Part shown: piece by piece, positions 1 through 64,000 of the stretch | Numbering within the stretch: the first letter of the stretch is position 1 | How the letters are laid out: each line of letters begins with the position of its first letter | Assembly (NCBI GenBank): GCA_947474365.1 | Contig: CANJIU010000030.1 | Location: 1-64,000 of the forward strand | DNA: 64,000 nt | Reading direction: 5' to 3' | DNA from: Opitutia bacterium | Lineage (GTDB): Bacteria; Verrucomicrobiota; Verrucomicrobiia; Opitutales; Opitutaceae | Translations under genes and position numbers: made by a program | The notes under the pieces: generated by a model | Told to the model about the DNA's origin: nothing | What the model saw: only the letters and a program-made list of their open reading frames with translations | Databases searched by the model: none

Positions 1-257
1 CTCTGCGCTCAGGACACCACGCGGGACGCCCCCGAGCGAGCGAGGACGCGGGTACGACAGTTGCCAAACCCGCCCCTTCCACAGCCGGTCTGAGCCGTCC
101 CCGTTTCGATCCCGAGAAAATGACTAAACTTTCCGGAAGAACCAGAAATTTTCTGCGGACTATGTCGGAATTATTTTTCATGGGGTAATGGAGACTGAAG
201 CGCTGGGGGCTTTCCGCCTCGATTGGCCTGACCGGGGGATCGCCCGCCGCTTTTCGT
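1..257. other. Left-edge stretch without a recognisable gene
   Basis: No reading frame here looks like a real gene. A 30-codon open frame from base 1 to a TGA at 91-93 could be the tail of a plus-strand gene beyond the edge, but its composition is not informative. Bases about 115-185 are clearly richer in A and T than the surroundings, which would suit a promoter, though I see no convincing -35/-10 pair. The segment lies downstream of the minus-strand glycosyltransferase that ends at 258. Confidence 0.4.
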
Positions 258-1901
258 TCAAAACGTCGCGATGCTCTCGAGCCGTTTGCGATAGCGTGCG
301 CCGATCACGGCGGGTGCGAAGCGGGCGGCAATCGTCTCCTTCGCGGCGGCGCCGAGCCGCGCGGCCAGCGCCCGGTCGGCGTACAACATTTTCATCCACT
401 CGGCGGCATGGGCGGGATCAGGATCGGCCCACGTCGAGCCCTTGGCGTACGGGCCGTGATTTTGCTCCAGCGTCACGAGCCTGGCTCGCACTGGGCAGCC
501 GTTGTCGGGTGTGACAAACTCTGCGGTCGCCGACCAGTTGGTGGCGATGACCGGCTTTCCGAGTAGCATGCTTTCCGCCACAGCGAGGCCGAATCCCTCG
601 GAGCGATGGAGCGACACAAAACAATCGCAGGCCGCCTCAAGCGCGTAGACGTCGGCACGGGAAAGCGTTTCGGTGATCAATACGGTGCCGGGCAGGTCAC
701 GGACGCTGGACTGCAGCGCGGCGAAATCGGCCTCGTTGCCCGGGACGTTCTGCACCTTAACCACCAGCGCGGCGCCCCGACCCTCGAGACCAGACTGGCG
801 GAACGCGTCGATCACCGCCCGTGGATTCTTGCGCGCCGCGTACGAATTCAGGTCGAACAGCGTGAGGAAAAGAAATTTGTCCGCCGGCAAGGCGAACTGC
901 GCGCGGAGTGCCGCTGGCGTGCCGGTCGGAGCCGCGAAACCAATCGCGTGCGGCATCGTGATGACGGGATGCGGCGACTTGAGGGCGATGGCGGCCGAGG
1001 TGAATTCGCTCGGGCACCAAATCTCATCGTAGAAATCGAAATTCGGCACCCACGCATCCGGAAATTCGGGCAGCTCCCACGCGAAATAGGCGATGTTGTA
1101 CTTGCCCGCGAGAAACGCGTCGCCGTGGTGATGGGTGATGTCGCGCGACGCCGGCGGATCGAGATGGATGACGTTTACACCGTGCGGATTCTCGTCCTGC
1201 AGGCGCGACGCATAAGACTGGTCGCCGAGCCGGTTCTTGCAGTTAAGCTTGAGCGGCACGAGCGCGGCCGGGATGCCGGCGGCATCGGCGGCGCGGACCA
1301 TGCAGCGGGCGGATTCACCCACGCCGAGATCCGCGGTGAGAAAGCCCACGATGTTGAGACCGAGCCGGGCATGGCGCCGCGCGTAATCCGACGAGCACGG
1401 CGCATCGCGCCGCGAGAAATCAAAAATGACCTCGCCGTCGTCGGTCGTGATGGTGCTCACACGCAATTGCCGGTTTTTGTTTTGGGTTCGGAAACGCTGC
1501 CAGAATCCGAGGCCGGTCGTGCGCCCCAGCCACGCGAGCGTGTTGGTGCATCCGGTGCCGGTCAGTTGCAGCGTAAGTTCGATTTTTTCCGCAGTAGGCA
1601 GCGCCAGGCGCAGTTCCCACGGACCGGATTGGCCGCCGGCGATTTCACCCGCCATCACGCCGTTTACAGTAAGCCGGACTCCTGGTGCGAGGGACTCGAA
1701 GCCGCGGGCTTCGGGGTGGGCGCGTTGCACGCCATGAATGATGATGCCCCGGACGCCGTCGAATGGTGGAAGTCGAATCGACGCCTCTTCGCGAATCCAC
1801 GCCGAGTTTGGATCGAATTGGTCGAAGAACAGGCCGGAGTAGCCGGTAAAGCGCCGGGAGAAGGCGCCGGCGACGGGCTGCGAGCGTGTTCGGGATGACA
1901 T
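258..1901 (-). CDS. GT4-type (group 1) glycosyltransferase with extra N-terminal domain
   Basis: A cytoplasmic GT-B fold glycosyltransferase expected to add a sugar from a nucleotide sugar to a surface glycan. The catalytic part covers about residues 175-547: an N-terminal half opening with LNIVGFLTADLGVGESAR, and the donor-site motif EGFGLAVAE at about 435-443 followed by GKPVIATNWSATAEF. The first 165 or so residues form an additional domain with beta-strand-like, glycine-containing sequence that I do not recognise. I chose the ATG at 1901 (547 aa); an in-frame ATG at 1934 would add 11 residues and neither has a clear ribosome binding site. It is divergent from the methyltransferase at 2104. 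Sugar and acceptor cannot be read from the sequence. Confidence 0.85.
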   Translation of the reverse strand: MSSRTRSQPVAGAFSRRFTGYSGLFFDQFDPNSAWIREEASIRLPPFDGVRGIIIHGVQRAHPEARGFESLAPGVRLTVNGVMAGEIAGGQSGPWELRLALPTAEKIELTLQLTGTGCTNTLAWLGRTTGLGFWQRFRTQNKNRQLRVSTITTDDGEVIFDFSRRDAPCSSDYARRHARLGLNIVGFLTADLGVGESARCMVRAADAAGIPAALVPLKLNCKNRLGDQSYASRLQDENPHGVNVIHLDPPASRDITHHHGDAFLAGKYNIAYFAWELPEFPDAWVPNFDFYDEIWCPSEFTSAAIALKSPHPVITMPHAIGFAAPTGTPAALRAQFALPADKFLFLTLFDLNSYAARKNPRAVIDAFRQSGLEGRGAALVVKVQNVPGNEADFAALQSSVRDLPGTVLITETLSRADVYALEAACDCFVSLHRSEGFGLAVAESMLLGKPVIATNWSATAEFVTPDNGCPVRARLVTLEQNHGPYAKGSTWADPDPAHAAEWMKMLYADRALAARLGAAAKETIAARFAPAVIGARYRKRLESIATF

Positions 1902-2032
1902 GTGACGGGCGAGCGAAGGGTGGTCGCGGGGCATTGGCAAAACTTTCGTGGCGGCATGGTTGAATTCCCCTCTGGAAGCCCAGCCTGCCGACGGAAGCGG
2001 TTCCTCACCGTGCTCGGAATCGGGCGGTAAGG

Positions 2033-2062
2033 TTGCTGAACCCGGTTCGCGGCACCCATAAA
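2033..2062 (+). promoter_or_regulatory. Possible sigma70-like promoter
   Basis: TTGCTG at 2033-2038 and CATAAA at 2057-2062 are separated by 18 bases in the divergent gap upstream of the methyltransferase start at 2104. Each box matches only part of the consensus, so this is a weak candidate. Confidence 0.2.
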
Positions 2063-2103
2063 CTTGCACGCGGGCCGCAACTCTGCGAGGCATCCCGGCG
2101 CTG

Positions 2104-2838
2104 ATGCAAACCGACGAATATCTGAAGCTGGCCGAGGTGGAGGACCGGATGTGGTATTTCCGTTCCTTGCACGGGCACATCGAACGGGAACTCGGCTTTG
2201 GCGTGAAGCCGGAGGCCGCGGTCCTCGACGCCGGTTGTGGCACAGGCGGGCTGATCCTGCGTTTCCGCGAGTGGCATCCGCGCTGGAAATTCAGCGGGAT
2301 CGATTTCATGCCCATCGCCTGTGACCTCGCGCGAAAGCGTTGTGGCGCGGGCGTGGACATCCGGGTCGCGTCGATCACGGAGTTGCCGTTTGCCGATCAG
2401 AGTTTCGACGTGGTCATTTCCGCCGATGTGGTCTGCCAGGTGGACAATCCCGAGGTGGCCGCTGCGGAATTCTTCCGGGTGCTCCGTCCAGGTGGCATCG
2501 TGATTATCAACGTGCCCGCGTACATGTGGATGTGGTCGTATCACGACGACACCTGCCAGACAAAGCATCGCTACACGCGCCCCGAGATCGATGCGTTGCT
2601 GGGCGGCGCGGGATTTGCGGACCGGCGGACCACGCATTGGAACGCGCTGCCTTTTCCGGTGGTGTGGGCGAAGCGCAAGTTGTTCCGCACCGATCGTGAC
2701 ACGAGCGACGTGAAGGAATATCCTGCGGTGATCGATGCCGGCTTTCGGGGGCTGATGGCGCTGGAACACGCCTGGTTGCGGGCAGGCGGACGCTGGGCCT
2801 GGGGGACGTCGGTCTTTGGCGTGGCGCGAAAGCCGTGA
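2104..2838 (+). CDS. Class I SAM-dependent methyltransferase
   Basis: A soluble methyltransferase of 244 aa, full length for a Methyltransf_11-type fold. Motif I is VLDAGCGTG at residues 40-48; an acidic residue ends strand 2 (GIDFMP); LRPGGIVIINVP gives the post-motif III strand. Loops with MWMWSYHDD and KHRYTRPE are typical of methyltransferases placed beside glycan genes. It starts a plus-strand run and ends one base before the start of the membrane protein at 2840, so the two are probably translated from one mRNA. A small molecule or sugar is the likely substrate, but that is inferred only from its neighbours. Confidence 0.85.
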   Translation: MQTDEYLKLAEVEDRMWYFRSLHGHIERELGFGVKPEAAVLDAGCGTGGLILRFREWHPRWKFSGIDFMPIACDLARKRCGAGVDIRVASITELPFADQSFDVVISADVVCQVDNPEVAAAEFFRVLRPGGIVIINVPAYMWMWSYHDDTCQTKHRYTRPEIDALLGGAGFADRRTTHWNALPFPVVWAKRKLFRTDRDTSDVKEYPAVIDAGFRGLMALEHAWLRAGGRWAWGTSVFGVARKP

Positions 2839-2839
2839 T

Positions 2840-5032
2840 ATGATCCACTTCCCCGTCGCCTTCGCACTGCTGCTGCACGTGCTGTTTTGGGGTGCGGGCG
2901 CAGCGGCGCTGGCGATGCCGCGTCCGTGGCGGCGGTTCTGGCCCGTGCTGGTGGTGCCGGCGGGATTGGCGCTCCAGTCTGCGGTGGTGTGGGCAGGGGC
3001 GCATGCTGGCTTGCGCGGCACCGTCAGCTACGTTGCCGGGAGTGAAGCGCTACCGCTGTTGCTGCTGGCCATCGCCATGGCGAAGCGAGGCTGGCGGTCC
3101 TGCTGGGTGGACCTCAGCCGTTTCGGCTTGGTGTGGGCCGCGATGGCGGGCTGTCTCGCGTTGCTCGTGCTTCCGGTGGCAATCGCTTCGCGCAGCCTGA
3201 CGACAATTTCCCTGGGAAGCTGCGACGCGCCGGATTACGCGGCGGGCGCGCGGGTGTTGATGGAGTTCGCGCGGTTCGACCGCACCGGTTTCATCGGCCT
3301 GACCGAGGTGGTGCGCATCGCGTCCGTGGACAACTTTTTCGACTACTGGCTTCGGCTGAATCATTTCACGCCGTCCGCCCTGATTGCTCTCAACGGAGCC
3401 GCTCTGGGCTGCGCTCCGCATGAAATCACGACGCTTCTCGTGGCGGTGTTGTTGGCGGGATCGCTGCCAATCGTGTTTTGGGCCGCGCGCGCCGTGCTCG
3501 GCTATGGCGGCGGCGTGAGTGTGATCCTTGCCGGTATCTTCGGGGCGAGCCCGATTACCTGGTATGCGGTGGCCCATGTATCCCCGGGGCAATTGCTCGC
3601 GGCACAGGCGGTCGTGTTACTGACGTGGTCGGGCGTAGCGCTGTGGCGTGGTCGGCTCACCCTGCGACGGGCTGCGCAGTTTTCGTTCGTGCTGGCGACG
3701 GGCTATTGGCTGGTACTCGGCAGCTACAATTTCTTCCTTCTGCTCTGCCTCGTGCCGGCGGTCGCGTACGCCGGCGGCCTGACACTTTGGCAACGGGCAT
3801 GGCGCCGATTTGCGATCTGGCTCGGCCTGATGCTCGCCCCGTTGCTGGCTTGCGCAGCGATCTTCAGCGGGCGCGTGACCGGGCTCGCGGAGCGTTTCAC
3901 GTTGCTGCAGACCTACGATTTTGGCTGGAGAATACCCGCGCTGACGGCGGAAGGCTGGCTCGGCATCGTGTCGGGGCCCGATTTGTCGGCATGGAATTTC
4001 TTCGGCGTACGCTGGGTGCTGTCGTTCTGTGTCGTCGGTCTGCTTGTCTGGGCGTTCATTCGCTCCCTGCAACAGCGGCGGCGCGGCGCTTGGACGGCCC
4101 TGGCGATTCTGCTGCCAGTTTTGGCGGGGTATGTTTTTTTGCAGATCCGCGGTGCGCGGTTGGGCACGAATGCGAGTTATGATGCTTACAAGCTGTTTGC
4201 TGTTTTTTATCCACTCTTGCTGCCGGCCTGCTGCTGGTGGGTGACTTTGCGCCGCAGCCGCCGCCTGCATGAGTGGTTCTTTGTGGCCGCCGTCGGAGCC
4301 GTCGTGATTGGCTTTAATGTCATCGCCTGTGGCACGTTCATCTGGAACCTGAGTCGGCCCCCGTTGCTGGTGGACGGAGAATTGCGCCAGCTGCGGAAAA
4401 TTGAAGCGATGTCCGACGTGAAGTCGGTCAACCTGCTGATTCCCGACATGTGGTCGCGCCTCTGGGCGAATGCGTTTTTGCTGCGCAAGCAGCAGTTTTT
4501 CTCGACGCACACATATGAAGGCCGGCTCAACACCCCGTTGCGCGGCGAATGGGATCTCGAGGGCGGGTTGGTGCGGACCGAACTTCCGGGTGACGCCCGA
4601 CGGCAGGTGACGCCTCGGTTCGCCTTGGTGGACACGCAGCATCCGCTTTTTGTGCGGGTGACGGTCGGAGAGACGGATGGTTGGTATCCGGAAGAGCATG
4701 CGCCGGGCTCCCAGGAACGCTGGCAGTGGACGAAGGTCGGGGCGACCTTGCGGCTGGAAAATCCCCACACGCAAACGCGGACAATCGCGTGCCAGATTGA
4801 CGGCTGGAGTCCGGCGGAACGCACCGTGGCCTTGGTTCGCGAGGGTGGTGAGACGGGTCTGCCGGTGAGTATTCGGCGCGAGCGCAGCACGGTGCGCTTG
4901 CCGGTTCTGGAAATACCTCCGGGAGTTTCACAACTTTTCCTGGAAACGAAGCAGCCTGCTTTCGTGACGCCCGGTGATCCCCGGCCGCTCGGTGTGGCGG
5001 TTTTCCGTTTTACTGTCACGCCTCGGGAATAG
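2840..5032 (+). CDS. Large polytopic membrane protein, GT-C-like, with C-terminal beta domain
   Basis: About 730 aa. Residues 1-530 alternate hydrophobic helices with short loops, beginning with MIHFPVAFALLLHVLFWGAG. The first large extracytoplasmic loop has acidic residues (SCDAPDY), as in GT-C glycosyltransferases that use lipid-linked sugars. The last 150 residues are hydrophilic and beta-rich with RWQWTKVGATLRL, a tryptophan-containing sandwich often seen at the end of bacterial membrane proteins of this sort. I chose the ATG at 2840, one base after the methyltransferase stop; an upstream in-frame start would overlap that gene. No exact function can be given; a role in extracytoplasmic glycan transfer is inferred from fold and neighbours. 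Confidence 0.75.
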   Translation: MIHFPVAFALLLHVLFWGAGAAALAMPRPWRRFWPVLVVPAGLALQSAVVWAGAHAGLRGTVSYVAGSEALPLLLLAIAMAKRGWRSCWVDLSRFGLVWAAMAGCLALLVLPVAIASRSLTTISLGSCDAPDYAAGARVLMEFARFDRTGFIGLTEVVRIASVDNFFDYWLRLNHFTPSALIALNGAALGCAPHEITTLLVAVLLAGSLPIVFWAARAVLGYGGGVSVILAGIFGASPITWYAVAHVSPGQLLAAQAVVLLTWSGVALWRGRLTLRRAAQFSFVLATGYWLVLGSYNFFLLLCLVPAVAYAGGLTLWQRAWRRFAIWLGLMLAPLLACAAIFSGRVTGLAERFTLLQTYDFGWRIPALTAEGWLGIVSGPDLSAWNFFGVRWVLSFCVVGLLVWAFIRSLQQRRRGAWTALAILLPVLAGYVFLQIRGARLGTNASYDAYKLFAVFYPLLLPACCWWVTLRRSRRLHEWFFVAAVGAVVIGFNVIACGTFIWNLSRPPLLVDGELRQLRKIEAMSDVKSVNLLIPDMWSRLWANAFLLRKQQFFSTHTYEGRLNTPLRGEWDLEGGLVRTELPGDARRQVTPRFALVDTQHPLFVRVTVGETDGWYPEEHAPGSQERWQWTKVGATLRLENPHTQTRTIACQIDGWSPAERTVALVREGGETGLPVSIRRERSTVRLPVLEIPPGVSQLFLETKQPAFVTPGDPRPLGVAVFRFTVTPRE

Positions 5033-5156
5033 GCGAACCGTCGTCGCAGCACTGCTCGCATAGCAGTCCAAAGTGCGTTCGGGAGCGGAGGGCGCAGGTC
5101 GCGACGGGCGTTTTTGTCCTTGGCGCGTCCTCCGCCGGGCGTGTTTGCTGGGGCGC

Positions 5157-6158
5157 ATGCCTGTCTCCACGAATTTCCGCCGCGTATTTTCAGGCCGGCG
5201 TGTCTTGGTGACCGGCGGGCTGGGATTCATCGGTTCGAACCTGGTGCGGACGCTGGTCGCGCTCGGCGCGCGTGTGTCTGTGGTCGACAGCCTTGTGCCG
5301 GAATACGGCGGCAACCGGCGCAATCTCGCGGGCTTGGCGTCTCGGGTGACGGTGCACATTGCGGACGTGCGTGACTGGCCGCGACTGCCACGGCTCGTCG
5401 CCGGGCAGGACTTCCTTTTCAACCTTGCGGGACAGACGAGTCACATGGACTCGATGACGGATCCGCAGACGGACCTCGACATCAACTGTCGCGCGCAGCT
5501 CGCCATCCTTGAGGCCTGCCGGCTGCACAACCCGGGCGTCCGAATTGTGTTCGCGAGCACGCGCCAGATTTACGGGAAACCGGACTACCTGCCGGTTGAC
5601 GAGCGCCATCCGCTGCGGCCGGTCGATGTCAACGGCATCAACAAGATCGCCGGAGAGTCGTTTCACCTGCTCTACTCCCGTGTGTACGGCATCGCGTCGA
5701 CGGCGTTGCGTTTGACCAACACGATCGGTCCCAGGATGCGCGTGAAGGATGCGCGGCAGACCTTTGTGGGAGTGTGGATCCGGCGGTTGTTGGAGGGGCT
5801 TCCGATTGAGGTGTGGGGCGGTGAGCAGTTGCGCGACTTCACGTTCGTCGACGACGCGGTGGAGGCCTTTCTCCTCGCGGCGGCGCGGTCGGAGGCGGTC
5901 GGGCAGGTTTTCAACCTCGGCGGACCGCCGCCGATCTCGTTGCAGCGATTGGCGGAACTGCTCGTTGAACTCAACGGCGCGGGTGACTTCACCGTGCGCG
6001 ATTTCCCCCGCGAGCGGCAAAAAATCGATATCGGCGACTACTACGCGGATGACCGGTTGATTGGCCGGAAACTCGGCTGGAAGCCGCGGACAGATTTGCG
6101 CTCCGCACTGACGCAGACGCTCGCGTATTACCGCAAGGAACTGCCGCATTACTTGTAA
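5157..6158 (+). CDS. NAD-dependent nucleotide-sugar epimerase/dehydratase (extended SDR)
   Basis: An extended short-chain dehydrogenase acting on a nucleotide sugar. The dinucleotide-binding motif GGLGFIG lies at about residues 20-26, followed by a loop VVDSLVP. FASTRQIYG is the catalytic Ser/Thr strand. At the usual Tyr-x3-Lys position the sequence reads NGINK (159-163), so the lysine is present but an asparagine stands in place of tyrosine. I chose the ATG at 5157 (333 aa) because the Rossmann strand follows closely; a longer start at 5073 would add 28 unstructured, arginine-rich residues. It lies 124 bases after the membrane protein and 91 before a GtrB-like protein. The actual sugar is unknown. 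Confidence 0.8.
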   Translation: MPVSTNFRRVFSGRRVLVTGGLGFIGSNLVRTLVALGARVSVVDSLVPEYGGNRRNLAGLASRVTVHIADVRDWPRLPRLVAGQDFLFNLAGQTSHMDSMTDPQTDLDINCRAQLAILEACRLHNPGVRIVFASTRQIYGKPDYLPVDERHPLRPVDVNGINKIAGESFHLLYSRVYGIASTALRLTNTIGPRMRVKDARQTFVGVWIRRLLEGLPIEVWGGEQLRDFTFVDDAVEAFLLAAARSEAVGQVFNLGGPPPISLQRLAELLVELNGAGDFTVRDFPRERQKIDIGDYYADDRLIGRKLGWKPRTDLRSALTQTLAYYRKELPHYL

Positions 6159-6249
6159 ATGGGGCGACCGGGAATCCGGCGGCGCGCGGCCGGTGGATTT
6201 AGGATGGCGCTCGGAGTGAGGGGTTATCAGCGTTGGGGCGTTCCCGATC

Positions 6250-7182
6250 ATGTCGCAGTACGCCCTCAGTTTCATCATTCCGCTTTACCGCAGCGCCGAG
6301 ACCATCGGTGGCGTGGTGCGCGAAATTGAGGCGCTTGAGGTTGAAGGCGGCCACGAGATCGTGCTCGTGCATGATGGAAGCGGTGAGGACACGAGCCGGG
6401 TCTGCCGTGAATTGCTGCGAACCGCCCGCGTGCCGATTACGCTGGTTGAGCACGCCCGCAATTTCGGTGAACATAATGCGGTGCTGACCGGCTGGCGGCA
6501 TGCACGCGGGGCGCATCTGGTAAACCTCGACGACGATGGGCAGCATCCGCCGACGGAGGCCCTGCGGCTCTGGCGGCACGCGCAGGAGTCGGGACTCGAT
6601 GTCGTGTTCGGTCACTACGAGGTCAAGCAGCACTCCCTGTGGCGTAACTTTGGCAGCTGGTTCACGAACCGGATGACCGACTGGGCGCTCGACAAGCCGC
6701 ACGGTTTCTACCTCTCCAGTTTTCGCTGTGTAACGGCGTTCATGGTCAAGGAGGTCGTGCCTTTTGCCGGGCCGTATCCGTATATCGACGGATTGCTGCT
6801 CCAGGTTACGCAGCGAATTGGCTCCATCCCGGTGCGGCACGAGGTGCGCAAGGCGGGGGAGAGCACCTACACCCTGAGCCGGTTGGTGAGACTGTGGTTG
6901 AGCGCGTGGATCAATTTTTCCGTTTTGCCGCTCCGTGTGGCAACGGTGATTGGGCTCCTCATCGCCACGGCGGGGGTCGTTGCCCTAGGTGGAGTCGCGT
7001 GGCTCTGGTGGCACGACCGGGGCCCGGCGTCTGGCTGGGGATGGATCATGGCGGCGCTGCTAATCTTTTCCGGAACGCAATTGGTGATGCTCGGATTGAT
7101 TGGCGAGTACGTAGGACGGATGTTTCTGGCGGTGAACCAACGGCCACAGTCGGTCGTTCGGGACGTAACCCGGAGCCGGTAA
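6250..7182 (+). CDS. GtrB/DPM-like polyprenyl-phosphate glycosyltransferase
   Basis: A GT2 enzyme of 310 aa predicted to move a sugar from a nucleotide sugar to undecaprenyl phosphate at the cytoplasmic face of the membrane. The GT-A domain starts at LSFIIPLYRSAETIGG; HDGSGEDTSR is the first nucleotide-binding loop and LDDDGQHPP (93-101) carries the metal-binding acidic residues. Two hydrophobic helices near residues 225-250 and 262-285 anchor the C-terminus, the arrangement of GtrB and DPM1-type proteins. The product would be a lipid-linked sugar usable by the GT-C-like proteins of this region. A GtrA homologue is at 62871, far from this gene. Confidence 0.85.
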   Translation: MSQYALSFIIPLYRSAETIGGVVREIEALEVEGGHEIVLVHDGSGEDTSRVCRELLRTARVPITLVEHARNFGEHNAVLTGWRHARGAHLVNLDDDGQHPPTEALRLWRHAQESGLDVVFGHYEVKQHSLWRNFGSWFTNRMTDWALDKPHGFYLSSFRCVTAFMVKEVVPFAGPYPYIDGLLLQVTQRIGSIPVRHEVRKAGESTYTLSRLVRLWLSAWINFSVLPLRVATVIGLLIATAGVVALGGVAWLWWHDRGPASGWGWIMAALLIFSGTQLVMLGLIGEYVGRMFLAVNQRPQSVVRDVTRSR

Positions 7183-7307
7183 ATTCCCAGGCTTCAAGAC
7201 CCGCGGGGCCCGCCTGTGAACCCTGCGAGGGTGGCTTTGAAGGGGTATTTTGTTTTCCGTTCGGTCGCGGGGTTGCTCTCGTCAGTTTTGCTCCCAAGTG
7301 TCGGTGG

Positions 7308-9494
7308 ATGGGTCCTTCCATCGTCACGGGTGTCGCCCGTCCCGATCCCAACCAGCGTCGACGCCAGCTCTACCAGCGGGCGTTGTTGCTGGTTGCACTC
7401 TATGCGCTGCCCCTTTCCGGGCTGGCAGTTTATTTTCTCACCACCGGGCTGAACGACAAATTGGCGGTTGCCGCCCGCGAACGTGCCGGTCTGGCCTACC
7501 TTCGCCCGGTGGTGCGCCTGCTGGAGGCGGTGATTCAGGACGCGGCGGCCGATGCACCGGAGGCCGGAGTTCCGGTGGAGGAGCAATTTGCGGCAATGGC
7601 GTTGGCCGATGCCACCCATGCCCGTGGACTTGGCTTGCCGGCGGATCGGGCGGGACATTTTCGCAGGACTTGGGCCGCGTCCCGCGGATCCGTGGAGCGC
7701 CAGGCCAGTCTCGTGCAGGCCCTCCGCGAATTCGTCACCACGGTGGGCGACAGTTCCAATCTCATCCTCGATCCCGATTTGGATTCGTACTATCTTACGG
7801 ACATTGCGGTGTCGGCCCTGCCCGCGCACATGGAGCGCCTGCTGCAAATCCGGCAGACGCTCGCCAAACCGCTGCGTGACGCGTCGTGGGGGGCCGACAG
7901 CCGCGTCCGTGCCGCGCTCTACGCCGCTTTGCTGGACGACGCCGATTTGGATCGCATCGAACGCAGCGGCGGGATCGCGATTCGTGATGGGGAACATGCC
8001 GTGGCGGCACCCGGCCTGCGGCGGGATTATGCCAAGGCGCTCGATTCGTTTCTCGGCACGCAGCGCCGCCTCGCGGGAGGGCTTCGCGAACTCAACGCGT
8101 CCGAACGACCGACCTTTGATGCGCAGACCTTCGGGCACCTGCTCAACCAGGCGGACCGCGCGGCGTCGATTTTTTGGGACGCCACCGTGGTGCAACTTGA
8201 TGCCGTGCTCATGGCCCGGATCGTGAAGTTTGAAGCGCAGCGGCGGCAGGCGCTTTTCTTCTCCCTTGGCTTTCTCGGGCTGATGACGCCCCTCGCGTGG
8301 CTCATTCTGCGCAATTTGGTCGGACCGGTGGTACAAGGATTTGTGGACGATGCGCTGGCCCAGCAAAAACTCGCGGCCAGTGCGCAGGCCGAGGCTGCGG
8401 GTCATTCGCTGCGCCTGGGACAGATCCGTGACGCCCTTGATGATCATTGCGCGGTGGTTGTCACCGATCCGGCGGGAAAAATTCTCGCGGTGAACGAGCG
8501 GCTTTGCCGCATGACGGGCTATCGGTCGGGGGAAGTCGTTGGCTGCAGCCCGCGCATCTTTAACTCAGGGCTGCATTCGCCGAAATTTTTTGGCGAGCTC
8601 TGGTCGACGCTTCAGGCGGGCCGCGTCTGGCGCGGAGTGGTGCGGAACCGAACCAAAGAGGGCCGACTGTACTGGGTGGATGCGACGATGTTTCCGTTTC
8701 GTGATGCCGACGGCCGACCCTGTGAATTCATCTCGATCCAAACCGATATCACCGAACTCGTGCACGCCCGCGAAGCTGCGGAGGCCGCCGCGAAGGCCAA
8801 GAGCCAGTTTCTCGCGATGATGAGCCACGAAATCCGCACGCCGATGAACGGGGTGCTCGGGTTTGCCACCCTGCTGGCGGACACCCGGCTCGACGAGCAG
8901 CAGCGCGAGTTCGTCCGCACGATCGTCACCAGCGGCGATTCGCTCCTCGCGATCATCAACGACATTCTCGATTTCTCCAAACTGGAGGCCGGCAAGACCG
9001 ACCTGGAAACGCGACCGGTCGTGATCCGTCATGTCATCGAGGACGTGCTCGATCTGCTCGCAGCCACGGCCCGCGCGAAGGGTCTCGACCTAAGTTACTG
9101 GATGGCCGCTGGTGTGCCAGAGGGACTGGTGGGGGATGAGACCCGCCTGCGCCAGATTCTCCTGAACCTGGCGGGCAATGCGGTGAAGTTCACGACCAAG
9201 GGAACCGTGGAGATTTCCGTCGTTCCCGCCGACCTGCCCGACGCGGGGCCGCTCACGGCCGCGCCGTTTCCCCTCGCCGGCGGGGTGTCGGCCGGCCAGC
9301 GCCAGCTCACCTTCCACGTGCGCGACACGGGGACCGGGATTCCGTCGGACAAGGTGGGCCGGCTGTTTCAGGCGTTCACCCAAGTGGATTCGTCCGTGAC
9401 CCGCACCCATGGCGGCACGGGACTCGGCCTGGCCATCTGCCAGCGGCTGGTCGGCCTGATGGGCGGCGAGATTGGTGTATCCAGCGATGTGTGA
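7308..9494 (+). CDS. Hybrid sensor histidine kinase, N-terminal part (cut short by in-frame TGA)
   Basis: Membrane sensor kinase ending after 728 residues at a TGA where the family continues. Order: membrane helix at about 22-45, a 250-residue extracytoplasmic sensor region, a second helix near 305-330, a PAS domain near 370-490 (ITDITELVHAREA end), HisKA with the phospho-acceptor His507 in MMSHEIRTPMNG, and HATPase_c with an N-box NLAGNAVKF and G-boxes DTGTGIPSDKVG and GGTGLGLAICQRL. The stop replaces the glycine of the last kinase strand (expected G-x-G-S-x-F), and the frame then reads on into two receiver domains. Start chosen at the ATG at 7308 just before the first helix. Probably a decayed gene or an mRNA with stop readthrough. 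Confidence 0.8.
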   Translation: MGPSIVTGVARPDPNQRRRQLYQRALLLVALYALPLSGLAVYFLTTGLNDKLAVAARERAGLAYLRPVVRLLEAVIQDAAADAPEAGVPVEEQFAAMALADATHARGLGLPADRAGHFRRTWAASRGSVERQASLVQALREFVTTVGDSSNLILDPDLDSYYLTDIAVSALPAHMERLLQIRQTLAKPLRDASWGADSRVRAALYAALLDDADLDRIERSGGIAIRDGEHAVAAPGLRRDYAKALDSFLGTQRRLAGGLRELNASERPTFDAQTFGHLLNQADRAASIFWDATVVQLDAVLMARIVKFEAQRRQALFFSLGFLGLMTPLAWLILRNLVGPVVQGFVDDALAQQKLAASAQAEAAGHSLRLGQIRDALDDHCAVVVTDPAGKILAVNERLCRMTGYRSGEVVGCSPRIFNSGLHSPKFFGELWSTLQAGRVWRGVVRNRTKEGRLYWVDATMFPFRDADGRPCEFISIQTDITELVHAREAAEAAAKAKSQFLAMMSHEIRTPMNGVLGFATLLADTRLDEQQREFVRTIVTSGDSLLAIINDILDFSKLEAGKTDLETRPVVIRHVIEDVLDLLAATARAKGLDLSYWMAAGVPEGLVGDETRLRQILLNLAGNAVKFTTKGTVEISVVPADLPDAGPLTAAPFPLAGGVSAGQRQLTFHVRDTGTGIPSDKVGRLFQAFTQVDSSVTRTHGGTGLGLAICQRLVGLMGGEIGVSSDV
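9492..9494 (+). other. In-frame TGA within hybrid histidine kinase
   Basis: Codons on both sides belong to one continuous protein: GEIGVSSDV, then TGA, then RGSDFYFTLPC. The conserved residue here is glycine, and GGA to TGA is a single base change. There is no stop in this frame from 7308 to 9491 or from 9495 to 10394. Confidence 0.85.
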
Positions 9495-9551
9495 CGCGGT
9501 AGCGACTTCTATTTCACGCTCCCTTGTGCCGAAGCTGACGTCGCCGGTCTG

Positions 9552-10397
9552 GTGCACGAGCGTACGTCGTTCACCGGGGCCGAGATCAGCGCCGCCCTGG
9601 GCGGACGGCGGGTGCTTGTCGTGGATGACGTCGATGCCAACCGCCGGTTGTATGAGAAACTCTTCGCCCCGCACAACGTCGGGGTTGTCAGTGTGGACGG
9701 TGCCGAGCGAGCGTTGGCCGCGCTGGAGATGCAGGGTTTCGACCTTGCCGTGCTGGACTACATGATGCCGCAGGTGGACGGGATCGCGCTCGCCCAGAAA
9801 ATTCGCGGTCAGGCGCGTACTCGGACACTGCCCATCGTGTTGGTGAGTTCGATGATCATGCCCGCCGGTCTGGTTCCGGAGGGGCTCTTCGCCGCCGTGG
9901 TGACGAAGCCGCTGCGTAACCTCCAGTTCGTCTCCCTGGTTGCCCGCATCCTCGCCCCGGGCCACGGCGTGCCGGCGCGGGTGGAGCCTGCGACCGCGGT
10001 GAAGGAGCAGCCGCGCTTCGCGACGCAGCATCCGCGTGAGATCCTCGTCGTAGAAGACAATGTCGTGAATCTCCGCCTCGTCACCGCGATGCTCAAGGCG
10101 CTCGGTTATGTGCCGGCGACGGCAGGGGATGGAGCCGAGGCGCTCGCAATCATGGCGACCCGCCGGTTTGACGTGGTGCTGATGGACGTCCAGATGCCGG
10201 TGCTCGACGGATTCGCCGCCACGCAGCGGCTTCGTGCCGGGGAAGCAGGTGAACTCAATCGCCGCGTACGGGTCGTGGCGCTCACGGCCAACGCAGCCAA
10301 TGAGGACCGCGATGCCTGTCTTGCCGCCGGCATGGACGCCTTCCTCAGCAAGCCGATTCAGCGTCCCCAGTTGCTGGAGACGCTTGCTGCCAAGTGA
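9552..10397 (+). CDS. Receiver-domain part of the interrupted hybrid histidine kinase
   Basis: Same reading frame as the kinase, so this is its C-terminal half rather than an independent gene; the coordinates start at the first possible GTG, which has no ribosome binding site. It contains two response-regulator receiver domains. The first begins RRVLVVDDVDANRRL with phospho-acceptor Asp in VLDYMMP; the second begins EILVVEDNVVNLRL with Asp in VLMDVQMP and the conserved Lys in FLSKPI. Both acidic pockets look complete. Without the intervening stop the protein would be 1029 aa. Receivers normally take phosphate from His507 of the kinase half, which cannot happen in cis if translation ends at 9494. 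Confidence 0.75.
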   Translation: MHERTSFTGAEISAALGGRRVLVVDDVDANRRLYEKLFAPHNVGVVSVDGAERALAALEMQGFDLAVLDYMMPQVDGIALAQKIRGQARTRTLPIVLVSSMIMPAGLVPEGLFAAVVTKPLRNLQFVSLVARILAPGHGVPARVEPATAVKEQPRFATQHPREILVVEDNVVNLRLVTAMLKALGYVPATAGDGAEALAIMATRRFDVVLMDVQMPVLDGFAATQRLRAGEAGELNRRVRVVALTANAANEDRDACLAAGMDAFLSKPIQRPQLLETLAAK

Positions 10398-10436
10398 CCC
10401 GGTGGGGGCTGATTGCGAGGTCCGGCTGGATTCGGG

Positions 10437-11894
10437 TCAGACCTTGCCGATCGCTGGGACTTCGAAACCGGGGGTCTTCGCGTCCTGAAGCAGAGCATTC
10501 GCCTCCTTGCTGGATTCGCCGGTGTGGCGCTCGGTCTTCGGATCGAAGGTCAGCCACGGCCCGACGATGTATTCCGCGCCGTTCTCCGGCACGCCAACGC
10601 CGTCGCGCATCATCTCGTGCAGCTTCAGGAAATGCTCCGCCGCCGCGGCGTTGTCGCCGAAGCGTCCAGCCTTGGCGTTGAAGGGCACTTTCTGGCCAAG
10701 GCGGTAGGAATTGTTCATCAGGTGGCCGAGTACGCTGCCGTAGTGGGCCGCCTCCGCGTTGCCGTTGGCCATCTCGGGCTTGCCGGCGCGGCAGGCGGCG
10801 ATGAACGCGCCCCAATTCCCGCCCGGGGTCACCTTGCCGGGCGGCAGCTTCAGCTTTTCACCCTTGCCGCCGCCCTTGGCGTAATAAAGCCCCTTGATGA
10901 TCTTCCCGCCGTCTTCGAAATAATACTCGTTCTCCACCTGGTGGACGTACCCCTGGTAGTTCACGTTGCGCACGTTAAAAAACGCGTATTGGCCGTTCGG
11001 ATATTCGCCGATCCCGAACATGGTGTTGGGGGTCTCGCCCTGGTCCTTCCAGTGAAACCGGCCGCCCAGCGCCATCACCCGCACGGGGTGGGTCTGATTA
11101 ACATCGAGCGCCCATCGGGCCACGTCCAGCTGGTGCGTGCCCTGGTTGTTCATGTCACCGTTGCCGGTCGCCCAAAACCAGTGCCAGTTGTAGTGCACCA
11201 GATTGGCGTGGTACTGGGAAATCTTCGCCGGACCGCGCCACAGATCCCAGTTGAGATTGGCGGGGGGCGTGGACGGGGCCTTGAACCCGATGCTGTCGCG
11301 CGGCTTGCAGCAATAGCCGTAGGAGATTTTTAGTTTGCCGAATTTGCCGGCCTGAATCGCCTCGTGCAGCCCGGCGATCTTCTCGTCGCTGCGGCGCTGA
11401 GTGCCGTGTTGAATAACCACGCCGTATTTCTTCTGGGCTTCGACCACTATCCGACCTTCGGCGACGTCGTGGCTCATCGGTTTTTCGACGTAGACGTGCT
11501 TACCGGCCTGCGCGCCCCATATCGTCATCAGCGAGTGCCAGTGATTTGGGGTCGCGACGGAAATGGCATCGAGGGTGGGATCCTCGAGCGCCTTGCGCGC
11601 ATCGTTCAGCCCCTTGCAGGTGTATTTGCCGGAGATTTTCCCCTCAAGGTTCTTGAGCGAACGCTCCAGCACGGTTTGGTCGGGATCGACGAGATAGGCG
11701 ATCTCCACATTGGGCTGTTCCAGCCAGCCGGCAATGTGGCTCTTGCCACGGCCGTTCAACCCGATGACTGCGATGCGCAGGCGATTATTGGCGCCGATGA
11801 CCTTGGCGGAGGAACGGGTGCCGCTGATCAACGCCATCGAACCAGCGGCGAGGGCGGACTGTTGGAGGAAGGTGCGTCGGGTGATGAGGTTCAT
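10437..11894 (-). CDS. Tat-exported Gfo/Idh/MocA family oxidoreductase
   Basis: An NAD(P)-dependent oxidoreductase of 485 aa, probably periplasmic. Residues 6-12 (RRTFLQQ) with a following hydrophobic stretch to about residue 30 are a twin-arginine signal. The Rossmann domain starts with RIAVIGLNGRGKSHIAGW and reaches the EKPMSHD signature of the family; the C-terminal alpha/beta domain includes GDMNNQGTHQLDVARWAL with the usual active-site histidine. Such exported members are numerous in Verrucomicrobiota and Planctomycetota and are thought to act on sugars or cyclitols. It is convergent with the kinase, 39 bases away, and 153 bases downstream of the GT2 gene, so it may have its own promoter. 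Confidence 0.88.
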   Translation of the reverse strand: MNLITRRTFLQQSALAAGSMALISGTRSSAKVIGANNRLRIAVIGLNGRGKSHIAGWLEQPNVEIAYLVDPDQTVLERSLKNLEGKISGKYTCKGLNDARKALEDPTLDAISVATPNHWHSLMTIWGAQAGKHVYVEKPMSHDVAEGRIVVEAQKKYGVVIQHGTQRRSDEKIAGLHEAIQAGKFGKLKISYGYCCKPRDSIGFKAPSTPPANLNWDLWRGPAKISQYHANLVHYNWHWFWATGNGDMNNQGTHQLDVARWALDVNQTHPVRVMALGGRFHWKDQGETPNTMFGIGEYPNGQYAFFNVRNVNYQGYVHQVENEYYFEDGGKIIKGLYYAKGGGKGEKLKLPPGKVTPGGNWGAFIAACRAGKPEMANGNAEAAHYGSVLGHLMNNSYRLGQKVPFNAKAGRFGDNAAAAEHFLKLHEMMRDGVGVPENGAEYIVGPWLTFDPKTERHTGESSKEANALLQDAKTPGFEVPAIGKV

Positions 11895-12047
11895 GGGGTG
11901 AACAGGACGTGTTTCGCTGGGGGGGGAGGGCCGCGCGACACCGGTGTCGGCGTGGCTTCGAGGATCTCATCAACGCTCCAACGTGCCGGTTTGGCAAGCC
12001 CGGGTGCCGCACTGGTCCGAGTTCGGCGTCAGGTCGTTCTCGTGGTG

Positions 12048-13076
12048 TCACCGACCGATGCTGTCGGCCCGAACGCCGGGAAACAGAGACTCCCAACGCT
12101 GGAACTCACGGGCCTGACGTTCTTCGATGAACGCGATTGCATCCGGGGGCGGAGTGCGCCGGAGCCCGAGCGCGTAGAACAACGCGTGGCGGGCAAGCGC
12201 GGGATTGGCGAGGCGGGGATCGGGCAGGTGTTTTTCGAAATAGTCCCAGCTCCATTCCCGAAACGGACCGTCTGCTGCGAGTACGAACTCCCTTCGCCAG
12301 CGGCTGACTAGCCGGTAGGAGTTTTCCTCGTCGCGGAGCTTACGGCCCGCCGACGAACTAATGTGATGAAGCACGGTGCTGGTGAGGGCGACGGCGTTGG
12401 AGCGGCCGAGCGCCCGCGCGCGGAAACAGAGATCCACGTCTTCCGCGCCGTTGACATAGCCTTCGTCAAATCCTCCCAGTTCCCGCCACAGATCCCGGTG
12501 GACGAGGAGGCAGGCCCCGGTGACCGCAGGAACGCGGCGGACGCGAACGGGGTTTCCCATGAAACCTGTCGGCAGTTCGTGATCGTGCACCGGTTTGCCG
12601 TTCTGATTGATGACGATCCCGGTATGATCGATTTTGCCGGTGCGGGCATCGCGTTGGATGTTGCCGATGATGCCCGCTTGGGTGCCCAGCGATCGGTGGG
12701 CATCCAGCATCGGTTCAAGCCAGCCGGGTTGAAGCACGAGGTCGTTGTTCAGCAAGGCCAGGAAATCGCCACATGCAATTGCGGTTCCGCGATTATTGCC
12801 GATGGCGTAGCCGAAATTGCGTTCGTTCAGCAGCACCCGAATCGACGACGCACCATTCGACGCCGTCAAGCCCGCCAGCCAGTCACGGGTGCCGTCCGTG
12901 CTGCCATCGTCGACGAAAATGATTTCGTACTCCAGCCCGGCGGGAAGCGTCGCCTGCAGGCTCGAAAACATTGCCTGCGTGAGCGACAGGCAATTGAAGA
13001 GCGGAATCACCACGCTGAGACGTGGTGGGGGAGAGTGAGCGCCTGAAGGAGTGGGGGACTGAGGGACCAACAACAC
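12048..13076 (-). CDS. GT2 family glycosyltransferase (rhamnosyltransferase-like)
   Basis: A soluble GT-A glycosyltransferase of about 342 aa. LSVVIPLFNCLSLTQ opens the fold, FVDDGSTDGTRDW is the first nucleotide-binding loop, LLNNDLVLQPGWL holds the metal-binding pair, and EDVDLCFRARALG is the typical ED motif of WbbL-like enzymes. The start is a GTG at 13076; nearby TTG codons are possible and a proline/serine-rich leader precedes the fold. It lies 38 bases after rfbA at the end of the dTDP-rhamnose genes, so transfer of rhamnose is a reasonable inference but is not shown by sequence alone. Confidence 0.82.
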   Translation of the reverse strand: MLLVPQSPTPSGAHSPPPRLSVVIPLFNCLSLTQAMFSSLQATLPAGLEYEIIFVDDGSTDGTRDWLAGLTASNGASSIRVLLNERNFGYAIGNNRGTAIACGDFLALLNNDLVLQPGWLEPMLDAHRSLGTQAGIIGNIQRDARTGKIDHTGIVINQNGKPVHDHELPTGFMGNPVRVRRVPAVTGACLLVHRDLWRELGGFDEGYVNGAEDVDLCFRARALGRSNAVALTSTVLHHISSSAGRKLRDEENSYRLVSRWRREFVLAADGPFREWSWDYFEKHLPDPRLANPALARHALFYALGLRRTPPPDAIAFIEERQAREFQRWESLFPGVRADSIGR

Positions 13077-13114
13077 TAGCAGTGCCGTGGTCGCTGGAAT
13101 TCCTCAATCCCTTA

Positions 13115-14008
13115 TTACCGGGGGCCGGCGGGTTCGCTAGCAATTCGCCGCAGGTAGGCGCCGTAGGAGGATTTTCCGAGTTTGGCGATGTTCGCCTCAA
13201 GTCCGGCGCGATCAATCCACCCCTGGCGCCAGGCAATTTCCTCCAGGCAGGCGATCTTCAGGCCCTGGCGGTTTTCGATCACAGAAACGAATTGACCAGC
13301 TTCGAGCAGCGAATCGTGGGTGCCGGTGTCGAGCCAGGCGGTGCCGCGGCCGAGCAGCTCAACGTGGAGTTGGTTGGTCTCGAGGTAGAGGCGGTTGAGG
13401 TCGGTAATCTCCAGTTCCCCGCGTTTCGACGGCTTTAGGCCTCGCGCGCGGTGGACGACGCTGGCATCGTAGAAATAGATGCCGGGAATCGCGTAGTTGG
13501 ATTTCGGTTGCGCGGGTTTCTCCTCGAGCGAGAGCACCCGGCCGTCGGAGGCAAACTCGACCACCCCGTAGCTCTTCGGGTCGGAAACGTGGTAGCCGAA
13601 GATCGTGGCGCCGTCCGTCCGGGCGCTGGCGCGTTCGAGTGATTTGACGAGATCGTGCCCGTAAAAAAGATTGTCGCCGAGCACGAGCGCGGCGGGCTCG
13701 TCCTTCAGAAAACCGACGTCCTGGGCAATATGAAATGCCTGGGCGAGACCGTCGGGGCTTGGCTGTTCGGCGTACGAGAGGGTCAGGCCGAGATTGGTGC
13801 CGTCGCCAAGCAGGCGCCGGAAGAGCGGTAGATCTGTCGGTGTGGAAATGACGAGAATTTCCCGGATGCCGGAGAGCATCAGCACCGAGAGCGGATAGTA
13901 GACCATCGGTTTGTCGTAGACGGGCATCAGCTGCTTGGAGACAGCGATGGTCAGCGGATACAACCGGGTGCCGGAGCCACCGGCGAGGATGATGCCTTTG
14001 CGAGACAT
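13115..14008 (-). CDS. rfbA: Glucose-1-phosphate thymidylyltransferase
   Basis: First step of dTDP-L-rhamnose synthesis: glucose 1-phosphate plus dTTP gives dTDP-glucose and pyrophosphate. At 297 aa it has the length of RmlA. The nucleotide-binding loop [11 protein letters not shown] is at residues 10-20, [12 protein letters not shown] follows, LGDNLFYG at about 110-117 carries the catalytic aspartate, and [12 protein letters not shown] and [13 protein letters not shown] are signature segments. It is 78 bases downstream of rfbB and in the same orientation, with the GT2 gene behind it. Confidence 0.95.
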
Positions 14009-14086
14009 AATGATTTGGGAGGGAGTTTTCGGAACGGATCGCGGAGGGCGTCCCTCGTGTCCGTAGTCAGTGGGGTTTGGGCCGGT

Positions 14087-15154
14087 TCAGGCGACGGTTC
14101 CGAGCCGCTCGCGGGCATATTTCTTGGCCGTGATGTCCGCGGCCCAGGCGCGGTGGGTGAGGTACCATTCGACGGTCTTTTCGATTCCGGTGGCGAATGA
14201 TTCCCGTGGTGCCCAGCCCAATTCGCGCTGGAGCTTGGTGCAGTCGATTGCGTAGCGGCGATCATGGCCTGGGCGATCGGCGACGTAGGTGATTTGCGTG
14301 GTGTAAGGCTGACGGTCGGAGCGCGGGCTCTTGCGATCGAGAAGTGCGCAGATGCCTTTGACGATGTCGATGTTTGGCTGCTCGTTCAGTCCGCCGATGT
14401 TGTAGGTTTCGCCGACGCGGCCCTTTTGCAGCACGAGCCAGATGGCTGCAGCATGATCTTCGACATAAAGCCAGTCGCGGATCTGCTGGCCGTCGCCGTA
14501 GACCGGAAGCGGTTTGCCCTCGAGGGCGTTGAGGATGACGAGGGGAATGAGCTTTTCCGGAAAATGATAGGGCCCGTAATTGTTCGAGCAATTGGTGGTG
14601 AGCGTCGGCAGCTTGAAGGTGTGCTGGTAGCTGCGCACAAAGTGATCGCTCGATGCCTTGGACGCGGCATATGGCGAATTGGGAGCGAACGGGGTTTCCT
14701 CGGTGAACGCGGGATCGGTGGGTGAAAGGGTGCCGTAGACCTCGTCGGTCGAGACGTGCAGAAAACGGAACGCGTCCTTTTTTGCCTGCGGCAGTTTCGT
14801 CCAATAGAGGCGGGTGGCGTTGAGGAGGCGCAGCGTACCGACGACGTTCGTCTGTACGAAGGGCTCGGGTGAGTCGATCGAGCGGTCAACGTGTGACTCG
14901 GCCGCGAAATTCACAATCGCGTCTATTTGGTGCTCCGCGAGCAGGCGAGCCACGAGGTCGGTGTCGCCGATGCTGCCGTGGGCGAAAACGTAACGCGGGT
15001 CGCCTGCGAGATCAGCGAGATTTGCGGGGTTCCCGGCGTATGTCAGCGCGTCAAGATTGACGAGCCGCGTGAGCGGAGAGTTTTTTTCCGTGAGGCGTTG
15101 GCGGATGAAATTGCTGCCGATGAAGCCGCAGCCGCCGGTGACAAGTACGTTCAT
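14087..15154 (-). CDS. rfbB: dTDP-glucose 4,6-dehydratase
   Basis: Second step of the dTDP-rhamnose route, making dTDP-4-keto-6-deoxyglucose with bound NAD. The 355-aa protein shows GGCGFIGS at residues 7-14, VSTDEVYG with Thr136, Asp137 and Glu138, and YAASK at 162-166, the full catalytic set of RmlB. NCSNNYGPYHFPEKLIP is another family block. It follows the NRS/ER-like gene by 13 bases and precedes rfbA. The product is the substrate of the epimerase and reductase steps. Confidence 0.95.
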   Translation of the reverse strand: MNVLVTGGCGFIGSNFIRQRLTEKNSPLTRLVNLDALTYAGNPANLADLAGDPRYVFAHGSIGDTDLVARLLAEHQIDAIVNFAAESHVDRSIDSPEPFVQTNVVGTLRLLNATRLYWTKLPQAKKDAFRFLHVSTDEVYGTLSPTDPAFTEETPFAPNSPYAASKASSDHFVRSYQHTFKLPTLTTNCSNNYGPYHFPEKLIPLVILNALEGKPLPVYGDGQQIRDWLYVEDHAAAIWLVLQKGRVGETYNIGGLNEQPNIDIVKGICALLDRKSPRSDRQPYTTQITYVADRPGHDRRYAIDCTKLQRELGWAPRESFATGIEKTVEWYLTHRAWAADITAKKYARERLGTVA

Positions 15155-15167
15155 GGGCGTGGAAAGA

Positions 15168-16043
15168 TCAGGCGGAAGCGCGCTGCCAGAGGCGGAGATC
15201 GCGGGTGACGGCTTCGTGGACCTCGGTCATTGCGATGCCAACGCCCGCGAGCTTGGCGGAGTTCATCACGCAATTCGAGCGGGGAGTCTTGGCGGCGACG
15301 TGCATGAATTCGCCCTCGTCCCGGAAGAAGCTGAAATTCTTGTCCGAGACGCCCGCTTGCTTGATCATTTCGACGACCTCGTGGGTGGTCACCTGACCGG
15401 GGTTCGTGACGTTGTACGTACCGAACGGCACGCGTTTTTCCCAGCAGGCGAACGTCGCGGCGCAAAATTCCTCAAGCTGCGAAATGGAGTTCGTCGCCTC
15501 AAGCAGACGCTGGTAGCGCAGCAGCTTCGTCAGGTAATTCCGCGGATTGTCGATGTTGTTGAACGGAATCCGAAGCCGCCAAGTATAGAGGTTGGGTTTT
15601 CCCGCGAGCACCTCTTCGCCGAGAGCCTTGGTGCCGCTGTAAAACGAGCAATTGTTGGTGCGAAACGTGAAGTTCGGGGTGTCAGCTTCCGTAAAGCCGC
15701 CGCCGTCCGGCCGAGCTCCCGTGTAGATGCAACCGGAGGAGACATGGCCCCACGGTACTCCGGTGTCGGCGCAGGCGTTAGCGATGATGCCCGGGACGAC
15801 GGCGTTGCCGAAAAGGCACTCGTACTTGTGGAGTTCGCAGGCGTCGACGTTCGGCTTGCCGGTGTACCCGGCAGCGTTGATCAGGAACTCAGGTTTGTCT
15901 CGCAAGATCGCGTCCCGCAGTGTGTCCCGATCGGTATAGTCAACCTCTGCGCGGCGCAGATTACGGAACGGGATGCCTTTGCGCGTCAAGAGCGCCTGAT
16001 AGGCGTGGCCGACGTAACCGGAACCTCCGAGTAAGTAGATCAT
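15168..16043 (-). CDS. NRS/ER-like nucleotide-rhamnose epimerase/reductase (RmlD superfamily)
   Basis: A 291-aa SDR beginning with GGSGYVG (6-12) and carrying the catalytic FYSGTK with Tyr135 and Lys139. Several blocks match the plant enzyme NRS/ER (UER1) rather than bacterial RmlD: NAAGYTGKPNVD, SSGCIYTG, EADTPNF, NPRNYLTKLLRY, and APRSN-like KTPRSNCVMN. As I recall from the UER1 structure work, a cysteine and a lysine provide 3,5-epimerase activity; both have counterparts here, Cys105 and Lys173. It heads the rfbB-rfbA-GT2 run, and no rmlC gene lies nearby, so it may perform epimerisation and reduction in one protein. Reductase activity is well supported; epimerase activity is inference. 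Confidence 0.82.
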   Translation of the reverse strand: MIYLLGGSGYVGHAYQALLTRKGIPFRNLRRAEVDYTDRDTLRDAILRDKPEFLINAAGYTGKPNVDACELHKYECLFGNAVVPGIIANACADTGVPWGHVSSGCIYTGARPDGGGFTEADTPNFTFRTNNCSFYSGTKALGEEVLAGKPNLYTWRLRIPFNNIDNPRNYLTKLLRYQRLLEATNSISQLEEFCAATFACWEKRVPFGTYNVTNPGQVTTHEVVEMIKQAGVSDKNFSFFRDEGEFMHVAAKTPRSNCVMNSAKLAGVGIAMTEVHEAVTRDLRLWQRASA

Positions 16044-16095
16044 GGCAGGGCGAGAGGGAAACGGGCTCGGATGGGGGAAACAAGGGGTTTTTTTG

Positions 16096-16135
16096 GCAAA
16101 GAAAACGCCGCGTCCGGGGAGGACGCGGCGTTTGC
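16096..16135 (-). terminator. Rho-independent terminator of the TonB receptor gene
   Basis: A perfect 13-bp stem (arms 16103-16115 and 16121-16133) with a 5-base loop. Read on the minus strand the closing arm runs into TTTTCTTTG, a U-rich tract. It lies about 50 bases beyond the receptor stop at 16187 and before the start of the next minus-strand gene at 16043, so it separates the receptor from the rhamnose genes. Confidence 0.85.
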
Positions 16136-16186
16136 TGAAACGAGCGTGGACGGTTTGAGGCTTTTACCGTCGATCAATCATGGGCC

Positions 16187-19100
16187 TTAGAAACGGATCG
16201 AGGCGCCGAACTGCATCCGCCAGCGACTGGCGACGTTGTCGATCACGACACCCGCAGGTGCGGCGGTCCATGTCGGCACGACCTGGCCCGCGGCGTTGTA
16301 GGAGGCGTTGCCCATCGTGCGGCGATAGTACACGGCATTATTCGTGTTCGTGAGCAATTCCACATTGCCGAAATAGTGTCGGCTTAGCCAGAAACCGAAG
16401 TTGATGAAGTCGAAGAACAGTTCGACCTCGACTGATTTGTAGACGGGCAGTTTTTGCGTAACCTTCAGGTCGAGCTGATTGATCCAAGGTTGGATAAACG
16501 CATTCCGCGGAGTGTAGCCACCAGCGAACTTACTTAGGCCGCTCGTGCCGAGGAAATCAAAGTACGCGGCCTGCTGCGCGGCATTCATCCCGGCAAGGCT
16601 GATCTTCGGGTCGTTCGGACCGGTCGGAACGTAAACCAGATCGTTGGTCGTGATGCCGTCGTTGTTAAGGTCGTTGGCGTAGGTGTACGAGAACGGATTG
16701 CCCGAGTGGCCCTCGTAGTAGAGTGACGTCCGCGTCTTCCAGCCCTTCTTGAATTCGAATTGCCGGGCGAGTGTGGCCTGGACGCGGTGGCGGACTTCGA
16801 AGTCGGAGCGGGAGACCTCCACCGAGTTTTGATTGAAGACCGCGTTGCGGCTCCAGCCGTCGAGGGCGACGGTCTGCCCGATCGATTGGGCCTCGCGGGA
16901 GCGGCCAGCCGTGTATCCGATGTTGTAGGCCCAATTGTTTTTCATCGGCCGGTCGAGCGAAAGACTGTAATACGAGGTTCGCCCTTCACTGATGTTGCGC
17001 ACCCGGATGACCTCGTTGAAGGCAGTGCTAAACGAGTTCGGGCTGTTGGAGGCGCCGTTGAAACGCTGACGGCCGTCGAGGCCGATCGCGGGACCGCTGG
17101 TCGCGGTGACGACGAGCGGTTTTATGTTCATGTTGTCCGAGAAGAACGTCTTGTCGGTCTGGGTGAACACGGCCTCGGCGCTGAGATTGATGCCGAGCGC
17201 GGGGATCTTGCGATCGACGGCGAGGCTGCCGCGCCAGACGGAGGGAAGCTTGAGGCCGTCCTGCAACAGCGCGATGCCGCGGCGGGCCGTCGGATCCCCG
17301 TCGGTCGCTGCCTGGCCGATCGGACTGGCCGGATCAAAGCTGTTGCGCAGATAGCTGGTGAGTGTCGGTGGAACGTTGTTCGGAGCCGCCTGCCCGGTGC
17401 CCTGGGTGATCGAGAAGCGGCCGACGCCGGTGTTGCCGTACGCGTTGGAGAGGAAAACAAACGGTGAGCGGCCGGCGAAGTGTCCGACTCCGCCGCGGAG
17501 CTGCATCGTGCGCTCGCCGTCGACTGCCCAGTTGAACGCGACGCGTGGGGAAGCGGTCTGGACGCCGTCGACGTTGCCGTCGTTGCGCACGCCGAAGGCG
17601 GTCGCGAACGCTTGGTTGAAGAGGGGACGTGACGCGGCGTCGATCAGGTCGGTGCGGATGCCTCCGGTCAGGGTCAGGCGTGAGCTAACTTCCCACTTTA
17701 CCTGCCCGAAAACCCCCGTGTCGGCGAATTTCGTACCTTCATCCGCCGGCGTGCCCTTGACGTAGAATGCCCGCGAAAACGCAAACGGCCGATCTGCGAC
17801 AAAATCTGCGACCGAGGCGTAGTCGAAGATGCCAAATGAGCCGCCGCGGAACAGATTGGCGAACTCGCTTTGCTCGCGGTCGAAGCCGCCGGTGAACGTG
17901 AAGTTCTTCCAGAAATAATCGGCATTACCGGAGTAGGCCTTTGTGCTGACGTCGATCCTATTGCCGTGACGGAACTGTTCGAGTCCCATCGCGAGCGCAC
18001 CGGTGGAGATGTTGGCTCCCGCGGTATTGACGCCACTCACGCCCATGATCCGCACTTCCGGCATCACGGTCGGCATGGTCGTGAGCTGCTGGTACGAGGT
18101 GTCGCTGTATTTGAACTCCGTCTTGAGATTGGGCGACCATTGGCTGTTCAGCGTGCCAGCCCAGACCTTTTCCGTGCGGATTTGGGCGTAGAAGTTGGAG
18201 CTGAGCGCCGTTCCCGCGGTCGTGGCGGGAAGGCCGCTCAGGATGGGATTGGCAAACGCCCCGGTGACACCGTAGCGGCCGAACTGCGGGAGCTCTCCGA
18301 CGGTTTCGTTGTAGCGAACGGACAGGCGGTGGTCCTTGGTGATATTCCAGTCGATTTTGTAGAGTTTCTTTTCCTCCTCCGTGACAGCGATTCCACTGCC
18401 TCCGAAGGTCCCGATATCGATCGTCTTGCCGGAAGCGGAGATTAACGATTTGGCCGCCGTGGTGATGGTGGTCAGATCGCCGGACGTGGGGGTGAACCCG
18501 GCCGTCGGTGCGACCTGCTCCCGATGGAATTTCTCGTAGTTGGCGAAGAAGAAGAGGTGATTCTTCCAGAGCGGTCCGCCGAGGGTTGCTCCCCACGTCC
18601 GGCGCTCATCAAAGGGTTCTTTTCCGGCGAGCCCCCCGACGATGTCGCGGCTCGCATACTTTTGATCGGTGTAGTAGCCGTAGACGCTGCCGTGAAAGGT
18701 ATTCGTGCCGCTGCGGGTGACGGCGTTGACCGAGGCGCCGGTGAAACCGCTCTGACGGACGTCGAAGGGCGATACGGAGATCGAGAACTGCTCGACCGTT
18801 TCGACCGAGAGCGGATTGAAAAAAGATTGGAGGCCCGAGGCGTTGAGGCCGAAGGCATCGTTGATGCGCGCGCCGTCGAGCATGACGGAGTTGAAGCGGT
18901 TGTTCGTGCCGACGGCGGCAAGCATCCCCTCCTGACGATCACCGAAGACGTTGCGCAGCGTCACCATGGTGTTGGTGCGGGCGAGATCGGCGAAGGAGCG
19001 TTGCGCGCTGGGTTGCAGGAGGAGGCGGTCGCGATCGAGAAGGCTGGCCGCACCGGTGGCGCCGGCGTCCAGTGAAAGCGCCTGATCCTTCACCATGAAT

Positions 19101-19495
19101 TTTTCCATGACGACCACGCTGCTCGGTTCGAGAACAAACGGGACGTCGGCATCAAGGCCGAGCGAAGTCATGACGTTGTCCCGTTCCACACCCTTGAACC
19201 CACTGGCAGTCACAGAGACGGTGTAGGGGCCGCCAACCACCAGGCCGCGGAAATTATAGCGGCCGCCCTCGCTTGAAGTGGCCGAATAGGTCGTGCCAGT
19301 GGGAGTGTGAACGGCGGAGACCGTAGCGTTAGCAACAGGTTTGCCAGCGGGATCTTGTACGAGGCCTGTCAGGCCCGCGGAAACGACGCCTTGGCTGAAC
19401 GCCAGCGGTGCGAGCGCGGCGGCGACGAAGCAAGCGATCCCACGGATGAACCGGGTGATCGATGCGCGGGGATGGAAGCTGCAGGACTTTATCAT
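16187..19495 (-). CDS. TonB-dependent outer-membrane receptor, Oar-like
   Basis: A 1102-aa outer-membrane protein for TonB-driven uptake or a related surface role. A signal peptide covers about residues 1-35. Residues 40-125 are a carboxypeptidase-regulatory-like beta domain (GLVQDPAGKPVANATVSA, GGRYNFRGL). A plug domain follows at about 150-270 (LDGARINDAFG, GASVNAVTRSGTNTFHGS), then a long beta-barrel ending in a terminal phenylalanine (FGASIRF), the usual signal for barrel assembly. There is no SusD partner and no TonB/ExbBD gene nearby, so the ligand cannot be predicted. Transcription ends at the hairpin at 16103-16133. Confidence 0.9.
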   Translation of the reverse strand: MIKSCSFHPRASITRFIRGIACFVAAALAPLAFSQGVVSAGLTGLVQDPAGKPVANATVSAVHTPTGTTYSATSSEGGRYNFRGLVVGGPYTVSVTASGFKGVERDNVMTSLGLDADVPFVLEPSSVVVMEKFMVKDQALSLDAGATGAASLLDRDRLLLQPSAQRSFADLARTNTMVTLRNVFGDRQEGMLAAVGTNNRFNSVMLDGARINDAFGLNASGLQSFFNPLSVETVEQFSISVSPFDVRQSGFTGASVNAVTRSGTNTFHGSVYGYYTDQKYASRDIVGGLAGKEPFDERRTWGATLGGPLWKNHLFFFANYEKFHREQVAPTAGFTPTSGDLTTITTAAKSLISASGKTIDIGTFGGSGIAVTEEEKKLYKIDWNITKDHRLSVRYNETVGELPQFGRYGVTGAFANPILSGLPATTAGTALSSNFYAQIRTEKVWAGTLNSQWSPNLKTEFKYSDTSYQQLTTMPTVMPEVRIMGVSGVNTAGANISTGALAMGLEQFRHGNRIDVSTKAYSGNADYFWKNFTFTGGFDREQSEFANLFRGGSFGIFDYASVADFVADRPFAFSRAFYVKGTPADEGTKFADTGVFGQVKWEVSSRLTLTGGIRTDLIDAASRPLFNQAFATAFGVRNDGNVDGVQTASPRVAFNWAVDGERTMQLRGGVGHFAGRSPFVFLSNAYGNTGVGRFSITQGTGQAAPNNVPPTLTSYLRNSFDPASPIGQAATDGDPTARRGIALLQDGLKLPSVWRGSLAVDRKIPALGINLSAEAVFTQTDKTFFSDNMNIKPLVVTATSGPAIGLDGRQRFNGASNSPNSFSTAFNEVIRVRNISEGRTSYYSLSLDRPMKNNWAYNIGYTAGRSREAQSIGQTVALDGWSRNAVFNQNSVEVSRSDFEVRHRVQATLARQFEFKKGWKTRTSLYYEGHSGNPFSYTYANDLNNDGITTNDLVYVPTGPNDPKISLAGMNAAQQAAYFDFLGTSGLSKFAGGYTPRNAFIQPWINQLDLKVTQKLPVYKSVEVELFFDFINFGFWLSRHYFGNVELLTNTNNAVYYRRTMGNASYNAAGQVVPTWTAAPAGVVIDNVASRWRMQFGASIRF

Positions 19496-19616
19496 GGTGT
19501 GGTGGGTTGGTGCAGAGGACTCTTTGGCAATTGTGAAGCAGGTCTAGCGCCGAATGCTCGGAAGTTATTCACACGGCGACGGAGGTAGATGGATTATCAA
19601 CTCTGGCGCGTCATTC

Positions 19617-20372
19617 TCACTTCCTCCGGTAATCACCCCGGCTGAAGTATTTTTCGAGCCAGACATAGGCGCAGATGAAAAAATAACGGCTGCCCATTTC
19701 CTTGATTTTTAGTTTGGCGACACCGAATTTCCGGTTGCGCCACGAGATGGGGGTAACGGCGAAACTGTAGCCACGCACGATCGCTTTGAGCGGAAGTTCG
19801 ACCGTAAGGTTGAAGTGGGGCGCGAGAAACGGCCGGCAGCCGTCGATTACGGACCGGCGGTAGGCCTTGAAGGCGTTGGTGGTGTCGTTGAGGGGAATGT
19901 TAAATCCGACTCGTACCAAAAAATTAGCGATGCGGTTCACGAACAGTTTCACCCGTGGATAATCGATCACTTCGCCTCCGGCGACAAACCGGCTGCCGAA
20001 CGCGCAGTCCTGGCCTTCGTTCAGGAGCTTCCAGTATTTCACGGCGTCCGAAGGAGAATCAGATGCGTCCGCCATCATGATGACGATGGCATCGCCCCGG
20101 CTGTGATCGAGTCCCCAGATGATCGCCCGGCCAAATCCGTGTGCACCGCTCGCATTTTGGGTCGGCGCGAGGGTGGGATATTTCGCTTTCAGTTCCTGCA
20201 GTACCGCCCACGTCCGGTCGTGGCTACCGTCGTCGACCACGACGATTTCGTGCGGGATGCGTTCGGCCGTAAAGGTTGTGTAGATGTCATCGATGGTCGA
20301 AGGCAGTGATTCCTCTTCATCCCGGGCGGGAATGACGACGGTGAACAAGGTGAGAGGTGGGGCGACGGACAT
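19617..20372 (-). CDS. GT2 glycosyltransferase, dolichyl/polyprenyl-phosphate mannose synthase-like
   Basis: A 251-aa GT-A enzyme resembling DPM-type enzymes that make polyprenyl-phosphate sugars. TVVIPARDEEESLPSTI opens the domain, VVVDDGSHDRTW is the nucleotide loop, MMADASDSPSD stands at the metal-binding position, and GSRFVAGGEV and NDTTNAFKAYRR are blocks found in DPM1 relatives. Unlike the gene at 6250 it has no C-terminal membrane helices, so it may act as a peripheral protein. It begins 12 bases after the end of the epimerase gene at 20385 and is probably cotranscribed with it. Confidence 0.82.
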   Translation of the reverse strand: MSVAPPLTLFTVVIPARDEEESLPSTIDDIYTTFTAERIPHEIVVVDDGSHDRTWAVLQELKAKYPTLAPTQNASGAHGFGRAIIWGLDHSRGDAIVIMMADASDSPSDAVKYWKLLNEGQDCAFGSRFVAGGEVIDYPRVKLFVNRIANFLVRVGFNIPLNDTTNAFKAYRRSVIDGCRPFLAPHFNLTVELPLKAIVRGYSFAVTPISWRNRKFGVAKLKIKEMGSRYFFICAYVWLEKYFSRGDYRRK

Positions 20373-20384
20373 GGCGTGAGACGG

Positions 20385-21470
20385 CTATAGCGGCGCCGAA
20401 ACGTCCAGCCAATGCGGATGAGCACGGGCGTGGGAGGCGATTTCATCGAGAATCGACGTCGTTGGAGTCGCCGCTCGCCAGTTCCAAATGCGCAATGCCT
20501 TGGACGAATCCAGGACCATCCATGGGATGTCGAACGGCCGGGGTGTGGCATCGACGCCGACCGTATGATTCCCCAGATGCGAAGCGCACCAGTCGCTCAG
20601 CTGGCGCAACGACATCACCGAGGTGGCGCCGCCGGCGAAATTTATCACGCGATCGCTCGCGGCGATTTTGGGCGCGCCGAATTGCTGCACCAGAACCGGG
20701 ACGAGATCCTTGGGGTGGAGGCAGTCCCGCACTTGGTGGCCATGGCCGCCAAATCCAATGTACTTCAGTGGGCGTTGCTGCAGCCATGCGTTGATCCAAT
20801 ACGCGAAGATTCCCTGGTCGGCGCGGCCGAACTGCCCGGCACCAGCGAGGACGCCGCAGCGGTTGACAAACACGGGAAGGTTAAACGTCTCGCCGTATTC
20901 GAGCGCGAGCGCCTCACTTGCAAGTTTGGTTGCGCCATAGAGCGAAACCGGCGCTGCGGTGGAAAAATCCTCCGTGACTCCGGCCGGGCCAACCCCGGGG
21001 GGGAGCGGAGCTTCGCCGGCACCCGGTGTGCGCAGCCGAAACGCGTTGGCAAACGCCTCTGTCGGCAATCCCGCCAACGGTGCAATTGCATAAACCCGGC
21101 TCGTGCTGAGCAAAATGAAGCCCGCCCGGTGTTGCTTGCAGAATTCCAGCATGTTCACCGTGCCGCCAAGATTGTGCTCGATGAGCTGGCGCGAGCTCGT
21201 GCGCCCGTCGACTCCGGCCAGCACGCTCGGGTTGGCGGCGGCGTCGATGACCCAGTCCACGGCCGGCAATGTCTCCAGATCACTCGGACAACGCAGGTCG
21301 CCGTGGAAGAGCTTTACCCCGCGTGCCTTCAGCTCCGCGCGATTCGTTTCACTGCCAGGTCGGATAAAATTATCGAAGCCGACGAGGTGGTGTCCGGCGT
21401 TGGTTTCGGCAAGGGCACGCGCGAGGGTGCTGCCCACGAAACCGCAAACGCCAGAGATGAGAATCCGCAT
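20385..21470 (-). CDS. NAD-dependent epimerase/dehydratase (CDP-paratose epimerase-like)
   Basis: An extended SDR of about 361 aa. MRILISGVCGFVGSTLARAL holds the dinucleotide-binding glycines; LLSTSRVYAI is the catalytic Ser strand and SLYGATK supplies the Tyr-x3-Lys pair. WVIDAAANPSVLAG and VFVNRCGVLAGAGQFG resemble CDP-paratose 2-epimerases and related enzymes. I chose the ATG at 21470; an ATG six codons upstream is possible. It is divergent from the methyltransferase at 21616 and runs into the DPM-like glycosyltransferase. The substrate is a nucleotide sugar of unknown identity. Confidence 0.82.
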   Translation of the reverse strand: MRILISGVCGFVGSTLARALAETNAGHHLVGFDNFIRPGSETNRAELKARGVKLFHGDLRCPSDLETLPAVDWVIDAAANPSVLAGVDGRTSSRQLIEHNLGGTVNMLEFCKQHRAGFILLSTSRVYAIAPLAGLPTEAFANAFRLRTPGAGEAPLPPGVGPAGVTEDFSTAAPVSLYGATKLASEALALEYGETFNLPVFVNRCGVLAGAGQFGRADQGIFAYWINAWLQQRPLKYIGFGGHGHQVRDCLHPKDLVPVLVQQFGAPKIAASDRVINFAGGATSVMSLRQLSDWCASHLGNHTVGVDATPRPFDIPWMVLDSSKALRIWNWRAATPTTSILDEIASHARAHPHWLDVSAPL

Positions 21471-21615
21471 CGCGCGCAGCATGCGCAAAATGCCGGAGGC
21501 GGGAAGCGCGATTTTTTCCTCAATGGCCGTTGGTAATTCCAGTGCGGTGTTCCCGCCTGAACTCGCGCGAGATTAGCCGTGATATCCGCGCGATCCGTGG
21601 TCAAATTGCCGGCCC

Positions 21616-22296
21616 ATGAGCCAACTGCGCGGTGACTACAAATCGGTCTGGAACTCCCTTTCGGGCTCCAAGCACGATGCCTATCTTTACGTTTCGGGCT
21701 ACACCGATGAGGATAAATTTCACGCGGACGCCGAGGACACGGTCGATGTCTTGCGCGAGACCGTTGGCGTCCGGCCGGACGATACGTTTTTGGAAATTGG
21801 CTGCGGGGTGGGCCGGGTGGGGCGTGTGATTTCCCCGTTCGTCAAACAGTGGATCGGCTGCGATGTTTCCGCGAACATGCTCCGGTTGGCAGGCCGCCGG
21901 TTGCTGGGTTTGCCGAACACCCGGCTGCAGGAAATCTCAGGGTACGACCTCCAACCGATCAAGGATGCGTCGGTCGATGCGGTCTATACGACGGTGGTGT
22001 TCATGCATCTCGAAGAATGGGACCGTTACAATTATGTGCTCGAGGCGATGCGGGTCCTGAAGCCCGGCGGTCGTTTTTATTGCGACAACGTGGACTTGGC
22101 CTCGCCCGCGGGATGGGCGGTTTTCGAGGAAAGTCGCCTGCGCTTTAAACCTCGCGAGCGGCCCGCCCAGATTTCGAAATGCTCCACCCAGCCGGAAATC
22201 GAAACATTTTTGCGCCGTGCCGGATTTGCCGACGTAAACGTGGCCGGTCGCCTCAACTTCTGGGCCTACGGCTGGGGCAAGAAGCCGGCGGCGTAG
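21616..22296 (+). CDS. Class I SAM-dependent methyltransferase
   Basis: A 226-aa methyltransferase standing alone on the plus strand. FLEIGCGVGRVGRVI is motif I, GCDVSANMLRLAGRRL the strand-2 acidic region, VYTTVVFMHLEEWDR motif II, and LKPGGRFYCDNVDLAS the following strand. The N-terminus, with WNSLSGSKHDAYLYVSGYTDE, is conserved in methyltransferases that occur beside O-antigen genes. It is divergent from the epimerase at 20385-21470 across 145 bases and convergent with the gene ending at 22324. The substrate is unknown; a sugar or lipid-linked sugar is plausible from context. Confidence 0.83.
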   Translation: MSQLRGDYKSVWNSLSGSKHDAYLYVSGYTDEDKFHADAEDTVDVLRETVGVRPDDTFLEIGCGVGRVGRVISPFVKQWIGCDVSANMLRLAGRRLLGLPNTRLQEISGYDLQPIKDASVDAVYTTVVFMHLEEWDRYNYVLEAMRVLKPGGRFYCDNVDLASPAGWAVFEESRLRFKPRERPAQISKCSTQPEIETFLRRAGFADVNVAGRLNFWAYGWGKKPAA

Positions 22297-22323
22297 GCCA
22301 CTTTGGCGGCAGGGCTGCGTCGG

Positions 22324-23001
22324 CTATTGCTTCGGTGGTTCGCTGGGTTGCGGGGTTCCGCCATCGGTTCCTCGGCGCTGCGCTTCCTCGTAGGCTTTCC
22401 GTTGCGCCATGCCGATTTCTAACAAGTCGCTCACGAGCATCCGGGCTTCCGTTTCCTGTTTGGCCTGCGTCTCCGGCGTGGGAGGCGCCTCCGGCTTGTT
22501 CATCGGCGGCGCGACGGGCGTCGGCGCGGGATCAGCCGCCACAACGGTTGGTGGCGGAGCCACTGGGGTGGGCATCGCCATGGCGGGTTGCGGTGCGACC
22601 GGCGGCGGCACGTTGAAGCCGGGCTGGATTGCCTGGATTGGACCGGCGGAATTGACCGGACCTGTGCCCTTGCGAAGTGGAAGGGTTTTTTCAACGCCGT
22701 TCAATTTTACGACCACCTGCTCGCGACGGGAATCGTAATTCAAGACCGCAATGCCCTCCTTGGTTTCCCCGATTCCGATCCAATGGCTTTTCTTCGCGGT
22801 CTTGTCGTAAAAGATCAAATCGACCCGCTTGCCCACTGAACTGACCCCGGCGAACTCGACCGTTTCGCTCGCGGCCGCGGTTGCGACCGCGGCTCCGCCG
22901 ACGGGCATGAAGGGTGAGCGCTTCGGAAGGGGTGTGCCCTTTTCATCCGCCCACAGAAGCGCCGTCATGAAAAACGGGACGACGGCATGGGTGAACTTCA
23001 T
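22324..23001 (-). CDS. Secreted proline-rich protein of unknown function
   Basis: A 225-aa protein I do not recognise. Residues 1-18 look like a cleavable signal peptide (MKFTHAVVPFFMTALLWA). Residues 45-110 form a small beta-rich domain (EFAGVSSVGKRVDLIFYD, GIAVLNYDSRREQVVVKL) that faintly resembles the periplasmic HR domain of type II secretion GspC, but I would not rely on this. Then comes a proline/alanine linker (125-175) and a charged helical tail. It is the last gene of the long minus-strand series and is convergent with the methyltransferase. It is probably periplasmic or surface-attached. Confidence 0.6.
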   Translation of the reverse strand: MKFTHAVVPFFMTALLWADEKGTPLPKRSPFMPVGGAAVATAAASETVEFAGVSSVGKRVDLIFYDKTAKKSHWIGIGETKEGIAVLNYDSRREQVVVKLNGVEKTLPLRKGTGPVNSAGPIQAIQPGFNVPPPVAPQPAMAMPTPVAPPPTVVAADPAPTPVAPPMNKPEAPPTPETQAKQETEARMLVSDLLEIGMAQRKAYEEAQRRGTDGGTPQPSEPPKQ

Positions 23002-23083
23002 GGTGGCAGCGGAATCTACTGGAACGACAATGAGGTCTCTCGAAGGTTACGTCAAATTCCACCTCGCGCGTTCGCGGTCGTCG

Positions 23084-23875
23084 TCAAGCCTTGCGTGCCG
23101 CCAGCATCAGCGCGCTGCCGTGGACATTGGGGTGTTGCTCGGTGCGAAAATCGGTGAAGCCGAAATGCCGGAGCGCCCCGATGATTTGCTCCTTTTCCAT
23201 CCAATAGCTGAACACCTCGCCTCCGCCGCAGAATCCCTTCCAGTCGAGCGACGGGCCGTAATTGAAGCGATGCACGATGTGCTTGTACCCGGCGGTTTTC
23301 ATCTCAAGCACGTCGGAAAACTTCGCCCCCGGAACCGGGTTTTTCGCCACGAACTCCGCATCGTAAAACACCGTCCAAAGAAAAATCGAATCGCAGCGCC
23401 GCGCCAGCAACTCCAACAATTCCACCGGATTCGTGAGGTGGTAAAGAATCCCGCACGCGATACCGACATCAAACGTGAGGTCCGTCGTGCGTAAATACTC
23501 CAGGCAGTCGCCGAGAATAAACGCCGCGTTCGGCATGCCGAAGATTTCCTTGGCGATCAGGCATTTCAGGTAGGCGCGGGCGTTGGCTTCGACCGCGGTG
23601 ACCGATTTGGCGCCGAGGCGGTCAAGGAGGTAGGTGTGGCCGCCTTCCAGCGGACCGAGCTCAAGCACGTCGCGATCAACGACGCCGCCTTCGAGTCCCA
23701 TCTCCATCAGGCGGTGGTGTGCCCAGGCGATTCTGGGGTCGTCAAAGAGGGGTGTGACACCCGCTTTCAGGTCAGGACGGTTCGCCGGGGGCTGCGACGA
23801 CCATTCGCCGGCAAAGAGGTCGAGCGCGTTTTGGTCGGACGGCGCGACGCCGAAGAAATGTTTGAAGTCGGACAT
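23084..23875 (-). CDS. Class I SAM-dependent methyltransferase
   Basis: A 263-aa methyltransferase. VLELGPLEGGHTYLL is motif I in the variant with a proline and histidine, VEANARAYLKC the second strand, GIACGILYHLTNPVELL the region after motif II. This pattern is seen in methyltransferases related to the CmoB/DUF1698 group, although the neighbourhood argues for a glycan role rather than tRNA. The C-terminal part includes GFTDFRTEQHPN near the usual final strand. It begins 79 bases after the matrixin gene; a 9-bp inverted repeat (23876-23884 and 23917-23925) directly abuts its start codon. Confidence 0.8.
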   Translation of the reverse strand: MSDFKHFFGVAPSDQNALDLFAGEWSSQPPANRPDLKAGVTPLFDDPRIAWAHHRLMEMGLEGGVVDRDVLELGPLEGGHTYLLDRLGAKSVTAVEANARAYLKCLIAKEIFGMPNAAFILGDCLEYLRTTDLTFDVGIACGILYHLTNPVELLELLARRCDSIFLWTVFYDAEFVAKNPVPGAKFSDVLEMKTAGYKHIVHRFNYGPSLDWKGFCGGGEVFSYWMEKEQIIGALRHFGFTDFRTEQHPNVHGSALMLAARKA

Positions 23876-23925
23876 GTGGCTTTTGCTGCGGGAAAATCCA
23901 AGGGCCCCGTAACGCGAAAAGCCAC
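23876..23925 (-). promoter_or_regulatory. Leader hairpin abutting a methyltransferase start codon
   Basis: Nine-base arms at 23876-23884 and 23917-23925 are perfectly complementary, and the second arm on the minus strand ends immediately before the ATG at 23875. The 32-base loop makes it a modest structure. It could hide the translation start or be fortuitous. Confidence 0.3.
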
Positions 23926-23954
23926 GTCAATTTGGGTTTTCGCGCGGCGAACCC

Positions 23955-25703
23955 CTACGGCAATTCATAGATCTCCACCAGCGCGACGCCCGTGGAGCCT
24001 TCAAAACCGCTTACCTTCGCGGTGTAGCTTCCGGGCTGCAACGTGATGATCATGGCCGCGTCGAGTCCGGAGGGTGGATTTCTCAAACGCGTCTCCAACA
24101 GCGCAAATCCTCCCGCGCGCGCCGAAGCTGCGCGGACCGCCGGCATCGCGCTGAAAGGCGCATCCCAGTCGTCGTTTTCGTGCAGCAGTGTGTCGCCCTG
24201 AAAAATCTGCAGAAAGGGGTCGAGCAACGCCCCGCTAACGTTGAACGGAGCCCGGCTGAGCGTCGGTCCGACGGCGCGAATCAAGAAGGTGTGCGGCCCG
24301 GGGCCGGTGACAACCAGTCCAGCGATGAGAACATTCTCACCCGCCCCGACCTGGCCGCGGGTGGCGATGTTGACGAGTTTGCGGGTACGCGACGTCGCGG
24401 CGTCCGGGTCGGCGTCGTAGGCCTCGACCAGCGCGATGCCGGTGGTCTCACCAACGCCGCTGACGATCGCGGTGTAACTCCCGGGAGGCAAGGCGGTGAG
24501 AACGGCGCAATCGCGGCTGCCCGCCTTGAATTGAAATGCCCCGAGCCGGGCCGATGCGGCGGTAATCGCAGCGGCGTCGTTGCCGGACTCCCAATTGTCG
24601 TTTTGGGCGACCGTTTGGTTTTGGGAATTTAGGATCGTCAGGGTGGGATCGGCCAGCGCGCCGGCGACACCGAAGCCCGTCAGCGCCGGGCCCGCGGCGC
24701 GAATGAGGATGTTCTTGGGCGTCGTGCCGCCGATGACGAAACCGGCGATCATCACGCCGTTACCGGTGCCAACGACGCCCCGGGTCGAGATGTTGGCGAA
24801 GGTCGTGTCAGGCGAAGATTCGATCGCGGTCGTGGCGAGGGTGGCAAGATTGGTGAAGATGGTGCCCGCACTGTTGCGGGCCATCACGGCGTAGGTTCCA
24901 GCGTCCGCCGGCTGGACCGCGCCGATGGTGTAGCTCCCGCCAGTGCCGAGTTGAAATGTCTCCGGTAGATTCGTGCCGGCGGCACGAAAATACCACGTAT
25001 AGGTGAAGGGCCCGGCGCCGGTGGCGGGCGCGGCGAGCGTGAAGCTGCCGGTGACGGGCACGGTGCGGGTCGGTGCGACATCGTAGAGAAATTTCACGCC
25101 ATTGATGTCGTCCGTCCGCAGCGACTCCTCGTTGCCGACGGTGCTGCCCATGATGGCGGCAACATTTTGAAACGGCGTCGCCTCGTTGGGATGGTCCAGA
25201 CCGAGCACGTGGCCGAATTCGTGCAAAGCCGCCCGCCGGAGATCGAACGCGGATGTTCGTTGCGCACCGCGATACGAGTCCCAGGACTTGGCGGCGTTGA
25301 AGAGCACGTCACGGTCGGTGTTTCGGGTCAGGGTGACCGCGAGCGTGTTGGCTCCGAATTGCGACGTGCCGTAGATGTCGGGACGAAAGCTGACGTTGTT
25401 GATCCGGTTGTTCGTGGCGAGCGCGGCGGTGTCGTCGCGCGCCGAGGTGAATTTGGAACGAGCGAGTTGCGCGTTCCATTCGTTGAGGGCGGATTCCGCG
25501 ACGGTTGCCCAGTCGGCCGCGCCGTCGGACAGGGGCGTGGCGTTCGGACCGAGTTGCAGGTTCATCACGGTGGTACCGTCGGGCAACGGTGTGCCGAAAA
25601 GGGCGAACGCGTGGGCGGACGCCACTGTAAAGAGCGCGGCGAGGAGAACCAGTGCGAACCGAACAGCGATGCCCTTGCCGAAATGCTGTCCCCGTGCGAT
25701 CAC
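23955..25703 (-). CDS. Secreted matrixin-type zinc metalloprotease with Ig-like and C-terminal repeats
   Basis: A 582-aa secreted protein. A signal peptide ends near residue 32. The catalytic domain covers about 33-210: HEFGHVLGLDH (161-171) gives the three zinc-binding histidines and the catalytic Glu, and AAIMGS the Met-turn, so the enzyme looks active. Residues 215-295 form an immunoglobulin-like domain (GSYTIGAVQPADAGTYAVMARN). Two repeats follow, at about 305-435 and 440-582, each with TRGxVGxG, LIRAxGPxL and NDxW, a module I know from verrucomicrobial exported proteins. The gene begins two bases after the preceding secreted-protein gene, so the two are translationally coupled. It may process or attach to surface material; the target is unknown. 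Confidence 0.85.
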   Translation of the reverse strand: MIARGQHFGKGIAVRFALVLLAALFTVASAHAFALFGTPLPDGTTVMNLQLGPNATPLSDGAADWATVAESALNEWNAQLARSKFTSARDDTAALATNNRINNVSFRPDIYGTSQFGANTLAVTLTRNTDRDVLFNAAKSWDSYRGAQRTSAFDLRRAALHEFGHVLGLDHPNEATPFQNVAAIMGSTVGNEESLRTDDINGVKFLYDVAPTRTVPVTGSFTLAAPATGAGPFTYTWYFRAAGTNLPETFQLGTGGSYTIGAVQPADAGTYAVMARNSAGTIFTNLATLATTAIESSPDTTFANISTRGVVGTGNGVMIAGFVIGGTTPKNILIRAAGPALTGFGVAGALADPTLTILNSQNQTVAQNDNWESGNDAAAITAASARLGAFQFKAGSRDCAVLTALPPGSYTAIVSGVGETTGIALVEAYDADPDAATSRTRKLVNIATRGQVGAGENVLIAGLVVTGPGPHTFLIRAVGPTLSRAPFNVSGALLDPFLQIFQGDTLLHENDDWDAPFSAMPAVRAASARAGGFALLETRLRNPPSGLDAAMIITLQPGSYTAKVSGFEGSTGVALVEIYELP

Positions 25704-25705
25704 GC

Positions 25706-26326
25706 CTAGTTGGGACGGGCCCGACGCGTAGGTTTTTGCACCTCGGAGGAAATGCTCGTCTCGAAATCGGTGGGAGCGAGTCCGCGTGACGCCGCCTTGG
25801 CGACCGCGGCAGCCTGGATGGTTGCGGGGAGCTGGGTCATGGGCATCTCGACCTCGGAGGTGTCGGTGAGGGGCATGCCGTTGTCGCGCGCCACAAACTC
25901 GCGGCCCGCCGCTGCGTCGCGCATCACGCGGTACCGTCCGTGCATCACCGCCACGAGCGGACAGAACTGCACGCCGTTTTTCTGCACGAAGACGATGTCG
26001 TGATCGCCGATGGTGAATTTCGGCATGCCGCTCACGGTGAGGGTGTCGTTGCCGATCGTGCCGCCGAGAAATTCGAGCACGACTTCCTTTTGGGCCGCGC
26101 CCTTCAAGACCCGGTCGATGGTGAAGGTGACGTACGTCTTAATCACGTTTCCGCCGTCGGGGCGCGCCACGTAGCGCGCCTCGGTGGCCGTCACGCGACC
26201 GCGATAAATGGCATCCGCCTCGCCGACGAGTTCCGGAAACGTCGGGGGGACGACGCTGGTGGCGTGCGAAGCCGGCGAGAGCAGCGCCAGCGCAAAAACC
26301 AGGAGAAAGGTGGGACGGAGATGCAT
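25706..26326 (-). CDS. Secreted protein of unknown function paired with the matrixin
   Basis: A 206-aa exported protein I do not recognise. The signal peptide is MHLRPTFLLVFALALLSPASHA. The mature part is beta-rich, with ELVGEADAIYRGRVTA, TFTIDRVLKG and FTIGDHDIVFVQKNG, which suggests a small barrel or OB-like fold. The ATG at 26326 was chosen because the signal peptide begins there; the frame is open further upstream. Only two bases separate its stop from the matrixin start, which points to a functional pair such as inhibitor, chaperone or substrate. That role is a guess from spacing. Confidence 0.7.
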   Translation of the reverse strand: MHLRPTFLLVFALALLSPASHATSVVPPTFPELVGEADAIYRGRVTATEARYVARPDGGNVIKTYVTFTIDRVLKGAAQKEVVLEFLGGTIGNDTLTVSGMPKFTIGDHDIVFVQKNGVQFCPLVAVMHGRYRVMRDAAAGREFVARDNGMPLTDTSEVEMPMTQLPATIQAAAVAKAASRGLAPTDFETSISSEVQKPTRRARPN

Positions 26327-26385
26327 GGGACGCGGCCTGTGGTCAGGGCGCTCGTCCGGTTCGACGCCCAAACCCGCGGGGTGTT

Positions 26386-27447
26386 TCAAGTATTTTGCCG
26401 CTGACGCCACGAAGCGACGATTTGTCGGATGGTTTCCTCCAGCGATTGGGTGATGTCCCACGACGGGTAATGGGCGCGCATCTTGCGGAGGTCGCTGTAG
26501 TAGCAGATGTGATCGCCGGCGCGGTTCTGGTCGACGTAGGTGTGAAGCTGGGCTTTGCCGGAGAATTTTTCCGCGATCGTGAACGCCTCGAGGATCGAGC
26601 ACGAGTTGGCCTTGCCGCCGCCGAGGTTGTAGACTTCGCCCGCGCGGGGCGCTGCCACGAACGCCGCCATGAACCGGGCGACGTCGAGCGAGTGGATGTT
26701 ATCGCGCACCTGCTTGCCCTTGTAGCCGAAAACCTTGTATTCGCGGCCCTCAAGGTTGCATTTCACGAGGTAACTGAGGAAGCCGTGGAGTTCGACGCCG
26801 CTGTGGTTGGGGCCGGTCAAGCAACCGCCGCGCAGGGCGCAGGTCGGCAGGCCGAAATAGCGCCCGTATTCCTGAACCATCACATCGGCGGCAACCTTGG
26901 ACGCGCCGAACAGGGAGTGTTTTGACTGGTCGATCGTAAAGGTCTCAGCGATGCCGTGCTCGTAAGCCGCGTCGGCGTAGTCCCAACGCGTCTCGAGTTC
27001 CCGCAGCGCGATGCGGTTGGGCGCGTCGCCGTACACCTTGTTGGTGCTCATGTGCACAAACGGTGTCTCGGGCGCGGCTTGCCTCGTCGCCTCGAGCAAG
27101 TTGAGGGTGCCGACGGCGTTGGTGTCGAAGTCGTCGAACGGAATGGCTGCGGCGCGATCGTGGCTTGGTTGGGCGGCGGTATGGACGATCACGCTCGGCT
27201 TTACGTCGCGTACAAGTGCCAGCACGCCGGCGCGGTCGCGGATGTCGAGTTCGTGGTGGACGAAACCTTTTAGCTCCTCGGCCAAGCGCTGCTGGTTCCA
27301 GCGGGTGTCGCCCTGGGGGCCGAAGAACACGGCGCGCTGGTTGTTGTCGACCCCGTGAACGGTGTAGCCGAGCTCGCGGGCGAAGTAGCAACAGACTTCC
27401 GAGCCGATGAGGCCGGAGGAGCCGGTGACGAGGAGTGTTTTGGCCAT
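26386..27447 (-). CDS. CDP-paratose/tyvelose 2-epimerase-like NAD-dependent epimerase
   Basis: A 353-aa extended [18 protein letters not shown] is the nucleotide-binding motif, [10 protein letters not shown] (132-141) matches the RfbE-type catalytic strand, and FRGG-like [10 protein letters not shown] plus [12 protein letters not shown] are further blocks of the CDP-paratose epimerase group. The usual Tyr-x3-Lys reads FGASK (180-184), so phenylalanine replaces tyrosine. It starts 15 bases after the membrane protein gene that ends at 27463. RfbE epimerises at C2 of a CDP-dideoxyhexose; whether this homologue uses the same substrate is not known, and no CDP-sugar pathway genes are visible. Confidence 0.82.
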
Positions 27448-27462
27448 GAAAGGAAAAGGCGG

Positions 27463-29724
27463 CTACGCGACGGAACGTGCGCGGCTGCGAAAGAGAACCC
27501 AAGCTGCGGCCCCCAGTGCAAGCGCGTTAATTGCCAGACACAAGGGATCGAGCCGGCCGAAGTCGACCGGCCAGGGGAGCGGATTCGCGAGGGTGGTAAG
27601 CCAGAGCATCAGCAGGGTTTCGGGCAATTGCAGCCACGGCACGGCGCGGTGGGACAGGAGCCGCGAAATCCAACCGTTCCCGGTTGCCGCAACCACGCAG
27701 GTGATGGCGATGACGGCGACGAAGAGCGGGTGTCCGCATTCACGCATCAAACCCAGGGGATCCCAGCCCCAGTTTGCCGTGATCAGCAGCGCCGGTCCGG
27801 CAATCAACAACACGACGGCGGCGCGCAGCGTGTGCCAGGCCCGTACGATCGCCGCGAGGCTCACCGCCCAAAGGCCCAATCCGAGGCCAAATGGCAACGT
27901 GTTCCACCAGACGGCGGCGAATTTCACCAGCCGGCCCGACGGTTCGTAGGCGGAACCGGCGCGGGCGTGGTGAAAGCTGTCGGCGGAGAGGTACACGTGC
28001 AGGGGCACAAACGTGTTGGCGAAATTCAGCCAACGGGTGTGCCACCACGTCGCCCAAGTGGCGATTTGCCGGTCCGCGGTCAGCCAGTAGCGGAGAAATC
28101 CGCCCTGACCGGCCAGAACCGCCTCGGGCTGATGAGGTGCGACAACTCCGGCCAACATCCACGGGATGACCAAAAGCGCGGCGCCGCCTCCGAAACGGAG
28201 CCCCGCGGGGACGATTTCTGGTAAGGTGCGATTGGTCCGGCCGACGACCCATAGTCCGATCCATGGCGTCCATAACAATATCAGCGGGTGAAATAGGAAC
28301 CCCACTCCGAGCGTGAGTCCGGCGGCGAACGGCCGCCGGGTGTGCGCCAGCGAGAAGGCAGCGATCAGCCAGGCGGTCGCCACCCACTTTGGCCAGGTGA
28401 ACATGATTTCGTGTACGCCGAAGGGAGACAGCGCCAACAGCCCCGCGCCGGTGAGCGCCCACGAGGGCGGGACGAAGAGGAGGAGCAGGCCGCAGAACGC
28501 GACGACGACGCCGCTCGCGAGCGACATCATCGTCACGCGGTACGCGGCGAAGCCCTGCGGGTCGAACGGTTGCCACGGTTGCTCGGGCCGTTCGATCGGC
28601 GGTCGACCGCCGGTGGCCATCACGATCGGGACGGCAGCCAGCCCCGCGAGAGGACCCCGGCTAAAAAAGGTCCACGGTTGAAAATATCGCTCCGTTTCTG
28701 GTGCGGCCGGCCCCGAGTGCCGCGCGACCGCCTGCACGATGAAGAACGGGAATCGCGAGTCCATCCGGTCACCGACGGTGTAGTTGCGCGAAATCGTCCC
28801 GCGATAGAGCTCACCCGCGGGACCGACGGAATAGGTCGACTTGGCCGTGACGGCAACGACCACGAGGGCGCTCACCGCCAGGGCCGAAGACATCGTGGGA
28901 GAGACTTCGAAGTGAAATCCGCGACGCTTTGCGCCGATTCCAATCATCAACCACACGATCGCGGCGGCGCCAAACCCGGACGTGGTTGGCGCGATTTTGC
29001 CGCCCAGGCACCACACGGCGGCGCCGAGGACCGCGAGCAGCAGCGGGCCGTTGCCGACGAGAAACAACGTGCGGATCTCCGGCGCCGCCGCGCGAGGATA
29101 CCACGCGAGCCCGGGACCCCAAATCAACACCAGCGCCAGCGCCAAGGTGGCATAGAGTTGGAGATGCTGAAAGACAATCGGGAGAATCGATGGCCACGCG
29201 CGGAACGGATGCGTCACGGCTACCCAGCCCGTGTAGTCGCTCGCGCGATCCTCTGCGATCACGCGCACCGCCACCGCGTCGGGCGGACGGTCAATTTCCC
29301 AGACGCGCCATTGCTCCCCGGCATTTGAGAGGGGACAGGTGAGGCGAGCGATCTTCCCATCTGGAGAGCGGAATTCCGCCACGACGGAACAGCCGGCGTG
29401 CTGGGGGTAACCCGCCACGCCGACGTGGATCACCGAGCGCGTCGCCCTGAACCACGCACTTTCCGCCTTCCCTTGGAACGCATCCGTGCCCTGCCATGAA
29501 CTCGCGCGTTTGATCCCGGTGGGGATCGCCGCCTCGGCGATCGACTGGTAGTCGAATTGCCCGGTAAAATCGCCGGCGATCCACGGTTGGCCGGTTGCCC
29601 CGTCGAATCGCGGCAACTCGCGCGGTTTCGGAATCAGGCCTAGGATCGTGTCTCGTCCGGCGCCGAGGAGCAGCGCGAGTCCGGCCACGAGCCAGAGGAT
29701 CTGAAACGTCGTCCGTACTCTCAC
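27463..29724 (-). CDS. Large membrane protein, stand-alone N-module of the local GT-C-like family
   Basis: About 753 aa. One N-terminal helix precedes a beta-rich extracytoplasmic domain at about 40-200 (GVAGYPQHAGCSVVAEF, YTGWVAVTHPFR), then a multi-helix membrane region to the end. The order of these blocks, and motifs such as GYP-x-H-x-G and GW-x-x-x-x-x-P, match the N-terminal halves of the proteins at 30953 and 34484, so this is the same module on its own. The GTG start at 29724 overlaps the preceding TGA by four bases (GTGA), indicating translational coupling with the C-module gene. Function is unproven; a GT-C fold acting on lipid-linked sugars is the best guess. Confidence 0.72.
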   Translation of the reverse strand: MRVRTTFQILWLVAGLALLLGAGRDTILGLIPKPRELPRFDGATGQPWIAGDFTGQFDYQSIAEAAIPTGIKRASSWQGTDAFQGKAESAWFRATRSVIHVGVAGYPQHAGCSVVAEFRSPDGKIARLTCPLSNAGEQWRVWEIDRPPDAVAVRVIAEDRASDYTGWVAVTHPFRAWPSILPIVFQHLQLYATLALALVLIWGPGLAWYPRAAAPEIRTLFLVGNGPLLLAVLGAAVWCLGGKIAPTTSGFGAAAIVWLMIGIGAKRRGFHFEVSPTMSSALAVSALVVVAVTAKSTYSVGPAGELYRGTISRNYTVGDRMDSRFPFFIVQAVARHSGPAAPETERYFQPWTFFSRGPLAGLAAVPIVMATGGRPPIERPEQPWQPFDPQGFAAYRVTMMSLASGVVVAFCGLLLLFVPPSWALTGAGLLALSPFGVHEIMFTWPKWVATAWLIAAFSLAHTRRPFAAGLTLGVGFLFHPLILLWTPWIGLWVVGRTNRTLPEIVPAGLRFGGGAALLVIPWMLAGVVAPHQPEAVLAGQGGFLRYWLTADRQIATWATWWHTRWLNFANTFVPLHVYLSADSFHHARAGSAYEPSGRLVKFAAVWWNTLPFGLGLGLWAVSLAAIVRAWHTLRAAVVLLIAGPALLITANWGWDPLGLMRECGHPLFVAVIAITCVVAATGNGWISRLLSHRAVPWLQLPETLLMLWLTTLANPLPWPVDFGRLDPLCLAINALALGAAAWVLFRSRARSVA

Positions 29725-30956
29725 TGTTTTTTGGGGCGACCCGGGTATTCGATCCACCAGCCCTCGGGCAACGTGTAGATGTTGGCCGGCACGCCGCGCC
29801 GAATCGGATCGCAGTGCTCCGCCCATTTGTAGTCCGGCGGGGCCGGCAGGATGAATCGCGGCGCGTGGCTCAGCACGCCGGCGAGGCACAGTGCGCGGGC
29901 GGCGTATGCGATCGCCCGCGGGGTCGCGTCCACTTCCAGGATTACCAGCCATGCGAGGAGGACGCGCGAGATGTAGAAATACCGGTCGCCGTTCACTAGG
30001 TTGTCATCCTGCCAGGTGTCCGCCCGAACCCGATACGCGCATGCCGCGGTGACCAGGCAAAACGCCGTCGCGATCATCGCACGGACGTGCCGCCGCGGGT
30101 CCGCGCGAAACGCCCCCGCGAGCAGTGCTCCGATGAACGTAACGCCGATCGCCGCGTGCACCCAGAGCGGCCAGGCCTTGACTGGATTGGGGCCAAGATA
30201 GGTCCAGGTGAACATCCGGCTGCCGAGCACCGACAGTCCCATGAAAGGCCGGAACGGCTCAGTGCCCTCGTGCAGACTGAGTCCGTTGCCGCTATGCGTC
30301 ACGAGCCAGCCCTGGATCGCGGCGCAGAGGCCGAGCGCGGCAAGGGCGAGAAAATTGTCGAGTTGCGGTTCGCGCCAGGTGCGCCAGGCGAGCAGGGGGA
30401 AAATGACGATTGCGAACGGTCCGTTCAGTCCGACGACGAGGAGGATCGCGAGGTCGCCGAATCGCTGTGCCTGGGTCGTCGGTCGCGCGAGGAAGACCTG
30501 CAGCAACAGGTAAAATGCCGTGATCCACTGCAGGTTGGTCACGTTGATCAGCACTTCGCCGGTCCCGACGACGAGCACCAACGCGAGCATCAACCCCTGG
30601 CGGTTGGGCAATTCAACCCGCCGCGACGCCATCCGGGCGAAGACGCCCACGCTGATGGCAAACGCCAGGCCGTTGTAGATGGCCGGCCACCACGCCGGGT
30701 CGGCGGTGCGGCTCGCAATCCATGCGATGAGGCGAGGGAGAAAATGGAGGTAGCCGTTGTACGGTTCGAAAAACGCCCGCAGACCCATCTGTTCATCCTG
30801 GGTCAGAAAAATGCTGCCGTCCTCGGCCCACAGCTGTGGGGTGTGGAGCGCCCAGGGTTTGCGCAGCGCGAGGAGGACCGCGCAGGCCAGGACGAGCCAG
30901 CGGAGGAATCGCGGGTCATTCCAGCGGTTGGCCCTAGGGTTGGGAGCGGAGGTCAT
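29721..30956 (-). CDS. Membrane protein, stand-alone C-module of the local GT-C-like family
   Basis: A 411-aa polytopic protein clearly paralogous to the C-terminal third of the 1133-aa neighbour: both have RKP-x-AL-x-TPQLWAEDGS, GYLH-x-LPR, NxTNLQW-x-TAF and end with AEHCDPIRRGVPANI and LPEGW. The acidic pair in LWAEDG lies in the first extracytoplasmic loop, where GT-C glycosyltransferases carry catalytic acidic residues. The ATG at 30956 overlaps the upstream stop by four bases (ATGA) and its own stop overlaps the next start. The tight coupling suggests the split pair (this gene and 27463) works like the fused protein beside it. Confidence 0.75.
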   Translation of the reverse strand: MTSAPNPRANRWNDPRFLRWLVLACAVLLALRKPWALHTPQLWAEDGSIFLTQDEQMGLRAFFEPYNGYLHFLPRLIAWIASRTADPAWWPAIYNGLAFAISVGVFARMASRRVELPNRQGLMLALVLVVGTGEVLINVTNLQWITAFYLLLQVFLARPTTQAQRFGDLAILLVVGLNGPFAIVIFPLLAWRTWREPQLDNFLALAALGLCAAIQGWLVTHSGNGLSLHEGTEPFRPFMGLSVLGSRMFTWTYLGPNPVKAWPLWVHAAIGVTFIGALLAGAFRADPRRHVRAMIATAFCLVTAACAYRVRADTWQDDNLVNGDRYFYISRVLLAWLVILEVDATPRAIAYAARALCLAGVLSHAPRFILPAPPDYKWAEHCDPIRRGVPANIYTLPEGWWIEYPGRPKKQ

Positions 30957-33900
30957 TTCGGCTTGGGCCACCCGCGATACTCGAGGGTCCAGCCCTCCGG
31001 CAGCGTCGGAATGTTGGCGGGAACGCCGCGCCGGATCGGGTCGCAGTGTTCGGCCCAGCGGTAATCTTTGGGGGCGCCGAGGGAATAGTTGCCGAGATGG
31101 GCGATGCAGACGCCGAGGCCGAGGAGGCGGGCGGCGTTGGCGACGAGCTTCGGCTGGGCGTTGAATTCCCAGATCACCAGCCAGGCGAGGAGCACGCGGG
31201 GAATGTAGAAGTAGCGGTCGCCGAAATCGAGGTTGTCGGCGGCCCAGGTGTCAGGGCGCGAGCGATACACCGCGGCAAACACGATGAGGGCGAACGCGGC
31301 GGCGATTTGCGCGCGGTGCAGACGGAGCGGCCCGGGACGCAGCACCCACGCGAGTAATGCGGCCAGGAAGATGCCGCCGGCGCCGCCGATGATCGCCGGC
31401 GAGAGTCCGAGGGCGAGGTCGCGGCCGAGCAGGGGCCATACGATCAACCGGCGCGCCAATACGACGATATTGGGCCAGAGGTGAAATGCGGCCGACTGAA
31501 ACTCGAATTTCGGTCCGGTGCGGACGATCAGCCATGCTTGCACCGCGGCGCAGACCGTGGCGACGCCGAGCACGATCAGATTGTTGCGATCACGTGCGCG
31601 CCACCAGCGCCAGGCAAACAGCGGCAGAAATGCGATGACGAACGGCCCGGTCAGGGCCACGGGAACGAGGATGACCAGATCGCCGATTGCTTCACCGCGG
31701 GACTTCGGTGGGGCGATAATCGCCTGCTGGATCAGGACAAACGCGGTCAGCCATTGCAGGTTGGTGATGTTGAAAAAGACCTCGCCCGAATGCGGCACGA
31801 GGAGAAACGCGAGGGCGAGCCAGGGCTTCCCGGGAAGATCGAAGCGCGATGTGAACAGCCTGGCCAGCACCGCAACCCAGATGGCGAAGGCGGCGCCGTT
31901 GTAGAACGCGGGCCACGACGCCGGGTCGAGCAGGTGTGAAGCCAGCGACGCGACGATGCGTGGCAGGGTGTGCAGGTAGCCCATGTAGGGCAGAAGGAAT
32001 GCCCCGATGCCATGGTCGTCCTGGTCGTTGAGAAAAACGCTGCCGTCTTCCGCCCAGAGTTGCGGTGTGAGGAGTGCGTGCGGTTTCCGCAACAGCATCG
32101 CGCCGGCGAGCACCGCGAGTACACCGAGGTTGAGTCGCGGGTTCTGCCACCAGTCGCGCAGGGCGTCGCAGGCCTTTTCGATCACGCTCGATCCGGACGG
32201 AGCGGGGAGCGACTCGGTCTCGTTGGGCCGGGACCGAAACGCCCGCGCCACGATCCAGGCGAGGATGCCCGCACCGGCGATGACGAACGGCAGGCCGGAC
32301 GGCGGTCCGTGGATCGCGACATTGGCCACCGCCCAGGTGGTTGCGAGGGTGACGCCCTGCAGCAAGGCGATGACGGCCAGCCAGCCGCGTCCCGTGCGTT
32401 CGATGATCACCGACAGCAGCACAAACAACCCGATCATCATCGCGTAGGATCCCTGATGAATATACGCGCTGCTCGGGATGAACATCAGGAGACACCAGAG
32501 GATCATCGTCAGCGCGAGCCATCCACCGGTGACGGCGAGGCCGTAGGCAGGAAGGAAGACGCGGCGCCGGGTCAAGATGAGGCCGAGCACCGCGAGGGCG
32601 GGCCACCACGTCAGCGCCCGGAGGCAGACGAAGAATTCCTGATTGCGGCGCTCGGCGGCGCCCTCGGCGGAGAACTGCCCGATGGAGCGCAGGTCGCTCA
32701 CAAATTGGAATTGGAAGTTGGAGACCTTGCTGTCCCAGGCCCCTTTCCAGCCGGCCTTGGCATAGCTCGCGCGGATGGTTTCCAGTGTGCCGCGCGGGTC
32801 GATGTCGATCTGCCCGGCGAGGTGCCACTTGAAGAGGCGGTTGGCGGGCGGATCGTAGAATTTCTGGTAGGCCATCCAGGGCAGGACGAGCAACAAGAGG
32901 GTCGCGGCGCCGGGTAGCCACGGCCGCCATTCTCCGCGTACGGCGCGCCAGAGGAGCCACGGCAGAAGCGGGAGGAAGGAAAAGGCAACGCCGCCGTGGG
33001 AGAGCCAGGCGAGACCGGCGAAGAACGCGGACCACCAGCCGTTCACCCGCGGTCGCGCGTCCGGCGCGGGCAGGAAGAGCAGGGCGAAGGCGGCGCACGC
33101 AAACGCACCAGCCGAGAGTTTGGGCCAGGTGAACGTCGTGTTTTGCAGGAAAAATCCGCTCAACGCCAAGACGACCACCCAGCCGGCGGCGCGCGATCGC
33201 GCGACGTGCAGCGTTCGCATCAGACCGTAGGCGGCCGCGATCCAGAGCAATTGAAACCAGACGGCGGACGTGCCGCTCATCGTTCCCCGATCAAGCTGCA
33301 CGAGCTTGCCGGCGGGCCAGGTGAGCAGTTGCCAGCCCGATTGCAGCGGCGGCCGGTCGCTCGACAGCCATTCTTCGCCGGTGTGCCGGATCGGTTGCGA
33401 GGAGAAGAGACGGCTGGAGAGGACGTGGGGCAGCACGTTGTCCGCGGGCAATCCGTCGCGAAATCGGTTGGCCGCGAGGGTGTAGAAATCGTGCGACGAC
33501 GGAAACAGGTGGAGCACGGCGAGGTGAAACGCACCGACCGCGACGAAAAGCTGAATAACCGTCGTGACCTCGGGGGCCGCACGAATGCCTCGCGGGGGAC
33601 GGCGCAGGACGAGCACGAGCCCGGTCGCGAGGATGGCCCAGGAAAAAATAACGCCCAGCAATGTGTTCGCGAAGTAGGCCCAGAAGGCGAGATAACCGCA
33701 CGCCGCGACGATCGCCGCGGCCCCGAGCGGGACCCATTGCGGCGCGAGCCAAGCCCGGGCGAGGAGCCAGCGCAGACTGGCGAAAAACAGGATACCGAGC
33801 AGCAGGCCGTTGATCGTCCAAGCGGCCAGGGTCTCGAGCAGGCCGTTGTTGCCATCGCCGTGGCCGCCCCGGAGCGGTTCGCTGAGGCCGAACCAGCCAC

Positions 33901-34354
33901 CGAGCGTCTTCGTCTGGTCGGACCCGACGATCCGGATCGGGCGTCCCACCCAGGCGGGCGGCAGCTCGAAGTCGCCGATTTCCCAGCGTTCGTGCAGGTC
34001 GCCGTGTTTCAGGGGGAATTTCTCTGCGCCGCCGTCAAGCTCAGCGTGCAGGCTTACGCCTTCGTGGGCGGGGTACCCGGTGAGACCGAAGCGCAGGATG
34101 CGCGGGGCGGGGAACGGCCCGATCGTGATCGTGCCGGTGTTTTCGTCGGAGCCGCTCCATGAGCCCCAAAGGCGCAGGGCGCCCGCGTTGGCGAACGGTT
34201 CGCCTGGATACGCGCCGTTCGGCTGAAAGGATCCGACGGTCGCAATGGCAACGTCGGGATGCGTGGGTTGGAGCTGGCGGGTCCGGAGGCTGGCAACGAG
34301 GAGAATCGCGCAGATTGCGAGCCCGACGAGCAGATGGCGTTTACCGGGGAACAC
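30953..34354 (-). CDS. Giant membrane protein, fused N- and C-modules
   Basis: 1133 aa. After one helix comes an extracytoplasmic beta domain (GLTGYPAHEGVSLHAEL, ETLGGWFGLSEP-like TLGGWFGL) to about residue 170, a first block of membrane helices to about 700, and a second membrane block of 400 residues homologous to the separate protein at 29721. The middle carries SSDRPPLQSGWQLLTW, WPKLSAGAFAC and YQKFYDPP, near-identical in the protein at 34484. The second block has LWAEDGSVFL in its first loop. The start is a GTG at 34354. It looks like two membrane modules joined into one polypeptide, presumably two sequential or cooperating glycan transfer units. Confidence 0.75.
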   Translation of the reverse strand: MFPGKRHLLVGLAICAILLVASLRTRQLQPTHPDVAIATVGSFQPNGAYPGEPFANAGALRLWGSWSGSDENTGTITIGPFPAPRILRFGLTGYPAHEGVSLHAELDGGAEKFPLKHGDLHERWEIGDFELPPAWVGRPIRIVGSDQTKTLGGWFGLSEPLRGGHGDGNNGLLETLAAWTINGLLLGILFFASLRWLLARAWLAPQWVPLGAAAIVAACGYLAFWAYFANTLLGVIFSWAILATGLVLVLRRPPRGIRAAPEVTTVIQLFVAVGAFHLAVLHLFPSSHDFYTLAANRFRDGLPADNVLPHVLSSRLFSSQPIRHTGEEWLSSDRPPLQSGWQLLTWPAGKLVQLDRGTMSGTSAVWFQLLWIAAAYGLMRTLHVARSRAAGWVVVLALSGFFLQNTTFTWPKLSAGAFACAAFALLFLPAPDARPRVNGWWSAFFAGLAWLSHGGVAFSFLPLLPWLLWRAVRGEWRPWLPGAATLLLLVLPWMAYQKFYDPPANRLFKWHLAGQIDIDPRGTLETIRASYAKAGWKGAWDSKVSNFQFQFVSDLRSIGQFSAEGAAERRNQEFFVCLRALTWWPALAVLGLILTRRRVFLPAYGLAVTGGWLALTMILWCLLMFIPSSAYIHQGSYAMMIGLFVLLSVIIERTGRGWLAVIALLQGVTLATTWAVANVAIHGPPSGLPFVIAGAGILAWIVARAFRSRPNETESLPAPSGSSVIEKACDALRDWWQNPRLNLGVLAVLAGAMLLRKPHALLTPQLWAEDGSVFLNDQDDHGIGAFLLPYMGYLHTLPRIVASLASHLLDPASWPAFYNGAAFAIWVAVLARLFTSRFDLPGKPWLALAFLLVPHSGEVFFNITNLQWLTAFVLIQQAIIAPPKSRGEAIGDLVILVPVALTGPFVIAFLPLFAWRWWRARDRNNLIVLGVATVCAAVQAWLIVRTGPKFEFQSAAFHLWPNIVVLARRLIVWPLLGRDLALGLSPAIIGGAGGIFLAALLAWVLRPGPLRLHRAQIAAAFALIVFAAVYRSRPDTWAADNLDFGDRYFYIPRVLLAWLVIWEFNAQPKLVANAARLLGLGVCIAHLGNYSLGAPKDYRWAEHCDPIRRGVPANIPTLPEGWTLEYRGWPKPK

Positions 34355-34483
34355 GGGGTGTTACGAGGTGTGAAACGGAAACCACGGGATGGCTTGATCA
34401 GGCAGTAGCATGCAGCCGGCAAGAGAGCCAGAGACCGGTGCGCCAAGTCAAATCGCGTTCGCAGTTGAGCCGAACGGGTGGGT

Positions 34484-37400
34484 TCAGTGCAGGTGATAGA
34501 CCTCGATCAGCTCGTGGGCGCGTTTGGTGGGGAGAAAGGAGATTCCAGGCACTGCGCCCACGGGCGGCAGGTCCTGTTTCCGCAGAAGCAAATCCCGCGT
34601 ATTGCGTCCCCGGTTCTGGGCGAAGGCCTCGACCGCAGCGGGCCAGCCACTGGCCGCGCGGAAAAGGACGAGAGCCAGGAGTACGACAGCCAGCGCGCGG
34701 CGGAATCGAGGCACCGGCCACGCCGCCAGCCATCGCTCGGCGGCGAGCCCGAGAAACGGCAACGTGCAGAGCAGGGCGTTGTATTGATAGCGCGAGCTGT
34801 TGGACGCCGGCAGGCCGGTTTGGTAGCGCCCGATGCCGAGCAGCACAGCGTTACCCAGATCGAGGAGAAGCAGGAGGACCAGCAGCGAACGTTGCCCTGG
34901 GGTTGCGCGGCGCAACACCCACGTCAACAGAGCAACCTTGATTCCGCCGAGGAGGATCACGGTGTTCGGGTCCCAGCCGCTGGCCTGGAACAGCCATTGC
35001 AGGGGCGTTGCCGCCCAGTAGCTGAGACCAAAAGCGATGATTTCCCGGAGGTGCCCTCCGAGGGCATGATGGTTGCCCGGCGAGAAAAGAAAGATCGTGG
35101 CGGCCACGGCGAGCGCCGGGGCGAAACAGGCGGCAGCTATTGGCCAGCGCGGACGTCCCGTGGGGACGTTGGTCGCGAACGGCAGGAGACATAGCGCGGC
35201 GAGCGCGGAGCCGGTCAATACGCCGCGCGCAAACGCGAGCGCACTGGCGAGCGAGAGCACAAACAGCAGCGCGAGTTTGGGGCCGCGTGACGCCGTGCCG
35301 GGGGCCGTGTGACGCAGGAGATGGTCGGCCGCCAGGAGGAAAAACGTAATCGCGAGAAGGGCCGACCATTGGACTGACCAAGCGAGCGTCTCGATGTTGG
35401 CTGCGCTGAGCGCGAAGACGCCGACGACCGGAACCGTGGCCGTCCAGCTGAAATTGGCGCGGCGCAAGAGTCGGGCAAACAACGCCGTGTTCACGGCATG
35501 GGTGACCCACAGCGTTCCGATCAGCGGCAGATAAGATCCGCCGCTGGCGAAGACCAATCCGCCCCAGAGTAGCTTGAAGAGCGGAACGAAATTTTCGGCG
35601 AACGGTTCCAGCGTCCATCGCCAGAAGCCGATCGTGTTGATGCGCTCCATCAGATCCCAGTCGTCGCCGAACCACCAAAGATCAGCAAACGTACGCACGC
35701 ACCAGAGAAACGGCAGCAACGCGACCACGGCGGCCAGGGTGGGCCAGGTGCGTTCGAGGATCGGGGAATCGATGGCGGATGGTTCCGGTGGGCGTGCCTC
35801 CGCGACGGTGGAGTCGGACTTTTCCGTGCATCCGCGGATCACGATGGCGCCGAGTGTGGCGGCGGCGGCCGCGGCGATCGCGAGTGCGACCGGCGAGGGC
35901 GAGCCATTCACGATTTGGTTGCCGACGGCCCACGTGAAGACGAAGGAAAACCCCTGCAGGAGCGCGACGACGATCAGCCAGCGACGGCCGGCGAGTTCAA
36001 ACCACGCAGAGAGCAGCACGAACGCGGTGAGCACCATGGCAAAGGATCCCTGGTGAACAAGCGCGGAGTTTTCGGCAAACAGGAGCAGGCACCACAGCGG
36101 AATCGTCAGAGCGGTCCAGAGTGACAGGGCGACGTGCATCCGCCCGACGGGGCGGCGGTCCGCCTGTCGCGCGAGGCGCGCCATCGCAAACGGGGCGAGG
36201 GCGAGTCCGCCGAGCCACCAGGTGAGGGCGCGGCCCAAATAGAAAAACTCCTCGTTGCGGCGGTCCTTCACCCGGTCGGGTGCGATGTCGATGAGTCCCG
36301 ACCAGTCGCCGTTGATCGGGGTGATGAGATTGCTCCGTTTGTTTTCGAGAATCTTGTCCCACTTCAGGGCGGCGTAGTTCGCGCGAATGGTTTCCCAGGT
36401 GCCCCGCCCGTCTTTGGGCACTTGTCCGCCGAGATGCCATTTCAAGAGACGGTTGCCCGGGGGATCGTAGAATTTCTGGTAGGCGAGCCAGGGGCCCGCA
36501 AAGACGGCAAAAATCAGCGCCGCCCACGCCCAGGCGCGCGCTTCCCCGCGAAGCATGCGCCAGACAATCCACGGCGCCAGGACGAGAAACGAAAATGCGA
36601 CGCCCCCGTGGCAAAGCCAGGCGAGGGCCGCGAGCACGGCGCCGACAAGGACGTCCTGCCGGCGGCGATTTTCCGGCGACGGCAGAACCCACAGGCCGAA
36701 GGCGCCACAGGCGAAGGCCCCGGCAGACAGTTTCGGCCACGTATAAACCGTGTGCTGCAGGAAAAATCCGCTCGCGGCTAACACCGCGATCCAAGCCGTG
36801 GTGCGGCGCGGGCTGATCCTGAGCGTGCGCAGGATTCCGTAGGCCGCGGCGACCCACGTGAGCTGCAGCCAGATCGCCGCCGTGCCGCTCGCCGCCTCCG
36901 GCTCCAGGTTGAGGAGCGAAGTCGCGGGCCAGGTGAGCAATTGCCAACCGCTCTGCAGTGGCGGTCGATCGCTCGACAACCAGTCGGCGTCCGCAACCTT
37001 CAACGACTCGCCGGCGAAGAGGCGCGCTGACGTGAGGTGAGGGAGGAGGTTGTCCGCGGGAAGCGTGTCGCGGAAGCGGTTCGCAGCGAGTTGGTGAAAC
37101 GTCAGCGAAGTTGGAAAGAGGAGCAGCAGCGCGAGGTAGAATACACCGATGAGAACAGCGAGCCGGCCGGGGTGAGCGATTTCCGGTAACGTGGCGGGGT
37201 TGCGCCCCGTGCGCCAAACGGCGATCACACTCGCAAGCAGCAGTGCCCAGGCAAAGGTTTGCCCGGCTCGGCTGTGTGCCAAGTAAAGCCAGAACGCGAA
37301 GTAGCCGGCTGCGGCCACGGCGCCGGCGGCGACGAGCGGGATCCTGTGGGCGGCGAGGGTCGTACGCGTGACGAGGATACGGACGGCCGCGAACCAAAGA

Positions 37401-37966
37401 AGGCCGAGCAGGAGGCCGTTGACCGACCAGGCGGCGAGGGTCGTCCAGAGGGCCGCCGTGCCATCGGTGCGTCCGCCTTGGATCGGCTCGGTGATCGCCA
37501 CCCAGCCGCCGAGCACCTGGGAGTTGTCGATCACGACGAGCTTCAGCGTCGCGCCCTTCCAGGTCGGCGGCGGCTGCCACGACACCATGCGCCAGCGTTC
37601 GCCGACATCGGGGTGTTCGATGCGGATGCGTTCGCGGGTCCCGGCGTTTTCGACGTAAATCCGGATTTCGCCCTGTGTGGGGTAACCACCGAGGCCAAAA
37701 TAAAGGCGCGATGGCGCCGGGAAGGGACCAAGGGTGAGCGAGCCGGTGTTGGCATCGGAGCCGTTCCACGATCCCCAGGCACGGACGGGCCGGGCGGTGA
37801 CGAACGGCTCGCCCGGATACCAGCCTCCGCCCTCCGTAATGCTGCCCTCGATATGAGCAGCGAGGCGCTGTTGTACCGGGGTGATCCGCAGCGCGACGCG
37901 GCTTCCCGTGTAAAGGCCGGCGCAGAGGACCAAGGCGAGGGCGAGAATGGAACGCGGCGAAAACAC
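34484..37966 (-). CDS. Giant membrane protein, N-module joined to a different GT-C-like C-module
   Basis: About 1160 aa. The first 700 residues are strongly similar to the 1133-aa paralogue: GGYPTQGEIRIYVEN, LGGWVAITEPIQGG, FHQLAANRFRDTLPADNLLPHL, SSDRPPLQSGWQLLTW, WPKLSAGAFAC and YQKFYDPPGNRLLKWH. The last 430 residues differ and start with LWWFGDDWDLMERIN, whose Asp-Asp in the first loop fits a GT-C glycosyltransferase; ENFVPLFKLLW follows. The start is taken as the GTG at 37966, 62 bases after the GT2 stop, just before the first helix; no strong ribosome binding site is visible. The preceding DPM-like GT2 could supply its lipid-linked donor. Confidence 0.73.
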   Translation of the reverse strand: MFSPRSILALALVLCAGLYTGSRVALRITPVQQRLAAHIEGSITEGGGWYPGEPFVTARPVRAWGSWNGSDANTGSLTLGPFPAPSRLYFGLGGYPTQGEIRIYVENAGTRERIRIEHPDVGERWRMVSWQPPPTWKGATLKLVVIDNSQVLGGWVAITEPIQGGRTDGTAALWTTLAAWSVNGLLLGLLWFAAVRILVTRTTLAAHRIPLVAAGAVAAAGYFAFWLYLAHSRAGQTFAWALLLASVIAVWRTGRNPATLPEIAHPGRLAVLIGVFYLALLLLFPTSLTFHQLAANRFRDTLPADNLLPHLTSARLFAGESLKVADADWLSSDRPPLQSGWQLLTWPATSLLNLEPEAASGTAAIWLQLTWVAAAYGILRTLRISPRRTTAWIAVLAASGFFLQHTVYTWPKLSAGAFACGAFGLWVLPSPENRRRQDVLVGAVLAALAWLCHGGVAFSFLVLAPWIVWRMLRGEARAWAWAALIFAVFAGPWLAYQKFYDPPGNRLLKWHLGGQVPKDGRGTWETIRANYAALKWDKILENKRSNLITPINGDWSGLIDIAPDRVKDRRNEEFFYLGRALTWWLGGLALAPFAMARLARQADRRPVGRMHVALSLWTALTIPLWCLLLFAENSALVHQGSFAMVLTAFVLLSAWFELAGRRWLIVVALLQGFSFVFTWAVGNQIVNGSPSPVALAIAAAAAATLGAIVIRGCTEKSDSTVAEARPPEPSAIDSPILERTWPTLAAVVALLPFLWCVRTFADLWWFGDDWDLMERINTIGFWRWTLEPFAENFVPLFKLLWGGLVFASGGSYLPLIGTLWVTHAVNTALFARLLRRANFSWTATVPVVGVFALSAANIETLAWSVQWSALLAITFFLLAADHLLRHTAPGTASRGPKLALLFVLSLASALAFARGVLTGSALAALCLLPFATNVPTGRPRWPIAAACFAPALAVAATIFLFSPGNHHALGGHLREIIAFGLSYWAATPLQWLFQASGWDPNTVILLGGIKVALLTWVLRRATPGQRSLLVLLLLLDLGNAVLLGIGRYQTGLPASNSSRYQYNALLCTLPFLGLAAERWLAAWPVPRFRRALAVVLLALVLFRAASGWPAAVEAFAQNRGRNTRDLLLRKQDLPPVGAVPGISFLPTKRAHELIEVYHLH

Positions 37967-38028
37967 GGCGCTGGTCGGTCGGGTCTGATTCCTCGGGCGG
38001 AATCGATGGCGAGGATCCGGCCGCGGGA

Positions 38029-38784
38029 TTACAACGGCTTGAACCGGAACTTGGCCAAGGCCCACAGCCACGTGATCGGGTCGCGGAACATCGTGACTTT
38101 TTTCCCGGCCTTGAACGAGCGGGAGTTGTAGCTGATGGGGATTTCGATTGGCCGGTGGCCCTTGCGCACAAGTTTTATCAACAGCTCCCAGTCGAAGTCG
38201 AAACGGTTGCACTCGAAGGTCAGGCCTTCGAGGCAATCCCGGCGGAAGACTTTGTACATCGTGAACGGATCGCGCAGCCAAATCCCGAGCGCCACGTTGA
38301 GCAGGAGGGTGAAGCCCCAGTGCCCGCAGTTCAGGATCAGCGCCTGCAGGGGCTGGTCGGAGAATTTCCGAATCGCCCAGCCGCCCTGGCCGTGGCGCGA
38401 GCCGAGCACGAAGCTTTGGCGGCCCGACGCAATCGGAGCGATCAGGACGTCGTAGTCGTTCAGGTCATATTCGAGGTCGGCATCCTGAATCAGGATCACG
38501 TCACCCGTGGCGTGCGCAAACCCGGCGCGCACCGCGTGTCCCTTGCCGCTCGGGCGATCCTCAAGGAGCAGTTTCACCCTCGGGCGATCGCGATAGGTGA
38601 GCACGATGTCGCGCGTGCCGTCCGTCGAGTTGCTCTCGATTAAGATGATCTCGATCGTCCAGCCGGGAATCGTCTTGGCGAGGATGGCGTCGAGCGCGGC
38701 GCTGACGGTGGCGCGCTCATTGTAGATCGGCACCACCACGGAGAGCGTGGGGGCCGGCGGCCGCAGAATCGGTTGGGCGATCAT
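38029..38784 (-). CDS. GT2 glycosyltransferase, polyprenyl-phosphate type
   Basis: A 251-aa GT-A enzyme related to DPM1. LSVVVPIYNERATVSAALDA opens the fold; IESNSTDGTRD replaces the more common DDGS loop; LIQDADLEYDLNDYD contains the DAD metal site, and RDPFTMYKVFRRD and EIPISYNSRSFKAGKKV are DPM-family blocks. No membrane helices are evident. Its ATG overlaps the upstream methyltransferase stop by four bases. With the very large GT-C-like gene directly behind it, the likely role is making a polyprenyl-phosphate sugar used as donor outside the cytoplasm. Confidence 0.85.
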   Translation of the reverse strand: MIAQPILRPPAPTLSVVVPIYNERATVSAALDAILAKTIPGWTIEIILIESNSTDGTRDIVLTYRDRPRVKLLLEDRPSGKGHAVRAGFAHATGDVILIQDADLEYDLNDYDVLIAPIASGRQSFVLGSRHGQGGWAIRKFSDQPLQALILNCGHWGFTLLLNVALGIWLRDPFTMYKVFRRDCLEGLTFECNRFDFDWELLIKLVRKGHRPIEIPISYNSRSFKAGKKVTMFRDPITWLWALAKFRFKPL

Positions 38785-39794
38785 CGGTGCTTGTCGGATC
38801 CAGCGGTGGAGGCGTGGGACGTGGGCGTGCGGGCCAGAGCGATGATGCCGCTGGCCACGATGGGCACAGGGCGTTCGCGCCAGCTTGCGGGCGTTACGGC
38901 GCGTGCGCCGCGGAGCGCGGTCCGGATGCCGGCGACGGGGTATTTCTCGAAGTGCGCGGCGACGTAGTCGAGGCTGAGGTGCTTGGTGCCGCGATGCAGT
39001 TTAATGCCCTCGAAGCCCGCTTGGGAAAGTTGCCGGGTCAGCGTCGCGGGCGAAAAATAGAAGAGATGCTCGGGTTTCAGTTCCATCCAGCGCGAGCGCA
39101 TGATGCGCGCGGACCACGAGGAGGTGCTGGGCGTCACCACGAGCAAAAGCCCCCCGGGGCGTAGGGCGGCGGCGACCTGTCCCAGGAAGTGGGCGGGGCG
39201 GCGCACGTGTTCGATCACGTCGCACAACACGCAGACGTCGTAGTAACCGGGCTCGCCCGCCACGACATCGATCTCTCCCTGCATCACCCGGCCGGTGCCA
39301 CCGAGCGTCTGGCGGGCCCTTTCACAGGCAAACGGCGAATATTCCACCCCGGTGACGTCGAAGCCGCGCCGGGAGGCCTGCAGGAGAAAATTGCCGGCGC
39401 CACATCCGATTTCGAGCAACCGGCCGCGGCCGGCCGCGCCCGCGGCGGCGAGGAGATCGAGGTAGTGATCGGCGGTCGCGCGCTTGGCGCGGGTGATCAC
39501 CGCGTGCTCCGGTGTGCCGTCGGCCGCGAGGACGTAGTCGGGACCGTAAATCGCGGCGAGTTCCGAATCACTCGGCTGCGGCTGGGTGAACTGCAGGTCG
39601 CACGACTGGCATCGCACCACGGGATGGGACTCGACGACGACGACCGGGCGGAACGCTCCGGCTCCGCAAAGCGGACAGGCGGTGAGCGGGATGCGTTGGG
39701 CGGACGTGGCTGGCGGTGAAGACAAGGTGGGGAGCAAAAGGTCAGCCGGGGGAGTTGTCGCGCAAAAATTTGGGCCGCGGGTGACGCTGTTCAC
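38781..39794 (-). CDS. Zinc-ribbon class I methyltransferase
   Basis: About 337 aa. An N-terminal zinc ribbon (CPLCGAGAF ... CQSCDLQFTQPQP) is followed by YGPDYV and then a methyltransferase fold with LLEIGCGAGNFLL as motif I, GVEYSPFACERAR, and VLCDVIEHVRRPAHFLG. C-terminal LFYFSPATLTRQLSQAGF is typical of this group, which often includes sugar C- or O-methyltransferases in glycan clusters. It starts at a GTG overlapping the previous TGA by four bases and ends overlapping the GT2 start. It is a paralogue of the preceding gene. Confidence 0.83.
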   Translation of the reverse strand: MNSVTRGPNFCATTPPADLLLPTLSSPPATSAQRIPLTACPLCGAGAFRPVVVVESHPVVRCQSCDLQFTQPQPSDSELAAIYGPDYVLAADGTPEHAVITRAKRATADHYLDLLAAAGAAGRGRLLEIGCGAGNFLLQASRRGFDVTGVEYSPFACERARQTLGGTGRVMQGEIDVVAGEPGYYDVCVLCDVIEHVRRPAHFLGQVAAALRPGGLLLVVTPSTSSWSARIMRSRWMELKPEHLFYFSPATLTRQLSQAGFEGIKLHRGTKHLSLDYVAAHFEKYPVAGIRTALRGARAVTPASWRERPVPIVASGIIALARTPTSHASTAGSDKHR

Positions 39795-40744
39795 GGTCCT
39801 GGCTTGATGGCACAGGGCATCGCTGAAACCCCGTAGAGGCGATCGACGGCGCGCACCACTGGCGGAAGACTGAGTGCGGCCGATGCCATGGCTCGCAACA
39901 CGCGGCGGTGGCGCAGGCTTTTCACGACCTTGAATTTCACGGCGCCGTCATAGCGGACGGGAAAAGGTTCAAGTCCGACCCGTCGGTAGAGCCGCGCCAG
40001 GCAGCCCGGGTTGAAAAGGCTGACGTGAATTTCCGGAGCGCAATAGCGGTAGTGGATCCCCTGACGCGTCGCCACCGGCGAATCGAGATTTCCAGTCGTG
40101 AGCAGCAGCAATCCTCCGGGTTTCAGCAGGCGGGCGATGAGCGCGAGCGGTTCGAGCGGTTCGGGGAGATGCTCGATGACCTCGATCATGCTGATGACGT
40201 CATACCGCGCGTCCTGTTCGCGGGAGAGTGCGTCGAGGTCGAGGATGCGAAAGCCATCCTTGGACTTTAGGAGATCCGCATAGGAACCCACGTCGTGGCC
40301 GGTGAGATCCAACGGGCGGCCGTGAAAGCTGCCGCGTTCGCGTAGATATTTAAGGAACGCCCCGGCGCCGCAGCCGAAGTCGAGCCAGCGGAGAGGGAGT
40401 GGCGCGGTCGAAGAGCGCACCGAACTTGGCGAAACCTTGTCCGCGGCAGGCACGCGGCTCCGGACGTATTCGGCCGCGATTCGTGCCATGTCATCGAACT
40501 CAAGTCCCCGGTCACTGTTCCTCCAGTCGCGGTATTCCGTTTCGTAGTCGACGTACGGGTCGGGGCCGTGACCGCGGTAATAGGCGTCGTTGTAGATCTC
40601 GAAGCCAGAGAACGGTTCGACGAACATGAAGCCGCAGTCGCCGCATTGATGAAACTCAAATTCGCGGCGGAGAAATTCGCCGCTCTTCCGGCCGCGGAGG
40701 GTGACGCTCGTCGAACTGCAGGCGTGACAACGCGGCGTGCTCAT
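39791..40744 (-). CDS. Zinc-ribbon class I methyltransferase
   Basis: A 317-aa paralogue of the next gene in the operon. The zinc ribbon is CHACSS ... CGDCGFMFVEPF, followed by IYNDAYYRG and an insertion with conserved tyrosines. LDFGCGAGAFLKYL is motif I and ISMIEVIEHLPEPLEPL the motif II region; LLKPGGLLLLTTGNLDS follows. ATGA overlaps link it to the membrane protein before it and GTGA to the methyltransferase after it, so the three are translationally coupled. The two methyltransferases may act on different positions of one sugar; this is inference. Confidence 0.83.
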   Translation of the reverse strand: MSTPRCHACSSTSVTLRGRKSGEFLRREFEFHQCGDCGFMFVEPFSGFEIYNDAYYRGHGPDPYVDYETEYRDWRNSDRGLEFDDMARIAAEYVRSRVPAADKVSPSSVRSSTAPLPLRWLDFGCGAGAFLKYLRERGSFHGRPLDLTGHDVGSYADLLKSKDGFRILDLDALSREQDARYDVISMIEVIEHLPEPLEPLALIARLLKPGGLLLLTTGNLDSPVATRQGIHYRYCAPEIHVSLFNPGCLARLYRRVGLEPFPVRYDGAVKFKVVKSLRHRRVLRAMASAALSLPPVVRAVDRLYGVSAMPCAIKPGP

Positions 40745-43700
40745 GCCGGGCGCACCGGACGCAGCGCGAGGCCGAGCGTGAGCAAGCCGAGCAACGCTCC
40801 GGCGCCGCTGAGCATGAGATTGCGCGGAAAATTCTTGGGTAGATATGAAAATTTCACGCGGTACTCCCCGGCGGCCGGCACCACGACGCCCTTGAACGCG
40901 TGGTTGAGACGGATGATGGGGGCCTTGGCTCCGTTTACCTCGGCGCGGAAATCACCCTGCCAATACGATTCCGTGAGCAGAATCACCCCGGCGGCACTGG
41001 CGCGGACGGTGAACGACGTGGTGTTTTCGGTGAGCCGGTAATTGCTGGCGGGGACCACGACGCGACGCGCGGTGTCGCTCGGGAGGCTGTTGATCGCGGC
41101 CTGCGCGGCGACGTCCGAGCGTTGGGCGGCAACGAACGGCCGGCCGGTGGCGCCGCGGAGGGACTGCACGAGTTCGGCCGGCTGGTCGTAGGTGCCGATG
41201 CGATCAGTGAAGAAGGCCCGGGGCCAGACGGTGGGGCTCTCGTAGATGTCGAGGTCGGCGGCCTTCAGAAACGTGAGTGATTTGCCGAGCGCACCCTGGT
41301 CGCTCTTCAGATCGAAATAATAGCGGACGTTGAGTGCGTCGAAGAATGGGCGGGCGTTGGCGACATTCGAGGCGTCGGCGTAAAAACGCCAGTCCCACAT
41401 CCGCTCGACCCCGGAGACGCTCATCAGTTCACGCACCCACGGATTCACGAGCGCGTCGGGACCGTGGATGGTTTCGAGGCCGTAGACCGCGGTCCATCCG
41501 GGGAAAAAATTTCCATGCAGTCCGAACGCGCGGCTCGGTTCACGGGTCTGCGCGGCGCGGACAAACTGCATCGCCTCCGACTTGGCCTGGAAGTTGACGC
41601 GCTCCGTCGGTCGGGCGGTGAACGTCTCAAAGCCCACTGCTTCGGCGTGCAATCCATGCCGCCAGATCAGCAGCGCGACGCACAGGGCGATGAGCAGTCC
41701 GCGCGCTACCGAGCACGTGCGGCGGGCAAACGCGGCATGGACGGTGATGGCGAGGACGATTGCGCTGGCGAGGAGCGTCGTGAGGTAGTCCCATATGAAC
41801 GGCGTGATCGGCACGACTTCTCCAGGACGGTTGACCGTCACGGTGGGGCCGAGGATCGGCCGGTGTGCCGCCTGGCGAAAGGCGATCCAGCCAAACACCA
41901 GCGCGAAGAGCATCGCGCCTGCGACGATCAGATCGGCCCGGCCTTCCCGCGTTCCGAGACGCCGGGCCGCGGTGGCGAAACCGATGCCGGCCAGGACCGA
42001 CCACAACACGATGAGCGCGCAGGAAAACGTGTTGTCGATGTGCGCGATGTTGCTGAGGAACGGCACGGTGACGATCCACTCCGGGGAGATGAGCCCGAAC
42101 GCCAGCGAGAGCGGGAGCAATGAACAAGCGGCCAGCGTGATCACGGCACGGTTGGCAAATTGCAGCCGCAGCGTGACGAGGAAGTAGATCACGCCGAGAA
42201 GGAGCAGAAAATTGAGCGACGGACTGAAGACCTGATTCCTGGCCATCAGCGGCCGGTAGAAAATCTCATCGAACGCGCCAAGGAGGAGGCTGGGTTGGAT
42301 TTGGAAGGCGGTGGGCGCGTTCGAGCCGGTATACGCGTTCTGCAAGGTCTGCAGGAAGGTCGCCCAAACCGGTGCGGTGATCAGGACAAAGATGACGCCA
42401 GCCCAGGCGAGCGATACGAGTTTGCCGAGTCGCTCGCGCCACGGAGCCGCGCTCGTGAGCAGCAGGCAGGCGCCAGTGAAATTTACCACGCACAGCAGCA
42501 TGTAGGCTTCCTTGACGGTGCCGCTGCTCATCAGGGCGAGGTTCGCGACGATGAGGCCCGCCGACCATAATGCGACCGCGCGTCGGCTGGCAGCCTGGGT
42601 GACGCGGAGGAGGCAGTACAGCGGCCAAGGCGCGTAGCAGAGGCTGAAGAACGCGGGATGGTTGATGCGGTAGATGAAGAAGCCGATGAATGGGGCCACC
42701 GCAGCGACGAGCAAAGCTGCATAAGGCGCGAATTCTTCGTCGGACTGCGGGCTGCCTGGACGATTCGCTTTGCTGATCGCCAGCACGATCAACCCCAGCC
42801 CGGTCGCAAACAGCCATTTCGCGATGAGGTATTTCAGGTCCCAGGCCCAGGAGGCTCCTCCGGCGGTAATGACGAGAAAATGCAGCGGATCGCCGAACAT
42901 TGACTGACCTTGGGCCAGCAACTGGATGCCGGCGGAACTGTAGCGGTTCCAAAGCGGAAGCTCGTGATCGCGTCCCAAGGCGCGCCCCTGAATGACGGAC
43001 AACGGGACGTGCGACCACATGATCGCACCGATGTCGGAGAGTTTTACGTCCACGATCTCTGACGACTTATAGCCCGGCAGGGTCGGATAGGCGTCGTAGA
43101 GCAGAATTGTGCCGAGGTTTGGCGAAACGAAGCTCTTGCCCAGAAACACGACCGGGTAGGAACTCGCGATGACGGCCAGGGCGGCGGCGAGTGCAATGGA
43201 ACGTTGCGGGTGAAGCGGGAGCGTGCGCAACCGTGCGCCGATGGCATTCGGCAGACGAGGGACGCGGTCGAGCAGCAGAAGCAAGGCGGCGAGGCCACCG
43301 AAAATCGACAGAATGTACGGCGCGCAACCACGCATGTAGTCACGCCACGAGGCCTTGACCGCGAGGATCGAGCTCAGCGCGAGGTAGATCTGTGGGTCAT
43401 CGGCGTTGGGAGTCGACGTGACCTCCAGCCGGCCGTCGCGCATGACCGCGGACTGAATTTGGTGGGCCGGTTTGAACTCGGCCAGGGGAAGATCCAGGAG
43501 GACGCGCCCGCTTTGCGCGACAGCGCGGACCGAACTCACGGTGATGGTTCCACCATGGTCGGGGGGATCGAGGCGGATCCCCCGGTACAATCCAGGCGGC
43601 AGGGCAAACCGATACGTCACCGGCGTGTTTCCGGCCGCAAGAGTGGTGATGGCGGAGAGTTCCTCGCGAATTCCGGCACCGTCATCGTAAAAAAACTGCA

Positions 43701-43842
43701 GTGGCCCCGGGACGGTCGCGGTCAAACGCGCCTCCAGCATGTAGAGGTCCGGACGCATTTTCGCCGCCGGCAGAAACGGCAGCGCCGCCACCACGCTGAT
43801 CAGCGCGGTCACGAGCAGGGCCGAAGGCGTGAAAAACTTCAT
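40741..43842 (-). CDS. YfhO-like large membrane protein
   Basis: 1033 aa. The first 150 residues are extracytoplasmic and beta-rich; about a dozen hydrophobic helices follow; residues 780-1000 are again extracytoplasmic; and the protein ends with LTESYWQGDFRAEVNGAKAP, LNHAFKGVVVPAGEYRVKFSYLP-like sequence and a last helix. That final block is the hallmark of the YfhO family, membrane proteins implicated in glycosylation of cell-wall polymers or lipoteichoic acid in Gram-positives. In this Gram-negative context it may be another GT-C enzyme using lipid-linked sugars. It ends inside the start of the methyltransferase gene (four-base overlap). Confidence 0.78.
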   Translation of the reverse strand: MKFFTPSALLVTALISVVAALPFLPAAKMRPDLYMLEARLTATVPGPLQFFYDDGAGIREELSAITTLAAGNTPVTYRFALPPGLYRGIRLDPPDHGGTITVSSVRAVAQSGRVLLDLPLAEFKPAHQIQSAVMRDGRLEVTSTPNADDPQIYLALSSILAVKASWRDYMRGCAPYILSIFGGLAALLLLLDRVPRLPNAIGARLRTLPLHPQRSIALAAALAVIASSYPVVFLGKSFVSPNLGTILLYDAYPTLPGYKSSEIVDVKLSDIGAIMWSHVPLSVIQGRALGRDHELPLWNRYSSAGIQLLAQGQSMFGDPLHFLVITAGGASWAWDLKYLIAKWLFATGLGLIVLAISKANRPGSPQSDEEFAPYAALLVAAVAPFIGFFIYRINHPAFFSLCYAPWPLYCLLRVTQAASRRAVALWSAGLIVANLALMSSGTVKEAYMLLCVVNFTGACLLLTSAAPWRERLGKLVSLAWAGVIFVLITAPVWATFLQTLQNAYTGSNAPTAFQIQPSLLLGAFDEIFYRPLMARNQVFSPSLNFLLLLGVIYFLVTLRLQFANRAVITLAACSLLPLSLAFGLISPEWIVTVPFLSNIAHIDNTFSCALIVLWSVLAGIGFATAARRLGTREGRADLIVAGAMLFALVFGWIAFRQAAHRPILGPTVTVNRPGEVVPITPFIWDYLTTLLASAIVLAITVHAAFARRTCSVARGLLIALCVALLIWRHGLHAEAVGFETFTARPTERVNFQAKSEAMQFVRAAQTREPSRAFGLHGNFFPGWTAVYGLETIHGPDALVNPWVRELMSVSGVERMWDWRFYADASNVANARPFFDALNVRYYFDLKSDQGALGKSLTFLKAADLDIYESPTVWPRAFFTDRIGTYDQPAELVQSLRGATGRPFVAAQRSDVAAQAAINSLPSDTARRVVVPASNYRLTENTTSFTVRASAAGVILLTESYWQGDFRAEVNGAKAPIIRLNHAFKGVVVPAAGEYRVKFSYLPKNFPRNLMLSGAGALLGLLTLGLALRPVRPA

Positions 43843-43903
43843 GCGAAACCGAAGATTGTCGGCGAAAGCGTCCTCGCCCTACAAGAATTAAGGTGGAGGC
43901 CCG

Positions 43904-45808
43904 TTATTCCGGCCGGGCCCGGCTCGCCCACCACGCCATCGCGCCGAGCGCGAGCGTCGCGGACGAGGACAGGTAGACGATCAAAAGACCGTGTTTGGTC
44001 GTCCGGGCCGCCCAGTACGAGAGTGCGCCCATTTCGGTCGGCCCGCTGAAGGCGAGCCAGCGCGCGGGATCCGCGTCACGGGCCGCAACCACGAACGGCT
44101 CGCGCGGCGTGCGCACGTAGGCGGCGCGCCACGTATCGCCGGGTACTTTCGTGGGCGCCACGGTGGCGAGTAGCTCGTCCGTGCCCGCGGAGCGCAACTC
44201 CAACGCCACCCCGGGCAGTCCGGCGTGTCCTGCGAGTTCGAATTTCAGCCAGGCCGCCCGCGGGGGCGGAAGCGGTGCGCTTCGCCACTCACCGGTCGCA
44301 CTGGCGCCGCCGCCGGGCGCGAAGGAGCCCCACGTCTTTGTCGCGTCGAGCGGTGGCGTGGCAGGCGAGAGGCCTTCGCGGGGTGGATGTTCCACATCGG
44401 AGCCGCGGGCGTCGTTCTCCCGGAAAACTCCCGTGCTCGTCGTCGCCGCCGGTACAAGCGGCAGCGGCGTGCGGATCGGGAGTGGCATCATCGCCCGCAG
44501 GCTTGGGCGCGCCAGCCGATTGATCAGCTCCTGGGCGCTGGGATACGGGATGTCGGGAAACGCGAGCGCCTTGGGATCGTTTGTGCCGAGGTAACGGCTC
44601 ATGTGCTCCTCGGCTTTGACGTAGTATTTCCGCGCGTCGACCAGTTCGTAGCGCACGATGGTACTCATCAAAAAATGGACGCCGCACCCGAACGTGGCGA
44701 GCCAGGCGAGGCCGACGCCGTAACGCGCCACGCGCCAGGACAGGCTCTGCGCCCCGCCGCCAACAAGCCAGCCGATGGCGAGCGCGTTGACCAACGTACC
44801 GAACGCAAGAGTGTCCATGTAGCGCGACGCCGGATAGTCGGCGCCTGCACCGCGCGCATAGGCCGTGGCGACGATTTGGATCAGCACCCAGCCACCGAGC
44901 CCGACGATGGTCTGGCCGGGGCGCATGCCGTCTGACGCGGTCCGATTAGTCGCCACCCGCCACACCGCCATCGCCCACGGAATCCAGAGCACCGCGGCGG
45001 CCCAATGACGTTCGCGCCATGGCCATTGCAGGCTGTGGATGATCGAAAAGAAAAAATCATGCGCTGTCGTCGCCTTCAACTTTGCGTGCCACGCGACCTC
45101 GTGTCGCGTGAGGAAACCGAAAATCACGATGGCAGTCGTGAACAGCAGCGTCGGCCAGGCGTGGCGCAGCGTGCTCTCCCGCGTCCACAGCCGCCACGCT
45201 ACGATCACGAGGATGACCGCGGCGGCGAGAAATCCGGATCCCATCGAGCCGATCGCGAGGATGGCGGAGAGCAGTCCCACCCACCAGGCCGCGCTCCACG
45301 TGCGCGCAAAGGGCATCACGACGATGGCGAGGAAGGAGAGGCCGAGCAGCCAGTATTGTTGCGAATGGAACCCGCCGAGGACGTTCTGCCAGGCGAGCGG
45401 CAGGGCGAAGAGCGCCGCAATCACCACGAAGAGCAGCGCGTGCCAGCGGGCGGCGATCCAGCGGCGGCCGACAATCCAGAACCCCACGGCAAGGGCGGCG
45501 TGGAGGATCGCGTTCATCCCGGCCTCAAGCCGCGAATCCCACTGCCCGTTGAGCACGCCGAGGGTGAGGTTCTGCAGCTTGGTGAGCACGACGCGGTGCT
45601 CGTTGTGCGGCTTGAAGAGATGCGTGGCGAAGTGGTCGTGCTCGTACCACGGGATGAAGAGCTCGACGGCCTCGGCGTCCCATTGATCCCAGTCCGGCAT
45701 CGGCGAACCAAACCGGTCCAGCGTCGCCCACTTGGCCCCGACGACGAGGAGGAAGAGGCACGCGGTGAAGGCGGCGCCGAGGGATTTTTTCGAAAAGAAA
45801 AGTGTCAC
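43904..45808 (-). CDS. Polytopic membrane protein, GT-C-like
   Basis: 634 aa. The first loop after helix 1 reads MPDWDQWDAEAVELFIPWYEHD, with acidic residues in the GT-C position, and KPHNEHRVVLTKL follows; then helices to about residue 430 and a C-terminal extracytoplasmic part (about 480-610) that is beta-rich (WLKFELAGHAGLPGVALELR) before a final helix. The beta region has the same style as the N-terminal domain of the local modular proteins. The start is a GTG at 45808, one base after the preceding methyltransferase stop. The specific reaction is unknown. Confidence 0.72.
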   Translation of the reverse strand: MTLFFSKKSLGAAFTACLFLLVVGAKWATLDRFGSPMPDWDQWDAEAVELFIPWYEHDHFATHLFKPHNEHRVVLTKLQNLTLGVLNGQWDSRLEAGMNAILHAALAVGFWIVGRRWIAARWHALLFVVIAALFALPLAWQNVLGGFHSQQYWLLGLSFLAIVVMPFARTWSAAWWVGLLSAILAIGSMGSGFLAAAVILVIVAWRLWTRESTLRHAWPTLLFTTAIVIFGFLTRHEVAWHAKLKATTAHDFFFSIIHSLQWPWRERHWAAAVLWIPWAMAVWRVATNRTASDGMRPGQTIVGLGGWVLIQIVATAYARGAGADYPASRYMDTLAFGTLVNALAIGWLVGGGAQSLSWRVARYGVGLAWLATFGCGVHFLMSTIVRYELVDARKYYVKAEEHMSRYLGTNDPKALAFPDIPYPSAQELINRLARPSLRAMMPLPIRTPLPLVPAATTSTGVFRENDARGSDVEHPPREGLSPATPPLDATKTWGSFAPGGGASATGEWRSAPLPPPRAAWLKFELAGHAGLPGVALELRSAGTDELLATVAPTKVPGDTWRAAYVRTPREPFVVAARDADPARWLAFSGPTEMGALSYWAARTTKHGLLIVYLSSSATLALGAMAWWASRARPE

Positions 45809-45809
45809 G

Positions 45810-46661
45810 TCAGCGCGTCCCGCCCAAGCCGGACGTCTTTGCGGCCCACTCGCTGAACGGTTGGGCGTCGGCGCGCAACACGGAGTTGCGGCCGTCTTTC
45901 GCCAGAATCTGGAAAACGGCGGCGTCGGCCCGCGCCCGCCACCCCTTGTGGACCTTGAGAACGGCGAGCACGCCGTTCGGAGTCGCGGCGGGAAATCCGT
46001 CGGCGAAGTCGACGATCTCCCAGTGGAAGCGGGGAACGACCGGCATGACCGGGGCGGCGGCGAGCGTTTCGAGCAGCTCGCGGAGGTTGGCCGGCTCGAA
46101 CGTGTGAAAATGAATGTTGATCTCCTCGCCGCGCGCGATCGTCTCCCGCAGGCCGCGGGCCAGCGCCGCGCGTTGCGCTGGAATCTCGTCCTCCGGTGTG
46201 TCCGGACTGAAGAGCGACCAGTCTACGTTTTCCGAAAACTCCTCGATGTGCGTCGCGTCCCGCGCGGTCGTGTCCTGCACGAAGTCGTCGATCAGATGGG
46301 CCACGGTGGTCAGCTCGCGGCGGTGATCCCACGCGGCGCGGCGGTTGGGCACCACGAGGTAGATCAGGCCGCCGGGTTTCACCACGCGGTACCATTCGGC
46401 GAGCGCGGCGATGGGATTCGCGACGTGCTCCAGCACGTGTGACGCCACCACGTAGTCGAGCGAGTGGGTGTGAAACGGCAGCGCGCATGCGTGGCCGTAG
46501 TAGTCGGCGCGATTGGCGGCGGCGCCGAACGTCTTGAAGCAATCGACGTAGAACGGGAGCGGATCGAGGGCGGGCGCGGGCTTGTCGCCGGCCCCGATCT
46601 CCGCGCCAATCAGACCGGTGCCAGGCGGAAGCCAGCGGATGATTTTCTCCTCGTGCGTCAT
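45810..46661 (-). CDS. Class I SAM-dependent methyltransferase
   Basis: About 283 aa. LIGAEIGAGDKPAPAL is the motif I region in a variant seen in methyltransferases of the WbsX/capsule neighbourhoods; LDYVVASHVLEHVANPIAALAEW is motif II; VVKPGGLIYLVVPNRR follows. The middle reads DATHIEEFSEN and the section HFHTFEPANLRELL parallels HYHTFTPDSLDALL in the first half of the double methyltransferase at 47665, so the two are paralogues. I chose the ATG at 46661; the open frame extends further but overlaps the preceding gene. It is 20 bases from its upstream neighbour. Confidence 0.82.
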   Translation of the reverse strand: MTHEEKIIRWLPPGTGLIGAEIGAGDKPAPALDPLPFYVDCFKTFGAAANRADYYGHACALPFHTHSLDYVVASHVLEHVANPIAALAEWYRVVKPGGLIYLVVPNRRAAWDHRRELTTVAHLIDDFVQDTTARDATHIEEFSENVDWSLFSPDTPEDEIPAQRAALARGLRETIARGEEINIHFHTFEPANLRELLETLAAAPVMPVVPRFHWEIVDFADGFPAATPNGVLAVLKVHKGWRARADAAVFQILAKDGRNSVLRADAQPFSEWAAKTSGLGGTR

Positions 46662-46681
46662 CGAGGTGGGCGGCGGGTTTT

Positions 46682-47653
46682 TCAACGGGGAGGCTCTGCG
46701 AGTTCGCCGGCTGGGTAGGAACCGGGCGACGCCACCGCGGTGGGCACGGGCCACTCCAGCTTTGTTTCGCCGATCTTGCGGGCGATGACGTTCGAGGTGA
46801 GAAACGCGGGGCTTTCGGGGAGGTGGCGCGCCACCGGTGAGTCCCATAGTCCGTGCACCTGTGCCGGTTCCCCCTGGGCGACTTCCACGATTTCGAAACC
46901 GGTCATGGCGTTGAAGAGACACGGCCAGGTGTCGTTGGAATAACGCCAGAAATCACACGGCATCTCGTGCAGCGGCCACGTTTGGTGGGTGTTGACGAAA
47001 ACGAGGCCGCCGGGGACGAGGACGCGGTTCAGTTCGAGCGCGACCTTCCACGGCATGGCGAGGTGCTCGAAGACGGAAAGCGAAAACGCCGCCACAAATT
47101 TGCGCGGGCCGACGACGGCGCTCAGTTGGTGCGCGTCGCCGACGAGGTCGACATTTGGCCCGGGGAGGATGTCCATGCCCACGTAGCCGAGTTTCGCGGG
47201 GATGAGTTGGCGGCGGGTGATGGCGGACCGGGCGCGCGAGCCGATTTCGAGCGCGTCACCGCCGTCGAATTTCTGCAAGGCGTCGAGAAAATGGTACCAG
47301 CACGCGTGACCGGCATCGCCGTCGCGGGCGCATTGATGCACCGACGTCGTTTCCAAGGCGGAACCGTCCGCCAGGTGCAGCCGCAACGTGAAATCCCGGC
47401 CGCTTTGTCCGGCCGGCAATGCAACCCACTCCTCAAATCGAGCATGACTCGCGGATGGATCGATTGCTGCCGCGACGTCTGGACTCGGGAGTCCAAAGCT
47501 CACGAGCCGCACCGGGCCGGAGCCGGCGGGAAAGAGCGCGTCGATCGCGATGATCTCGGCACCGCGGACGAAGCACCAACCGCGCAGCCACATGCGATCG
47601 AAGTAGGCGGAGCACAGGTCGATTTTCCAGCAGAGGTTGGAGGAGTCAGCCAC
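46682..47653 (-). CDS. Methyltransferase with N-terminal RGW beta domain
   Basis: About 323 aa, beginning at a GTG 11 bases after the double-methyltransferase stop. Residues 15-105 form a beta-sandwich-like domain with LRGWCFVRGAEIIAIDALF and DFTLRLHLADGS, the same type as in the two upstream proteins. A methyltransferase fold follows: ALEIGSRARSAITRRQL at motif I, GMDILPGPNVDLVGDAHQL, AAFSLSVFEHLAMPWKVALE and LVPGGLVFVNTHQTWP. The glycine pattern of motif I is unusual (EIGSRAR instead of GxGxG), so cofactor binding may be altered. A shared target with the other RGW proteins is an inference. Confidence 0.75.
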   Translation of the reverse strand: MADSSNLCWKIDLCSAYFDRMWLRGWCFVRGAEIIAIDALFPAGSGPVRLVSFGLPSPDVAAAIDPSASHARFEEWVALPAGQSGRDFTLRLHLADGSALETTSVHQCARDGDAGHACWYHFLDALQKFDGGDALEIGSRARSAITRRQLIPAKLGYVGMDILPGPNVDLVGDAHQLSAVVGPRKFVAAFSLSVFEHLAMPWKVALELNRVLVPGGLVFVNTHQTWPLHEMPCDFWRYSNDTWPCLFNAMTGFEIVEVAQGEPAQVHGLWDSPVARHLPESPAFLTSNVIARKIGETKLEWPVPTAVASPGSYPAGELAEPPR

Positions 47654-47664
47654 GGCGCAGGAGG

Positions 47665-50007
47665 TCAGGTCGAGGTCGCAATCGCGAGCAGGTTGTAGTG
47701 CAACGGGGTGCCTTCGATCGTGCGCAATGGATACGGCGTGTGGAAGCGCAGTTCGACCTGTGGGTAGTAGTCGCGCAGCAACGCGCCGAGACTCCAGCGG
47801 GTGAAAAAGTTGGTGTGTGTCGCCTCCAGCATGTGCCACGGCGTCGCAAGATGGTCCCAAAGATAGCCGAGCAGTTCGCAATTGGGCACCGACACGATCA
47901 GCTGCCGCGGCGCGACGCGGCGAATCTCGGCGAGGAACGCGCGCGGTTCCTCGATGTGTTCGAGCACCTCGAGGCAGAGTGCGGCATCGAACGAGGCGTC
48001 CGCAAACGGCAGCGTGCGTCCGTCGACCTGCCGGTGGGGCAGTCCGAGCCGCGCGAGTTCGGCGCAATCGGCGGCGTTGACCTCGGCACCCATCCAGTCG
48101 TAGCCGTCGGCGAGCAGCCCGCGCCCGTAGGAACCGAGGCCGCAACCGACGTCGATCACGCGGCGCGGAGGAGGGCCGAGATGACGCCGAACAAGATAAG
48201 CGAGTTCGCCGCTGCCCTCGGATTGCGAGGGTCCGACCGCAAAGATGTTGTTGTGCCGCTGAATCGCCGTCGTCTGCCGATCAAGCAAGATGCCGAAATG
48301 ATTGGTCCGGTAATCGCGGGCGATCGCGGTGACCGTCGTGCCGGAGATCGCCGGCGTGCGCGTGCCGTCGGCGAGACGGGCGCGAATCTCGATTTTGAGC
48401 GGGCTGCCCGGCGTCGCGGTCGGATGATGAGCGAAAAGCTCAAAGCCCGTGCGTGTTCCCGGCGTCAGCCAATGGGCGACGGTGACGTCGGGGCGTTCGT
48501 AGAGAGTGGAGGTCTCGCCAATCAGCGTTTCGCCGATCCAGGCTTCGACGGCGGTGATGCTGACGTGGGCGTCGCCGAGCCAAAGCCAGCCGCGAACGAA
48601 ACAGCACAGCGGGTCGATGACCGTGGAAGCGGCGGGTTCATCGAGAAAGGAGCGCAGGATCGTCATGGGTGCGGAAGCGGCCCGACCACCCTGATCCAAC
48701 GGAGGGGCGGCGCGCCAGCTTCGATCGCGCCAGGGGCGAATGGGTTGCTGACGCGCAGGGGGCAACAGCGATGGGTGACCCGATGCGAACGGATAACGTG
48801 TCCCGGAACCGAGGGCGACGAGCGTGCGTTCTCCGCGACGGGGGTTTTCTTCGCGGAGTGCCTCGAGCGAAAGCGGACACACGAGCGGCAATGGGGCGAC
48901 GCCCTGAATCGGCGAGGAGAGCAGAAACGTCGACGCGACCGGGTGCTTCTCCGCGTGCGCGCCGGTTTTTGCGAGGAGCAGGCCGATGCCATCGTCGCGA
49001 CCCGGAGGATAACGTTCGGCGTGGGAGAGTCGTTCAAAACGGGGAGCCTTCCCGCCGAGAAACCCGGTGGCGTGCAGCAGGGCATCCAGCGAATCAGGCG
49101 TGAACGTGTGATAGTGGATGTCGATGGGTTGTCCGCGCGCGAGTTTGTCCAGGTAGTCGACGCGGGCGGCGGCCTGTTCACGGGCAACATCGGCGGGCGC
49201 AGTCTTTGGACTGAGCATCGCCCAATTGGTCTGGAAAACGAACTCGTCGACATGCTGTGCGTCGTCGTCGCTGGTGGTGCCTTCCTGAAAATCCCGCAGG
49301 AAATGCTCCACCGTCGTCGTCACACGGGGTTCGTCGAACGTGAAGCGTTTGTCGGGTGCGACCAGGTAGAGCAGGCCGCCGGGGCGCAGGACGCGGTGCC
49401 ACTCGTGCAGCGCGGCAATCGGATCGGGGAGATGCTCAATGACGTGCGAGCTGCAGAGGTAATCCAGCGTGTTGTCTGGGATCGGCAGAGCTCGTGCATC
49501 GGCCAGAAAATCGACCCGGCCGGCGGAGCCGGCAAAGGCGGCGACGGCGTCGGTGTAGAAGGGAGACAGGCCGGCCACCGGATTGGTGTGGGCACCGATT
49601 TCCAAGCCGCGGGCGCCCGGCTTCACCAGGTTGCACAACATTTGAAACGGATTGCGCTCCGGAGGTGGCGCCGCGAGGAGTCGGACGAAAAGCTCCGGGG
49701 TCTGCGTGCCGTCGCGCATGCGGGCGCGGAGCGTCAGCTCAAACGGCTTCCGTGGCAGGGCGGTGGGGTGGTGGGCGGCGATGTCGAATCCGGTGCGGGT
49801 GCCGGCGGGCAGGGCGTATTTGGAATTTACATCCGCGCGCACGTGAAAGCTGTCGGCAGTGGCCGTGCCGAGACTCGTGGCGCCGTCGAAGGCCTCTACG
49901 CTGGAAATCTCACCGTGCTTATGCTCCAGCCACAGCCAGCCCCGAATCCGAAAATCCGCCGGATCGAAGAGAACCCCGGCAACGGGAGAGTCGATGTGGA
50001 CGGGCAT
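47665..50007 (-). CDS. Double methyltransferase: two RGW-domain/methyltransferase units in one chain
   Basis: 780 aa made of two similar halves. Unit 1: RGW domain at about 20-107 (RGWLWLEHKHG ... LPAGTRTGFDIAAHHP) and a methyltransferase at about 125-340 (EIGAHTNPVAG, SSHVIEHLPDPIAALHEW). A 100-residue linker without clear structure leads to unit 2, which begins near an internal Met448: RGW domain at 472-553 (RGWLWLGDAHV ... LTPGTRTGFELFAHHP) and a methyltransferase with VIDVGCGLGSYGRG and LCLEVLEHIEEPRAF. Unit 1 resembles the enzyme at 45810. The reading frame is unbroken, but unit 2 may be a formerly separate gene (possible start at 48666). Both units probably modify the same class of glycan. 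Confidence 0.78.
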   Translation of the reverse strand: MPVHIDSPVAGVLFDPADFRIRGWLWLEHKHGEISSVEAFDGATSLGTATADSFHVRADVNSKYALPAGTRTGFDIAAHHPTALPRKPFELTLRARMRDGTQTPELFVRLLAAPPPERNPFQMLCNLVKPGARGLEIGAHTNPVAGLSPFYTDAVAAFAGSAGRVDFLADARALPIPDNTLDYLCSSHVIEHLPDPIAALHEWHRVLRPGGLLYLVAPDKRFTFDEPRVTTTVEHFLRDFQEGTTSDDDAQHVDEFVFQTNWAMLSPKTAPADVAREQAAARVDYLDKLARGQPIDIHYHTFTPDSLDALLHATGFLGGKAPRFERLSHAERYPPGRDDGIGLLLAKTGAHAEKHPVASTFLLSSPIQGVAPLPLVCPLSLEALREENPRRGERTLVALGSGTRYPFASGHPSLLPPARQQPIRPWRDRSWRAAPPLDQGGRAASAPMTILRSFLDEPAASTVIDPLCCFVRGWLWLGDAHVSITAVEAWIGETLIGETSTLYERPDVTVAHWLTPGTRTGFELFAHHPTATPGSPLKIEIRARLADGTRTPAISGTTVTAIARDYRTNHFGILLDRQTTAIQRHNNIFAVGPSQSEGSGELAYLVRRHLGPPPRRVIDVGCGLGSYGRGLLADGYDWMGAEVNAADCAELARLGLPHRQVDGRTLPFADASFDAALCLEVLEHIEEPRAFLAEIRRVAPRQLIVSVPNCELLGYLWDHLATPWHMLEATHTNFFTRWSLGALLRDYYPQVELRFHTPYPLRTIEGTPLHYNLLAIATST

Positions 50008-50150
50008 GATGCGGCGGAAATGAAATCGTGAATGCTGAAAACCTGGCAGCTCAGATCGGGCGAGTTCAGAACCTTCGGTTCGTCGGGAGGACTTCGGCCG
50101 GCAAATTTGAGATTCTCAGTTCCCGATTCCCGATTTCAAGATTTACGCCC

Positions 50151-53100
50151 TCACGCCAGCGGTGGCCAGGGGCGTGGGGGAGCGGAGAGGGTGAAATCGT
50201 TGATCGTGAGCGTGAGGTTCGGATTGTAGGCCGGGTCGTTCGCGAGGGTGTCGCCCCACTTCGAGGTCATGTACTCCACCTCGCTGCGGAACCGATCGCG
50301 CTTTTCCAAGGTGTCCTCCTTGCCGCGGCTCGCGCTCTCGTGGTGATAGAGCTCGGCGTACGGCGTCCAGAAATTCCGGAAGCCCGCGGCGCGCACCTTC
50401 AGGCAGAAATCGACGTCGTTGAACGCGACCTTCAGCTTGTCGGCCTCGAGCCCGCCCACCTGCTCGTAGACTGCACGGCGAATCACGAGGCAGGCGGCGG
50501 TGACGGCCGACATGTTTTGCTGGAGCAGATTGCGGTGGGCCTGGCCGGCGGCGCCGCGCGGGTGCGTCTGCCAGGCGTGCGCCGCGACCCCGCCGATGCC
50601 GAGAATCACGCCGGCGTGCTGGATGCGGTCGTCCGGGTAGTAGAGCTTGGCGCCGACGCAGCCGATCTCCGGGCGCAGGGCGTGGCTCACCATCTCGTCC
50701 AACCAGTCACCATGAATGACCTCAAGGTCATTGTTGAGCAACCCGACCAGCGGCGCCTTGGTCTGCGACACGCCAAAATTGTTGATCGCGGAGAAATTGA
50801 ATTCGCCGGAGAAGCGGACGACGCGGACGGTGGCCGCCGGACGTGGTGCGTTCGGGTCGACGCGCACGACGTCGGCCAGATATGCGAGTGTGTCGGGATC
50901 ATCGCTGTCGTTGTCGACGATCAGGATTTCGAAATTCGGATAGGTGGTCTTCGCCAGCAGGCTCTCGATGCAGGGCTTGAGCACATTGAGCCGGTTGCGC
51001 GTCGGGATGACGAGCGTGACCAGTGGGGCGGGGTGCGGAATCGGATAGTGCACGCGCCAGTAGGAACCCTTGGTCGGCGAGATCGTGGCCTCGACCCCGA
51101 TGCGGACGAAGTGCTCGCTGATGACCTTTTCCGCGGCCTGCGTAGCGTAGGTCTTGGCGCCGATCAGCATGGCGGTCGAGCCGGGCACGCTGCGCCAATG
51201 GTAGAGGATCTTCGGGATGTGCCGGATGCGGTCGGGGGCGGTGCGCTCGACGACGCGCATGGCGAGATCCCAGTCCTGCGAACCTTCGTAGCCAACCCGG
51301 AAGCCGCCGACTTCGCGCACGAGCAACGTGCGGTAGACGCCGAGGTGGCTGACGTAGTTCTGGACGTTGAAGAGATCGGGGTTCCAGTCGGGCTTGAAGT
51401 AGTGGTCGTAGCGGTAGCCGTTCTCGTCGATCTTGTCCTCGTCGCTGTAAACGAGGTCGGCATTGGGGTTCGCGTCGAGTTCCAGCGCGACGCAGGCGAG
51501 CGCGTGCGGGCGGATTTCGTCGTCGTGGTCGAGGAGGGCGATGAACTCGCCGTGGGCGAGCGCGAGGGCCGAGTTGGAACTCGCGGAAATGTGTCCGTTG
51601 GACTCGCGGAACACGACCTTGATGCGGGAATCTTTTTTCTGGTAGCGCTCGAGGATCTTGCGGACGTGGGGCTCCTTGGAAGCGTCGTCGGCGATGCAGA
51701 GTTCCCAGTTGTCGTAAAGCTGGCGGCGGACGGATTCGATGGCGGCGACGAGCCACTTTTCCGGCGTGTTGTACGTCGGCATCAACACCGAGATCAGCGG
51801 GCGCTTCGTCAGCGCGGCGATCTTCGCGCGGATCCGATCGGCGTCGTCCGGCGTGAGCGTGTCGTAGGCGGCGACCCAGGCGCCATAGGTGTTGGGCGGC
51901 GGCGGAGCGGCGTCGGCGGTTCGCTTGATCTGGCGGGAGACGGCAATATGCCAGGCGCCCGATTCGTCCTGCGCCTCGATCAGGAGGAGGTGGGATCCAA
52001 ACCGCGGGACGTCGACCTTGGCGATCCAGCCGCAACGTTCGGCGCCGGGATAGTCGCGGAAGTGGTCGAGCACATCGAGGCGTTCGAGGCCGAATTCGGA
52101 TGAGATCGGTTTCCCATCGAGGCTCGCGCGAACGGCGCGAAGCGGGACCTTGGCGCGGTGGAGCGACCAGCCGCGGACGTTGAGGGTGGGGGCGATGTTC
52201 GACCAGTCTTGGGGGTAGTCGATGTTGCCAATTAGCTGGGACGATGCGGCTGGCGCGGTGGGTTTGTCGAAAAACGTGCGGCGAAGCGCGCGGAACGGCG
52301 ACGTCACCTTCCACGAGAACGAGGCCTGCATTGTGGCGATCTTCTGGTCGCGAGAACGCAAGATGGCCTCGACTTGCGCGAGCTGGTCGGCCGCGACGGC
52401 ACGATCGGCGGCGAGTTGGTGCTCTAGAGCGGCGCGTTCGGCGGCGTGGGCGGCCGCGGCGGCCTTCGCGTCGGCGACGGCGGTCTCGAGTTCCTCGGCC
52501 GTCTTGGCGAGAGAGTCCTTCAGCGCATCAATTTCCGCGTCCGCGCTGAGGAGGGCGTTTTCGTAGGCGGTGACCTGCAGGCGGGCGGTACGGAGGAGGA
52601 CGTCGGCCTGGTCGCGGCGCTGCTTATGCTGCGCGAGCTCGCGACCCATATTGTCGGCGTAGACCTGCGTCATGCCGCGCGACTGCTCGAGGCCGGCGGC
52701 GTGTTCGCGCGCGGCGGCGAGGAGATCCTCGATGTTCTTGACGTGCTGCTGGGTGAGTTTTTCGCGCGCGAGGACCGCGTCGCGATCTGCCGCGACGAGG
52801 GCGATGCGGTGGCGGGCGGAGGTCTCGATGCTCTGCTCGAGCTGGCGAACGAGGTGCGCGAGCAGATCGGTCTGAGCGGCGAGTTGTTGCGCAGCGGGAT
52901 CGTTCAGCGAAGCGGCGGCCGCGTTGAGATGGCCGGCGAGATTGGCGGAAAAAAGGGTAACGTCCGTCGCGGTCGGATCCTGCGCCAGCGACCAAGTGGT
53001 GGTGGAAGCGCGGGCGAGGGTGGCCGTATAGAATTCAGTGAGGGCCCCGGTGTTGGCGGTCAGGTCGAAATGCCGGCGGGCAAACGCGATCGCGTTTTCG

Positions 53101-54191
53101 CCTAGTTGCGCGCCGAGAGTGGCGTCGGCAAACAACCGCTCGCACGCCTCGGCGATTTCGGCCGGTGAGCCGGTGGGCGGAAGAAAGAGCGCCTCGCGGC
53201 CGTTTTCCATCAGCGCGGCCAGATTGGACGGCGGGAGGATGACGGGCTTTCCGCTCGAAAGAAACTCGGGGAGCTTGGAGGGGAGCCGGTAGTCGTTGAA
53301 GGGGCCGGGACGGCCGGGTTGAACCAGGACGTCGGCGAGCGCGAGCAGGGCGGGGAGCTTGCCCTTTTCGATGAAACCGAGGTCGAGCACGTGGCGCTTC
53401 ACGTCGTCGGCCAGGCCGGTGAGGAAGCGAGGCGAGTTGAAGCCGGTGCGGACGAGTCGAGTGGGTGTGCCGCGTTGGTTGAGCAGGGCAACGGCGAGGT
53501 AGAGCTCGCGCATCTCCGGCTCGTTGGCGAAGGTGTTGCTGCCGGTGAAGACGATGACCTTTTCGTCGGCTCGCAGGCCGATTTCCGCGCGGAACGCCGG
53601 GTCGGCGGGCTGCGGCAGGTAGAGTCCGAAATCGACGCCGGGAAACAGGAGATGCGTCGGGGTGTCGGGCGGTGCGAACTCAGCGAGGCGGTCGATGATG
53701 TGCGTGACGCCGTCGGCGAGGCGCAGGAAGCTCTCGCTGCGCAGCGGGTGCGGGAGGCTGTCGTTGAGCAGGGCGTCGAGCGCGTCGGCGCCGCTCGCAC
53801 AAAGTTGCGCGTAAGTTCGGCCGGTGAATCCTTCCAGGAGGAAATGCTCGTTGTCCTCCAGGTGGATGATGACCTTGGCCGGCGTGCCGTCTCCAGCGCC
53901 GATCGCGGCCCGCTGGTAGGCGAGGGTGAATTTCCGCACGCATTCACGCGGGGTCCACGCATGGATGAGGTCGGCGGATTTCCCGTTGGGGAAAAGGTGG
54001 GGGCGGGCGAGTGCTTCGTCGTAGGTCGCGGCGATGAACAGGGGGTGGGCGATGTGCCGCAGCGTCTCCTTGCGATCGGGGACCGCCACCACACAGGCAT
54101 GTCCCGCGGCGCACAGGGTGTTGGCGAACCCGCCGATATGATTCAGGCTGTTCGTGGTAAAGTCACCGTAGTTGACGAAGAGGATATTCAA
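50151..54191 (-). CDS. Three-domain glycosyltransferase (GT4 + GT2 + GT2) with coiled coil and RGW domain
   Basis: About 1346 aa. Order, counted from the TTG at 54191: GT4-like GT-B domain at 1-390 (ILFVNYGDFTTNSLNHIGG, SSGKPVILPPSN); long coiled coil at about 425-615, closing with SFSWKVTSPFRALR; RGW beta domain at 655-760; GT2 domain at 800-1030 (ISVLMPTYNTPEKW, DDASKEPHV, LDHDDEIRP); second GT2 at about 1050-1320 (LVIPTRNRLN, LLNNDLEVIHG, FNDVDFCLKVRAAGF). Several sugars may thus be added by one cytoplasmic protein. The start is uncertain: TTG at 54191 or TTG at 54230, the latter lying inside the inverted repeat of the cassette upstream. It is the gene directly downstream of the GxxExxY element. 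Confidence 0.8.
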   Translation of the reverse strand: MNILFVNYGDFTTNSLNHIGGFANTLCAAGHACVVAVPDRKETLRHIAHPLFIAATYDEALARPHLFPNGKSADLIHAWTPRECVRKFTLAYQRAAIGAGDGTPAKVIIHLEDNEHFLLEGFTGRTYAQLCASGADALDALLNDSLPHPLRSESFLRLADGVTHIIDRLAEFAPPDTPTHLLFPGVDFGLYLPQPADPAFRAEIGLRADEKVIVFTGSNTFANEPEMRELYLAVALLNQRGTPTRLVRTGFNSPRFLTGLADDVKRHVLDLGFIEKGKLPALLALADVLVQPGRPGPFNDYRLPSKLPEFLSSGKPVILPPSNLAALMENGREALFLPPTGSPAEIAEACERLFADATLGAQLGENAIAFARRHFDLTANTGALTEFYTATLARASTTTWSLAQDPTATDVTLFSANLAGHLNAAAASLNDPAAQQLAAQTDLLAHLVRQLEQSIETSARHRIALVAADRDAVLAREKLTQQHVKNIEDLLAAAREHAAGLEQSRGMTQVYADNMGRELAQHKQRRDQADVLLRTARLQVTAYENALLSADAEIDALKDSLAKTAEELETAVADAKAAAAAHAAERAALEHQLAADRAVAADQLAQVEAILRSRDQKIATMQASFSWKVTSPFRALRRTFFDKPTAPAASSQLIGNIDYPQDWSNIAPTLNVRGWSLHRAKVPLRAVRASLDGKPISSEFGLERLDVLDHFRDYPGAERCGWIAKVDVPRFGSHLLLIEAQDESGAWHIAVSRQIKRTADAAPPPPNTYGAWVAAYDTLTPDDADRIRAKIAALTKRPLISVLMPTYNTPEKWLVAAIESVRRQLYDNWELCIADDASKEPHVRKILERYQKKDSRIKVVFRESNGHISASSNSALALAHGEFIALLDHDDEIRPHALACVALELDANPNADLVYSDEDKIDENGYRYDHYFKPDWNPDLFNVQNYVSHLGVYRTLLVREVGGFRVGYEGSQDWDLAMRVVERTAPDRIRHIPKILYHWRSVPGSTAMLIGAKTYATQAAEKVISEHFVRIGVEATISPTKGSYWRVHYPIPHPAPLVTLVIPTRNRLNVLKPCIESLLAKTTYPNFEILIVDNDSDDPDTLAYLADVVRVDPNAPRPAATVRVVRFSGEFNFSAINNFGVSQTKAPLVGLLNNDLEVIHGDWLDEMVSHALRPEIGCVGAKLYYPDDRIQHAGVILGIGGVAAHAWQTHPRGAAGQAHRNLLQQNMSAVTAACLVIRRAVYEQVGGLEADKLKVAFNDVDFCLKVRAAGFRNFWTPYAELYHHESASRGKEDTLEKRDRFRSEVEYMTSKWGDTLANDPAYNPNLTLTINDFTLSAPPRPWPPLA

Positions 54192-54203
54192 GACAGAGGA
54201 ATG

Positions 54204-54233
54204 GAACAGGAAGGACGGAAAGAGCGGCAAGAA
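54204..54233. repeat. Left arm of inverted repeat flanking the GxxExxY gene
   Basis: Thirty purine-rich bases beginning GAACAGGAAGGACGGAAAG on the plus strand; partner of 54644-54673 in inverted orientation with 25 of 30 identities. Its inner end touches the stop codon of the enclosed gene. Confidence 0.75.
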
Positions 54234-54638
54234 TCAAGGCTGGTCTGCGCCCTTTAGCGTCAGACGACGAATGCCCTCTTTGACCGTGACTTCGTGAAAA
54301 TTGATCAGGAGGCCGATTGGCGAATTGAGCAGACGCATGTAGCTCAAGAGTTGAGCCACGTGAATGGGAAGAATTTTTTCCACGGCTTTTGCTTCAATGA
54401 TGAGGCATCGATCGATGTAGAAATCGAGCCGCAAGGGTTCGTCGAAAACCAAATCCTTGTAGGTGATCGGTACGATGAGCTCGCGTTCAAAGGGGATGCC
54501 GCGAAGCAGCAACTCGTGAGCGAGGCATTTCTGATAGATACTTTCCAAGAGCCCCGAGCCTTTGTCCCTGTGAACCTCGATGGCCGCGCCAATCACTTTG
54601 GGCGACCAGCGATCGGCGCGACTGAAATCAGGATGCAT
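54234..54638 (-). CDS. GxxExxY family protein with PD-(D/E)XK-like nuclease motif
   Basis: A 134-aa member of the GxxExxY family, whose biochemical function is not established. The name-giving motif is GLLESIY at residues 29-35. Asp72 in LRLDFYID and Glu82/Lys84 in IIEAK, with the upstream Glu32, fit the PD-(D/E)XK nuclease arrangement; LLINFHEVTVKEGIRRL ends the fold. The ATG at 54638 is preceded by AAGGAAAG, a good ribosome binding site lying partly in the flanking repeat. It has no link to glycan synthesis and seems to have been placed between the transaldolase and the large glycosyltransferase. Confidence 0.88.
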   Translation of the reverse strand: MHPDFSRADRWSPKVIGAAIEVHRDKGSGLLESIYQKCLAHELLLRGIPFERELIVPITYKDLVFDEPLRLDFYIDRCLIIEAKAVEKILPIHVAQLLSYMRLLNSPIGLLINFHEVTVKEGIRRLTLKGADQP

Positions 54639-54643
54639 GGCTT

Positions 54644-54673
54644 TCCTTCCCGCGCCTTCCGCCCTTCCTGTTC
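54644..54673. repeat. Right arm of inverted repeat flanking the GxxExxY gene
   Basis: Inverted partner of 54204-54233. On the minus strand it reads GAACAGGAAGGGCGGAAGG and continues into the ribosome binding site of the enclosed gene. Confidence 0.75.
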
Positions 54674-54775
54674 AATGATTTAATGCCCGTGGCGTGAGCG
54701 AGCAGCCCGGTGGAACGGTTTGAACGGGCAGCGGCAGATTCCGGACGGGCCGCGAGTCTGCCTGCTGCGAAAGGC

Positions 54776-55495
54776 TCAGAGCTTGAACCCCACTTCGGCC
54801 GCGTCTTTGGCGAACATCCGCACGGTGTCGAGGGAGAGTTCGGTCAAATCGTTGCCGAACATCTTTGCCGCCTTGGCGAGGATGTCGTGCGGGACCGTGA
54901 TGATGGCGCATCCGCACTCCTGAGCTTGGAAAATGTTGAGCACCTCACGGGTGCTGGCCCAGAGCAGTTCGGCCTTGGGCTGGGCGTGGAGCAGCGCCCC
55001 GCAGGCGCGCATCATCGGAACGGGATCGACACCGGTGTCGGCAATGCGGCCGGCAAACACCGAGACGACGGACGGCACCGCGGGGTTGAGCGCCTCGGCC
55101 ACGCCGGCGACCTGCCGGAGGGTCAGGAGCGCGGTGACGTTGAGTTTCACGCCCGCGAGACCGAGTTCCTTGATCAGCGGTAGACACGAGTCACCGCGGG
55201 AATTGGTGATCGGGATCTTGGTGTAAACGTTCGCGCCCCAGCTGTTGATCTTCAGCGCCTGCCGCTTCATGTCAACGAGGTCGTCGGTGAAGACCTCCAA
55301 TGAGATCGGCTTGGCGGTGACCGTCTGGAGGACATCCTTGGCGAAGGCCTCGTAGTCCTTGATCCCGGCCTTCTTCATCAGCGAGGGATTGGTCGTCAGG
55401 CCCTTGATGTAGGGCTTGGCGTAAAGATCGAGGATACCCGCCTTGTCGGCGCCGTCAGCGTACAATTGGATCGTGAGATCGTTTAGGGTTGGCAT
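54776..55495 (-). CDS. Transaldolase-family protein
   Basis: A 239-aa class I aldolase of the transaldolase/fructose-6-phosphate aldolase type. IKGLTTNPSLMKKAG (30-44) is the family signature, and Lys93 in YTKIP is the Schiff-base lysine; GVKLNVTALLTLRQV and FAGRIADTGVDP follow. The length fits the short transaldolase subfamily. The ATG at 55495 is chosen because the fold begins there. It sits behind the heptose genes: transaldolase makes sedoheptulose 7-phosphate, the substrate of GmhA, so it could feed the pathway. That link is inferred from position. Confidence 0.87.
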   Translation of the reverse strand: MPTLNDLTIQLYADGADKAGILDLYAKPYIKGLTTNPSLMKKAGIKDYEAFAKDVLQTVTAKPISLEVFTDDLVDMKRQALKINSWGANVYTKIPITNSRGDSCLPLIKELGLAGVKLNVTALLTLRQVAGVAEALNPAVPSVVSVFAGRIADTGVDPVPMMRACGALLHAQPKAELLWASTREVLNIFQAQECGCAIITVPHDILAKAAKMFGNDLTELSLDTVRMFAKDAAEVGFKL

Positions 55496-55550
55496 ACGCA
55501 AAGGAGGTGAAGGAATGGAGGTCGAAGTGAAAGGGTAAAGTGACCCGACA

Positions 55551-56120
55551 TCAGCGCGCGCGCAGGATGGTGGCCGCCGCGGCCGCAAAGGTTTTGACGG
55601 TGAAATCCGGGGCGGAGCGCAGTTCCTCGGCGTAGCCAAAATCGATAAAAACCGTGCGCACCCCGGCGCGTTTGCCGCAATCGATGTCCCGCCAGCGGTC
55701 GCCGACCATCCACGACCGGCCGAGGTCGAGGTCCAAGGCCATGGCGGCGTTGAACAGCATGCCGGGCTCGGGTTTGCGCCGGCGGTCAGGAGGCGCGGAT
55801 TTGTCGAGGCCGGGAGCGTAGCAGACCTCGATGTGTTCAATCTGTGGCACCAGTTTCCTCAGCCGGGCATGCATCGCCTCCACGACCAGCTGCGACTGCG
55901 TGCCACGCCCGACATCGGGCTGGTTCGTGGCGACGACCAAGACAAAGCCGGCGGCGGCGAGTGCGGCGCAGGCGGCGGGCACATCGGGAAACAGGCGGAA
56001 TTCGTCGAGCGACTGCGGGGGGTAGGGTTTGCCGTCGCGGACGACCTGGACGTTCAATGTGCCATCGCGGTCGAGAAAAATTGCCGGCCTAAAGGCGGTC
56101 GATGGCGAGGAGCAGCCCAT
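55551..56120 (-). CDS. gmhB: D-glycero-D-manno-heptose 1,7-bisphosphate 7-phosphatase (HAD family)
   Basis: A 189-aa HAD phosphatase that removes the 7-phosphate to give heptose 1-phosphate. FLDRDGTLN at about 15-23 carries nucleophile Asp17 and acid/base Asp19; VVATNQPDVGRG gives motif II, RRRKPEPGM the motif III lysine, and MVGDRWRDIDCGKRAG motif IV. This is the histidinol-phosphatase-like subfamily of GmhB. It follows gmhA by 45 bases in a cluster with HddA and HddC, which makes the assignment to the GDP-heptose route firm. Cytoplasmic. Confidence 0.9.
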   Translation of the reverse strand: MGCSSPSTAFRPAIFLDRDGTLNVQVVRDGKPYPPQSLDEFRLFPDVPAACAALAAAGFVLVVATNQPDVGRGTQSQLVVEAMHARLRKLVPQIEHIEVCYAPGLDKSAPPDRRRKPEPGMLFNAAMALDLDLGRSWMVGDRWRDIDCGKRAGVRTVFIDFGYAEELRSAPDFTVKTFAAAAATILRAR

Positions 56121-56165
56121 GGGAGACGGTGATTCCGCCGCGGGACGGCGGCTGGTCCGTTCACG

Positions 56166-56765
56166 TCAGCGAACGGACTCCCATTTCGTCTGATTCAGCT
56201 TCAAATCCGGATGCGAGACGAAGAGGTGCCAGATCACCGCCTGGAAGGCTTCGCTGTGCGGCGTGATGTTGTTGGCGTTTACCGTTGGCACGATGACGCA
56301 GGCGTCGGCGACCGTCGCGGTGTAGCCGCCGTCCTTGCCGACGATGCCGATCACCCGGGCGCCGACCTGTTTGGCGAACTGCAGCGCGGTGACCAAGTTG
56401 GGGGAAACATTTTTTTCCAGGTTGCCGCCGCCGACCGAGAAGATGAGCAGCGCGTCGTCCTTCTTCAGGCGGGACCCACGCAGCCACTCGACGAAAACGC
56501 TGGCCCAGCCCTCGTCATTCGTGCGGGCGGTGAGTTCGGAGACGTTGTCGGTCGGAGCGTAACATTCGAGTCCGCCAATCTTCCGGAAATCGTTCACGGC
56601 ATGCGAGGCGTTGGCGGCACTGCCTCCGACCCCGAGGATGAAGAGCCGCCCGCCACGGGAACGCACGGCGACGAGCTCCCGGACGCATTTCTCGCAATCG
56701 TCAGGATTGAGCCTCGCAATGATCTCGGACGTTTCCCGAAGGTGTTGGACGGAGTAGGACGACAT
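56166..56765 (-). CDS. gmhA: Sedoheptulose 7-phosphate isomerase (SIS domain)
   Basis: A 199-aa SIS-domain isomerase for the first committed step: sedoheptulose 7-phosphate to D-glycero-D-manno-heptose 7-phosphate. GVGGSAANASH at 45-55 and IFSVGGGNLEKNVSPN are the phosphosugar-binding loops; ITPHSEAFQAVIWHL is the C-terminal helix with a conserved catalytic-region glutamate and histidine. The ATG at 56765 starts the N-terminal helix; the frame is open upstream but there it overlaps hddC. The gap to hddC is five bases. Confidence 0.88.
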   Translation of the reverse strand: MSSYSVQHLRETSEIIARLNPDDCEKCVRELVAVRSRGGRLFILGVGGSAANASHAVNDFRKIGGLECYAPTDNVSELTARTNDEGWASVFVEWLRGSRLKKDDALLIFSVGGGNLEKNVSPNLVTALQFAKQVGARVIGIVGKDGGYTATVADACVIVPTVNANNITPHSEAFQAVIWHLFVSHPDLKLNQTKWESVR

Positions 56766-56770
56766 GATGG

Positions 56771-57493
56771 TTAGAGGGACGGACGTTGGCCGCCGCGCAG
56801 CAAGGCGTCCAGTTCGTTCAAACCTTCGTGGGAACCAATCTCGTAGAAGCGTTCCTTGATCTCGAATCCCGCCAGTTGCCGGCGCTGGCAGAGCTGGGTT
56901 TGCACGGTCGCGAGGTCGACGACCGCGTCGCGCGGAAAGCCGTCGAATGCCGTCGTGCGAAACAACCCCAGGCCATAGTCGATATGGTGCATCTGGGGCA
57001 CGCGGTTCTTTTTGTCGTAGATCTTGATTTCGCCGTGCTCGAACCAGACGTTGCTCGTGTCGTAGCGTCCGTGGTTTTCGTAGACGGTCATGAGGCCCGC
57101 CTGGCCCGACTTGATGAAGAAGTCCCCGACCGCCCCGTAATCGACGGGGAGATAACTGTCGCCGTAGAGCATGTAGAACGCGTCGCCGAGTTTCGGCAGA
57201 GCGGCGATGAGCGCGCCGCCGGTGCCGAGGAGCTTGGGTCCGTCGAATGCGTAGTCGATTTTGACACCCCACTTGGCGCCGTCGCCGTATTGGTCGACGA
57301 TCATCTCGCCGAGATAGCCGACGCAGAGGACGATGTGCCGGAGCCCGGCGGCCTTGAGCAGGCGGATCTGATGGGAGAAAAACGGCTCACCCGCGACCTC
57401 GACGAGGAGCTTGGGGATTTTTTCCGTGATCGGCCGGAGCCGGGTGGCGAGACCGCCGGCGAGGATCGCGACGGGGAGATCGGTGGAGGTCAT
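56771..57493 (-). CDS. hddC: D-glycero-D-manno-heptose 1-phosphate guanylyltransferase-like nucleotidyltransferase
   Basis: A 240-aa nucleotidyltransferase. LAGGLATRLRPITEKIPK at 11-28 is the nucleotide-binding loop, FYMLYGDSYLPVDYG the metal-binding aspartate strand, and YEIGSHEGLNEL the C-terminal signature. In GDP-heptose clusters this enzyme activates heptose 1-phosphate with GTP; sequence alone cannot fix the nucleotide, but the presence of HddA, GmhA and GmhB supports it. I chose the ATG at 57493, just after an 88-base hairpin that fills the gap to hddA; an ATG seven codons upstream would fall inside that hairpin. Confidence 0.86.
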   Translation of the reverse strand: MTSTDLPVAILAGGLATRLRPITEKIPKLLVEVAGEPFFSHQIRLLKAAGLRHIVLCVGYLGEMIVDQYGDGAKWGVKIDYAFDGPKLLGTGGALIAALPKLGDAFYMLYGDSYLPVDYGAVGDFFIKSGQAGLMTVYENHGRYDTSNVWFEHGEIKIYDKKNRVPQMHHIDYGLGLFRTTAFDGFPRDAVVDLATVQTQLCQRRQLAGFEIKERFYEIGSHEGLNELDALLRGGQRPSL

Positions 57494-57501
57494 GAGGAAG
57501 G

Positions 57502-57589
57502 GCCCACCAAACACACGAATGACACGAAACTGGATGCGCCGGGGAATTTTTCTGGGCCGAATTTCGTGAGTTTTGCGTGTTTCGTGGGC
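57502..57589. repeat. REP-like hairpin with CACGAAA motifs
   Basis: An imperfect inverted repeat fills most of the 106-base gap between hddA and hddC. The outer arms are GCCCAC (57502-57507) and GTGGGC (57584-57589); inside, AAACAC and CACGAAA match again, for about 21 of 28 positions. In the minus-strand mRNA it lies eight bases before the hddC start. CACGAAA/TTTCGTG-rich intergenic repeats are familiar to me from several environmental phyla. Confidence 0.55.
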
Positions 57590-57599
57590 ATCCGGTTCG

Positions 57600-58583
57600 T
57601 CAATTCTGCGCGACTACCTTCGAGCCTTCGAAGTCAAATCGGAACCGTACTTCCTGGAGGCCCTTTTCCCGCATGGCGTGGCGGAGTTTCTTTTTGTCGC
57701 CGGCGTAGAACATCAGGAAGCCGCCGCCGCCGGCGCCGATGAGTTTGCCGCCGAGCGCGCCGTGGGCCATGGCGTAGTCATACCAATCGTTGATGTGCGC
57801 GTTGCTCATGCCGGAGCTGCGGGCCTTCTTGCGCTGCCAGTGGACGTCCATCAGCCGGGCGAATTCCTCCAGGTTGCCGCCTTCGAGCGCGGCGAGCGAC
57901 TGGTAACCGAGCTCCTTCGTGTAATGCAGATTGTCCAGCATCGCCTGGTCGTTGCTCTTCGACTTGTCGTTTTGGTCCTTCAGGATCGCGGAGGCGCTGC
58001 GGCTGAAGCCGGTGAAGAAGAGGAGGAGGTTATCCTCGAGATTGAAATGCGTCTCTTCGGAGATGTTGCACGGGCGGTATTCGACGCGACCGTCGGGATG
58101 AAACGTGAAGGCCGTGATGCCGCCGATCGCCGCGATGTACTGGTCCTGCTTGCCGATCGGCTCGCCCAGCTTGTTGAGCTCGATGTCGCAGGCTTGCTCG
58201 GCGAGTTCTGCGGGCGAGAGGATGTTTTTCTTGTGCGCGTGGAGCGCCTTGAGCAGCGCGGTGGTGAAGCTGCCGCTCGAACCCAGGCCGGTGCCGCCGG
58301 GAATGTCGGCCATCGACGTCAGCTCGATGTGTGGGTCGGTGATGCCGGTGAGTTTGAGCGCCTCGCGGATGATCGGATGCTCGATTTCCGCCACGGATTT
58401 CACGCGCTCGAGCTTCGAGTACTTGATGATGATCTCGGGCTGAAACGTCCGGTGCTGCGTGATGTAGACGTACTTGTCGATCGCGGCCGCGACGAGGAAG
58501 CCGCCATGCTCGCGGTAGTAGGACGGGAGGTCGGTGCCGCCGCCGCCGAGGGAAACGCGAAGTGGAGAACGCGTGATGATCAT
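57600..58583 (-). CDS. hddA: D-glycero-D-manno-heptose 7-phosphate kinase (GHMP kinase)
   Basis: A 327-aa GHMP kinase that phosphorylates C1 of heptose 7-phosphate. RSPLRVSLGGGGTDLP (5-20) is the N-terminal substrate-binding motif of the HddA group, PGGTGLGSSGS (95-105) the ATP-binding loop, and GGKLIGAGGGGFLMFY the C-terminal GHMP motif. NKLGEPIGKQDQYIAAIGG is also distinctive. The start at 58583 is directly before the fold; 31 bases separate it from the oxidoreductase stop. The kinase precedes hddC in the mRNA. Confidence 0.92.
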   Translation of the reverse strand: MIITRSPLRVSLGGGGTDLPSYYREHGGFLVAAAIDKYVYITQHRTFQPEIIIKYSKLERVKSVAEIEHPIIREALKLTGITDPHIELTSMADIPGGTGLGSSGSFTTALLKALHAHKKNILSPAELAEQACDIELNKLGEPIGKQDQYIAAIGGITAFTFHPDGRVEYRPCNISEETHFNLEDNLLLFFTGFSRSASAILKDQNDKSKSNDQAMLDNLHYTKELGYQSLAALEGGNLEEFARLMDVHWQRKKARSSGMSNAHINDWYDYAMAHGALGGKLIGAGGGGFLMFYAGDKKKLRHAMREKGLQEVRFRFDFEGSKVVAQN

Positions 58584-58614
58584 GGGGGATTTTCGCTGTT
58601 CGAAGGACGGAGGC

Positions 58615-59640
58615 TCAGGCGCTCGCGGTAGAAGCCGGGTAGCCGCTTTGGCGGTAGATTTTTTCGACGATTTCGAGCGTGCGGATGCCCTCGGTGAGGC
58701 CGGGCTTTGGCTCGCGCCCGAGGCGGATGTCCTCGGTGAATTCCCGCGTCTCGATCGCCCAGGACTCGTCGCCGCGGGGAAATTCCCACGCGGTGGTCTC
58801 AGGCGGCCCCATCTCGGGCAGCATCTTGTAATAAGTGAGGCGTTCGACGCCGTAGCTTCCGCCGAGTCCGTCGATCGCAAGCTTGGCGTCACGTCCGTAG
58901 ATTTCGAACGAAAACAGGTTTTTCCACTCGGTGCAGCTCGCATGGAGCCATGCGGTCTGGCCGGCGGCGGTACGCAGGGAGAGGAACGCGTTGTCGTCGA
59001 CCTTCATGTCCCAGTAGAGGGTCGAGGCGTGTCCCTCGACGACGGGGAAATCGCCGAGAAACCAACCGGCAAGATCGATGAGGTGCACGCCCTGGTCGAT
59101 GAGTTCGCCGCCGCCGGAAAGGGCGACGTCGCTCCGCCACTCGCGGTCGTAGCCCTTACGCCCGCCATGGCCGTAGCGGGCCCGCAGAAACATCAGGGGG
59201 CCGAGCGCGCCGGAATCGAAGAGCTCCCGCGCTTTCTGGAGTGCAGGGTGGAAGCGGTGGTTGTAGCCAAGCCGGACGCGCGCGCCCGTCTTCTGGGCGG
59301 CGTCGCGGACCGCACGAAGCTGGGCAGAGTTGAGGGCGCCGGGCTTTTCCACCAGCACGTGCTTGCCCGCCCGGACGGCAGCGAGGGTGATGGGGGCGAG
59401 GGAGGCGTTCAGCGTCGACACGATGACGGCGGTCACGCGTGGGTCGGCGAGCACCACCTGCTGGTCGGTGACCGCGTTGCAACCCGGGGCGAGCTTTGCC
59501 AGGTCGGCCGCACGGGAAGGATCGAGGTCGCAGGTGTAGAGCAGGCGGGGGCTCTTGCCGAGGGCGGCGATTCGTTTTCGGCCGATCAGGCCGCAGCCGA
59601 TGACGGCAAATAGAGGTTGCTCGGAGCTGGCGCGGTTCAT
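58615..59640 (-). CDS. Gfo/Idh/MocA family oxidoreductase
   Basis: A 341-aa NAD(P)-dependent dehydrogenase, cytoplasmic since no signal is present. FAVIGCGLIGRKRIAAL is the Rossmann motif, HVLVEKPGAL the family EKP motif, RLGYNHRFHPA precedes the second domain, and GELIDQGVHLIDLAGWFLG holds the active-site histidine region. It is the first gene of the heptose series and shares a 370-base divergent gap with the membrane protein at 60011. It could oxidise or reduce a heptose or another sugar of the same glycan; nothing in the sequence says which. Confidence 0.87.
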   Translation of the reverse strand: MNRASSEQPLFAVIGCGLIGRKRIAALGKSPRLLYTCDLDPSRAADLAKLAPGCNAVTDQQVVLADPRVTAVIVSTLNASLAPITLAAVRAGKHVLVEKPGALNSAQLRAVRDAAQKTGARVRLGYNHRFHPALQKARELFDSGALGPLMFLRARYGHGGRKGYDREWRSDVALSGGGELIDQGVHLIDLAGWFLGDFPVVEGHASTLYWDMKVDDNAFLSLRTAAGQTAWLHASCTEWKNLFSFEIYGRDAKLAIDGLGGSYGVERLTYYKMLPEMGPPETTAWEFPRGDESWAIETREFTEDIRLGREPKPGLTEGIRTLEIVEKIYRQSGYPASTASA

Positions 59641-59783
59641 TCCGTGGTCGTGAATGACCAAGGCGAAGCTAACCAGCGCGGCGACGCAAGTGAGGTTTTA
59701 AGATGAATAACGAGGAAGCCACGGCATTTGGACGCCTCGGCCGATTGACGATGGGAAAATCGCCAGCACCCGATCGTCTGGTG

Positions 59784-59848
59784 GCCGCGAGCGCCAACGA
59801 GTGGACCGGGAAAACGCAACCGAGCCTCCACTCGCTGGCGCTCGCGGC
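59784..59848. repeat. REP-like palindrome, 22-bp arms
   Basis: Arms 59784-59805 and 59827-59848 match at 21 of 22 positions in inverted orientation, with a 21-base loop. The arms are GC-rich (GCCGCGAGCGCC core). There is no T tract on either side and the position between divergent genes excludes a terminator, so an interspersed REP-type element is more likely. Confidence 0.7.
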
Positions 59849-59906
59849 TACGGGTGAGCGTCAACGTCGAGAAGCGCCCATCGTGTTTCAATCGAGTTGG
59901 AGCGGC

Positions 59907-59936
59907 TTGACCCCACGCCGCCGGAAGGGATTTTAC
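59907..59936 (+). promoter_or_regulatory. Weak promoter candidate upstream of the 939-aa membrane protein
   Basis: TTGACC at 59907-59912 is close to a -35 box; TTTTAC at 59931-59936, 18 bases on, is a poor -10. It lies about 75 bases before the start codon. Confidence 0.2.
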
Positions 59937-60010
59937 CCGATTCGGGCGGTGGATTCAGGGACAGTGAAGCAGCGTGAGGTCAAGCTGCTCCATCGCGGAG
60001 CGAGATTGCG

Positions 60011-62830
60011 ATGATCCGCCGTTTCGAACGTGTTTTGATCGTCGCGCTCTGCGCCGCCGTGGGCTGGTTTTATTTCTGGACCGCGCGCTCCAACGGCGAT
60101 CGCTGGAAATTCGGGCGCGAGCAAAAGGATTACTACAATCTGCTGATCGACGGATATCTCGACGGACAGTTGCACATGAAGGTCGAGGTGCCGCCGGAGT
60201 TGTTGAAGTTAAAGGACCCCTACGATCCGACCCTGCGTCCGCCCGATCTGGGGCTGCACGATGCCTCATTCTACAAGGACAAGTATTATGTCTATTTCGG
60301 CGTGGCGCCGGTCGTGGTGCTGATGCTGCCGTTCCGATTGATTGCAGGCTTCGACCTGCCGCTGGCGATCGCGACGATCATTTTCGTCTACGGCGGTTTT
60401 CTGGCGAGCGTGGGGATTTGGCTCGCGCTGCGACGGCGGTATTTCCCCAAGACAAACGCGCTGGTGGTGTTGGCCTTCATTCCGGTGTTGGGTCTGGCCA
60501 GTCTCGGGCCGGTGCTGCTGCGGCGCCCGCACATGTGGGAAATGCCGATCAGCGCGGGTTACTGTTTCGCGATGCTCACGTTGCTGTGCGTGTGGCGCAG
60601 CCTGCAGGTGGAACGTCGCGCGAGCGGCCTGTCACTGGCAACCGCGCGGGCGTTGTGGTTTTCTGGTGCCGGTCTCTGCCTTGGTTTGGCGATTGGCTCC
60701 CGCCCCACCTACCTGCTGGCCGGGCCGTTGCTCGCCATGCCGTTGGTGTGGTGGTGGCGGGCGGAGCGTCGTTTTCCATGGCGGGCGACCCTGGGCGCGG
60801 TAGTGCCGCTGGCGATGATCGGGGCGGCGTTGGCGTGGCACAATTACGCGCGCTTCGACGACCCGCTGCAATTTGGCCAGGCGTACCAATTCAGCCTCGA
60901 TTATGAGTCGAAGATGACGCACTTCAGCGCGAGCAATGTGCCGTTCAACGCCTGGCGGTACTTCTTCTCGCCGGCGCAGTGGTCGCCGTATTTCCCCTTC
61001 ATCCATCCGGCGGAATTACCACCGAAGCCACCGAAATTTGGCGGGCACGACGACGTCTATGGCATCCTGCGCAACATGCCGATCGCCTGGCTCGCGCTCA
61101 TGATTCCGCTGGCGTTGTGGCGACGCGATCGGGAGGAGCGTGGTGCTCTCGGAGCCTGGCTCGCCGCGGCCACGGCGCTTTTTGTCGGGATGGCGGGGGT
61201 GCTCCTTTTCTTTTTCGGCTCGTTGGCCCGCTACCAGAGCGATTTCACGCCGGTGCTGATTTTGCTTTCCGGAGTGGGCGCGCTGGCGGTCGAGCGGTGG
61301 CTGGGCGCGACCGGCCCGGCAATCGTGCGCTTTGGTGCCCGCGTGCTCTTGTTGTCGGCCGCTGCCGTCTCGGTGGGATTTGCGATCCTCTTCAGTTTGC
61401 AACTCGACGGCCTTCTCGGCGAACGCAACCCGCGCGCCGCGTACGCCGTCGCCCGGACGCTCAATCGGCTGCCGGCGCTGTGGGAGCGTCTGCGCGGCAC
61501 GCGCCACGGCGCGGCGGAGGTGACGTTGCGGCTTCGACCTGCGCCGCCCGGCCGCTGTGAGTTGCTCACGATTGGCGATGCCCCGCGCATCGACCGCGTG
61601 ATGTTGCATCGCCTCGAATTCGACCGCGTGCAGTTCGGTTTCGAAACCGGTGGGGCCCCCGAGATCCTTAGCCGGCCGATGACTGTTGATTTTGGCCGGG
61701 ATCATCAGATGCGCGTCACCGCGGGTTCGCTCTTCCCTCCCTCGACGCATTCGCGGTTCGAGGGATTGCCGGCAGACGAAGTTGACCGCCTCACCCGGCT
61801 CGTTCGGCTCGAGTTTGACGATGAAACCGTGATCGATGAACGGCGCCGGTTTGAACCCGGTTCCCGGGTGTTGCGGACCGTGGGCGGCGTCGGTTCCGAG
61901 GTGAGCGGCCTGCGACGGGTGGCGGCGGTGGACCGGACCGCCAACGCACCGGCGGGATTTGTGCGGTTGCGCGTGACCTTTCCCGAGCGTCCGCCGACGC
62001 CGCGCGAGCCCTTGGTGGAGATTGGCGATGCAGTGTCGGGCGCGGTGATATTCGTCCACTATGTCGATGACACCGGGCAAATCGCGTTTGGCAGTTCGTT
62101 CCGCGGTGAGCGGAGTCCCGCCGGTGATTCCACCACCGTCGATTTGGCGCGGGCCCACGACGTCGCTGTCCGCTGGTTGCCGGTTGATGATGCCCGGCAC
62201 AGGAGGCTCGAGGTGAGGCTGGACGGAATGATCGTTTATCATCGCGAGATCGCCTGGCCGGAGCGCGACGGAGCGGTTGTCGCTGGGAGAAATCTCCATG
62301 CCGAACCGGGCTGCGCGCCGTCGTTCACCGGCAAGCTGCACAGTGTCCAGCGCAGCGCCGATGGTCGGGATCCGTTGCTCGGTCGAGGAGGAGTCGTGAA
62401 AATGCGCGTGCTCCTTCCCCGGGTTCGCCCGGGCACGTTTGATCCGCTGCTCGTCACCGGACGGCACGGCGGCGGCGACATCCTGCTCGTCGAGTACGTC
62501 GATGCGCAGTCAGTGCGGTTTGCGCTCGATCACTGGGGCAGTGCTCTGCTGCGCAGCGAACCGGTGCGGCTCGATCCGGCCCTCCCGCAGGAGATCGAAA
62601 TCAGCCTGACCTCGCTTGTGCCGCCCACGGAGTTTGCACTCGCGCCACACCAGCATCGCGGCCGGGTCGAGGTCAGAGTGGCCGGCACGTCGGTGTGGGA
62701 CGTCCAGACCTATCTTTTCACCGTGCCGGCGGAGGAAGTCTATGTTGGGCGCAATTCCATCGGCGGATCTAACGGCGGCCCGACCTTCACGGGCGACATC
62801 CTGGCGGTGGAACGCGTGGCGCGCGAATGA
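60011..62830 (+). CDS. GT-C-like membrane protein with C-terminal lectin-like repeats
   Basis: 939 aa. Residues 1-480 form a membrane domain whose first loop is long and rich in aromatic and acidic residues (DYYNLLIDGYLDGQLHMKVE, LHDASFYKDKYYVYFG), as in GT-C enzymes. From about 500 to the end the chain is extracytoplasmic and beta-rich, with at least two related repeats ending VVAGRNLHAEPGCAPSFTGKLHSVQR-like and VYVGRNSIGGSNGGPTFTGDI-like, a pattern of LamG/concanavalin-type sandwiches. A third, weaker copy may lie at about 515-610. Such domains bind glycans, so the enzyme may hold its acceptor while transferring a sugar. It is followed after 40 bases by a GtrA gene. Confidence 0.72.
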   Translation: MIRRFERVLIVALCAAVGWFYFWTARSNGDRWKFGREQKDYYNLLIDGYLDGQLHMKVEVPPELLKLKDPYDPTLRPPDLGLHDASFYKDKYYVYFGVAPVVVLMLPFRLIAGFDLPLAIATIIFVYGGFLASVGIWLALRRRYFPKTNALVVLAFIPVLGLASLGPVLLRRPHMWEMPISAGYCFAMLTLLCVWRSLQVERRASGLSLATARALWFSGAGLCLGLAIGSRPTYLLAGPLLAMPLVWWWRAERRFPWRATLGAVVPLAMIGAALAWHNYARFDDPLQFGQAYQFSLDYESKMTHFSASNVPFNAWRYFFSPAQWSPYFPFIHPAELPPKPPKFGGHDDVYGILRNMPIAWLALMIPLALWRRDREERGALGAWLAAATALFVGMAGVLLFFFGSLARYQSDFTPVLILLSGVGALAVERWLGATGPAIVRFGARVLLLSAAAVSVGFAILFSLQLDGLLGERNPRAAYAVARTLNRLPALWERLRGTRHGAAEVTLRLRPAPPGRCELLTIGDAPRIDRVMLHRLEFDRVQFGFETGGAPEILSRPMTVDFGRDHQMRVTAGSLFPPSTHSRFEGLPADEVDRLTRLVRLEFDDETVIDERRRFEPGSRVLRTVGGVGSEVSGLRRVAAVDRTANAPAGFVRLRVTFPERPPTPREPLVEIGDAVSGAVIFVHYVDDTGQIAFGSSFRGERSPAGDSTTVDLARAHDVAVRWLPVDDARHRRLEVRLDGMIVYHREIAWPERDGAVVAGRNLHAEPGCAPSFTGKLHSVQRSADGRDPLLGRGGVVKMRVLLPRVRPGTFDPLLVTGRHGGGDILLVEYVDAQSVRFALDHWGSALLRSEPVRLDPALPQEIEISLTSLVPPTEFALAPHQHRGRVEVRVAGTSVWDVQTYLFTVPAEEVYVGRNSIGGSNGGPTFTGDILAVERVARE

Positions 62831-62870
62831 GGTTGCGGCCGGGCCGGTTCGTTTCGTCCGATCGCCCGTG

Positions 62871-63269
62871 ATGTTCGATTCCCTCCTGACCGACCGCGAA
62901 AACCAGCTGCGCCTGCTGCGCTTCCTCATCGTCGGTGGCGGAACGGCGTTGGTGCAGGTCGCGGTGTTGCGTGCGTTGAAATCGCGGATGAGCGAGACAC
63001 TCGCCTTCACCATTTCTTGGGTGGTTTCGACGACGACGCACTATCTGGCGAACCGTTATTGGGCTCTGCCCAGCGGCCGGGGCGATGCCGTCCAACAATT
63101 CGGCGAATACCTCGTGGCGGTCGCCATCAGCTATGTGATCAATCTCGGGATGTTCAAATTGCTGCGAAACCACTTCAAGCTGAGCGCATCGTGGGCGACG
63201 TTGTGGGCCATCCCGCCGTCCACCATCGTCGTGTTCCTGATCTTGAACTACCGCGTGTTTGGGCGGTAG
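62871..63269 (+). CDS. GtrA-family small membrane protein
   Basis: A 132-aa protein with four predicted helices. LLRFLIVGGGTALVQVAVLRAL and FTISWVVSTTTHYLANRYWAL are the GtrA signatures, FLILNYRVF the last helix. GtrA proteins are thought to move polyprenyl-phosphate-linked sugars across the membrane or support GtrB-type transferases. The ATG at 62871 is preferred because the conserved part begins soon after; an open frame extends into the upstream gene. It could serve the GtrB-like enzyme at 6250 or the DPM-like ones. It ends seven bases from the convergent SDR gene. Confidence 0.87.
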   Translation: MFDSLLTDRENQLRLLRFLIVGGGTALVQVAVLRALKSRMSETLAFTISWVVSTTTHYLANRYWALPSGRGDAVQQFGEYLVAVAISYVINLGMFKLLRNHFKLSASWATLWAIPPSTIVVFLILNYRVFGR

Positions 63270-63276
63270 GCGGGAA

Positions 63277-64000
63277 CTACCATTTCTTGCCGCGCTCTTC
63301 CGGCACGATCCGCCGAAGCATGTAGATGTCGCTTGCCGCGAGTTCCCCGGCGCGGTCGCCGAGCGTTCGCCACGGATCCCACGGCGCGGACAACAATCGT
63401 CCCGAGATGCCGTCGCTTGCTGGCGAAAGCAACCATTCGACCAGACCGAGTGCCTGGTCGAGTGGTGCGCCGCCAGAGGCCTTTTGTTTTTGGGCGGCGG
63501 CGTATTCGGCCTCGCCGACAACGGTCGGGCCGAGGCGGAGCACCTCTTCGGTGAGGCGGGTGTTAATTGCGCCGGGCGCGATGGCGTTGATGTCGAGCGC
63601 CGAGCCGCGCTCCTCCTCCGCGATGGTTTCGACTAGCCGGACCACGGCGGTCTTGGCCGCTGCGTAGGCGGAGAAACGAGCCCGGGACTTCGTGGCGCCT
63701 CCGCCTGAGAAACAGACGATCTTGGCACGGCACGGCGCTTTCGCGAGCAGCGGGGCAAAGGCCCGGAACGCGAAATAGGTGCCGTCGAGATTCGCGCGAA
63801 CGGTGGCGGACCAGCGTTCCGGATCGGCGGTGAGCGCACGACCGATCTCGCCCTGCACGCCGGCGCAGGCGATCAACCCGTCGACATGCGGCCACGCGGC
63901 GGCCACATCGGCCGCGGCGCGCTCGACCTGGCTCCAGTCGGCCACGTCGCAACGCGAGGCGTGAAAGGCCCCGCGCTGCGTCTCGGCAAATTCCGACTGA
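63277..64000 (-). CDS. Short-chain dehydrogenase/reductase, 5' end beyond the window
   Basis: The frame stays open to the right edge, so the N-terminal Rossmann motif is missing; a GTG at 63945 is internal to the protein (residues such as FHASRCDVADW precede it). LIACAGVQGEIG corresponds to the NAG motif, IVCFSGGGAT to the catalytic Ser strand, SAYAAAKTAVVRLVE gives Tyr-x3-Lys and INAIAPGAINT the cofactor loop. All visible catalytic residues are present. It is a classical SDR, probably acting on a sugar or on a nucleotide-sugar precursor given the surroundings, but its substrate cannot be told. Confidence 0.85.
   Translation of the reverse strand, partial: QSEFAETQRGAFHASRCDVADWSQVERAAADVAAAWPHVDGLIACAGVQGEIGRALTADPERWSATVRANLDGTYFAFRAFAPLLAKAPCRAKIVCFSGGGATKSRARFSAYAAAKTAVVRLVETIAEEERGSALDINAIAPGAINTRLTEEVLRLGPTVVGEAEYAAAQKQKASGGAPLDQALGLVEWLLSPASDGISGRLLSAPWDPWRTLGDRAGELAASDIYMLRRIVPEERGKKW

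Follow-up and report, generated by a model that had tools for sequence, protein, structure and literature searches.

The window, by which we mean the whole 64,000-nucleotide (64-kb) stretch of Opitutia bacterium DNA that was analyzed, contains a compact unit in which one gene for a GxxExxY protein lies between two inverted arms (Table 1). The cassette is real, widespread and matched to the protein that it encodes, and it is very probably mobile, an apparent mobile element of very small size. We consider it moderately probable that these roughly 470 bp form a minimal cassette that moves as DNA, REPIN-like in its organization, with a Cas4-like nuclease that would act on the arms.

Table 1. Features of the GxxExxY cassette and its neighbors (positions in the 64-kb window).
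Feature	Position	Strand	Remarks
GxxExxY gene, 134 aa	54234..54638	-	PF13366/TIGR04256, PD-(D/E)XK nuclease family; D72, E82-x-K84, Q96, Y100
Arm on the gene's 5' side	54646..54676	-	Three repeated units; past three outer bases the minus strand is GAACAGGAAG GGCGGAAG GCGCGGGAAG
Arm on the gene's 3' side	54201..54231	+	Past three outer bases the plus strand is GAACAGGAAG GACGGAAAG AGCGGCAAG
Whole cassette, GAACAGG...CCTGTTC ends	54204..54673	-	Gene-less copies (67-68 bp) at other places in this genome have these ends too
AATG outside one arm	54200..54203	+	Second copy at 54674-54677; probably chance
Downstream neighbor, glycosyltransferase PF00535	50151..54191	-	TTG start at 54191-54189; one border of the orthologous site
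Upstream neighbor, transaldolase PF00923	54776..55513	-	Part of ORF 54776-55840; other border of the orthologous site

A repeat search of the window returned five inverted repeats with a score of at least 17 and arms within about 800 bp of each other, versus 0, 0, 0, 0 and 2 in five shuffles, and the cassette was the sole one whose arms are clearly periodic and enclose a stretch of gene size. Its arms were 31 nt long, 84% complementary and spaced 414 nt apart, and the arm on the gene's 3' side had its best lag at 9 (value 0.59). A preliminary description of this DNA had counted 25 inverted matches in 30 between positions 54204-54233 and 54644-54673, had noted that three of the five mismatches can pair as G-U in the mRNA of the gene, and had placed an AATG outside both arms; recounting by hand gave the same numbers, and both AATG copies are present in the window sequence. 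The same description had remarked on a doubtful start codon in the next gene. Relatives begin at the equivalent site with TTG or GTG, which explains the TTG found here. Two more inverted repeats in the window, at 59781-59851 and 59893-59997, have short loops and had scores of 21 and 19. A known RNA family was rejected, as an Rfam search gave two matches at E<=0.5, both far under the gathering score.

Flanking arms proved to be a general feature of the GxxExxY loci examined, a point on which the preliminary description depended. A sample of 100 genomes from the same bacterial family gave GxxExxY matches in 85, and the window's genome itself has three further GxxExxY genes (33-42% identity), each with its own different arms. 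Arms were scored at 72 loci, a non-random set consisting of four from the window's genome, 30 returned as best matches and 38 picked by hand, with room on the contig, from among the matches listed for these genomes. They exceeded the locus's own 50 shuffles in 66 of the 72, and an arm score of at least 18 was reached at 60 of the 72 loci versus 36 of 1156 control ORFs, these being the other ORFs of the same regions (up to 18 kb). The high-scoring control ORFs include real elements, such as another GxxExxY gene (L072, PF13366), a DUF2513 gene (L075) and REP-like palindromes in L055. Two control ORFs with high inverted-repeat scores were RAYT-like, had no Pfam match and are, by motif, presumably REP-associated transposases.

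A collection-wide scan produced 15 further loci, Planctomycetota and Proteobacteria among them, of which 13 were tested and 11 exceeded 100 shuffles. L197 tied with its shuffles, yet its arms are typical by eye; L200 fell below its shuffles and shows no arms; and L196 exceeded its shuffles but is atypical, with arms that are unclear by eye. The 687 kb of sequence around GxxExxY loci held 173 inverted repeats versus two in a shuffled copy. Among the repeats listed from that scan, the gene-sized ones with periodic arms mostly enclose GxxExxY genes and one encloses an IVP gene (L069, PF05635); the scan also lists the REP-like repeats in L055 and several repeats that enclose no recognized gene. 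It further contained 18 distinct short-loop palindromes with a lag of 7-10 at 0.45 or above, at least three of which, having loops of 9-11 nt, could simply be hairpins of the ordinary kind.

Each GxxExxY arm is built from direct repeats, about three in number and 8-10 bp long, inverted on the opposite side of the gene, as in CACGGAG-gga-CACGGAG-nnn-CACGGAG. Periods were counted on arms that belonged to scored pairs and met limits of length, which left 92 GxxExxY arms and 49 arms of the IVP family considered below; in the GxxExxY arms the best lag was 9 in 49, 10 in 22 and 8 in 16. The repeat unit varies among GxxExxY subfamilies and agrees between both arms of one locus. Arm similarity also tracks protein identity: in a Mantel test over 77 loci, which is conditioned on having arms because low-scoring loci were left out, r was 0.555, with a permutation maximum of 0.166 and 0/2000 permutations reaching the observed value. 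The 77 loci were 66 of the 72 and 11 of the 13 collection-wide loci (L196 and L200 were left out); L013, L048, L059 and L068 were omitted for an arm score below 15, and L024 and L026 as misplaced at contig ends. Arm similarity was 18.7 for the closest protein in another genome versus 7.9 for same-genome paralogues of less than 50% identity (n=32, p=5e-6), which together with the Mantel result indicates that the arms follow the protein lineage and not the host genome. Arms and protein co-diversify. The preliminary account of the layout was incomplete in this respect, as it had missed the co-diversification, the iteron-like direct repeats and the gene-less copies.

The window protein matched PF13366 PDDEXK_3 with 129.5 bits (Pfam cut-off 22) and TIGR04256 GxxExxY with 130.1 bits (NCBIfam cut-off 35). 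The D...E-x-K core of PD-(D/E)XK nucleases is kept across 35 GxxExxY sequences, E82 and K84 being invariant and D72 conserved in at least 90%. G27, G29, E32, E42, N113 and F114 are also invariant in these sequences, and Q96 and Y100 are almost invariant, giving a Q-x3-Y pattern that we take to be that of RecB/Cas4-like nucleases. An AlphaFold2 model of the protein had a pLDDT of 95.7, and its best PDB match in Foldseek was 4ic1 SSO0001 (E 1.1e-3, probability 0.99), which we take to be a Cas4, followed by what are presumably a splicing endonuclease and then lambda exonuclease; with an rmsd near 13 and no match reaching E 1e-3, these matches support the fold class only. Nucleases head the PDB matches of the model; they are mostly DNA-acting, and tRNA-splicing endonucleases are also among them. 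The nuclease-like site D72...E82-x-K84 proposed earlier is supported by its conservation across the 35 sequences and by the nuclease-like fold predicted in the model.

A solved homologue sought by sequence was not found at E<=1, profile searches with Pfam and NCBIfam matched only PDDEXK_3/GxxExxY and no transposase or homing domain, and PADLOC gave no defense-system match at E<=0.01. The gene is under purifying selection: dN/dS could be computed for two orthologue pairs and was 0.08 versus the orthologue in genome G116 and 0.12 in the other pair, synonymous sites being saturated in the third pair. As one part of the whole mobile-cassette explanation, and with the same moderate probability, the window protein would be a small Cas4-like PD-(D/E)XK nuclease whose catalytic activity is predicted from the conserved core and the model.

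The order of the transaldolase and glycosyltransferase genes is conserved in the genus, and the window's site could be read at 25 loci, 22 of which were resolved on both sides. Among these 22 genus members, a GxxExxY gene (PF13366) is present in three (the window genome G000, G116 and G117), a four-helix IVP cassette in one (G119, PF05635) and neither gene in 18, whose gaps of 14-258 bp are too short for either. Some of the short gaps hold gene-less palindromes by eye. Conserved synteny of the GxxExxY gene with its neighbors, against which the preliminary description had set its reading, did not appear: across the genus the two flanking genes keep their synteny and the cassette is mostly absent. 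The three GxxExxY genes at the site are orthologues (74-77% identity) with arms that are still recognizable. Genome G121 has a 72%-identical GxxExxY copy on contig C2 and the glycosyltransferase on C46, on which no GxxExxY gene was among the matches listed. A homing endonuclease element would insert at one conserved target in relatives; here GxxExxY lies in one spacer in G000, G116 and G117 and on another contig in G121. The data show presence and absence at an orthologous site and a related subfamily at another locus. This presence/absence pattern may also reflect cassette loss, since it was compared between species with about 69-85% DNA identity over matched pieces. Neither a movement event nor a strain-level insertion pair was found in this between-species comparison, and the seven plasmid records that matched, considered as a source of strain-level empty sites, all had less than 60% identity.

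Upstream of the GxxExxY arm in G117 and G116 (L139 and L143), remnants of GGGAC-type heptamers were seen by eye, which suggests that the GxxExxY cassette in these genomes was inserted beside or into an older heptamer element.

The arm pattern of the window had 22 matches in the window's genome versus none for a reversed-pattern control. Two of them are the window's own arms; 15 of the other 20 form gene-less palindromes and five do not. One match, C146:1224, had been scored at its neighbor and is counted as a palindrome on the basis of its extracted sequence. These palindromes, of about 68 bp, lie at 11 places on contigs C12, C15, C146, C175 and C190. Contig C146 (L188) alone accounts for seven of these places, several having similar left and different right flanks, and given the similar left flanks on one contig some of the C146 copies may belong to larger duplications. 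Seven opposite-strand pattern pairs of 66-77 bp, on seven contigs, were among the matches listed for G121. BLAST with one gene-less copy (query 801-871) returned many isolated matches ending near both of its ends, and such bounded matches were found, among those listed, in G000, G107, G108, G117, G118 and G121. The flanks of two gene-less copies were too little syntenic for empty sites to be read. A chance origin of the arms is ruled out by the shuffles, the control ORFs and the reversed-pattern control.

The number of arm matches was compared across 27 genus genomes. Those with a GxxExxY homologue of at least 70% identity had 22, 3, 23 and 79 matches, and the 23 genomes lacking such a homologue had 0-36, with a median of 0 (p=0.0013; 0.0035 when the arms of the gene itself are subtracted; 0.0038 when the window's genome is left out), in a test that favors close relatives of the window's cassette since the pattern was taken from its own arms. 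The exceptions were G118 and G107, both draft assemblies, with 36 and 11 arm matches and no homologue of at least 70%. Gene-less copies are commoner where a close gene exists.

The preliminary description had likened the cassette to the hairpin layout of 23S rRNA intervening sequences (IVSs), and this comparison held up in that the four-helix IVP family has an equivalent layout with heptamers. To our knowledge, neither GxxExxY nor IVP proteins have an assigned role. The window's genome has four four-helix IVP genes (TIGR02436) with heptamer arms by eye, and IVP was matched in 51 of 61 genomes of the bacterial family. Arms exceeded their shuffles at 30 of 33 IVP loci, namely the four of the window's genome and 29 returned by the search, several of which are orthologues of one insertion between gyrB and gyrA. 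A lag of 7 was best in 45 of the 49 IVP arms, with a mean lag-7 identity of 0.587 versus 0.24-0.27 at other lags. IVP arms follow the protein as well (Mantel r 0.715, 0/2000, over 29 of the 33 loci, those with a score below 14 or an internal stop being left out). The arm period therefore differs by protein family, with heptamers in IVP and 8-10-mers in GxxExxY. The open-access journal literature that was searched yielded no statement linking IVP to heptamer arms, or GxxExxY to arms of 8-10-mers, in general.

The spacer between gyrB and gyrA, genes that we named by eye from their translated ends, could be resolved at 54 of 55 loci. It held an IVP gene in six (one with an internal stop), a GxxExxY gene in four and other ORFs in four, and measured at most 200 bp in 40. 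An inverted repeat above shuffles was present in 13 of the 26 spacers of 60-200 bp, eight of these having a lag of 7. The IVP gene with heptamer arms that lies here in the window's genome (L035, G000:C8:113653-113961) is also there in five other genomes, and the GxxExxY cassettes are those of L163, L174, L094 and L173 (genomes G040, G007, G052 and G053, respectively). GxxExxY and IVP cassettes thus use two common spacers, the window's site and gyrB-gyrA. At L173 an additional gene-less palindrome lies beside the GxxExxY cassette. Toxin-antitoxin-like small ORFs (HicAB-like and AbrB/PIN-like by eye) occupy the gyrB-gyrA spacers of L167, L169 and L096.

These observations show dispersal of the unit; what we infer is binding and cutting of the arms by the GxxExxY protein, movement at the DNA level and a copying route. 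In the mechanism that we propose, the unit would comprise one nuclease gene with an inverted arm on either side, every arm being made up of about three short direct repeats, and the nuclease would recognize the repeated units in the foldable arms and cut at or near the cassette ends. Copying would then place the unit in intergenic spacers, with no fixed duplication of the target, and the gene-less copies of about 68 bp, which are arms alone, would be mobilized in trans, a division of labor like that of a REPIN-RAYT or MITE-transposase pair. The minimal mobile cassette put forward in the preliminary description is well supported by the generality of the arms in the loci examined, by the absence of the cassette at most syntenic sites and by the gene-less copies; the AATG duplication has to be given up.

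The AATG direct repeats are not found with the orthologues in G116 and G117 (by eye), and flanking repeats showed no excess over 45 loci, where the longest flanking direct match had a mean of 3.33 versus 3.22 (sd 0.12) when flanks were re-paired, with 37 of 200 re-pairings as high. We therefore rejected AATG as a target-site duplication or as a meaningful flank.

An element that acts at the RNA level is, in our judgment, unlikely. Its arms would pair in the transcript as a processed hairpin, as in 23S rRNA IVSs, the protein would bind or trim the RNA, and spread would occur via RNA or rare recombination. In agreement with this, the cassette transcript can fold (z -4.7), as the preliminary description had held, the layout is common to the four-helix family, and the Coxiella IVS combines a 28-bp stem with tandem heptamers ahead of its ORF (PMC4990558). 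A hairpin maintained in the mRNA would, however, be expected to direct transition mismatches between the arms toward G-U pairing on that strand, and the mismatches ran the opposite way in both families, with 42 versus 82 against mRNA G-U pairing in GxxExxY (p=4e-4) and 22 versus 46 in IVP (p=0.005). We accordingly rejected selection for a hairpin of the gene's own mRNA. The strands of the neighbors, callable for 28 of 38 loci, were mixed as well (11 ++, 10 -+, 6 +- and 1 --), and the modeled fold resembles nucleases that are mostly DNA-acting, even if it also resembles tRNA-splicing endonucleases. The mismatch skew against the mRNA, the lack of a direct-repeat excess and the mixed neighbor strands favor a DNA-level, REPIN-like element. 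The skew in both families would give G-U pairs in antisense RNA.

We regard it as quite unlikely that the protein is a passenger, that is, that movement of the arms depends on a different transposase or on recombination by the host and that the gene persists as an addiction, defense or regulatory module. This would fit the lack of a transposase or homing domain in the profile searches of the protein, the toxin-antitoxin-like ORFs that by eye also occur between gyrB and gyrA, and the richness of G118 and G107 in arm matches without a close gene. It is at odds with the co-diversification of arm sequence and protein, with an arm period that differs by protein family and with the greater number of arm matches where a close gene exists, and a defense role drew no PADLOC match. 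It is very improbable that a regulator, either the encoded protein or a host factor, binds the arms and that the gene is a domesticated resident, for although the arms are iteron-like and paired tandem octa- and heptanucleotide sites in Geobacter have been interpreted as those of a global regulator (PMC2700814), the cassette is present or absent at one site among related species, its gene-less copies are a bounded unit of about 70 bp, and two distinct cassette families occur in the two common spacers.

The mobile cassette that we favor has counterparts among known systems and departs from each of them. REPIN-RAYT systems combine small palindromic dispersed repeats with a gene flanked by related inverted repeats, and the ends of the palindromes carry a GTAG or CGTC tag (PMC3733652). 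The window unit is similar in that its dispersed palindromes share their ends with the gene-bearing unit (15 of the 20 further arm matches, at 11 places, and bounded in other genomes). It differs in that its enzyme, for which only PDDEXK_3/GxxExxY matched, belongs to the PD-(D/E)XK family and is not a Y1/HUH transposase, and in its arms, where direct repeats of 8-10 bp occur about three times. The 23S rRNA IVSs with S23/IVP (PF05635, TIGR02436), which are sporadic and have been called selfish, likewise have a small gene inside an inverted-repeat stem, whereas the window unit lies between transaldolase and glycosyltransferase genes and not in rRNA, encodes a PDDEXK_3 protein unrelated to S23/IVP and has a periodicity of 9 bp, not 7 bp. 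Terminal inverted repeats, and gene-less copies beside a gene-bearing copy, are shared with MITEs and IS elements, but the window unit has no transposase match in the profile searches and no excess of target duplications. TAACTGA and other tandem heptamers and octamers have units of 7-8 bp, which in Geobacter are paired on opposite strands, but in the accessible portions of the two papers (PMC4679880, PMC2700814) they are described as regulatory repeats, with no link to a cassette gene; the TAACTGA heptamers, described in PMC4679880, are mentioned in PMC4853749 also.

In the literature searched, the word GxxExxY occurs in two papers, one of which names it as a possible cas4-like neighbor of an RT (PMC8934634). 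IVP ORFs occur in CPR rRNA insertions, some insertions at equivalent sites being ORF-less (PMC11270868), and cas loci, too, can contain IVP genes, frequently together with Cas4 or Cas6 (PMC3936711); the accessible portions of these last two papers contain no link of the IVP or GxxExxY families to such arms. A literature search for repeat strings gave matches confined to two eukaryotic papers. Pairs of gene-bearing and gene-less elements are known, and what is new here, being undescribed in the literature searched, is the enzyme and the structure of the ends.

A wider speculation, to which we give slightly less than even odds, is that GxxExxY and IVP are the gene-bearing, autonomous representatives of two minimal mobile element classes that run in parallel. 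Both classes would have inverted ends that resemble iterons (8-10-mers for GxxExxY, heptamers for IVP), use no known transposase, insert into common intergenic spacers and be accompanied by gene-less palindromes. The 23S rRNA IVSs could then be a special heptamer case, and some heptamer and octamer repeats of other bacteria could be non-autonomous copies. The border repeats, the gene-less copies and the co-diversification of arms and protein give both families a testable function. If this speculation is correct, it would join the 23S rRNA IVSs with scattered tandem-repeat palindromes that have until now been interpreted as regulatory sites, and a Cas4-like nuclease would join the enzymes that may move DNA.

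Two further observations were made in the regions around GxxExxY loci. In L055 (G007:C1), repeated palindromes with TCACGACAAAGCGTGCCCCTCCA and CTCCGCG repeats lie between apparent glycan genes. At L075:1480-1845, a DUF2513 gene is enclosed by inverted AACCGCGAATGAATGCGAAT arms and is possibly a third gene with an equivalent layout.
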